Shown: positions 1 to 32,916, counted from the stretch's first letter. The stretch: DNA of 32,916 nucleotides from Pseudohongiella sp. (GCA_013204155.1 JABMOK010000198.1:1-32916), one strand, 5' to 3'. Notes: a model not told the origin generated them from the sequence alone. Numbers and translations: made by a program.

Positions 1-52
1 CTCTCATTCTCTCACTCTCTCACTCTCTCACTCTCTCACTCTCTCACTCACT
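1..52. repeat. Tandem array of an 8-bp unit (CTCTCACT)
   Basis: Six consecutive 8-bp units, the first with one mismatch (CTCTCATT), followed by a half unit. The array is cut by the window edge, so its true length is unknown. No gene is visible around it. It is one of about ten short arrays in this window. Confidence 0.9.
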
Positions 53-210
53 CTTTACTTGGTTTTAAGCTCAAGTCTGCGTATTGGTTTGCTTTTCGAT
101 TCTCTGCACGCGGTGGTGAATTTCGTCAATCAGTGGTGGTAAAACTGAGTAATTTTCACAGACTATTTAATAAAAGATAATAAAATCAATAAGATATAAG
201 AATGGCATAG

Positions 211-260
211 AAAGTGAATGAAAGTGAATGAAAGTGAATGAAAGTGAATGAAAGTGAATA
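211..260. repeat. Tandem array of a 10-bp unit (AAAGTGAATG), 5 copies
   Basis: Five head-to-tail 10-bp units, the last ending in A instead of G. The array is intergenic and AT-rich. A related octamer (AAGTGAGTGAAA) appears near 411-422, upstream of the first gene, which hints at related sequence nearby but does not extend the array. Confidence 0.9.
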
Positions 261-335
261 GTTAACCCTGATCACGAAGCAGATGATTTGTAAGTTTGAG
301 TCTTGAGCCGCGTCTAAATACCAACGGTGTCAGGA

Positions 336-361
336 TCGGCTGTTTCCCAGCCCGACTTTTT
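336..361 (+). terminator. Possible intrinsic terminator
   Basis: TCGGCTG pairs with CAGCCCGA across a TTTCC loop, with one bulged C, followed by CTTTTT. It would end transcription of a gene left of the window. The stem is short and imperfect, so this is tentative. Confidence 0.35.
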
Positions 362-464
362 GCGCTTGATTCAGCGGCAATGTTTAGCCCCTAAGCTGAA
401 CCTGTTTTATAAGTGAGTGAAAAGCTTGATTCAAAATTCAGAATAGCTATTAATGGGGGTGACA

Positions 465-896
465 ATGGACAAGTGCTCGGCCGACGTAATGGATAACGAT
501 AATATTATGAATACTGACAAGAATACTGACAAGAATACTGACAAGAATACTGACAAGAATACCGACAAGAATAACCATGGGAACAACAAAATGGAAAAGC
601 TGTGGCCGCAGGTACGCAAGCTACTTGTATTTCAGATCAAACTCTATATCGATGCCTTTAGAGACCTGCTCCTCAGCGCACTCTCTCTGGGCGCCTTTCT
701 AATTGATCTACTACAGCGCAATGAGGGTCCAGACTCCTATTTTGAGCGAGTGCTAAAATTTGGTCGACATACAGAGCACGCTATCAATCTTTTTAATCAA
801 TTTGACGCTGGGCAACATGATGAACATAGTGTCGATAGCCTACTTAACGAGGTGGAAGACAAGATTCGGAAAAACGTCAAGGGGAGGCGAGAATAG
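465..896 (+). CDS. Small hypothetical protein with an NTDK tandem repeat
   Basis: I do not recognise this family. The ATG at 465 is preferred over the in-frame ATG at 453 because GGGGGTG lies just ahead of it; this gives 143 residues. Residues about 16-35 are five copies of the tetrapeptide NTDK, encoded by a perfect 12-bp tandem array, then an Asn-rich stretch. The rest is a compact helical protein: a basic and aromatic segment (WPQVRKLLVFQIKLYIDAF), a hydrophobic stretch (LLLSALSLGAFLIDLL, perhaps one membrane or membrane-associated helix), and an acidic/basic amphipathic C-terminus ending KGRRE. The codon pattern after the repeat looks genuinely coding. It stands alone, 120 bases upstream of the AraC-type regulator gene, with no terminator seen between. 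Function unknown; peripheral membrane association is a guess. Confidence 0.7.
   Translation: MDKCSADVMDNDNIMNTDKNTDKNTDKNTDKNTDKNNHGNNKMEKLWPQVRKLLVFQIKLYIDAFRDLLLSALSLGAFLIDLLQRNEGPDSYFERVLKFGRHTEHAINLFNQFDAGQHDEHSVDSLLNEVEDKIRKNVKGRRE
510..569 (+). repeat. In-frame 12-bp tandem array encoding (NTDK)5
   Basis: Five copies of AATACTGACAAG, four identical and the last with T to C (AATACCGACAAG, silent). Because the unit is a multiple of three, gain or loss of a copy changes the protein by four residues without a frameshift. The near-identity at DNA level points to recent expansion. Confidence 0.92.
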
Positions 897-1016
897 TCAT
901 TGAGTGTGCGTCAGAGGGTGAATATCTCCCCCGTTTTTACCCACGTCCGCTTTGAATTTTAGCCGTTGATCGGGTATTGTCATGTCAGCTAACACCCCCA
1001 CTATCAGGAAATAATT

Positions 1017-2114
1017 GTGCCGAATCCTTTACTGTTATTCAGTGCTCAAATTATTGCGATTCTATCGGTTCTGTTGTTGGCTGCCGGGTATTTAAAAACC
1101 GATGCGCGGGCGGCCAGTGCCAGAGTATTTGCCATTATGGTCGTGTTCATCGTTTTTTATCTGCTCAATGGCATGAGCGGGCAGCATATTGACCCTCAGT
1201 TTCGGCTAGACATTAGTCGTTGGCAATTGCTCAGCCAGTTTGGTATGAACAGCATATCTGGCTTATTCATGATTTATTGCTTCCTGATATTTCAGGAGCA
1301 ACAAAAATTTCCAGTTACACTCGCAGCGGCCTTTGCTGTGCAGGTAATTCTGGACTCCGTATTATCAGCTCTAACTCTCTTTGCCCCAGAGGCAGCAAAC
1401 TCATCTGTTGCAGTATTCATGAGCACTAGTATGGATGTGCTGATGCTGGTGTTCGTAGCTTCGGCAATCTACTGGACGGTAAAAGGTTGGCGAGCAGACC
1501 TGGTAGATGATCGCAGGGTTTTGCGCTGGTTTATAATCGGTGTGCAGGGTGCCTTGATTTTTACTGTGGTGTTTGTGGAGAATTTCCTGCTAGAAGTTGG
1601 CTCCAGTGTTTACGCGCTGGAACAAGCAGTACTTGTTTCTGCTATTGCGTTTCTCGCGTTGGGAATGTTGCTCGTTGCCATGCGGTTTGATTATGTTTCA
1701 TTAAGCAATGTTATTCGTAAAGTGGTGGAATTGGGTGAAGAGCCGGAAGCAGGAAATGCCACAGCTTTCAATATTGATAGTTTCAATAAAGCGTTTCGAG
1801 ATGGACAGCTATATCGGGAAGCCGGTTTAACTATTTCGATGTTGGCGAAAAAGTTGAAGCTTCCTGAGTATCGATTGAGAGCCTTTATTCACCAGCAGCT
1901 CGGATTCCGAAATTTCAATGCCATGTTGCATGAGTATCGCATCGAAGATGCGAGCACTGCACTTGCCAGCAATGACAAACCCAATCTTCCTGTTCTCACG
2001 ATTGCCCTGTCAGTTGGTTACCAGTCGATCACCCCATTTAACAATGCCTTTCGAGAACTGAAGGGCGTTACCCCATCCGAGTTCCGTAAACGATCGGCTC
2101 AAATCCTGAAGTGA
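1017..2114 (+). CDS. Membrane-anchored AraC-family transcriptional regulator
   Basis: A 365-residue protein with a GTG start, chosen because AGGAA lies six bases upstream. Residues about 3-230 hold roughly seven hydrophobic segments (for example LFSAQIIAILSVLLLAAGYL and IYCFLIF), so the N-terminal half is a polytopic membrane domain. Residues about 265-365 are an AraC-type double helix-turn-helix: first helix pair around LTISMLAKKLKLPEYRLRAF, second around IALSVGYQSITPFNNAFREL, ending in the family's hallmark GVTPSEFRKR. Membrane-embedded AraC regulators with 7TM-like sensor domains are a known architecture; they are thought to sense an envelope signal and bind DNA from the membrane. The gene lies directly upstream of the two A-B-C cassettes on the same strand, so it is the obvious candidate regulator for them. 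This is inference from position. Confidence 0.88.
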   Translation: MPNPLLLFSAQIIAILSVLLLAAGYLKTDARAASARVFAIMVVFIVFYLLNGMSGQHIDPQFRLDISRWQLLSQFGMNSISGLFMIYCFLIFQEQQKFPVTLAAAFAVQVILDSVLSALTLFAPEAANSSVAVFMSTSMDVLMLVFVASAIYWTVKGWRADLVDDRRVLRWFIIGVQGALIFTVVFVENFLLEVGSSVYALEQAVLVSAIAFLALGMLLVAMRFDYVSLSNVIRKVVELGEEPEAGNATAFNIDSFNKAFRDGQLYREAGLTISMLAKKLKLPEYRLRAFIHQQLGFRNFNAMLHEYRIEDASTALASNDKPNLPVLTIALSVGYQSITPFNNAFRELKGVTPSEFRKRSAQILK

Positions 2115-2166
2115 TTCAAAGCGTAACAAAATAGCGTTTCAGCACAATATAGAAGTGGACTCCGGG

Positions 2167-2188
2167 CGAAAGGATGTTTATCCTTTCG
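2167..2188 (+). other. Perfect 9-bp hairpin upstream of the first A gene
   Basis: CGAAAGGAT and ATCCTTTCG flank a GTTT loop. No T-run follows, so it is a poor intrinsic terminator. It lies 53 bases after the regulator's stop and 53 bases before the start of gene A1. It could protect or process the mRNA, or act as a weak terminator or operator. Confidence 0.55.
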
Positions 2189-2241
2189 GTCTTCGAAAAA
2201 GTGAATTTCCCCCTTAACCGAGCGGCTGGAGGTCAACGGAC

Positions 2242-2814
2242 GTGATCAACGAGATGTTATTACAATTTGCTCACTGGATGGAGGCTCAACCCTATAGCCA
2301 GATGCTGGTGGCTGGCTATTTTAGTTACAACTGGGTGGAAGCGACGCATGTGTTAACTTTAATGTTGAGTATAGGATCTCTATTTGTAATCGATCTTCGC
2401 ATGATCGGTCTGATTCTGACCGAAGTGCCTGCGTCCAAATTAGCGGAACGCTTGCACAAGCCGATGATGATCGGTTTTGTCATTATGTTTATAACCGGGG
2501 CGCTGCTGGTCTATGCCAAACCGGTAGAAACCATCCAGAGTTTGTGGTTTAGAATCAAGATGATCTTGTTGGTGCTGGCTTTTATAAATGCCTGGGTTTT
2601 TAATGCACGAATGAAAGCAGCGGATGGCACTTGGGATATGGACCCCGTAGCCCCTAAAGCGCTTCGTACCGGAGCGATTATATCGCTTCTTCTTTGGTGT
2701 GGCGTTGTCACACTTGGACGGTATATCCCTTATGACTGGGTTGATTGCGTAAATACTGATAACCCCACGATCTTATGGGCGGCCGGTTGCGTTGATCAGC
2801 TGAATGCCCTGTAG
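2242..2814 (+). CDS. Cassette 1 gene A: multi-helix membrane protein (DUF6644-like)
   Basis: A 190-residue integral membrane protein. The GTG start is supported by GGAGG nine bases upstream. After an amphipathic N-terminal helix there are four hydrophobic segments at about 31-58, 73-92, 101-121 and 144-162. Visible motifs are YNWVEATHVL (His36), IDLRM, LHKP (His72, exactly 36 residues after His36), LWFRIKMILL, GRYIPYDW, and a C-terminal pair of cysteines (Cys169, Cys183). It aligns along its full length with gene A2 at 4129 and more distantly with the B proteins. It resembles what I recall of the uncharacterised DUF6644 family; I could not check this. Two histidines on adjacent helices could bind haem or a metal, as in cytochrome b561-type proteins, but nothing proves it. 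It is the first gene of the duplicated cassettes, behind the AraC-type regulator. Confidence 0.82.
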   Translation: MINEMLLQFAHWMEAQPYSQMLVAGYFSYNWVEATHVLTLMLSIGSLFVIDLRMIGLILTEVPASKLAERLHKPMMIGFVIMFITGALLVYAKPVETIQSLWFRIKMILLVLAFINAWVFNARMKAADGTWDMDPVAPKALRTGAIISLLLWCGVVTLGRYIPYDWVDCVNTDNPTILWAAGCVDQLNAL

Positions 2815-2816
2815 TT

Positions 2817-2894
2817 AATAGTCAAAAGAAGTAATAGTCAAAAGAAGTAATAGTCAAAAGAAGTAATAGTCAAAAGTAATAGTCAAAAGTAATA
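2817..2894. repeat. Tandem array, 16-bp and 13-bp versions of one unit, after gene A1
   Basis: Three copies of AATAGTCAAAAGAAGT, then two shortened copies AATAGTCAAAAGT and a final AATA. The short form lacks one internal GAA. The array starts two bases after the A1 stop codon and fills much of the 186-base gap before B1. It contains no evident hairpin. Confidence 0.9.
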
Positions 2895-3000
2895 AGCAAG
2901 AGAAAGGTTGAAGAGCAGAAGCAATAGTTAAGAATTTAATTAGTTGGATCAGCGCAGCTGACCAATCGTTAGTTGTTATGTGACAAGCAGGGAGTTACAG

Positions 3001-3588
3001 ATGCTCAATTTATTGTTGAGTCAATACCGAAAAACGACAATCCTATTTCTGGTGTTGATTTTAATTGCGATCCTGGAAGCCTTTGAAGTCAGGACTTCTA
3101 TTCACGGGAACACACTGCCCTATTTCGAGTGGCTTAAGAATTCTTCATGGTTAGGAATTATTGGCACGACCTATGGATCTGTCTATGCAACCGTAGAAGC
3201 CGTACATCTTATCTCTATGGCTATTATCGGTGGCACCGTGCTCGTTGCCGATCTTAGGTTGCTTGGGATTATCCTTACCGATATACCTTCGGAAACAATA
3301 ACCAGAGGCACGCATAAGGTCTTTCGGAATGCCTTGATTTTTGCCGTTGCCAGCGGAATATTTTGCGCGGCAGGTGTAGCCGACAAAGTTTATTATATGC
3401 CCGTTTTCTGGATAAAAATGCTCGCACTGATAGCGGGCTCATGCTTTGTATTTTTAGTAAAGCAACCGTTACTGAATACGGTTCCTCATGATGAGATTAG
3501 GCCCTGGACTCTGCGTCTGCTCGCGGTTTGTTCTCTTCTGGTTTGGTTCACAGTGGCGGCAACGGGTCGCTGGATTGGTTTTAGTTAG
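3001..3588 (+). CDS. Cassette 1 gene B: membrane protein paralogous to A (DUF6644-like)
   Basis: The open frame begins with a GTG at 2980, but the ATG at 3001 has a near-perfect AGGGAG six bases upstream, so I start there (195 residues). One N-terminal hydrophobic helix (about 13-26) is followed by a soluble turn and four more helices. Motifs shared with gene B2 are VEAVHL (His69), VLVADLRLLG, DIP, THKVF (His105, 36 residues after His69), PVFWIKMLAL, and the C-terminal VAATGRWIGF. The E-A-x-H, D-L-R, K-M and G-R-aromatic-I positions are also found in the A proteins, so A and B probably share an ancestor. This suggests a heteromeric membrane complex. Substrate and function are unknown. Gene C1 follows 35 bases after the stop. 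Confidence 0.82.
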   Translation: MLNLLLSQYRKTTILFLVLILIAILEAFEVRTSIHGNTLPYFEWLKNSSWLGIIGTTYGSVYATVEAVHLISMAIIGGTVLVADLRLLGIILTDIPSETITRGTHKVFRNALIFAVASGIFCAAGVADKVYYMPVFWIKMLALIAGSCFVFLVKQPLLNTVPHDEIRPWTLRLLAVCSLLVWFTVAATGRWIGFS

Positions 3589-3623
3589 GCTGAACCGAGA
3601 TTTAGTGCTGATTGGAGAAGTGT

Positions 3624-3794
3624 ATGAATAACGAGAAAAAATGGAGCGATCAGGAAATAGCCGCTATCGGTTCCAGTGTTGTGATAGTAGGCTCATTAGT
3701 TCTTTACTGGGTGCTTCAATTTGAATCTACTATAGAGTTACTAGAGCTGGCCTATGGCTCAGTTAATCTATTCAATAATCCTCTGGTCTTCTAG
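3624..3794 (+). CDS. Cassette 1 gene C: single-helix small membrane protein
   Basis: A 56-residue protein. An in-frame TTG at 3612 exists, but the ATG at 3624 with GGAG six bases upstream is better. A charged N-terminus (NNEKKWSDQE) leads into one membrane helix at about residues 14-36 (IGSSVVIVGSLVLYWVLQF), then an amphipathic tail (ESTIELLELAYG) and 11 extra residues. The helix end and tail match gene C2 at 5492 closely: both have YW, Q two to three residues on, S, LL and a final AYG. Its size and place at the end of a gene set for two larger membrane subunits recall accessory subunits such as CydX or CcoQ, although there is no sequence similarity I can recognise. Confidence 0.75.
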   Translation: MNNEKKWSDQEIAAIGSSVVIVGSLVLYWVLQFESTIELLELAYGSVNLFNNPLVF

Positions 3795-4128
3795 CCAGGA
3801 ACTCCTGACTAGGTCCAGCAGTGTATTTTGTCTGTTTCCGGCCTTAGGTTGAGGCCCGGACAGTGCCTCCACCTGCCTCCACCTGCCTCCAGGGATCCTG
3901 CTATTTCTCTTATTGCACGCTCCTGGCGGTGATCTGAATACTTGAAGTAGTGTGCCTATATTTGATCGATCTCAATATATTTCTTCCTATAGTCTTTATA
4001 TTTCATCCCCAGTGCCTGCTGCCTCGCCTTATCCGATAGGGATTGATTGCAGTTATCAAGAGCATTACCGCCAAGCGGTTTGAAAGAGGCTACTTTAGAG
4101 TTTAGATCAGCGGAGGTCGAAATAAGAG
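3795..4128. other. Gap between cassettes 1 and 2
   Basis: About 334 bases with no convincing gene; a minus-strand open frame reaching into A2 is a shadow. It contains an imperfect hairpin at about 3829-3863 (CTGTTTCCGGCC against GGCCCGGACAG), which lacks a T-run, directly followed by a 10-bp array (3864-3890). A promoter for cassette 2 may lie here but I see no clear -35/-10 pair. GGAGG at 4112-4116 and AAGAG at 4123-4127 precede the A2 start. Confidence 0.55.
3864..3890. repeat. Short tandem array, 10-bp unit (TGCCTCCACC)
   Basis: Two full units plus a third TGCCTCC, GC-rich unlike the AT-rich arrays elsewhere. It sits immediately after the imperfect hairpin in the gap between the two cassettes. 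Confidence 0.8.
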
Positions 4129-4701
4129 ATGAATCAATTCGTTTACGATATTGCCGTGTGGCTGGACAATACTGCATGGAGCACATTGCTGCATGAGTCT
4201 TACTACATGTACAACTGGGTTGAATCTATCCATGTCCTGAGCCTGATCATCTGTCTGGGGATGTTATTCCTGATCGATTTACGGATGTTGGGGTATGCGC
4301 TGCCAAACGTTCCCGCCAGCAGTATTGCCAACCGCTTGAATTTGCCGATGTTGCTTGGATTCTCAATCATGGTGTTCACCGGACTGCTGTTATTTTATGC
4401 GGTGCCGGTCAGGAGCACGCAAAGTGTGTGGTTTCGAGCCAAGATGATTTTGTTGCTGGGCTGTGCAATTAATGCCTTTCTGTTTCATAAGCGCATGAAT
4501 GAATCAGTCTCCAGTTGGGATAATGACGCCAGAGCGCCCGGTCGCATTCGACTGGGTGCTGCCTTATCACTTGGGTTCTGGTCCTTGGTGGTAATTTGCG
4601 GTCGTTTCATTGCCTACGACTGGTTCGATTGCGAATACACCGATGTGGGCAGTCTTTCACAGATGCTCTCCGGTTGTATTGACGGACAGACCCGCTATTA
4701 A
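4129..4701 (+). CDS. Cassette 2 gene A: multi-helix membrane protein (DUF6644-like)
   Basis: 190 residues, the same length as gene A1 and alignable end to end. Shared blocks include YNWVES-x-HVL (His35), LFLIDLRMLG, NVPASS, PMLLGF, the QSVWFRAKMILL helix, RLGAALSL, GRFIAYDWFDC and a late GC. The two C-terminal cysteines (168 and 183) are kept, at nearly the same spacing, and could form a disulfide outside the membrane. The striking difference is that the second histidine (His72 in A1) is replaced by Asn71, exactly 36 residues after His35. If the pair binds a cofactor in A1, A2 has lost one ligand. Four hydrophobic helices follow an amphipathic N-terminus. Function unknown. Confidence 0.82.
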   Translation: MNQFVYDIAVWLDNTAWSTLLHESYYMYNWVESIHVLSLIICLGMLFLIDLRMLGYALPNVPASSIANRLNLPMLLGFSIMVFTGLLLFYAVPVRSTQSVWFRAKMILLLGCAINAFLFHKRMNESVSSWDNDARAPGRIRLGAALSLGFWSLVVICGRFIAYDWFDCEYTDVGSLSQMLSGCIDGQTRY

Positions 4702-4747
4702 CTACTCGTATTAACTACTCGTATTAACTACGCGTATTAAGTACGCT
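4697..4747. repeat. Tandem array of a 13-bp unit overlapping the A2 stop codon
   Basis: Two identical copies of ATTAACTACTCGT, one with a T to G change, then a 12-bp degenerate copy. The first copy contains the TAA stop of gene A2 (4699-4701). It sits between A and B, as does the array after A1, but the two units are unrelated in sequence. Confidence 0.9.
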
Positions 4748-4819
4748 ATTAATTAAAAGGTAAGTGAACAGGATTGGGCATCAGCTAAGCATGCTCAGGC
4801 ACTAAATCAGGAGTCATTT

Positions 4820-5416
4820 ATGTCTACAACCTCCGCTACAACATCGGGCTCATATACCAAGACCATAACGGTAGTTACGCTGGTATTGCTCATACTCGCC
4901 TTTTCGTTTTCAAGTTTGCGACGGGATACCTGGCTGCAACTGTACGAATTTTTCCTTTGGATGGAAACCACCCCATTTGGCGTGATAGGGAAGACTTGGG
5001 GGGCGGTGTTCGCCATTGTCGAGGCGTTTCATTTATTGGCGATGGCTCTGTTAGGCGGAGCTGTTGTGGTTGCTGATGCGCGTTTAATGGGTTGGATTTT
5101 TGCAGATATTCCTGCCAGAGAGATATTAGACAAGACCCACAAAGTGTTTGTGGCAGGGCTTATCGTAGTGCTTGCAACCGGCATATTCATGGCCTGTGGC
5201 GTAGCGGGAAAGATTTATTGGTTGCCAGTTTTTTGGTACAAGATGTTGGCCTTGGCGACCGGAATATTCTTCGTTTTCTTCATCCGGCGGCCTCTGTTGA
5301 GAAGGGATCTGAATGAGATTAGACCAATCGTGGTAAAGCTGGTGGCGATTTCTTCCATGTTGGTGTGGGTTACCGTCGCGGCTACGGGACGTTGGATAGG
5401 TTTCGCAGGAAGTTAG
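4820..5416 (+). CDS. Cassette 2 gene B: membrane protein paralogous to A (DUF6644-like)
   Basis: 198 residues; the ATG has AGGAG six bases upstream. Like gene B1 it has an N-terminal hydrophobic helix (about 15-32), then FFLWMETTPFGVIGKTWG and four helices. It keeps VEAFHL (His71), VVVADARLMG (DLR changed to DAR), DIPAR, THKVF (His107, again 36 residues later), PVFWYKMLAL, and ends VAATGRWIGFAGS. The exact conservation of the His-36-His spacing and the last block against B1 argues for a shared structural or cofactor role. A 75-base gap with its own SD separates it from C2. Function unknown; a haem or metal-binding membrane subunit is the leading hypothesis. Confidence 0.82.
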   Translation: MSTTSATTSGSYTKTITVVTLVLLILAFSFSSLRRDTWLQLYEFFLWMETTPFGVIGKTWGAVFAIVEAFHLLAMALLGGAVVVADARLMGWIFADIPAREILDKTHKVFVAGLIVVLATGIFMACGVAGKIYWLPVFWYKMLALATGIFFVFFIRRPLLRRDLNEIRPIVVKLVAISSMLVWVTVAATGRWIGFAGS

Positions 5417-5491
5417 CGATTTTCAGAGAGGGTTAGACTACTTCGAGTCGTACACAGGATACTTATTGGTGAGAACGGGCAGGAGAATAGA

Positions 5492-5641
5492 ATGAGCGAA
5501 GAAGATAAAAATGCAGCAAAAATGGATGATGTACAAACGGCCGCGGTGGCTATCTCGACGACCATCATCGTGTTCTTTGTAATCTACTGGGCCATCCAGA
5601 TCGATAGTGTCAGGGATCTGCTAAATATGGCCTATGGTTAG
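5492..5641 (+). CDS. Cassette 2 gene C: single-helix small membrane protein
   Basis: A 49-residue gene that common length cutoffs would miss. The ATG follows AGGAG with a six-base spacer, a strong ribosome site. A charged, acidic start (SEEDKNAAKMDD) precedes one hydrophobic helix at about residues 18-36 (AVAISTTIIVFFVIYWAIQI) and a short amphipathic end DSVRDLLNMAYG. The C-terminal part matches C1: IYWAIQIDSVRDLLNMAYG against LYWVLQFESTIELLELAYG. Conservation of sequence, length class, topology and gene position in two cassettes makes it very likely a real protein, and the smallest subunit of the A-B-C unit. It is followed after 40 bases by an intrinsic terminator. Confidence 0.82.
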   Translation: MSEEDKNAAKMDDVQTAAVAISTTIIVFFVIYWAIQIDSVRDLLNMAYG

Positions 5642-5681
5642 AATTTGCGCTAAATAGCGTTGCAGCGATTATTGCTGAGAC

Positions 5682-5712
5682 AAAAAGCCGGCTAAATTTA
5701 GTCGGCTTTTTT
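5682..5712 (+). terminator. Intrinsic terminator closing the A-B-C cassettes
   Basis: AAAAAGCCG pairs with CGGCTTTTT, continued inward by CTAAA/TTTAG with one mismatch, ending in a run of six T. Because it is A-rich on the left, it could work in both directions. It marks the end of the transcript carrying gene C2. Confidence 0.88.
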
Positions 5713-5928
5713 ATTGTGAGTTGTTCCTCCCTATCGGGTTTCTACCGGGACTGAGTGAGCCAGTTTCAGTTTACTTGCCCGATTAAGCATGATTTTAGCG
5801 AATGTACAGGTCCACTATAAACCAGACTGTTTGCACTAGTGTGATGCCCAATAAATGCTTATGCTCATAGTGCGAGGCAGTAGCTAATTCGGGAAGCTTG
5901 GGAATTACCCCTTGGACAGGCCTAAAAA

Positions 5929-7311
5929 ATGCGTCAACTGCAGATTGTTTTTTCCTCATTCTGTCTTCTCTTGTCAGGCAGTGGCGCCTTTGCGCAGGCG
6001 AATTCCAGGGCTGACGCCCTGAATGAGCTGGAGTTATCCCGCAAACTCCTCATTGGACTTGAAGAAACAATGGGACCCATGAACCAGCGTCTTGTCGAAT
6101 CCCTCGAGCAAGTAGCGGACAACTTAATGGCGCTCAACGAATTTGATGATGCGCATTCGATGCTGGACCGGGCCTTGCAAATTACCCGCATTAATCAAGG
6201 TCTCTACACCCAGGACCAGTTGCCGTTTCTAAATAAGAAGATAGAAAATCATGCCAATCAGGGGGATTGGGATAAAGCTCGCCAACAAATGGAGCATTTG
6301 CTGTGGCTATACCAGACCAAGCAGTTGGATTTTAACGAGAATTTGATAAGCCGGTTGCTACAACTTTCAAATTTTCATCTGCGAGCCATCACCGAAGATG
6401 CAGAGGCTTGGCAGGCTTATCATTTTCGTCATGTCACCGAAATTAAATGGATGACACTGGGGCTGGCTGAGCGGGTTTGGGGTAAGTCCGACCCAAGAAT
6501 GGTTCCAGTCCTGTACAGCCAGGTTACTCAACTCCACCGGCTACTGGTTGCCATCGAGCGCGGGGGCAGTACCGGCTATGGCTTGAGAGAGATACGGCTC
6601 GGCTCAGGTATAGTCACGGAGCGAAAAGCCGTGCGGCGTGGTCTCTATTTCACCGGCATGACGCTGCTAAATACAATGCAGCGAGTCTATCAAAGTGCTG
6701 ACGCGCCGAATCGGGAAGGCCTGGCGATGAGTCAGCTTTACCTTGCCGACTGGCAGCTTCTCTTCAATCGCCCTGAGGAGGCACTCACAGGCTACCGTTT
6801 GGCGTATCGAGGCCTGATTGAGGCTGAGATTGAACCTGGCCTGATCAACCATCTATTCAGCCAGCCATTGGTTCTGCCTGCGCCCAAATTTTTCTCAAGC
6901 GTCCAGCAGGCGCTTCAAGCGCGGGAAGGTAATCGTGTGCCAGATGAGGTTGCAGGAGCGCCGGGTGCAGTGACTTATTTATTCTTCAAGGAGTGGTCGA
7001 GCGCATTTTCCAATGTTCGAAATCCGCTTCCTGCTATTGAAATGGATGAGGAATCGAACTTTGCTCTTTTTTCCTTCCGTCTTGCTGGCTTGGACGAGGT
7101 TTCCCGCTGGATTAGTGGGCGCTATACCCGTGGTGTGGGTGTGGTAAATGAAGCTGAGCTGCTTGAGCAAACTAACGTTCCGTCTTATCCGGAGAAAAAC
7201 CTGCTGGAGAGACTCAATATGCTTCGGTTTCGCCCGAAACTGATCGAGGGTGAACCCCAGGAGGTAAACGGCTTGTTGCAGTACCACCTCGCGGCAGACA
7301 CCTTCTTCTAG
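5929..7311 (+). CDS. Exported TPR-repeat protein with TonB-like C-terminus
   Basis: 460 residues; the ATG has AGG eight bases upstream. Residues 1-22 form a signal peptide (LLLSGSGAFA, cleavage before QANS). The first third is helical with TPR-like pairs, for example the segment around LMALNEFDDAHSMLDRALQI and a following GDWDKARQQMEHLLWLY; another TPR-like stretch is near LADWQLLFNRPEEALTGYRL. The last 35 residues (ERLNMLRFRPKLIEGEPQEV and on to LLQYHLA) resemble the C-terminal domain of TonB, where arginine-phenylalanine-arginine-proline and a G-x-P turn precede a strand. It lacks the TonB membrane anchor and Pro-rich region. It is probably periplasmic or outer-membrane associated; partners unknown. 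The TAG stop falls within a MITE-like element, so the original C-terminus may have been a few residues different. Confidence 0.75.
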   Translation: MRQLQIVFSSFCLLLSGSGAFAQANSRADALNELELSRKLLIGLEETMGPMNQRLVESLEQVADNLMALNEFDDAHSMLDRALQITRINQGLYTQDQLPFLNKKIENHANQGDWDKARQQMEHLLWLYQTKQLDFNENLISRLLQLSNFHLRAITEDAEAWQAYHFRHVTEIKWMTLGLAERVWGKSDPRMVPVLYSQVTQLHRLLVAIERGGSTGYGLREIRLGSGIVTERKAVRRGLYFTGMTLLNTMQRVYQSADAPNREGLAMSQLYLADWQLLFNRPEEALTGYRLAYRGLIEAEIEPGLINHLFSQPLVLPAPKFFSSVQQALQAREGNRVPDEVAGAPGAVTYLFFKEWSSAFSNVRNPLPAIEMDEESNFALFSFRLAGLDEVSRWISGRYTRGVGVVNEAELLEQTNVPSYPEKNLLERLNMLRFRPKLIEGEPQEVNGLLQYHLAADTFF

Positions 7312-7454
7312 CGGGCTGTTGAAAAATTCACAGCCGGCACAATACGGCGTTATTGCGTGGCTCAAAATGCTCATTTGCACCGTGTAAACTCCGCTTTTTC
7401 GCCAAATCTTGCCTTGTCTTGCACTCGCCTGAGAGCTTTTCAACAAGTTGCTAG
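7308..7454. mobile_element. MITE-like element with imperfect terminal inverted repeats
   Basis: The left end CTAGCGGGCTGTTGAAAA matches the reverse complement of the right end, CTAGCAACTTGTTGAAAA, at most positions. Both ends terminate in CTAG. Inside are AAAATGCTCATTTGCACC and GTGTAAACTCCGCTTTTT, the sort of sequence I recall from small dispersed repeats of gammaproteobacteria with ends in TGTTGAAAA; recalled, not checked. It has no transposase and would need one in trans. It supplies the stop codon (7309-7311) of the TPR protein. Confidence 0.72.
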
Positions 7455-7571
7455 AGTTTCCCATCCGCCAAGCTTCTTATATGATATTTCATAGCCTTTG
7501 CCACGATTGGTTAGATTCTGGCAGCGTCATTTAGTATGATTCGCCTCTCGTGTAATTTGTGGAAGCAAAAA

Positions 7572-7814
7572 ATGAACAATCTACTCAGTCAGGGTTTTGA
7601 ATTAGCCCTATTTGGGATGGGAACCGTGTTCGTATTCCTCGCTGTATTAATAATTGCTACCAAAGCGATGTCTTCGCTAGTGCTGCGATTTGAGCCCGCG
7701 GTGAGCGTTGCTTCTGCGGCTACGGTGGCACAGGATGCTGCACTGTCTGATCGTGGCCATCTGCTGGCAGTAATTAGCGCCGCGATCGCACAGCATAGAA
7801 CGACTAAAAAATAG
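7572..7814 (+). CDS. oadG: Oxaloacetate decarboxylase gamma chain
   Basis: 80 residues from the ATG at 7572, which has GGAAG six bases upstream; an upstream in-frame ATG at 7536 has no ribosome site. One membrane helix (FELALFGMGTVFVFLAVLII) is followed by a short polar tail, typical of OadG. In the family this subunit anchors the alpha chain to the membrane beta chain and helps assemble the Na+ pump. It lies directly ahead of oadA and oadB. Its last codons and stop lie in a 16-bp duplication, so the C-terminal residues RTTKK are repeat-encoded. Confidence 0.88.
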   Translation: MNNLLSQGFELALFGMGTVFVFLAVLIIATKAMSSLVLRFEPAVSVASAATVAQDAALSDRGHLLAVISAAIAQHRTTKK

Positions 7815-7826
7815 AACGACTAAAAA
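7795..7826. repeat. 16-bp direct repeat overlapping the oadG stop codon
   Basis: Two adjacent copies of ATAGAACGACTAAAAA, followed by a decayed GAAACGACAAAA. The TAG that ends oadG is in the second copy (7812-7814). The same TAG in the first copy is out of frame because 16 is not a multiple of three. Confidence 0.85.
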
Positions 7827-7903
7827 ACAAATGAAACGACAAAACGCAGTCCACAATCTGCCTTTCCCAATTCCTGAAATATTGACAGTGATGAGTTTGT
7901 AAT

Positions 7904-9685
7904 ATGAGTGAAAATAAGCAACCCCTTGGAATTACTGATGTCGTCTTGCGCGATGCCCATCAGTCCCTGCTCGCAACCCGAATGCGGATAGATGATCTGT
8001 TGCCAATAGCGGCAAAACTGGATCAGGTTGGGTTTTGGTCTTTGGAGTCCTGGGGTGGAGCAACCTTCGATGCCTGCATTCGTTTTGTGGGAGAAGATCC
8101 CTGGGAACGAATCCGTCTCTTTAAAGAGGCGATGCCAAATACCCCTCAGCAAATGCTATTCAGAGGTCAGAATATTCTGGGCTATCGTCATTACGCCGAT
8201 GATCTGGTGGAAAAATTCGTAGAGCGTGCGGCCGTGAACGGCGTCGATGTGTTTAGAGTATTCGACGCCATGAATGATATGCGCAATTTGGAAACCGCTA
8301 TCAAGGCGGTAGGGAAGCAGGGCAAACATGCTCAGGGTACGATGTCCTATACCCTTAGTCCGGTCTATAACCTTGAGAGCTGGTTGAATATGGCCAGACA
8401 AATCGAAAGCATGGGTGCCGACTCACTCTGTATCAAGGATATGGCAGGCTTACTTAAGCCTTATGTCGCCTATGAATTAATTACTCAGTTGAAGCAGGCT
8501 GTTAAAATCCCTATTCATATGCAGTGTCATGCGACGACCGGTCTGTCTACGGCTACCTATCTGAAAGCGGTAGAGGCGGGCATTGATAATGTTGATACGG
8601 CGATTTCATCCATGAGTATGACTTATGGACACTCGCCGACAGAATCCTTGGTTTCTATGTTAGATGCGACAGAGCGCAGCACGGGACTGGATATTGTCTT
8701 ACTGGAAGAAATTGCCAGTTACTTTCGTGAAGTCAGGAAAAAATACGCGAAATTTGAAGGATCTTTAAGAGGGATAGATTCCCGAATTCTGGTAGCACAG
8801 GTGCCCGGTGGCATGCTGACGAATCTGGAGAATCAACTGCGTGAGCAAAACGCCGCGGATAAGATGGATGCCGTACTGGAGGAAATTCCCAAAGTACGTG
8901 AAGATTTGGGGTTTATTCCACTGGTAACACCGACATCTCAGATCGTCGGCACTCAAGCGGTATTGAATGTGCTGGCTGGGGAACGTTATAAAACAATTAC
9001 CAAGGAAACGGCGGGCGTGTTAAAGGGTGAATACGGTGCTACCCCTTCACCGGTAAACAGCGAGCTACAGGCCAAGGTGCTTGACGGCGCAGAAGCTATT
9101 ACCTGCAGGCCGGCAGATTTGCTCACGCCAGAATTTGAAAAGCAGAAGAGCGAACTGTTAGCTATCGCCAAGGCAGAGGGAATTACACTGCTTAACGAAG
9201 TCGATGACACCCTGACCTATGCCCTGTTTCCACAGGCGGGGCTGAAGTTTCTAAAAAACCGCAACAATCCAGACGCGTTCGAGCCCGCACCATCGATTGC
9301 GGAAACGGCGGCGGTGGCGCCAGGGACATCCGCTGCTACCGGTGTCTATACCGTTGAGCTGGAAGGCAGGGCCTATGTAGTAAAAGTGACTGAAGGCGGG
9401 GATGTTGCGCAATTCGCAGAGACAACTGCTTCTACAGCTTCTGCAAAGCCTGTTGCTGCGCCAACGGGTGCCGGCAAAGCGATTCCGGCGCCGCTAGCCG
9501 GCAATGTGTTTAAGGTAGTAGTGGGAGTTGGGGACCGCGTTGCCGAAGGCGATGTGATTCTGATTATGGAAGCCATGAAAATGGAGACGGAGATTCGTTC
9601 ACCTGCCTCAGGCACCGTTACCGGGGTGAGTGTTAAGGCTGGCGATGCGGTAAAGGTCGGCGAAACTATGTTGTCACTAGGCTAG
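7904..9685 (+). CDS. oadA: Oxaloacetate decarboxylase alpha chain, biotin-dependent carboxyltransferase
   Basis: 593 residues, the usual OadA length. The N-terminal carboxyltransferase TIM barrel opens with [18 protein letters not shown] and contains [20 protein letters not shown] and the metal-site [10 protein letters not shown] conserved PYC/OadA-type domain follows (about 300-460), then an Ala/Thr-rich linker and a C-terminal biotinyl domain with EAMKMET, the biotin being carried on Lys559. The enzyme transfers the carboxyl group of oxaloacetate to biotin, giving pyruvate; the beta chain then releases CO2 and exports Na+. It acts at the inner face of the cytoplasmic membrane with OadG and OadB. 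The order G-A-B is the classical operon. An alternative would be another biotin carboxyltransferase, but the flanking subunits settle it. Confidence 0.96.
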
Positions 9686-9718
9686 TTGGCATTGAATCAG
9701 AAGAAAAGAGATAGATAA

Positions 9719-10852
9719 ATGAGCCGACTGCTAGAGCTGTGGCAATCCACAGGCATAGTTCAAATAACCCTTCCGCAATTGTTAATGATTCTGATTGGAT
9801 TGTTGCTGCTTTATCTTGCTATCAAGAAAGGTTTTGAACCCTTGTTGCTGATACCTATCGGTTTCGGTGGCATTCTTTCGAACATTCCCGGTGTCGATAT
9901 AGCCGTGGGAGATGGAATCCTTCATCAGTTTTATGTGATGGGATTGGAAACCGGGGTCTTTCCTCTGTTGATCTTTATGGGCGTGGGTGCAATGACTGAC
10001 TTTGGTCCACTGCTGGCCAATCCAAAGACATTGCTGCTTGGCGCGGCGGCGCAGTTCGGTATTTTTTCGACGCTGCTTGGGGCTCTGTTCCTAACCGATA
10101 TCGGATGGTTCAATTTCACTCTTCAGCAAGCTTCGGCGATCGGCATTATCGGTGGCGCAGATGGTCCTACAGCAATTTATGTGGCGGGCATTCTTGCGCC
10201 TGAAATGCTTGGCGCAATCGCCGTTGCCGCGTATTCCTATATGGCGCTGGTACCCTTGATTCAGCCTCCCATCATGCGAGCACTAACCAGCGAAGACGAA
10301 CGCAAGATAACTATGACTCAGTTACGAGCGGTATCGCAGACGGAGAAAATTGTATTCCCACTGCTATTACTTATCCTGGTCGCGTTAGTAGTTCCCAGTG
10401 CGACTCCGCTATTGGGTATGTTTTGCTTTGGTAATTTAATGAAAGAATGCGGGGTAGTTTCCCGGCTATCCGATACGGCACAGAATGCCTTGATTAATAT
10501 CGTTACCATCCTGCTCGGCTTATCTGTTGGATCCAAGTTAGGCGCCGACCAATTTTTGGTGGCTAGTACTTTGGGTATTTTGTTGCTGGGGATGTTGGCA
10601 TTCTCGATTGGCACGGCATCGGGTGTGTTGATGGCGAAGCTGATGAATGTATTCTCAAGTAATAAGATTAATCCCCTGATCGGATCGGCGGGTGTCTCGG
10701 CGGTACCCATGGCAGCTCGGGTTTCTAACAAGGTAGGACTGGAAGCGGACCCCCACAATTTTCTGCTGATGCATGCAATGGGGCCAAATGTGGCCGGTGT
10801 GATCGGTTCTGCTGTAGCGGCGGGTGTACTGCTGCAGTTTGCAGGAGGCTAA
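9719..10852 (+). CDS. oadB: Sodium-pumping oxaloacetate decarboxylase beta chain
   Basis: 377 residues, multi-spanning membrane protein with about nine or more helices. Family features are the [20 protein letters not shown] start region, [20 protein letters not shown], the [17 protein letters not shown] segment (with the Na+/proton-coupling Asp), and [20 protein letters not shown] near the end. It decarboxylates carboxybiotin on OadA and uses the energy to move Na+ out. It starts 33 bases after oadA, with AAGAAAAGAG ahead of the ATG, so the three genes are co-transcribed. Methylmalonyl-CoA decarboxylase beta chains are similar, but the oadG-oadA context supports oxaloacetate. Confidence 0.95.
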
Positions 10853-10950
10853 CTTTTTAGTGGGCAAATTGTATGGCTGACAAATTGTATTGCCGAATAG
10901 CAAGGCAGTAAAATAGCTCGCAGATTGCTATCTAAAACACTCAGGCAAGA

Positions 10951-10975
10951 ATCAGGCTCTGACTAACAGCCTGAT
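10951..10975. terminator. Hairpin between convergent oadB and methyltransferase genes
   Basis: ATCAGGCT and AGCCTGAT are a perfect 8-bp stem with a nine-base loop, placed between two convergent genes. There is no T-run on either side, so it is at best a weak or Rho-assisted terminator. Confidence 0.4.
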
Positions 10976-11012
10976 CCGAAAGAAGCGAATTTCAATCCCT
11001 GTCATCAGAAGC

Positions 11013-11768
11013 TCAGGGTTTAATAAACTTCAATGTCATGCGGTCACTTTCGCCTATCTCCAGCATTTCAGATTTCGATCCCCGGTTTATTAGCCGACCC
11101 ACGAGTGATTCCCGCAGAGTCGGTGGCAGGGAATAAACACCGTCTCGGTAGTCCTTACTATCTTTGGAATTGGAATTGATTTCAGATTGAGCAATCAATT
11201 CAAAGCCGGCGCTTTTAGCCAAGGCAATTACATGGGATTGATTGACATAGCCATTTTCACCCTCAGGATCTTGAGGCACCGCTTCATTACCCCGGTGATC
11301 AACTATACCGAAAATCCCTCCTGGCTTTAGCATCTGATAGATTGCATCGTAATATTTCTGCGTAGGTTTTTCGTAGATCATGAATCCATGTGCCCGGAAC
11401 ACCAAGACCCGGTCGGCCATCGAGGCGGTTGGGGAATTAGGGAAGCCCGAGTCTTCACCTACAGCGATGTAGCTGCCATTCCCATCGATATAAGGCTGCA
11501 AGATACTGCGATACCAACCGCCTGGTCCGCCGGGCCAGATTTCCACCACCGTTAACTCTGGCCTAATGTCAAAAAAGTCGAGGGTCTGTAGCGGATGACG
11601 GTATTGATTTCTTGCCCGCTGATCCTCGGATCGACTCGGACTGTCTATTAACTGTTGTAGTCGTTGCAAGTTTTCCTGATTGAGAAAATTCTCTTGTGCA
11701 GAGCTAATATTCAAACAAGAAACGGCAAGGGCGAAAAGTACAAAATGGGAAGTTGCGCGAATAGACAT
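11013..11768 (-). CDS. Exported methyltransferase-like protein (COG4798-like)
   Basis: 251 residues from the ATG at 11768, which has GGAG nine bases upstream; an ATG five codons earlier lacks a ribosome site. A signal peptide (FVLFALAVSCLNISSA, then QENF) is followed by a Rossmann-type methyltransferase core: VVEIWPGGPGGWYRSIL in place of the usual glycine-rich SAM loop, a GSYIAVGED acidic second strand, and MLKPGGIFGIVDHRG for the post-core strand. The segment DQRARNQYRHPLQTLDFF is typical of this group of predicted methyltransferases. An exported SAM-dependent enzyme is odd since SAM is cytoplasmic, so it may be a lapsed enzyme with another role. It is 136 bases downstream of cysE on the same strand. 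Confidence 0.8.
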   Translation of the reverse strand: MSIRATSHFVLFALAVSCLNISSAQENFLNQENLQRLQQLIDSPSRSEDQRARNQYRHPLQTLDFFDIRPELTVVEIWPGGPGGWYRSILQPYIDGNGSYIAVGEDSGFPNSPTASMADRVLVFRAHGFMIYEKPTQKYYDAIYQMLKPGGIFGIVDHRGNEAVPQDPEGENGYVNQSHVIALAKSAGFELIAQSEINSNSKDSKDYRDGVYSLPPTLRESLVGRLINRGSKSEMLEIGESDRMTLKFIKP

Positions 11769-11919
11769 GAGTGATTTCTCCATAGCGAATAGATCGTGCC
11801 AATGTGCACTAAAAGGGTAGTGGAATCAATTACCGACCCGATAAGCTGAATTTAACTTTCATGGCCGTGAAGAAATCCGGCATATTGTGACCACAGGCAG
11901 GAGAGAGCAGGACATAGCA

Positions 11920-12711
11920 CTAGCCGCCTACCTCATCTTCGAAGAAATTCTGTTCCATGGTTTCTGCCGGGGCCTTAGAACAAGGCTTGCCTACCACTTT
12001 CGCGGGAACACCGACTACCGTTGTGTGAGCCGCCACATCGCTTAATACGACGCTGCCCGCGCCGATCTTGGCGCCAGTTCCAATTTCTATATTTCCCAAA
12101 ACCTTGGCCCCAGTGGATATCAGAACACCGGAACGGATTTTGGGGTGTCTGTCACCTTGTTCATTGCCGGTGCCACCCAAGGTTACCTGTTGCAGAATGG
12201 AGACATTATCTTCAATGACCGAAGTTTCACCTATGACTATGCCGGTGGCATGGTCGAACATGATGCCTTTACCTATCTTGCAGGCGGGATGAATGTCTAC
12301 TGCAAATACTTCGGAGTTTCTACTCTGAATAAACAGGGCTAGCTCTTTTCGATTATTGATCCACAAAAAATGCGCGAGGCGGTGCACTTGAATGGATTGA
12401 AAACCCTTAAGATACAAGATCACGGCAAGATGGGTGTTGACCGCTGCATCTCGCTCGAAGACTGCTTTAATATCGCAAGTTGCATGCTCTATTATTTCTG
12501 GTGACTCAGCAAAGGCATGGTCAAATAGTTCCCGCAGAGTTATCACGGGCATTACATCATCGGATAATTTATTCGCCAGGATAAAGCTGAGCGCAGACTG
12601 CAAGCTGCTATGGTTTAATACACAGGCATAGACATAACTTGCCAACAAAGGCTCCTTTTGAATAACTTCCTGTGCTTCTATCCTAAGTTGTTGCCAAAGC
12701 TGATTAGACAT
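11920..12711 (-). CDS. cysE: Serine O-acetyltransferase
   Basis: 263 residues, near the 273 of E. coli CysE. The helical N-terminal domain (LWQQLRIEAQEVIQKEPLLA, then the FERDAAV block) is followed by FLWINNRKELALFIQSR and the left-handed beta-helix of hexapeptide repeats: the IHPACKIGKGIMFDHATGIV segment, IGETSVIEDN, QQVTLGGTG, GDRHPKI, GAGSVVLSDV. The DHATG and GDRHP blocks hold the catalytic Asp and His. It makes O-acetylserine from serine and acetyl-CoA in the cytoplasm, the first step of cysteine synthesis. The C-terminal tail, usually involved in binding cysteine synthase and in feedback control, ends atypically with EVGG rather than the Ile of the common form, so complex formation cannot be assumed. 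Confidence 0.94.
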   Translation of the reverse strand: MSNQLWQQLRIEAQEVIQKEPLLASYVYACVLNHSSLQSALSFILANKLSDDVMPVITLRELFDHAFAESPEIIEHATCDIKAVFERDAAVNTHLAVILYLKGFQSIQVHRLAHFLWINNRKELALFIQSRNSEVFAVDIHPACKIGKGIMFDHATGIVIGETSVIEDNVSILQQVTLGGTGNEQGDRHPKIRSGVLISTGAKVLGNIEIGTGAKIGAGSVVLSDVAAHTTVVGVPAKVVGKPCSKAPAETMEQNFFEDEVGG

Positions 12712-12812
12712 ATCAATTTTCCAGAGAGAACGATAGATGCTGATTATAAAGACTCTTTCGATTGATACAACTGCAGATAGTAGTTGCCAAAAATATCACT
12801 CAGATACTGGTA

Positions 12813-13670
12813 TCAATCGGTAAATAGGCGCTGGTGCAGGGATTGTTTCTGTGGTGCTGATTCGATATCCAGGATTGCGTCAAAAATGTGTTTTTCAGTG
12901 ACAATTTGATCCCCCTTTTGGAAAGCTACCATCAGCGCTTTGTGTGCCAGGATATTAATTAGTCGCGGGACCCCTCGTGAACCCTTGAAGAGAAGATCGA
13001 GAGCATTCTCGGCGAACATCTGAGAACCGCTGTAACCTGCTTTGAAAAGCCGGTGTTCCACATAGGTCTCCACTTCCTGCCTATCCAATAAAGACAGTTT
13101 AAATGAAAAGGAGAGAGCATGTTTGAGTTCCGTAAGATCTGGTTGTTCGAGTAACTCGTCAAGCTCTGGCTGGCCGAACAATATGATCCGTAGCCGATTT
13201 CCATGTGTATCATCGATGCTTGTCAATAAGCGAATTGCCTCCAGCGTCTCCTGGGGTATTGCTTGCGCTTCATCGACGAAAAGAACGACTGTCTTGTCAT
13301 CCCGGAAAAGGCTAAGAAGCTCTTTCGTTACAACTTTCAATAGCTCGTAATAGCTAATATTTGTTTCATGCTCAATGCCCAATTCTTCTGCCAGCGCGTG
13401 CATCATAGCTTCTTCACTCATTATAGGATGAGGAATGTAAGCGGTAATATAGCGATCTTTGTGAACTTCCAGTGCGTTAAGCAGTTTTCGGCACAACATG
13501 GTTTTTCCGGCCCCAGCCTCGCCGACAATTTTTGAGAAATTACTATCGTCCTGCAACGCGGCAATTACCAAATTAAATGCTGCCTGCTGGCTGGGAAGTT
13601 TTAGAAAATAATGGGTATCAGGTGCTAATGAAAATGGGTATTGAGCCAAGCCAAAATGCTGGATATACAT
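12813..13670 (-). CDS. ExeA/MshM-type AAA ATPase
   Basis: 285 residues. It opens with the family signature MYIQHFGLAQYPFSLAPD, then Walker A GEAGAGKT (50-57), Walker B VVLFVDEAQ (Asp133, Glu134), a sensor region RLRIILFGQPELDELL, and a C-terminal lid with GVPRLINILAHKAL. ATPases of this type are ExeA (type II secretion, there with a peptidoglycan-binding domain) and MshM (MSHA pili). This one is short and has no peptidoglycan-binding domain. No pilus or secretion genes are in the window, so its partner is not visible. It follows the hybrid kinase on the same strand after a 171-base gap. I see no clear SD before its ATG. Confidence 0.85.
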   Translation of the reverse strand: MYIQHFGLAQYPFSLAPDTHYFLKLPSQQAAFNLVIAALQDDSNFSKIVGEAGAGKTMLCRKLLNALEVHKDRYITAYIPHPIMSEEAMMHALAEELGIEHETNISYYELLKVVTKELLSLFRDDKTVVLFVDEAQAIPQETLEAIRLLTSIDDTHGNRLRIILFGQPELDELLEQPDLTELKHALSFSFKLSLLDRQEVETYVEHRLFKAGYSGSQMFAENALDLLFKGSRGVPRLINILAHKALMVAFQKGDQIVTEKHIFDAILDIESAPQKQSLHQRLFTD

Positions 13671-13841
13671 ATTTGACGCCTACAAAATATATGCTGGGTT
13701 AACTATAGGTCTGGTCATTGGCGGCATGAGTTTGGCTCACGTTGGCATGCAAAAGCTATTGAAATTTACTTCTGCATAGCATCACCGCTGGCTAGAATAA
13801 GCAACTTTTAAACCAAATTAAACCTAGCGCTAATGGTTTCA

Positions 13842-16800
13842 CTAACTAATAGCCGCTTTCTTAAGTATGGCTTTGGTTTTTTCCAACTCAGAGTCTAAAG
13901 AGGCTCTGGTCTCCGCTTCGATAGCAGGATTAGAGAGGACGAAATAAGCAGTTCTAACGACCTCTCGCCAGCGGGGAATTTTTGGTAATTGCTCGATGCG
14001 TAAATATCGATCAAAAGTACGTGTTCTTAATCTGCCATCGTCGATGCTAACTGCCCATATATTACTTTCTTCAGCCAGTTCGATCTTCGATTTTTGAGTT
14101 GTCATTTCCCAGGTGAGCAAAGCTGATCGCATTAAAGTGACCAACTGTTGACGATATTCGCTTTCACTACCTGCCGAAGGTAGTTGTTCGTCCATGATGT
14201 TTACCAGTTCCTCAATGTTAGACAATTTATCCAGAAGGACAGGGTGCGCAGTAATTTCGACTGGCGTCATAACGCTGAGCCTTGCTCCGATTTTTCGAAT
14301 ATTTTGCTGCGCTTGCCCAAGGAAGCTGACCAGTTCGATGGTGTCTTTTATAGTAGTACTGTTTGATATTCTGTTTAGTGGTTCGGTATCTTCGAGAAAT
14401 AAAACGCCGGTGCCCTGGTCGCTACCGAATAGCTTGAGCTTACTACTAAATGAAATTGTTCTGCTGGTAGATTTATTTGTGCTGTTGTAAGGAAAAACAA
14501 TTTCAACATCAAGACTTAAGCTGGTTACATTGTGCTCAGTTCGGCTATTTGAGGAATCGGGCTCGTCCTCTCCATTCTCCCAGGCATCCAATGCGGCAAT
14601 GATTTCACTATTGCTCTGTGCGCTTGAGAATAACGTGTGAATATTTTTGTCGAGAACCGAGTCGCGATCGGTGCCCAATAGTTCAGCGGCCCGCTGGTTT
14701 AAACTAAATACAATTCCGGGTAATTCGAAGGCGATAAACCCAGCCTCAATAGACTCCAGAACCTGTTGAAGACGGAAGCGTGAGCTTCGTAATTCGGTAT
14801 CCGCTTTGGCATAAGATTCGATCTGGGATCTCATGTGTAAATTGTCTTCATGTATTCTATGTAACATGCTTAATCGAAGTTGGTTCTCAACCCGGGATTT
14901 AAGTTCTTCATTATGGAATGGCTTTGCGAGATAGTCATTCGCTCCGGTTTTAAAACCTTGAGTAAGATCTTCCAGATGGTTCTTGGCGGTCACCAAAATT
15001 ATAGGCAGTTCAATCTGGCTGTATTTTTTCCTTAGTTTCTGACAGACTTCATAGCCGTTAAGGCCGGGCATCATCAGGTCGAGCAGTATCAGGTCGGGTT
15101 TTTGTTCTTCCACTGCGGACAAGGCATCCAGCCCATTCGAACATTTAACAATATTGTACTCCTTCAACTGTTGCCCCATTACAACACGATTGATTTCATC
15201 GTCATCTACAACAAGAATGGTAATTTCCTGCTCGCTGCGTAATACGGGAAACTCTGACCCCTTGTTGGCCTGCTCGAAATAATCCGCCCTGCGAATCATC
15301 TGCTTGTGAATACTAAGTGGCGCTATTGTTCGGGTCTGGTCGAGCGATACTTTTAGATCAAAGCTAAAAGTAGATCCAAGGTCTAGTTCGCTCTCGATCT
15401 TTAATTCGCTGTGGTGCATTTCCACCATTCTCTTTGCAAGTGGCAGACCAAGCCCCATGCCGCCTGAATTCATGTGCTGGGATGAAAGTTTTTCGAATGC
15501 CTTGAAAATGGTCCTGTGGTCTGTTTGGTGAATACCAATACCGGTGTCCCTGACTTTTATGCGGACATTATAGTCGGAAGTCAGCTCCGCTGAAATCACC
15601 ACTTCCCCGGAATGGGTAAATTTAATCGCATTCGAAGTTAAATTTACCAGTATTTGTTGTAAGCGATCTTCATCGCCGGCGACTAGTGGCAGGTCAGGTT
15701 GCATTTCTACGCGTAGCTCCAGCTTTTTATCGCCGACTAGCGGTTTGCAAACAGCTATAACCAAAGTGGCGACGCTAGCAAGATCTACCGGACGGAATTT
15801 AATATATGCCGAGTTTTCTCTGGTATTGGAAAAGTCCAGTAAATCATTGACCAGCTTGGTGAGTCGGTGACCGCTTGTCTGAATGAGCTCCAAATTTTGC
15901 GTTATCAATCCGACATTCTGTTCACTCGAGCTGAATTCTGCAAGTGCCGCTTCTGCCAATCCATTAATTCCAAACAATGGGGTGCGTAATTCGTGGAATA
16001 CATTTGCTAGCAAATCATCTTTCACTTGTTCTGATTTGACAAGATTGACGATGGCCTGGCGTTGAGCCTCTTCTTTTTCTTGCTTGATCTGATTGTACTG
16101 CGTGGCAAGGCTTAATGATAACAGCAGGGCTTGGGCGATCAGACTAACGTCGTATGCGTTGGTAGTGAATGTATTATCTGGAAATCCGGGCCATAACTGC
16201 AGCAACATCAAGTTAATGACCCCGCACATAAATACGCCCATCGCCGCCATGTGAATTGTGGCGGTTCGATTGCCGCGTCGAATCGCATCGATGTTATTGT
16301 AAAAAGCCGAGGGGATAGCGATTATCAGCAAGAAAATAAATGGATATTGAAAAATCTTTTCATTGGCGGGCAGGGTTAACAGCATCACCACTCCGAAGCT
16401 AAGCAGTAGTGCCTTGAGGATATTATCGAGCCTGGGATTGTATTCCCATATTCGTAATAAAGATCGCTGAAAAAGCAGGGCGGTTATTACCAATAGCGGA
16501 TAGATGAGCCGTTCAGCCATATCTATATACCAGCTTCCTCTATACAACTCATTGAGCAGGTAGCGTAGATGTTTTGAATCGAGTACCAAAAACGCGGTTT
16601 GTGCACTTACCGCGATGACATAAAACAGGTAACTGTTTTCTCTTATCGAGATAAAGAGAAATAAATTATAGAAAACTAACGCCAGTAGGATGCCATACAG
16701 AAAACCATGGATAGTGTCCGCTTTCATCGATTGCTGGCGGAAGCCGTCTTCACTCCAGAGTGAAATCGGCAGGCGTAACGGTCGGGCACTTGTTATGCGC

Positions 16801-17318
16801 AGGTAGATCTGATTTCCGAATTCGGAATCGATGCTGAGCGCAAATCCACGATTGAGTGTCTTCAGTTCTCTCTCGCTCGTTTGAGTACCAAGGGTGTACC
16901 GGGAAAGCAGGCTGCCATCGTCACCGATTACAAAAAGTTCTATGCCACCTCTGACACGACCTGCGACCAGTTTAGGGGGGCCTAATTCAAGAATCTTGGT
17001 AGTATTTGCACCTGCTTCTGTCCAGTCGAGATTGAAGCGTAGCCAATAGGCTGAACTGGTGATTCCGAAATGTAAAATATCCCGATTATGGGGGATGAAA
17101 TTAACCCCGAAGTTGGAGGCCAATACCTCTTCAATGGTTAGTGCTTCGGAGCTGTCTTCATAATATTCGAGAGCATCGGCGATGGAATGTTTTTCGCTAT
17201 TCGGATCTACAACTACCCGCTGCGCATTCGCATAGCCTGCCGAAAGCATTGCCGTGCCTAACAACACGAATAAAAACAGGGACTTAATAGTCAATTCCTT
17301 ATCCACAAATAAACACAA
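13842..17318 (-). CDS. Hybrid sensor histidine kinase with 7TMR-DISM sensor
   Basis: 1158 residues from a TTG; the exact start is uncertain since no candidate has a well-spaced SD. Order: signal peptide (LFLFVLLGTAMLSAGYANA), periplasmic 7TMR-DISM extracellular domain (about 35-190), seven-helix membrane region (about 200-405), coiled linker, HisKA with FHELRTP (His442), HATPase (NLTSNAIKFT, DTGIGI, GGMGLGLPLAKRMV), receiver domain (VVDDDE start, LILLDLMMPG with Asp747, LVTAK, YLAKPF), coiled coil, PAS-like segment (SIEAGFIAFELPGIVFSLNQ) and a C-terminal region of about 270 residues I do not recognise. It would sense an envelope signal, autophosphorylate and pass phosphate to its own receiver. 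There is no HPt domain and no response regulator nearby. The only same-strand neighbour is the AAA ATPase. Confidence 0.9.
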   Translation of the reverse strand: MCLFVDKELTIKSLFLFVLLGTAMLSAGYANAQRVVVDPNSEKHSIADALEYYEDSSEALTIEEVLASNFGVNFIPHNRDILHFGITSSAYWLRFNLDWTEAGANTTKILELGPPKLVAGRVRGGIELFVIGDDGSLLSRYTLGTQTSERELKTLNRGFALSIDSEFGNQIYLRITSARPLRLPISLWSEDGFRQQSMKADTIHGFLYGILLALVFYNLFLFISIRENSYLFYVIAVSAQTAFLVLDSKHLRYLLNELYRGSWYIDMAERLIYPLLVITALLFQRSLLRIWEYNPRLDNILKALLLSFGVVMLLTLPANEKIFQYPFIFLLIIAIPSAFYNNIDAIRRGNRTATIHMAAMGVFMCGVINLMLLQLWPGFPDNTFTTNAYDVSLIAQALLLSLSLATQYNQIKQEKEEAQRQAIVNLVKSEQVKDDLLANVFHELRTPLFGINGLAEAALAEFSSSEQNVGLITQNLELIQTSGHRLTKLVNDLLDFSNTRENSAYIKFRPVDLASVATLVIAVCKPLVGDKKLELRVEMQPDLPLVAGDEDRLQQILVNLTSNAIKFTHSGEVVISAELTSDYNVRIKVRDTGIGIHQTDHRTIFKAFEKLSSQHMNSGGMGLGLPLAKRMVEMHHSELKIESELDLGSTFSFDLKVSLDQTRTIAPLSIHKQMIRRADYFEQANKGSEFPVLRSEQEITILVVDDDEINRVVMGQQLKEYNIVKCSNGLDALSAVEEQKPDLILLDLMMPGLNGYEVCQKLRKKYSQIELPIILVTAKNHLEDLTQGFKTGANDYLAKPFHNEELKSRVENQLRLSMLHRIHEDNLHMRSQIESYAKADTELRSSRFRLQQVLESIEAGFIAFELPGIVFSLNQRAAELLGTDRDSVLDKNIHTLFSSAQSNSEIIAALDAWENGEDEPDSSNSRTEHNVTSLSLDVEIVFPYNSTNKSTSRTISFSSKLKLFGSDQGTGVLFLEDTEPLNRISNSTTIKDTIELVSFLGQAQQNIRKIGARLSVMTPVEITAHPVLLDKLSNIEELVNIMDEQLPSAGSESEYRQQLVTLMRSALLTWEMTTQKSKIELAEESNIWAVSIDDGRLRTRTFDRYLRIEQLPKIPRWREVVRTAYFVLSNPAIEAETRASLDSELEKTKAILKKAAIS

Positions 17319-17580
17319 GTCGTGGCGGCTTGAGTCGCTATTTTCAGGCTTGTGAAATTTCTGATACTCTGTCTCTCCGGGCCGCTAAGCGCATTATGCG
17401 TCCGATTCTAGCGGTTCGTTGATGCCAGAACAATCAATGCCACTATAAAAGGAGGGTTAAATTGTCCGCGGCTGTATGGGCGTAGTTCCGCTCCCCGCTC
17501 GATTTCGCCGTATTGAAACTAGTTAAGCCGTTGCAATAAGACTATTATTAACTCACTGTAAACTGGATTGAGTAAGGCAA

Positions 17581-18519
17581 ATGATAAGGTTGGGAACAGG
17601 CAATCTCCTAACAGCTGTATTGCTGTTGATACTGTTAAACAGCGGCAGCGTCTATAGTCAGGAAGTCGGTCAATATCAGCATTGGCTTGAACTCAGAGCG
17701 GCCGATCAGAGTTTTGCCGATCGTTCCGCTGAAATTGGCAGAAATTCCGCATTTCTTGAAATTCTAGGAGAGGATTCAATAGTATTTCGCCGTGAGAGGG
17801 GTGGTCCGGTAGACGCCCTGGAAATCTATTCTTCAGGATCAGATCAGCGTGAAATAAATTGGAAGGCCCACTATGTTGATGTGTCCAGAGATGGCGATTT
17901 GGGATTATCCGCTGGGCCACTGATCCTCATTAATCAAGAAGGCCAGGATGGTTTTGGACATCAGGTTTCGATATGGCGCAAAAAAGAGCTGCGTTGGGAA
18001 TTGATGGTCGATATTGTGGTGCCGATCCCGGGTTTTCTGAGCCTTGAGGTAGAGCCAAATTTCGATGATACAAGACCGGTACTGGAGGAAACCGCAAACG
18101 CGGTCATGGCCATGGCGGAAGCCAATAATTTGCAACGATTGATCGACGCGGACGATCTTTTTGGCCGCTCAATCAACTTTCGAGGCGGTCAGCGCACACT
18201 GCTACGCTATGGTTTGGAGAACGCAAGAGTCTATCTGCCCGGTATGGCACCGGCGGTAGGAGCCGACTATGCCAGTTCGGTGTATGGCGCGTTTTTAGAT
18301 AATCAATTGTCTACTACAAACGAAATTAGCCTCACTTATGCTGGAGGTTATCTTTCTACTTCCAAGGAAATGGGCTATACCTACGGCACCATGGCGACTA
18401 CCGCTGATGAGTCAGAATTAGAGTCAGGGACACCCTTTAAGGCAAGTTATATGCGTTTATGGCGTCTTACGCCAAGTAATGAGTGGAAGGTTGCTGTCGA
18501 AGTTTTGAATCCATTCTAA
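17581..18519 (+). CDS. Exported protein, NTF2/SnoaL (DUF4440)-like
   Basis: 312 residues. A signal peptide (LLTAVLLLILLNSGSVYS, cleavage before QEVG) leads a mature part that seems to have two related halves. The first starts LRAADQSFADRSAEIGRNSA followed by FLEILGEDSIVFRR, the usual opening of DUF4440/SnoaL-like domains, and continues to a strand pair with WRKKELRWELMVDIVVPIP. The second starts NNLQRLIDADDLFGRSINFR and ends SYMRLWRLTPSNEWKVAVEV, which is the matching domain end. These cone-shaped folds bind small molecules but are often without catalytic activity, and no substrate is suggested by the context. It is divergent from the hybrid kinase and convergent with the glycosyltransferase (18-base gap). 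Confidence 0.68.
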   Translation: MIRLGTGNLLTAVLLLILLNSGSVYSQEVGQYQHWLELRAADQSFADRSAEIGRNSAFLEILGEDSIVFRRERGGPVDALEIYSSGSDQREINWKAHYVDVSRDGDLGLSAGPLILINQEGQDGFGHQVSIWRKKELRWELMVDIVVPIPGFLSLEVEPNFDDTRPVLEETANAVMAMAEANNLQRLIDADDLFGRSINFRGGQRTLLRYGLENARVYLPGMAPAVGADYASSVYGAFLDNQLSTTNEISLTYAGGYLSTSKEMGYTYGTMATTADESELESGTPFKASYMRLWRLTPSNEWKVAVEVLNPF

Positions 18520-18537
18520 GCGTCGTTTTTGCCGCGC

Positions 18538-20472
18538 TTAATTCGCAACAAATATTTTGCGCCTCCCATAACCAAGCAAAATGCCTTGCTGGTTTTCAAT
18601 TTCAATAGAGAGATTGTGAGATCCATTCGATAAAGTTTTTGTGTCGAGGGAATAGTCAAAGCCCAGTTTGGGCGAGTTTGGGTCGCCCAGGACTTGCATA
18701 ACTTCCACTACATCCGCACGGTTTGAACCGTAGTTGATTCTATTCATTCGCTTGCCGTCTATCAGTAAATAAACCGCTTCGACACCGATGTCTTCATTGT
18801 AGGCCCATCCCGATATAATGGCTTCTCCATTCAATTCATCACCTGCCAGAGGTTGATCGATCCAGGCCTGAGCAGGGAAAGGGCAGGGGCTTGATCGATA
18901 CTGGGGCTTATCTGAATTGTCTATTAGCGAATTGGCTTTATAGAAGCTAAATGTTTTGTCGCCGTTAAATAAGGCAAGTTCGCCGAGGTATTGCATTTGA
19001 TCGACGCGCCGGCAGACATTGAACATCATAGAGTGCTTGTCAGGTATCGTGAGTGCGCTGTCTTCGGTAATGAACAACAATGGTCTTCCGGTAGCATTGC
19101 CCAGGCCCGATTCTTCGCGCTGCCACAATCGATATTGAGCGATCCGGCCATCGCGAATAGCCTTGTCATTATCCATCGTGAAGCCCTCGGTAGACAGCCC
19201 GGCGAATTCTACTTGAGCGGCAGTGTAGTAATTATCGGTCAGGACTATAGGCAAGTCTCCCTTGAACTCCTGTTGCAAAAGATTTTCTGTATACTGGGAA
19301 AACTGCTTCCAGCCAGCCATCTTGTTCGAGAGCATTCCGCTACCCAGTAGTGGTTGCAACTGAGACTGGAACGCCTGAGATCCAACACCTACAAAAGCCA
19401 CCAATGTTCCCAGAAAGCCGATAGCTGGAATGCTCAGCACAATAGACCGTGCCGCCCGAGGGCTCCAATGTCTGCATGCAGACTCAAAAACTATGCGGAT
19501 GCTTGATGGTACAAATACCAGAAGAGGAAAATATCCAGACAAGGGCCAGTGGATTGATGTACTGGTAGCATCGGTCCAGGGGGCAAGCAGCAGATAAACC
19601 AATAAATTGAGCAAGGCAAAGCTGAGCAATAAGGCGGCAGCTCGATCTCCTGTTCTTGCTCTTCGGTAAAGGAGGTAAATAGTGTAAGCAAAAATGGCAT
19701 ACAGAGGCGGTGTGACCAGGCCGGCTTGTTTGAAACTATGTAACAGTCCCGAGGGCTGGAATACCCAGGGGTGGCGATCAACAAAATAAAAACTGGCGCT
19801 GCTTAGTTGATGGCTTAAATTGAACCAGACTATGGGTATCAGACCAAGCGATGCAACGCCCATGGCGAACCACAGCCGCGGATTTCGCCACTGCTTTTGT
19901 TCCGGCTTAAACAGTAGCAAAAAGACAAGAGCGGCCGCAGGGTATAGAAAGAATCGATAGTGTGTACTTAAGCCTAGAGCAACAACCAGACCTGTTGCGC
20001 TCCAGTGTCCTAAGTTATTAGTGCGCAAAGCGCGTTCAAAAAAACCGATTGCGAGCAATCCGAAGAACAGCAAGGGTACATCCGGCACTGCCAGTAATCC
20101 CAGGAAGCCGGCGAGTGGCAGGCACAAAGTTAAGGCGGCGGATTCAATGGCTTGTTCCCTGTCTGTGATTGGCCTGGCGAGCCAATATACAAGCAAGGGC
20201 AGGCTGCTTCCGAGCAGGATAAACAAGAACCGAGCGGCGAGCGTATTTCCGGGTTCAATGGCGGAGCCCAGTCCAATAAGCAGCGCCGTCATAAAGGGCA
20301 GGTCGCTATAGGCGATAGCCGGGTGTGAGGATGCCTGCCAATAGAACACTTCATCACTGTATAGATCTAAAACGGAAGCGAGAAAGAGTTTGCTGAGCAG
20401 GATCAGGAAAAATCCTGCGCAGAATAATTTAAATGCAGGTGAGCTTGCCCCCCGCGGATAGTTTTCCTGCAA
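18538..20472 (-). CDS. Family 39-type glycosyltransferase with extra C-terminal domain
   Basis: 644 residues. The TTG start is supported by AGGAG seven bases upstream. About ten membrane helices fill residues 15-370; the first loop has YSDEVFYWQASSHPAIAYSD, the acidic D-E motif and its surroundings seen in ArnT/PMT-like transferases that use lipid-linked sugars and work on the periplasmic side. A soluble region follows (about 380-530), and the last 115 residues (from WIDQPLAGDELNGEAIISGW) look like a beta-sandwich: GWAYNEDIGVEAVYLLIDG, YGSNRADV, LGFDYSLDT, SNGSHNLSIEIEN. That pattern matches a small Ig-like domain I associate with surface proteins. It is 114 bases downstream of feoB on the same strand, separated by a repeat array. 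Acceptor unknown. Confidence 0.83.
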   Translation of the reverse strand: MQENYPRGASSPAFKLFCAGFFLILLSKLFLASVLDLYSDEVFYWQASSHPAIAYSDLPFMTALLIGLGSAIEPGNTLAARFLFILLGSSLPLLVYWLARPITDREQAIESAALTLCLPLAGFLGLLAVPDVPLLFFGLLAIGFFERALRTNNLGHWSATGLVVALGLSTHYRFFLYPAAALVFLLLFKPEQKQWRNPRLWFAMGVASLGLIPIVWFNLSHQLSSASFYFVDRHPWVFQPSGLLHSFKQAGLVTPPLYAIFAYTIYLLYRRARTGDRAAALLLSFALLNLLVYLLLAPWTDATSTSIHWPLSGYFPLLVFVPSSIRIVFESACRHWSPRAARSIVLSIPAIGFLGTLVAFVGVGSQAFQSQLQPLLGSGMLSNKMAGWKQFSQYTENLLQQEFKGDLPIVLTDNYYTAAQVEFAGLSTEGFTMDNDKAIRDGRIAQYRLWQREESGLGNATGRPLLFITEDSALTIPDKHSMMFNVCRRVDQMQYLGELALFNGDKTFSFYKANSLIDNSDKPQYRSSPCPFPAQAWIDQPLAGDELNGEAIISGWAYNEDIGVEAVYLLIDGKRMNRINYGSNRADVVEVMQVLGDPNSPKLGFDYSLDTKTLSNGSHNLSIEIENQQGILLGYGRRKIFVAN

Positions 20473-20510
20473 TGCAGCGCTCCTGCTTGGTCAGAGGGTT
20501 CTTATAGCTG

Positions 20511-20600
20511 AACTGTCTTTAGGTCTGAACTGTCTTTAGATATTAACTGTCTTTAGATATTAACTGTCTTTAGATATTAACTACCTTTAGATATTAACTA
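20511..20600. repeat. Tandem array of a 17-bp unit overlapping the feoB stop
   Basis: Five units of AACTGTCTTTAGATATT: three perfect, the outer two (20511 and 20579) diverged, then AACTA. The feoB stop (TAA on the minus strand, 20587-20589) and its last codons lie in the outermost copy. The array fills most of the gap between feoB and the glycosyltransferase. Confidence 0.92.
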
Positions 20601-22710
20601 CAGGTATCAGGTTTTTCGGAACCATTCTGCTTGAGAGCCTTTTTAAATTCAGGATAAATACCAGTAGCATGGAAAGCATAGCAATTATCCAGATTGAGGA
20701 GAATAAGGGGTTTACTGAAAAAGTGCCAATTTGATAGATGACAGTGGCCGTTATATACGCCAGAGAAGTACTCCAGGCAAAAACCAATAATGTCCAGTGC
20801 CAGCCTGCTTCTTTGTTTATGGTGCCCAATACGGCAACACAGGGAGCGTAGAGCAAGATGAAAACCAGATAGCAAAATGCGGCAAACGGACCGGCAAACA
20901 ACGATGCCATATTGCCTAGAGTGCTGGTTTCGATGTCTTGATCGTCCGCTACCGCTTCCAGGTCACTCACGTCACCGATAGAAATGCCGAGCGGATCCGT
21001 TAAGGACTCACTAAGGGCCAATAGCTCAGTAGCAATCGAAGCGAAGGCCTCTCCCGCCGCCGCGAATATGTCCGGCGCGGATCCATCGTCGAGTTCATTG
21101 CCTGATTCACTGTACAAAGCGTCAAGCGTTCCGACGATGGCCTCTTTCGCAAACATTCCTGTGAACAAGCCGACGGTAGCGGGCCAGTTGTCTTCTTCAA
21201 TGCCCAAGGGAGCAAATGCGGGAGTGATAGATTTTCCGATGACACTAAGAATTGAGTCTTTGGAATCTTCATTTCCAAATGAACCATCGGTACCAAAGGA
21301 ATTCAGAAAGCTTAAAACAATAACCACGGTAACAATCGTCTTGCCGGCTCTGAAGATAAATGATTTCAATCGAAACCAGGTTGTTAACAATATATTGCGG
21401 GCTATGGGTATGTGGTATGCCGGCATCTCCTGGAAAGAAGGGGTAATTTCATTGGTGAAGAGTTGCTTGCGGAATATCCAGCCGGTAAAAATCGCGAGTG
21501 CAATACCCAACAGGTACAGTGCAAAAACGATGTTTTGGCCGTTCTGCTGGAAAAAAGCCGCAGCAAACAAGGCGTAAACTGTTAGCCGTGCGCCACAACT
21601 CATAAACGGTGCCATCGCAATAGTCATCAACCTGTCGCTGTCACGGCCCAGGCTGCGCGCCGCCATTACGGCCGGAACATTGCAACCGAAGCCGACTATC
21701 AAAGGCACAAAAGCATTTCCTGGCAGCCCAATTCCGCTCATCAATCTGTCGATCACGAAGGCGGCACGGGACATATAGCCGGAATCCTCTAGCAGGGAAA
21801 GGCAGAGGTATAGAAATCCAATCACCGGTATAAATGTTGCTACCAGAGTTATTCCTCCACCAATGCCCTGGGCCACAAGTGTGATTATGACCGGATAAGC
21901 GGAGATCTGTTGTAATAGCCAGGTAGTACCATCGACTAGTATGGCGGAGAACAGGATATCGAAAAAATCGATGAAAACGGCACCGAGGTTTATCGCAATC
22001 GTGAACATCATGTAAATCATCAAAAGGAAAAAGGGTATGCCAAGCCAGCGATTGATTAGCACGCTATCTATTCGCTCTGACAAGCTATGGTGGTGGGGTG
22101 AAAGCTCAATAACGCCATTAAGCAATTGGCGAGAGTGGTGATAGCGCTGAAGAATCTTGTCTTCTGCAGCAACAAGCGGTTGCGGTTGGGGTATCTTCCC
22201 GGGGACTGGATTCGGATTGGTGATTACCGATTGCAAGCAGCTGAGCAATTCATCGATGCCCTGTTTCCTCGAGGCCACCATCTCCACAACCGGCAACTGT
22301 AACTTTTCTGCCAGTACGTGGGGTGTGACGGTGATGCCTTGCTGTGCAGCGACATCCACCATATTCATCACCACAATCATGGCTACCCCTCTCTCCATCA
22401 ACTGCTGGGAGAGGACCAGGCTGCGCTCCAGATTTGTGGCATCAACGATATTAATGATCAGAGTGATATCGCCTTGCTCAAGAAAGTCCTGTGCAATCTT
22501 CTCATCGATTCCCTGAAAGTCTTGCTCTAGAGAATAAATACCCGGTAGGTCCACAAGTTCTATGGAATTTTCGAACAATTGGAAATAGCCGAACTTCTTC
22601 TCGACGGTAACGCCGGGCCAGTTGCCGACTTTTTGATTGGCGCCAGTCAGGGCATTGAACAGCGTTGTTTTGCCACAGTTTGGATTGCCGATGAGTGCGA
22701 TTTTTTGCAT
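20587..22710 (-). CDS. feoB: Ferrous iron transporter FeoB
   Basis: 707 residues, slightly short of the 773 of E. coli FeoB. The N-terminal G domain has G1 GNPNCGKTT (8-16), GNWPGVTVEKK (switch I/G2), DLPG (G3), NMVD (G4) and ASRKQ (G5). A helical regulatory domain precedes the membrane part with Gate motifs: AAFVIDRLMSGIGLPGNAFV, VGFGCNVPAVMAARSL, MAPFMSCGARLTVYALFAAAF, and later FTGMFAKEAIVGTL. It imports Fe2+ across the inner membrane, driven or gated by GTP hydrolysis. An acidic, Ser/Ala-rich loop between helices at about 540-600 is longer than in E. coli. It starts four bases after the feoA stop. There is no feoC. A Fur-like site upstream of feoA should repress it when iron is plentiful. 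Confidence 0.97.
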   Translation of the reverse strand: MQKIALIGNPNCGKTTLFNALTGANQKVGNWPGVTVEKKFGYFQLFENSIELVDLPGIYSLEQDFQGIDEKIAQDFLEQGDITLIINIVDATNLERSLVLSQQLMERGVAMIVVMNMVDVAAQQGITVTPHVLAEKLQLPVVEMVASRKQGIDELLSCLQSVITNPNPVPGKIPQPQPLVAAEDKILQRYHHSRQLLNGVIELSPHHHSLSERIDSVLINRWLGIPFFLLMIYMMFTIAINLGAVFIDFFDILFSAILVDGTTWLLQQISAYPVIITLVAQGIGGGITLVATFIPVIGFLYLCLSLLEDSGYMSRAAFVIDRLMSGIGLPGNAFVPLIVGFGCNVPAVMAARSLGRDSDRLMTIAMAPFMSCGARLTVYALFAAAFFQQNGQNIVFALYLLGIALAIFTGWIFRKQLFTNEITPSFQEMPAYHIPIARNILLTTWFRLKSFIFRAGKTIVTVVIVLSFLNSFGTDGSFGNEDSKDSILSVIGKSITPAFAPLGIEEDNWPATVGLFTGMFAKEAIVGTLDALYSESGNELDDGSAPDIFAAAGEAFASIATELLALSESLTDPLGISIGDVSDLEAVADDQDIETSTLGNMASLFAGPFAAFCYLVFILLYAPCVAVLGTINKEAGWHWTLLVFAWSTSLAYITATVIYQIGTFSVNPLFSSIWIIAMLSMLLVFILNLKRLSSRMVPKNLIPVVNI

Positions 22711-22714
22711 GAAT

Positions 22715-22951
22715 TTACTGAATATCTACAGAAATAATTTGGGCTTCTGATTTGCGAATGCTAATAAAGCATCCACCTATCTTGATTTGCATGGGATCTC
22801 CCAGAGGAGCGAAGCGTAGCAATTCCAGCACAGAGCCGGGGATAATCCCCAGAGAATAGAGACGACTCTTCAATTCTGCCGGTTCCGAGGCTATATCCAA
22901 TACGACACAACGATCGCCCCGGTGGGCATTAGATAAGGTGGTTTGTTCCAT
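22715..22951 (-). CDS. feoA: Ferrous iron transport protein FeoA
   Basis: 78 residues, the usual size. The SH3-like beta-barrel is visible: RGDRCVVLDI, LKSRLYSLGIIPGSVLELL, and GDPMQIKIGGCFISIRKSEA. FeoA is a cytoplasmic accessory of FeoB, probably binding its G domain. The four-base gap to feoB means translational coupling. AGG lies seven bases before the ATG. It is divergent from bfd, sharing a 152-base regulatory region with a Fur-like site. Confidence 0.94.
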   Translation of the reverse strand: MEQTTLSNAHRGDRCVVLDIASEPAELKSRLYSLGIIPGSVLELLRFAPLGDPMQIKIGGCFISIRKSEAQIISVDIQ

Positions 22952-23052
22952 GATAGACCTGGTTATTCCCGTAAAATCAATTAGTTAAATTTTTCTCTGG
23001 CTGTCTGACGGTGACTGGCAGGGTCTCTAAAATAACAGATCTAAATACAGTT

Positions 23053-23071
23053 GACAATCATTCTCATTATC
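23053..23071. promoter_or_regulatory. Fur-binding site between feoAB and bfd
   Basis: The reverse complement GATAATGAGAATGATTGTC matches the 19-bp Fur consensus GATAATGATAATCATTATC at 16 positions. It overlaps a possible bfd promoter on the plus strand (TTGACA at 23051, TTTAAA at 23073, 16-base spacer), so Fur would block it, and it lies about 100 bases upstream of the feoA start. Confidence 0.85.
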
Positions 23072-23103
23072 ATTTAAAGTAGTCCCTACACTGAGGACAG
23101 ACC

Positions 23104-23292
23104 ATGTACGTATGCATTTGCAGGCAAATAACGGATAATCAAATTCGCGACCTTTGTCGTGATGGGGCCAGTAATATGAGCGAACTTCGGGCTAAACTCG
23201 GTGTTGCTAGCGAATGTGGCAAATGCGGCAAGCTGGCACAGAGCATTGTTAAAGAATTTAACAAGACAGCGGGTTTTGTTAGCGCTGTTTAA
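23104..23292 (+). CDS. bfd: Bacterioferritin-associated ferredoxin
   Basis: 62 residues, close to the 64 of E. coli Bfd. The four cysteines of the [2Fe-2S] BFD-type site are present: CICR at the start (Cys4 and Cys6) and the CGKCGK pair (Cys39 and Cys42). Bfd binds bacterioferritin and donates electrons that reduce and release stored iron. GAGGA sits six bases ahead of the ATG. The Fur-like site covers its promoter, matching the rule that bfd is switched on in iron starvation. A terminator separates it from bfr. Confidence 0.95.
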   Translation: MYVCICRQITDNQIRDLCRDGASNMSELRAKLGVASECGKCGKLAQSIVKEFNKTAGFVSAV

Positions 23293-23295
23293 CTT

Positions 23296-23318
23296 GAGCC
23301 TGTCTCCCAGGCTCTTTT
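23296..23318 (+). terminator. Intrinsic terminator after bfd
   Basis: GAGCCTG and CAGGCTC form a perfect 7-bp stem with a five-base loop, followed by TTTT. It lies three bases after the bfd stop codon, so bfd and bfr are transcribed separately. Confidence 0.82.
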
Positions 23319-23395
23319 CGGTTTAGTTCGTTCAATCCATAAACACTTTCTTATTAGCTCGATAGTTCCCTTTGCACAAATGTGAATGGGATTGC

Positions 23396-23417
23396 TTATC
23401 ATTTACTTTTATCATTT
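23396..23417. promoter_or_regulatory. Direct repeat TTATCATTT upstream of bfr
   Basis: Two copies of TTATCATTT with a 13-base period lie about 85 bases before the bfr start. Each resembles a Fur half-site (ATTATCA). It is a candidate operator for bfr only by motif similarity and place. Confidence 0.35.
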
Positions 23418-23502
23418 ATATCAATAGCTTACAGATCGCCATCCTTGACATTCTGGATTCAAAAAGGGATGCTTGCGGATCCAAGCGAAGAGGAATTACA
23501 CA

Positions 23503-23967
23503 ATGAAAGCAGACGCCGCTGTGCTTAAGCATTTGAACAAAGCCCTAGCCAATGAGCTAATAGCAATAAACCAGTACTTTCTTCATTCCCGTATGTATCA
23601 GGACTGGGGATTAAACAAATTGGCGGAGAAAGAACAGGAAGAATCAATTGATGAGATGAAACATGCTGATCAGCTAATTCAACGAATATTGTTCCTGGAA
23701 GGTCTGCCCAATTTGCAAAATCTTGGAAAGTTGATGATTGGTGAAGACACCCGCGAAATGCTTGATTGTGATCTCAAGCTTGAATTAATAGCCTGTCCCG
23801 ATCTGAAAGCGGGGATTGTTTACTGTGAATCAGTGAGCGACTTTGCCAGTAGAGACTTGCTAAGCGAGATTCTTCGGAGTGAAGAACAGCATATTGACTG
23901 GCTGGAGGCGCAACTCGGCCTAATCGAAAAAATTGGTTTGGAAAACTACCAGCAATCGATGATTTGA
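23503..23967 (+). CDS. bfr: Bacterioferritin
   Basis: 154 residues. The in-frame ATG at 23473 is rejected in favour of the one at 23503, preceded by AGAGGA with a nine-base spacer and matching the usual N-terminus ([20 protein letters not shown]). All ferroxidase ligands are in place: Glu18, Glu51, His54, Glu94, Glu127 and His130. The haem axial ligand Met52 is also present (SIDEMKHAD). So it is a full haem-containing, iron-oxidising subunit of the 24-mer storage shell rather than a degenerate partner. It works with Bfd, encoded just upstream, for iron release. Confidence 0.96.
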
Positions 23968-24129
23968 TCTGGAGATCTATTTTAGACAAGCACGGCAATA
24001 CCGATAGCTCTGTCAAGAGTGCTTGTTGCTGACCGTTGTCGATCGAGATTCAAATTCCCTCCCAATCTGACGATAAATAGTATAGCCCCCTAAGGCAGTA
24101 ACAACTGTCACTAATAATATTACTATTCT

Positions 24130-25092
24130 ATGTATGCATGCATTGATTTAGGATCTAACAGCTTTCATTTGTTGATCGGCGAATGGCTTGATGGACGAAT
24201 CGAAATAATCGAACGCTGCAGTGAAAAAGTACAGTTAGGGGAATCTGTTCATGCTACCGGGAAAATCTCAGCTGTAGCCTTTCAGCGGGGGATTTTGTGT
24301 CTACAGAAATTCAAATCTCTGATGGATCAATATCCGTTGCAGAGATACTGGGCTTTGGGTACGAATACCTTTCGCGTCACAGATAACGCCGATGAATTTA
24401 TTCTGTCCGCGAAGGAAGTTGGCATTGATATTTCAATTATCAGCGGCGTACAAGAGGCAGTATTAATCTATGCCGGGGTTATTACTGCGCTTTCCGTTCA
24501 AGAGGCACACCGTCTTATTATTGATATTGGCGGAGGCAGTACCGAAATAATTGTTGGCAAGCAGCATACGCGGTTGTTAACAGAAAGTATGGCAATTGGT
24601 AGTGTGGCGTGGCGAGATCAATTTTTTGCTAATAGTATCACCGACAAAATACAACTAGAGCGGCAATTGGATGCTGCTGTTGTAGCCGCAAGACAGGTTT
24701 TTTCTCGAGTAGCGCCGGGAGTGAGTAAGGCTGGCTGGACTGAAGCCTATGCCTCCTCCGGAACGGTAAAAATGTTGGCGTCTATTTGTGCCGCACATGG
24801 ATACACTCAAGGGAAGATCGAATTGCAGGCTTTACAGCAACTGAAAGAAAAAATATTGTCAAATATAGCAAACGGCACGGAGTTACCAGGCTTAAAAGAG
24901 CGCAGAAGAGATTTGTTATTGGCGGGTTGGTGCGTGCTAGTAGGATTGATGGAGACTTATAGTATAGAAAGTATCAATTTTAGTGCTACAGCCTTGCGTG
25001 AGGGTATGTTGGATTTTATGGTGAAGAATAAAAAAACCATAGGAGCCATGGAAACGAGCGGTTTACCTGCGGTCAGCTACACGAAAACCTGA
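24130..25092 (+). CDS. ppx: Exopolyphosphatase / pppGpp phosphatase family protein
   Basis: 320 residues with the two actin-like lobes of the Ppx/GppA family: CIDLGSNSFHLLIGEW (ATP/phosphate loop 1), WALGTNTFR, the GVQEAVLIYAGVI block holding the catalytic Glu, and LIIDIGGGSTEIIVGK (loop 2). SSGTVKMLASICAAHG and FSATALREGMLDFM close the domain. It lacks the C-terminal helical HD-like domains of the 513-residue E. coli Ppx, as many single-module family members do. It hydrolyses polyphosphate ends or pppGpp; which cannot be told from the sequence. I see no good SD before the ATG. It is convergent with ppk (22-base gap). Confidence 0.88.
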   Translation: MYACIDLGSNSFHLLIGEWLDGRIEIIERCSEKVQLGESVHATGKISAVAFQRGILCLQKFKSLMDQYPLQRYWALGTNTFRVTDNADEFILSAKEVGIDISIISGVQEAVLIYAGVITALSVQEAHRLIIDIGGGSTEIIVGKQHTRLLTESMAIGSVAWRDQFFANSITDKIQLERQLDAAVVAARQVFSRVAPGVSKAGWTEAYASSGTVKMLASICAAHGYTQGKIELQALQQLKEKILSNIANGTELPGLKERRRDLLLAGWCVLVGLMETYSIESINFSATALREGMLDFMVKNKKTIGAMETSGLPAVSYTKT

Positions 25093-25114
25093 AGAGAGAA
25101 AAGAAAATCAGAAG

Positions 25115-27283
25115 TTAAGCTAATTTTTTAAGCAATTTTGTCTGTATGCATACCTGTTCTTTCTGATCAGCATCCCTCTCTCTCACAATATATTCTCCGT
25201 TTGCTAATAATTCCCAACTCTGAACTCTATCATCCAGATAAAGCTCTAGATCGCGCTTAATCCGATTAGCATGCTTTTTCTTAAGAATAGGGAAGGAGAC
25301 TTCAATTCGGTTAGATAGATTGCGTTCCATCCAATCAGCGCTGGAGCAATATAACTGGGGAATGGAGTTCTCGAAATAGTAGGCTCGCGAATGTTCCAGA
25401 AAGCGTCCCACTATTGATACTACCCGAATGTTTTCACTAACACCGGGCATACCTGGTTTTAAGCAGCAGATTCCACGTACGATCAAGTCGATCTGCACGC
25501 CAGATATAGAGGCGGCATAAAGTGCCTTGATTACCGCCGGGTCTGTTAAAGCATTTAGTTTAGCTATTATACGCGCCGGCTGTCCGCTAGCGGCCGCTTG
25601 CTGCTCTTGCCCAATCATTTTAAGCAAAGACTTTCTCAAATTAAACGGAGCGTGGATCAGCAGCTTTGGATGAATCTTTTTTCCCATCCCGGTAATTTGC
25701 TGAAATACCTTATGCACATCGGCGCAGAGAGTTTCATCAGCAGTCATCAGACTGTAATCGGTGTACAGCAAAGAGTTTTTAAGATGATAGTTTCCGGTGC
25801 CGAGATGAACATAGCGTTTTAGTGTGTTGCCGACGCGCCTCACGAATAACAGCATCTTGGCGTGGGTTTTATAGCCCATGACACCGTATACAACTACCGC
25901 GCCTGCTTCCTGCAATACGCTGGCAAAATTTATATTTTCAGCCTCATCGAAACGCGCTCGTAGCTCGATCACTACGGTTACTTCCTTACCATTACGCGCC
26001 GCCTCCGCCAAGGCGGCTACCAACTCTGAAGATTCATTGGTTCGGTAAAGCGTCTGTTTAATCGAAACCACAGTCGGGTCTTTAGCGGCTTGTCTGACCC
26101 AATCGATAACAGGGAGGAAGGATTGAAAAGGATGGAGCAGTAACTGATCTTCTTTATCAACGGCTGAAAAAATACAGACATTTTCATCCAGCGCAGATGG
26201 TGTGCAGGGGGAAAATTTTGGAAAGCGAAGGTCTGGGCGATCAAGTATATCGGTTAATGCCATAAGGCGCTGCAAATTTACTGGTCCATCGAGAGTAAAA
26301 AGTTCATCGGTGGTCAAATTGAATCGATCGAGTAAGAAGCTGGTGAGCGCTTCCGGACAATTGATGCCTACTTCCAGTTTTGTGGCCGCGCCGAAGCGCC
26401 GACTGTGGAGTTGACCCTGTAAGGCGATTGCATAGTCTTCTTCCTCAACATTTGACATTTCCAGATCGGAATTTCGGGTGACCCGAAATTGATGACATTC
26501 TGTCACTGTCATGCCGGGAAAAAAATCATCCATATAGGCGTGAATGATTGATGAAAGGGAAATGAAACTGTCGCCGTTGGGTATGATTTCGCTCGGTGCT
26601 TTAATCAATCGCGGAAGAGATCTCGGTGCAGGGACGATCGCTAAACCGCTGTCTCGACCAAAAGCATCCTTGCCATCGAGAGACAGGATAAAATTCAGGC
26701 TCTTATTAACAAGACGCGGAAAAGGGTGGGCAGGATCCAGCCCCAGAGGACTAACCACTGGCAGGATTTCATTGTCAAAGTAATTTCTGGTCCATGCCTT
26801 AAGTTTCTCTGTCCATTCGTGACGTGGTAGAAAATGAATGTCTTCTCTGGCGAGACTGGGGAGTAAGTCTTCGTTCAATATCCGGTATTGTTCGTTCAGT
26901 GCGGCGCGTACCTGTTGATGAATATTTTTTAAAATTTGTTCCGGATATTGGCCATCGGGGCCTGGCCGCTGACGACCGAAATCCAGTTGTTTTTTCAGGC
27001 CTGAGATGCGAATTTCATAGAATTCATCAAGATTAGAGCTGAAAATCAGCAGGAACATCAGGCGTTCTAACAGGGGGTGTCGGCTATTTCTCGCCTGGCT
27101 TAATACCCGAAGATTGAATTTGAAATAACTAAGTTCGCGGTTCTCGTAGTAGTTGCTGTTGGCAAAATCTATCTCTGCTGGTTCTATTTCCTTCCTTGTG
27201 CGAGCCGGGCTCTGCGTGGCATCACGCGGATGAGAATTATCGACCACTAAATCGAGCGGATTAGGGCTTGTCTGTTTCGACAT
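25115..27283 (-). CDS. ppk: Polyphosphate kinase 1
   Basis: 722 residues from the ATG at 27283, with AGGAA seven bases upstream; the GTG two codons earlier is less likely. After a basic N-terminus the four Ppk1 domains are in order: N-terminal helical NRELSYFKFNLRVL, middle head domain, C1 with QTLYRTNESSELVAAL and the phosphohistidine segment GVMGYKTHAKMLLFVRR, and HLGTGNYHLKNS, then C2 with LIVRGICCLKPG, SRAYYFEN and SSADWMERNLSNRIEV. It makes polyphosphate reversibly from ATP. The N-terminal 30 residues are longer than in E. coli Ppk (688). With ppx encoded convergently, this locus covers synthesis and breakdown. Confidence 0.97.
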   Translation of the reverse strand: MSKQTSPNPLDLVVDNSHPRDATQSPARTRKEIEPAEIDFANSNYYENRELSYFKFNLRVLSQARNSRHPLLERLMFLLIFSSNLDEFYEIRISGLKKQLDFGRQRPGPDGQYPEQILKNIHQQVRAALNEQYRILNEDLLPSLAREDIHFLPRHEWTEKLKAWTRNYFDNEILPVVSPLGLDPAHPFPRLVNKSLNFILSLDGKDAFGRDSGLAIVPAPRSLPRLIKAPSEIIPNGDSFISLSSIIHAYMDDFFPGMTVTECHQFRVTRNSDLEMSNVEEEDYAIALQGQLHSRRFGAATKLEVGINCPEALTSFLLDRFNLTTDELFTLDGPVNLQRLMALTDILDRPDLRFPKFSPCTPSALDENVCIFSAVDKEDQLLLHPFQSFLPVIDWVRQAAKDPTVVSIKQTLYRTNESSELVAALAEAARNGKEVTVVIELRARFDEAENINFASVLQEAGAVVVYGVMGYKTHAKMLLFVRRVGNTLKRYVHLGTGNYHLKNSLLYTDYSLMTADETLCADVHKVFQQITGMGKKIHPKLLIHAPFNLRKSLLKMIGQEQQAAASGQPARIIAKLNALTDPAVIKALYAASISGVQIDLIVRGICCLKPGMPGVSENIRVVSIVGRFLEHSRAYYFENSIPQLYCSSADWMERNLSNRIEVSFPILKKKHANRIKRDLELYLDDRVQSWELLANGEYIVRERDADQKEQVCIQTKLLKKLA

Positions 27284-27289
27284 GGTCAC

Positions 27290-27704
27290 TTTCCTGCTTG
27301 TTTTGTTTACCGCCCATGCTATTCGCCGGGAGCAATACCCGGTTTAAATTAGCAGTGGGGTCGATGATGCTAGCACAATTTGACTGGTTCCACGAAGGTC
27401 TAATGTGGCGCTGAGCAGCCATCCCTATCACTAACTGGCATGGAGGTGCCGATTTATCGAAGTTTCTGTCCCATGGCTGGCGCGGTAATGAGGCGATGGG
27501 GTTTTCAGCGAAACCGCTGAGTGCGATGGATTAGACGTAATCACCGGCACAGGGACTACAGACAGGGACTACAGACAGGAACTACAGACAGGAACTACAG
27601 ATTGACGGATTATTGATGTTAAAGCCTGCAAGAGGCCGATAAAGTCTTTATAATCCCCTCAGTTTTTACCGATGAACCTGTTTTTCAAAACCATGGATTT
27701 AATT
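27290..27704. other. Divergent ppk-ompA intergenic region
   Basis: About 415 bases with no gene. It holds a 6-bp-stem hairpin (TCAGCG-AAAC-CGCTGA, 27505-27520), the 13-bp array at 27549-27600, and a good -10 hexamer TATAAT at 27649-27654 without a matching -35 at normal spacing. That -10 is only 18 bases from the ATG at 27672, which argues for the later start at 27705. Confidence 0.6.
27549..27600. repeat. Tandem array of a 13-bp unit (ACAGGGACTACAG), 4 copies
   Basis: Four adjacent units, two as ACAGGGACTACAG and two as ACAGGAACTACAG. The block lies about 50 bases upstream of a -10 hexamer for the porin gene, where a change in copy number could alter promoter spacing to an upstream activator site. 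Confidence 0.92.
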
Positions 27705-28775
27705 ATGCGAATTAGTGCAACGTTGGCATCAATGCTGGCCCTTTCTGTTGGTCTGAACTCTCAATCAATATTGGCTGATGCGGGTCAATTTTACCTGGCC
27801 CCAGGTGCGCAATGGCTGGAGCTCGACAGTGTTGATCTGGATAATGACAGCGGGCTTTTCTTCGGTCTAGGCTATGATTTTACCGATCGCCTAAGTGCTG
27901 AACTGAGTACATTCGATTTGGAAACGGCTACCCCGACGGGTGTAAATATCGATTTGGACCACTACAAACTGGATTTACTGTATGACCTGAACAGGCGCAT
28001 CGGTGCCCTCAATACGTTCGTCGTCTCCGGTTTTGGTAATACGGATTTTCAGGGTGAAAACGATACCTTGTGGGATTTAGGTGTCGGTTTTGAAGTTAAG
28101 CTGTCGGCGAATCTGAGTTGGCGTACGGCAGTCAGGACCTTCAATTATCTCGGCAGGGATCATGAAGACAGCGATGCGGGGGTGGATAGCGCCCTGGTAT
28201 ATCGTTTCGGTGGTGGCGGCAGTACGCGTTCTTCAGCGTCGCGTCAATCTCAATCTCAATCTCAATCTCAACCTCAACCGCGTAACGAGGTAGTGGCTAC
28301 CCCAGCCGATGCTGATCGTGATGGCGTTCCCGATAGCCGCGACAATTGCCCCGAAACGCCAAGAAGCTATGCGGTAGATGCTGACGGTTGTCCTATTCCA
28401 GTAGAGGAAGTGGCGCGAGTGGAATTATTGGTGAATTTTGATTTTGATCGTTCGCAAGTGAAGCCGGAGTATTTTTCAGAAATCGAAGAAGTTGCAAATT
28501 TCATGCAGCAGCATCCTGACATAATTGTTGAGTTGGAAGGCCACACGGATAGTCGCGGTACTGAAGAGTACAATCGTGGTTTAGCTGATCGTAGAGTTAG
28601 CGCAGTTCGTCAGGTGCTGATCGATCGTTTCAGGATTCAGGCAAGTCGTGTTTCTACTATAGGGATCGGTGAATCACAGCCTGTCGCAAGTAATGACACC
28701 GAAGCAGGACGGGCGCAAAACCGTCGCGTCATAACGGTCATTATCAAGACCTTGCAAAATTATAAGCCACGATAG
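27705..28775 (+). CDS. OmpA-family outer membrane protein
   Basis: 357 residues from the ATG at 27705, which gives a clean signal peptide (RISATLASMLALSVGL, then ILA-DAGQF); two upstream in-frame ATGs are too close to the promoter. Residues about 25-185 form an eight-strand-type beta-barrel with alternating hydrophobic strands such as LFFGLGYDFTDRLSAELSTF and VSGFGNTDF. A Gln/Ser linker encoded by a 6-bp array follows, then a calcium-type TSP3 segment (DADRDGVPDSRDNCPETP) and the OmpA C-terminal domain: VNFDFDRSQVKPEYFSEIEE, ELEGHTDSRGTEEYNRGLAD, RRVITVI, which binds peptidoglycan. It ties the outer membrane to the cell wall. It starts about 400 bases from ppk in the opposite direction. Confidence 0.92.
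   Translation: MRISATLASMLALSVGLNSQSILADAGQFYLAPGAQWLELDSVDLDNDSGLFFGLGYDFTDRLSAELSTFDLETATPTGVNIDLDHYKLDLLYDLNRRIGALNTFVVSGFGNTDFQGENDTLWDLGVGFEVKLSANLSWRTAVRTFNYLGRDHEDSDAGVDSALVYRFGGGGSTRSSASRQSQSQSQSQPQPRNEVVATPADADRDGVPDSRDNCPETPRSYAVDADGCPIPVEEVARVELLVNFDFDRSQVKPEYFSEIEEVANFMQQHPDIIVELEGHTDSRGTEEYNRGLADRRVSAVRQVLIDRFRIQASRVSTIGIGESQPVASNDTEAGRAQNRRVITVIIKTLQNYKPR
28244..28279 (+). repeat. In-frame 6-bp array in the OmpA linker
   Basis: Six units: four TCAATC then two TCAACC, giving the SQSQSQSQPQP linker between the barrel and the TSP3 segment. A hexamer keeps the frame, so linker length can vary without disrupting the protein. Confidence 0.88.
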
Positions 28776-28872
28776 CCATGCGCAGGACTACTGGTTAAGT
28801 ACGGTTCACCGCTATTGTTGTTTACTTACTGTCGGGGCATCCACAATTTCCAAGTTATTCAAACATGGGGGC

Positions 28873-29382
28873 GTGCCTGATATAGCCGATCCCCAATTTA
28901 CCTGGGCCTCTCCTGCAGGCTCAGGATTACTTCCAGATAAGCACTGGAAACAATGGCTGTTCGATCCAGGCTCTCTTACTCAGTTATTGATCAGGAAGAG
29001 CGACAATCGCTTCAAGGTAGAGCTTGTTGCTGAAGAATGGATTGAGATTGAGCGGGCTGATCTGCGCTCTCAATTTGGCCCGGTGTCCCAGACGCATCGG
29101 TTTTGGTCGCGTAAAGTAATATTGATGGGTAATAACAGGCCGTGGGTAATGGCGCATACCCTCGTGCCAGAGCACAGTCTCTTTAGTCCGCTCAAACAGG
29201 TGCTCGAATTGAACACGAAGCCGCTCGGCGAGTATCTTTTCAGTCATCCGGATCTGATCAGAACCGGAATGGATATTACTTCTTATGGTGTGAATTGCTG
29301 GGCGCGGCGTAGCTTGTTCTTCCTGTTCTGCAAACCGGTAATGGTTGCGGAATTTTTTTTGCCAGCACTGCTTGAAGATTAA
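28873..29382 (+). CDS. ubiC: Chorismate lyase
   Basis: 169 residues, against 165 for E. coli UbiC. The start is a GTG after GGGGGC. The family pattern is visible: HRFWSRKVILMGNNRPWVMA with the substrate-binding Arg, the HTLVPEHSLF block, LNTKPLGEYLFSHPDLIRTG, CWARRSLFFLFCKPVMVAEF with the Arg-Arg and the active-site Glu, and FLPALLED at the end. It removes pyruvate from chorismate to give 4-hydroxybenzoate, the first step of ubiquinone synthesis, in the cytoplasm. The usual neighbour ubiA is absent; it sits alone between the porin and rpoS. Confidence 0.9.
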   Translation: MPDIADPQFTWASPAGSGLLPDKHWKQWLFDPGSLTQLLIRKSDNRFKVELVAEEWIEIERADLRSQFGPVSQTHRFWSRKVILMGNNRPWVMAHTLVPEHSLFSPLKQVLELNTKPLGEYLFSHPDLIRTGMDITSYGVNCWARRSLFFLFCKPVMVAEFFLPALLED

Positions 29383-29600
29383 ACTTTGTAATTCCAGGCT
29401 TAATAATTCGTAATTGTTGAAAACCAACCTATACTACATTTAGATAGGTGCTGTCTGTAATCGCGCTCGCCAGTTACACGGCTCATCGGAGCGCACTGGT
29501 AATGGAATGAAGACGCTCGCGAGTACAGGGAAAAGCAGATTATTTAAAACAGCTTCGGTAACAGAAAAATCAAGAATCGGGTCAGGAAAGGAGTCCAGCC

Positions 29601-30464
29601 GTGAACAGTCAATCGGATGCAGATGCCAGTCTGGATGCCACCCGGCTGTACCTAAAAGAAATCGGTCGCGCTCCACTGCTAAGTGCCGAAGAGGAAATTT
29701 ATTTCTCCCGTCGCGCACTGAATGGAGACGAAAGCAGTCGCAGACGCATGATTGAAAGCAATCTCCGTTTGGTGGTAAAAATTTCTCGCCGATACCTTAA
29801 TAGAGGTCTTTCTCTATTGGATTTGATCGAAGAGGGAAATCTGGGTCTTATTCACGCCGTTGAAAAATTTGACCCGGAGAAGGGATTTCGTTTCTCTACC
29901 TATGCTACCTGGTGGATACGTCAAAACATAGAACGCGGCCTGATGAATCAAACGCGGACCATTCGCTTACCTGTACATGTTGTCAAACAATTAAATGCTT
30001 ATCTGCGGGTGGAACGGGAGCTTGTTAGAAGCACTGGTCAAGATGTGTCGAGCGCAGACATTGCGGCCGTGACGAATACGCCGGTTAAGGATGTGGAGCT
30101 ATTGATGCAGTTGAATGAGAAGCCAACTTCGGCCGACGCGCCGGTTTCAACGGATTCTGAAAAAACAATCATAGACACCCTGACCACCGACGCGGTGCAT
30201 AATCCTGGAGAAAGGTTTCAGTCTTCGGAAATAGAAACTTGTTTAAGAGGCTGGTTACAACAACTTCCTGCGAAACAGAGAGAAATATTGTGCCGCCGCT
30301 TCGGCCTTGCTGGATACGACGCCGATACTCTGGAAAATGTAGGCAAGGAGATTGGCCTTACCCGAGAGCGAGTCCGGCAAATTCAAATTGAGGCGCTTAA
30401 ACAGTTAAAATTACTCATTCGCAGGGAGGGTTTGGGCGAGGAACTACTCTGCGCCGCGATCTAG
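29601..30464 (+). CDS. rpoS: RNA polymerase sigma factor RpoS
   Basis: 287 residues; the GTG start has AAGGAG seven bases upstream. It begins close to the RpoS core: [20 protein letters not shown] (region 1.2), then region 2 with [40 protein letters not shown] and [38 protein letters not shown] (start of region 3), and region 4 [40 protein letters not shown]. The N-terminus is shorter than in E. coli (330). Region 2.4 and 4.2 residues match stationary-phase sigma factors rather than RpoD or RpoH. nlpD is not upstream, unlike most gammaproteobacteria. A CoA-transferase remnant abuts its 3' end. Confidence 0.92.
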
Positions 30465-30610
30465 ATCAGCGCACACCCGGCTCCATGCGGCATAAACCGC
30501 CAAAATTTGCTGAGCACAGTCAGCAGTTACTGCGGGAATTTGGCTTCGCCGAAGAAGAAATCCAGGGCCTTCTGGATTCCAAAGCAGTATTGGAGCAACG
30601 GCAGCAGTAA
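30465..30610 (+). pseudogene. 3' remnant of a CaiB/BaiF-type CoA-transferase
   Basis: Read in the frame ending TAA at 30608, this stretch encodes QRTPGSMRHKPPKFAEHSQQ and LLREFGFAEEEIQGLLDSKA, which is the C-terminal tail of family III CoA-transferases (proline, hydrophobic, G/A-E-H-T/S, L-x-E-L/F-G, then an E-I-x-x-L helix). An internal ATG at 30485 would give a 41-residue product, but no SD is seen, and the catalytic domain with its Asp is absent. The frame runs into the 3' end of rpoS, which is in another frame. So this is a truncated gene left after a deletion or rearrangement fused to rpoS. Confidence 0.7.
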
Positions 30611-30689
30611 GCTTTAGGGCTGAAAGCACCCTGTAATACCTACTTTTATTCAAATAAATCAATTGCTTACAGGCAAGAAATTTATTTGC

Positions 30690-30733
30690 TTGTGATTTAC
30701 TGATATGGTGTTATAGTGACGTACAACACTATA
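30690..30733 (+). promoter_or_regulatory. Promoter and palindromic operator of the GntR-ABC operon
   Basis: A perfect 7-bp inverted repeat, TATAGTG (30712-30718) and CACTATA (30727-30733) with an eight-base spacer, is nested with GTGTT/AACAC (30708 and 30725). It overlaps a possible -10 TATAGT with a -35-like TTGTGA at 30690 (16-base spacer). YtrA-type regulators usually repress their own operon through such a site. Confidence 0.7.
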
Positions 30734-30751
30734 TGAGTGGGAGCTCGATAC

Positions 30752-31108
30752 GTGGAAGTCAACTGGAACAACAAAGATCCAATCTATCTTCAGCTCAAAG
30801 AGCGGTTGGTAGAGCTGATTTTGGATGGTGTACTCAACGAGGGCGATGCTCTGCCATCGGTACGTCATATTTCCAGTGAGCAACGTATCAACCCGATTAC
30901 GGTTTCCAAGGCATTTCAGATTTTAGTGGATGAAGAAATAGTTGAAAAAAAACGGGGGATTGGAATGTATGTGCTTAACGGAGCGAAAGACAAGTTATCA
31001 AGACAGGAAAAAGCCAAATTTCTTGAGCAGGAATGGCCTCAAATTGCAGCACGGATTGAAAGGCTGGGCCTGGAGGTCGATGAACTGCTTGGTCGCAAAA
31101 AGAATTGA
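30752..31108 (+). CDS. GntR-family (YtrA-type) transcriptional regulator
   Basis: 118 residues from the GTG at 30752, which has GGGAG eight bases upstream; a GTG five codons earlier overlaps that SD. The winged helix-turn-helix is complete: NNKDPIYLQLKERLVELILD, GDALPSVRHISSEQRINPIT, VSKAFQILVDEEIVEKKRGI, GMYV. The C-terminus is only a 45-residue helical tail (QEKAKFLEQEWPQIAARIER), typical of the short YtrA subfamily, which regulate adjacent ABC transporter genes. It starts the operon, 29 bases ahead of the ATPase gene, and is probably autoregulated through the palindrome upstream. The effector is unknown. Confidence 0.9.
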   Translation: MEVNWNNKDPIYLQLKERLVELILDGVLNEGDALPSVRHISSEQRINPITVSKAFQILVDEEIVEKKRGIGMYVLNGAKDKLSRQEKAKFLEQEWPQIAARIERLGLEVDELLGRKKN

Positions 31109-31137
31109 CAGGAATAGAAGATTTCTGGGGATAGGCA

Positions 31138-31998
31138 ATGACTAATATTGTTGAAGCGAGGGCGCTGGAAAAGTCTTATGGCAACTTTAAGGCATTGGAT
31201 GGCGTGGACTTAACCATTGCCACCGGTGCAATTAGTGGGCTAATTGGACCCAATGGTGCGGGCAAGACGACCACGCTTAAATCACTGATTGGTCTCTGTG
31301 ATGTAGAAGGTGAGCTAATGGTAGCCGGCCGCGACCCAAGAGTTGCACGTCACAAGCTGATGGAAGATGTCTGTTTTATAGCAGACGTTGGAATCTTGCC
31401 GAAGTGGCTTAATGTCTCTCAGGTCATAGATTATGTGGACGCTGTACATCCTCGATTCGATCGCAGAAAAGCTGAAAAGTTTTTAAGTACAACGGAAATC
31501 CCGAAAAACAAGCGAATTAAAAATCTCTCCAAGGGAATGGTGACTCAACTTCATCTGGCCTTGGTGATGTCGATTGAAGTGCAGCTGTTAGTGCTGGATG
31601 AGCCAACATTAGGCCTGGATATAATTTATCGGAAGGAGTTTTATGATCGACTGCTTAATGATTTCTATGATGGCAATCGCACAATCATCATCAGCACTCA
31701 TCAGGTGGAGGAAATCGAAACATTGTTGTCTCATTTGATCTTCATTAATAAGGGAAAAATTGTACTCGATACACTGATGACCGACCTTGAGAATACTTAC
31801 ACCGAAGTATTTGTAGCCGCAGACAAATTTCAGCAAGCCGATGCATTGAACCCAATTCATATTCGTGAATTATTGGGCAAGAAATCTTATACTTTCGAAG
31901 CTGTAGCCAGAGCTCAATTGGAAACTCTGGGTGAGCTACATACACCGAGTGTTGCTGATTTGTTCGTGGCCAAGATGAAGGAAGACCGACATGGATAA
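31138..31998 (+). CDS. ABC transporter ATP-binding protein
   Basis: 286 residues. Walker A GPNGAGKTT, Q-loop region with the FIADVGILPKWLNVSQVIDY segment, signature NLSKGMVTQLHLALVMS (LSKGM in place of LSGGQ), Walker B LLVLDEPTLGLD and H-loop STHQVEEIE are in order. The C-terminal part (about 220-286) is the extra region seen in ABC-2 type exporter ATPases such as the YtrB group. It energises export by the permease encoded next. Its last eight bases overlap the permease start (ATG at 31991), so translation is coupled. Substrate not known; bacitracin/peptide defence or unknown lipid export are typical of the family. Confidence 0.93.
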   Translation: MTNIVEARALEKSYGNFKALDGVDLTIATGAISGLIGPNGAGKTTTLKSLIGLCDVEGELMVAGRDPRVARHKLMEDVCFIADVGILPKWLNVSQVIDYVDAVHPRFDRRKAEKFLSTTEIPKNKRIKNLSKGMVTQLHLALVMSIEVQLLVLDEPTLGLDIIYRKEFYDRLLNDFYDGNRTIIISTHQVEEIETLLSHLIFINKGKIVLDTLMTDLENTYTEVFVAADKFQQADALNPIHIRELLGKKSYTFEAVARAQLETLGELHTPSVADLFVAKMKEDRHG

Positions 31999-32845
31999 AT
32001 TCGCCGCTATTCAATTTTATGCCCTGCTAAAGCGGGAAATTCTGGAGCATCGAAATTTGTTTATCGGGGCGCCAGCGGTACTGGCTCTGTTGATACTGGT
32101 CGCTTCGATTTGGGTGGCGTCTCAATTGGATCAAGCTGAAATCGTTAGCGGGATGGAATACCTCGCTGTGTTATTCGACGGTCTTTCCCCCTTTGATATG
32201 GCGCCTTTCTTCATGATTGTATCGGTGCCATTCATAATGACTTTGTATGTCTGCTGTCTTATCTATCTGGTAAACACGCTATTTCAAGAGAGAAAAGACA
32301 TGAGTGTATTATTTTGGCAATCCATGCCGGTGTCTAATTTTAAAACAGTGTTATTGAAAATAGTTACCGTTGTAGTTGTAGCGCCAATATTCTATATCGC
32401 GATAATTTTTGCATTGTACCTGGTGGGGATGATCTGGCTGACAGTATTGGGCCTTACCAATGACGTCGATCTGGTAGGCATTGGCTGGATGTTTCTGGCG
32501 GCAGTTGCTAGCCTGTTTTTGATTTACTTTTCCGCGGTTATAGCCTCACTTTGGCTATTTCCAACCGTGGGATGGCTTCTCCTGTTCTCCGCGTTTGCAA
32601 GAAAGACGCCGTTGCTCTGGGCTGGAGGTGTGTTTATTCTGCTTGGATTTTTGGAGTCTTTTATATTTGGTAGTGAATACCTGGCAAATTGGGCGCAGAG
32701 CCGGTCAACAAACCTGAATCAATATCTGATTTTTGATTTTAGTAATGTAGTAGACAAGCTGTTTAACTACGATATGTTGTTTGGAATTGTCTTAGGGTCC
32801 ATTCTGGTGACTGGCGCCGTCTATATGCGCCGATTTACAGATTAG
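31991..32845 (+). CDS. ABC-2 type transporter permease
   Basis: 284 residues with about six to seven membrane helices: FIGAPAVLALLILVASIWVA, IMTLYVCCLIYLVNTLF, IVTVVVVAPIFYIAIIFALY, GWMFLAAVASLFLIYFSAVI, LLWAGGVFILLGFLESFIF and a final LGSILVTGAVYM. A typical ABC-2 coupling segment LFQERKDMSVLFWQSMPVS lies between helices 2 and 3. Homodimers of such permeases pair with the ATPase encoded upstream. Related permeases usually move antibiotics, lipids or polysaccharides; nothing here indicates which. Confidence 0.88.
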   Translation: MDKFAAIQFYALLKREILEHRNLFIGAPAVLALLILVASIWVASQLDQAEIVSGMEYLAVLFDGLSPFDMAPFFMIVSVPFIMTLYVCCLIYLVNTLFQERKDMSVLFWQSMPVSNFKTVLLKIVTVVVVAPIFYIAIIFALYLVGMIWLTVLGLTNDVDLVGIGWMFLAAVASLFLIYFSAVIASLWLFPTVGWLLLFSAFARKTPLLWAGGVFILLGFLESFIFGSEYLANWAQSRSTNLNQYLIFDFSNVVDKLFNYDMLFGIVLGSILVTGAVYMRRFTD

Positions 32846-32867
32846 TAAGCTGCTCGGGAGCGCGGAA

Positions 32868-32916
32868 ATGAAAAATTTCATACTTAAAAATCGATTTACG
32901 CTTTTATTGACTGCGC
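32868..32916 (+). CDS. Start of a further gene, cut by the window edge
   Basis: ATG at 32868 is preceded by GCGGAAA and begins MKNFILKNRFTLLLTA, a short basic stretch then hydrophobic residues, like a signal peptide or first membrane helix. It follows the permease after 22 bases and is probably in the same operon, perhaps a further subunit. Sixteen codons are too few for more. Confidence 0.5.
   Translation, partial: MKNFILKNRFTLLLTA

Follow-up and report, generated by a model that had tools for sequence, protein, structure and literature searches.

The 32,916-nucleotide stretch of Pseudohongiella sp. DNA analysed here (the window) carries, in two versions, a conserved three-gene unit, A-B-C, in which two homologous four-helix membrane proteins are predicted to pair into the two-bundle fold of CydA, and are accompanied by a third, single-helix protein. 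We give an even chance to the explanation that A-B-C is a CydA-like inner-membrane heterodimer with a clamp which, as we infer, would carry electrons through heme b and/or quinone.

Organization of the locus

All the genes considered here lie on the + strand. The first, at 1017..2114, encodes an AraC-family regulator with an HTH_18 domain (PF12833, E 3e-14) at its C-terminus and, according to hydropathy, about 6-7 hydrophobic segments across its N-terminal half. Next come A1 (2242..2814, 190 aa, GTG start), a DUF6644 subunit with four helices, and B1 (3001..3588, 195 aa), a DUF6644 subunit that has an additional helix at its N-terminus, both assigned by profile (PF20349, E 3e-13 and 3e-58, respectively), model and conservation. 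C1 (3624..3794, 56 aa), a single-helix protein with the tail ...ELLELAYGSVNLFNNPLVF, is recognized by HMM conservation in trio loci and by purifying selection. The second trio comprises A2 (4129..4701, 190 aa; PF20349, E 7e-9), B2 (4820..5416, 198 aa; E 8e-50) and C2 (5492..5641, 49 aa), a single-helix protein identified by HMM match that ends in ...DLLNMAYG. A purine-rich stretch resembling a ribosome-binding site lies just 5' of each of the six starts. The open reading frames confirm the order, strand and lengths that an earlier note on this DNA had described for two tandem copies, A1-B1-C1 at 2242-3794 and A2-B2-C2 at 4129-5641. The TPR-repeat protein encoded at 5929..7311, kept downstream of the trio in 27 of the 79 loci described below, is probably outside the A-B-C complex.

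The equivalent subunits of both copies align end to end, at 48% identity for the A pair (185 aa, E 2e-62) and for the B pair (187 aa, E 9e-61), while C1 and C2 are 40% identical over 43 aa (E 7e-12). The resemblance previously noticed between A and B is real as well: A1 and B1 share 27% identity over 159 aa with an E-value of 2e-18, hence A and B are homologous. The cassette had been taken as unassigned, and this does not hold for A and B, since A1, A2, B1 and B2 score 50.5, 36.6, 196.9 and 169.5 bits with the Pfam family DUF6644 (PF20349), all above its curated cut-off of 27 bits. Pfam gives this family no function. Our literature search found no paper on DUF6644 or on DUF6152, a family encoded beside several of these loci, nor any description of the A/B division of DUF6644, its pairing, its fusion or its C partner. 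C1 and C2 match no Pfam family at E up to 1, and their one NCBIfam match, an OadG-related small subunit, has an E-value of 0.08, under the cut-off; a search for PADLOC defence families found none.

In the tree of B proteins, B1 falls within a 22-row clade (100/99) and B2 within a separate 42-row clade (100/97), close to copies that occur singly at other loci. As these are different deep clades, the tandem consists of two ancient lineages that have stayed side by side: the trio copies are paralogues of long standing and did not arise by a recent duplication. Further ABC-ABC tandems are present at loci L082, L087, L093 and L094, and a third lineage has a shorter B that lacks the extra N-terminal helix. 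An orthologue of the window's membrane AraC-type regulator is encoded near the trio in 34 of the 79 loci. Of the earlier proposal of a membrane complex in two versions under a shared regulator, the conserved unit, the two versions and the proximity of the regulator stand; assembly in the cell and common control may be supposed from them.

Conservation of the A-B-C unit

A scan with the B alignment over 84,980 species yielded 79 loci, whose named hosts include Pseudohongiella, Halioglobus, strain LSUCC0112 and bacterium 005FR1. Checked by profile, A, B and C are consecutive and on one strand in 78 of them, the contig of the 79th stopping 25 bases past B. With both copies included wherever a locus has two, the complete sets number 84, a recurrence far beyond chance; the median gaps are 45 bases between A and the point where the profile match to B starts, and 36 bases between B and C. 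Homologues of A and B are nearly always side by side, and C is conserved well outside the window, being kept, by HMM, in every trio locus whose contig extends to it; neither of the two findings that the earlier note named as refuting its proposal is thus borne out. The conserved motif of C is D..A..(Y)W..S.xELLxLAYG, or, as a looser signature, D..A..(Y)W..S..(E)LL..AYG. The divergence of the three subunits is correlated (Mantel r 0.73-0.81, against a maximum of 0.09 in 500 permutations). Pooled pN/pS, restricted to close pairs, amounts to 0.14/0.73 for A, 0.14/0.72 for B and 0.23/0.73 for C, so that all three are under strong purifying selection in those pairs; with saturated pairs mixed in, the median dN/dS is 0.50. 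A-B-C is a true conserved unit.

The assembly to which the window belongs (3.48 Mb, 202 contigs) holds eight DUF6644 profile matches which, with A-profile partners, make up five pairs on four contigs. The family occurs in 36 of 36 same-genus genomes searched and, in the same search, in none of 21 from the order's other families; it is rare in wider samples, with 2 of 274 genomes of the class and 29 of 398 of the phylum. Outside the trio, DUF6644 genes form adjacent pairs at every one of 23 loci examined in the genus, with fused pairs counted, and at 9 of 12 loci from distant families, and in six genomes a paralogue pair is a single open reading frame of 344-385 aa with two full domains, one example lying at L065:6118-7155. 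Adjacent pairs and fused reading frames argue for a 1:1 partnership of A and B, fusion being a classic sign of two proteins working as one. Beside these pairs, no C-like reading frame was found below E 0.04.

Predicted structure and fold

Since A1 and B1 share one frame, the read-through 2242-3585 was predicted as one chain, with stops as Gly. AlphaFold2 returned a pTM of 0.76, with confidences of the transmembrane helices mostly of 85-97 and a 62-residue disordered linker between A and B. The in-frame A-B-C of a relative (locus L096) gave a pTM of 0.78, with C as one long helix (pLDDT 69-80). Both models, in which the read-through forces the subunits into a single chain, bring the two four-helix bundles together.

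When the models were compared with the PDB, the top ten matches for both were all CydA/AppC chains of cytochrome bd, spanning A and B, with Z of 20.1-22.0 for the window model and 17.4-20.1 for the L096 model. The window model aligns with 7ose_A over 270 residues (rmsd 3.6), model positions 24-448 lying on CydA 7-446. Hence A plus B look like CydA in two pieces, A being predicted to represent the N-terminal CydA bundle and B the C-terminal one. Unrelated folds reach a Z of 10.5 or less, and, as the tool itself notes that a best Z of 14 may be uninformative for all-helical models, values of 20-22 with a uniform CydA top ten are clearly higher than that level. Foldseek alone gave weak matches (best E 0.07 and 0.19), the top one being a bd oxidase for both models. 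The joint A-B fold and assembly are well supported by computation, and AlphaFold2 may be reproducing a familiar membrane fold. The layout CydA-CydB-CydX, with which the earlier note had compared the cassette, gains structural support from these models, but the mapping changes: the pair of A and B corresponds, bundle for bundle, to a single CydA chain, not to CydA plus CydB.

The next-best matches, ActC and ActF of alternative complex III (Z 13.7-18.1 overall, 16.4-18.1 with the window model), are heme-free, quinol-binding subunits that match nearly as well, so the shared fold by itself shows no function. A-B could accordingly be a heme-free quinone-binding anchor like NrfD, ActC and ActF, with a quinone site in the two bundles and a proton path, in which the invariant His, Arg and Lys would take part in quinone chemistry instead of ligating heme. 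The conserved charged residues would suit such a site. However, in both lists the ten CydA matches outrank each of the alternative complex III chains, and inspection of the open reading frames next to the window trio revealed no soluble partner of the multiheme or molybdoprotein kind; we regard this anchor as rather unlikely.

Conserved residues and comparison with cytochrome bd

Among 217 aligned A and B subunits, the first-helix His is present in 216 of 216, the Arg of D-L-R in 216 of 217, the helix-2 Gly and the helix-3 Lys in 217 of 217, and the helix-4 Gly-Arg in 216 of 216. B additionally has an invariant Met behind its helix-3 Lys (85/85), and A two invariant Cys past helix 4 (85/85). 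The invariant residues are H36, R53, K106 and G159-R160 in A1, plus C169 and C183 on the periplasmic side, and H69, R86, K139, M140 and G189-R190 in B1.

The His-to-Arg spacing, the helix-2 Gly and a helix-3 Trp-x-x-Lys parallel HemJ sequences, and weak UPF0093 matches (E 4e-4 for A1, 5e-4 for A2) point in the same direction, that of A and B as diverged HemJ homologues oxidising, carrying or inserting a tetrapyrrole. These matches score 21.0 and 20.8 bits, though, against a cut-off of 34.2 (14 bits against 138 for TIGR00701), the profile-profile alignment with HemJ is not significant, and the genome has its own HemJ (G000:C131:8129-8545). Porphyrin or heme handling of this type is consequently improbable; since no solved HemJ structure was found, the fold search could not address it.

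Regarding the CydA-like heterodimer, the window proteins match neither the CydA profile PF01654 at E up to 1 nor any PDB sequence at E up to 10. Profile alignment to CydA is not significant, a weak negative since the CydA set was small and held at least one wrong-frame sequence (L197). No CydA was found in the window's own genome, whose assembly is 94.65% complete. Heme-ligand positions in A and B are placed from the alignment ends only, the first aligned pair setting model residue 24 against residue 7 of AppC and residue 6 of mycobacterial CydA; the counterpart of His19 in the M. tuberculosis protein is His18. In AppC, heme b558 is ligated by His186 and Met393, b595 by Glu445 and d by His19 (PMC8585947). 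If helix 1 is gap-free, H36 of A would fall on the heme ligand His19, while H69 and M140 of B may, by analogy, map to His186 and Met393. As for the counterparts of Glu99 and Glu107 (helix 3) and of Glu445 (helix 8), there is no conserved Glu in A helix 3 or in B helix 4, and the loop between the B helices corresponding to CydA 6 and 7 has about 8-9 residues in the model, so that the long periplasmic Q-loop of the quinol-oxidising CydA members has no equivalent. The missing glutamates make O2 reduction at a di-heme site in the bd style unlikely, and, with the catalytic glutamates, the Q-loop and the sequence signature of bd all absent, we do not class A-B-C as a bd oxidase. A bd-type fold served by a different donor would have a precedent in the OR-N group of the bd superfamily, proposed to take electrons from cytochrome c and not from quinol (PMC10839748).

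Genomic neighbourhood

The trio's flanking genes in Pseudohongiella-like genomes are those for NIPSNAP and the TPR protein and, frequently, oadGAB. The window has neither a PQQ dehydrogenase nor DUF6152 as a neighbour, NIPSNAP being the neighbour in its relatives. The 46 other trio loci (those of non-AraC type) show PQQ dehydrogenases in 8 cases, DUF6152 in 10, a cytochrome c'-like protein in 10, a secreted GVWQ-type family in 11 and NHL propellers in 24. At distant DUF6644 loci, DUF6152 is present in 11 of 13 and PQQ dehydrogenases in 4 of 13, against 0 and 2, respectively, of 20 background regions of 20 kb, all from the window's genus. The loci include orthologues, which are not independent, and the background represents a single genus; the PQQ/DUF6152 neighbourhood is therefore a lead, not a statistic. 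Genes for c-type cytochromes are no commoner at trio loci (15 of 866 genes) than in the background (6 of 327) and account for 13 of 311 genes at paralogue loci, which are not independent; these counts are therefore not used as support. HupE/UreJ-type membrane proteins, beside 25 of the 46 non-AraC trio loci against 2 of the 20 background regions, would fit a non-redox membrane complex, a transporter or signalling module whose eight-helix arrangement is convergent. But the match to CydA greatly exceeds those to other membrane folds listed with it, and for a transporter a buried, invariant set of His, Arg, Lys and Gly-Arg is unusual, which leaves that module quite improbable.

Proposed model and significance

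In the CydA-like complex that we propose, the homologous bundles A and B would pair side by side, each of them supplying a first helix with the invariant histidine. The single helix of C may take the role of CydX, which clamps the bundles (PMC6853902). The His of A and the His/Met of B would most likely hold one or two b-type hemes, and/or the invariant Arg, Lys and Gly-Arg would line a quinone site. Electrons would pass between a periplasmic oxidation reaction, possibly of PQQ type, and the quinone pool, transfer to O2 in the manner of a bd oxidase being unlikely. The two diverged versions beside the membrane AraC-type sensor-regulator would presumably serve two conditions or two donors.

CydA and CydB have two four-helix bundles each, and no description of one-bundle-per-gene intermediates was found in the literature. 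Both proteins are thought to stem from duplication (PMC6853902). Tentatively, and with well under even confidence, we suggest that DUF6644 pairs represent a living half-CydA stage, in which separate homologous heme-b four-helix bundles, sometimes fused, together with a one-helix clamp form the core common to cytochrome bd and alternative complex III and work as a non-oxidase, quinone-linked carrier for periplasmic oxidations. This would add a respiratory complex to those known and offer a model of the rise of the two-bundle bd fold. If the DUF6644 A-B pairs do act as a split CydA that has a CydX-like clamp and binds heme or quinone, Pseudohongiella-like and Halioglobus-like marine bacteria would host a new bioenergetic complex, DUF6644 would receive a function, and the origin of the two-bundle fold of bd and alternative complex III would have a testable model.

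Comparison with known systems

A and B are similar to HemJ (UPF0093) in helix length, in H...R...G...K spacing and in a weak profile match, but they score below all cut-offs and a genuine HemJ is encoded elsewhere in the genome. With ActC and ActF of the NrfD family they share a two-bundle membrane fold, whereas the window trio has no partner of the ActA (multiheme cytochrome) or ActB (iron-sulfur/molybdoprotein) type, and the Z-scores are below those of CydA. The C proteins match no family and have a motif of their own; nevertheless, like CydX, AppX and CydS, they are single helices, of 49-56 aa, encoded together with the bundle subunits in all complete loci. A and B differ from CydA (AppC) in being separate genes of undetectable sequence similarity to it, without the Q-loop, the C-terminal ninth helix or counterparts of the three glutamates. 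Yet they share with it a pair of four-helix bundles lying next to each other, in matching order and, as far as the models indicate, of the same topology; each bundle has a His in its first helix, helix 3 of B has a Met behind its Lys, and a tiny single-helix partner accompanies the bundles.

Gene organization and neighbourhood

A pair of DUF6644 paralogues, the family of subunits A and B, is fused into a single natural ORF of 344-385 aa at six loci (L061:6773-7807, L063:6913-7959, L064:6641-7687, L065:6118-7155, L066:6453-7490 and L069:6426-7583), and about 0.5 kb lies between the members of the same pair at L062, L067 and L071. In both A-B-C trios of the window short tandem repeats take up a good part of the A-B spacer, 4.8 copies of a 16-bp unit for A1-B1 (2816-2889) and 4.5 copies of a 13-bp unit for A2-B2 (4696-4752). 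Other arrays in the window are located at 1-53, 210-259, 509-573, 20509-20599 and 27549-27601. Two invariant C-terminal cysteines (85 of 85 sequences; 2746-2790 in A1) follow the last helix of A; they lie on the predicted periplasmic side and may form a disulfide.

A small ORF 5′ of the AraC-type regulator gene (453-896) is conserved in 23 loci; in the window its N-terminus carries a 12-bp coding repeat (N-T-D-K). On the 3′ side of the trio, oadG-oadA-oadB (7536-10852), encoding a sodium-pump oxaloacetate decarboxylase, also follows the trio in some 10 relatives, an arrangement that probably reflects merely shared synteny. A secreted NIPSNAP protein (PF07978) is encoded convergently to the trio in 39 of the 79 relatives (L082:8689-9117 and 38 further loci); none was found beside the trio in the window. 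At 11 of the 13 distant loci (L251-L262), DUF6644 and DUF6152, a secreted family of unknown function with an HHSFA-like start, are no more than about 6 kb apart, a proximity that links two families of unknown function.
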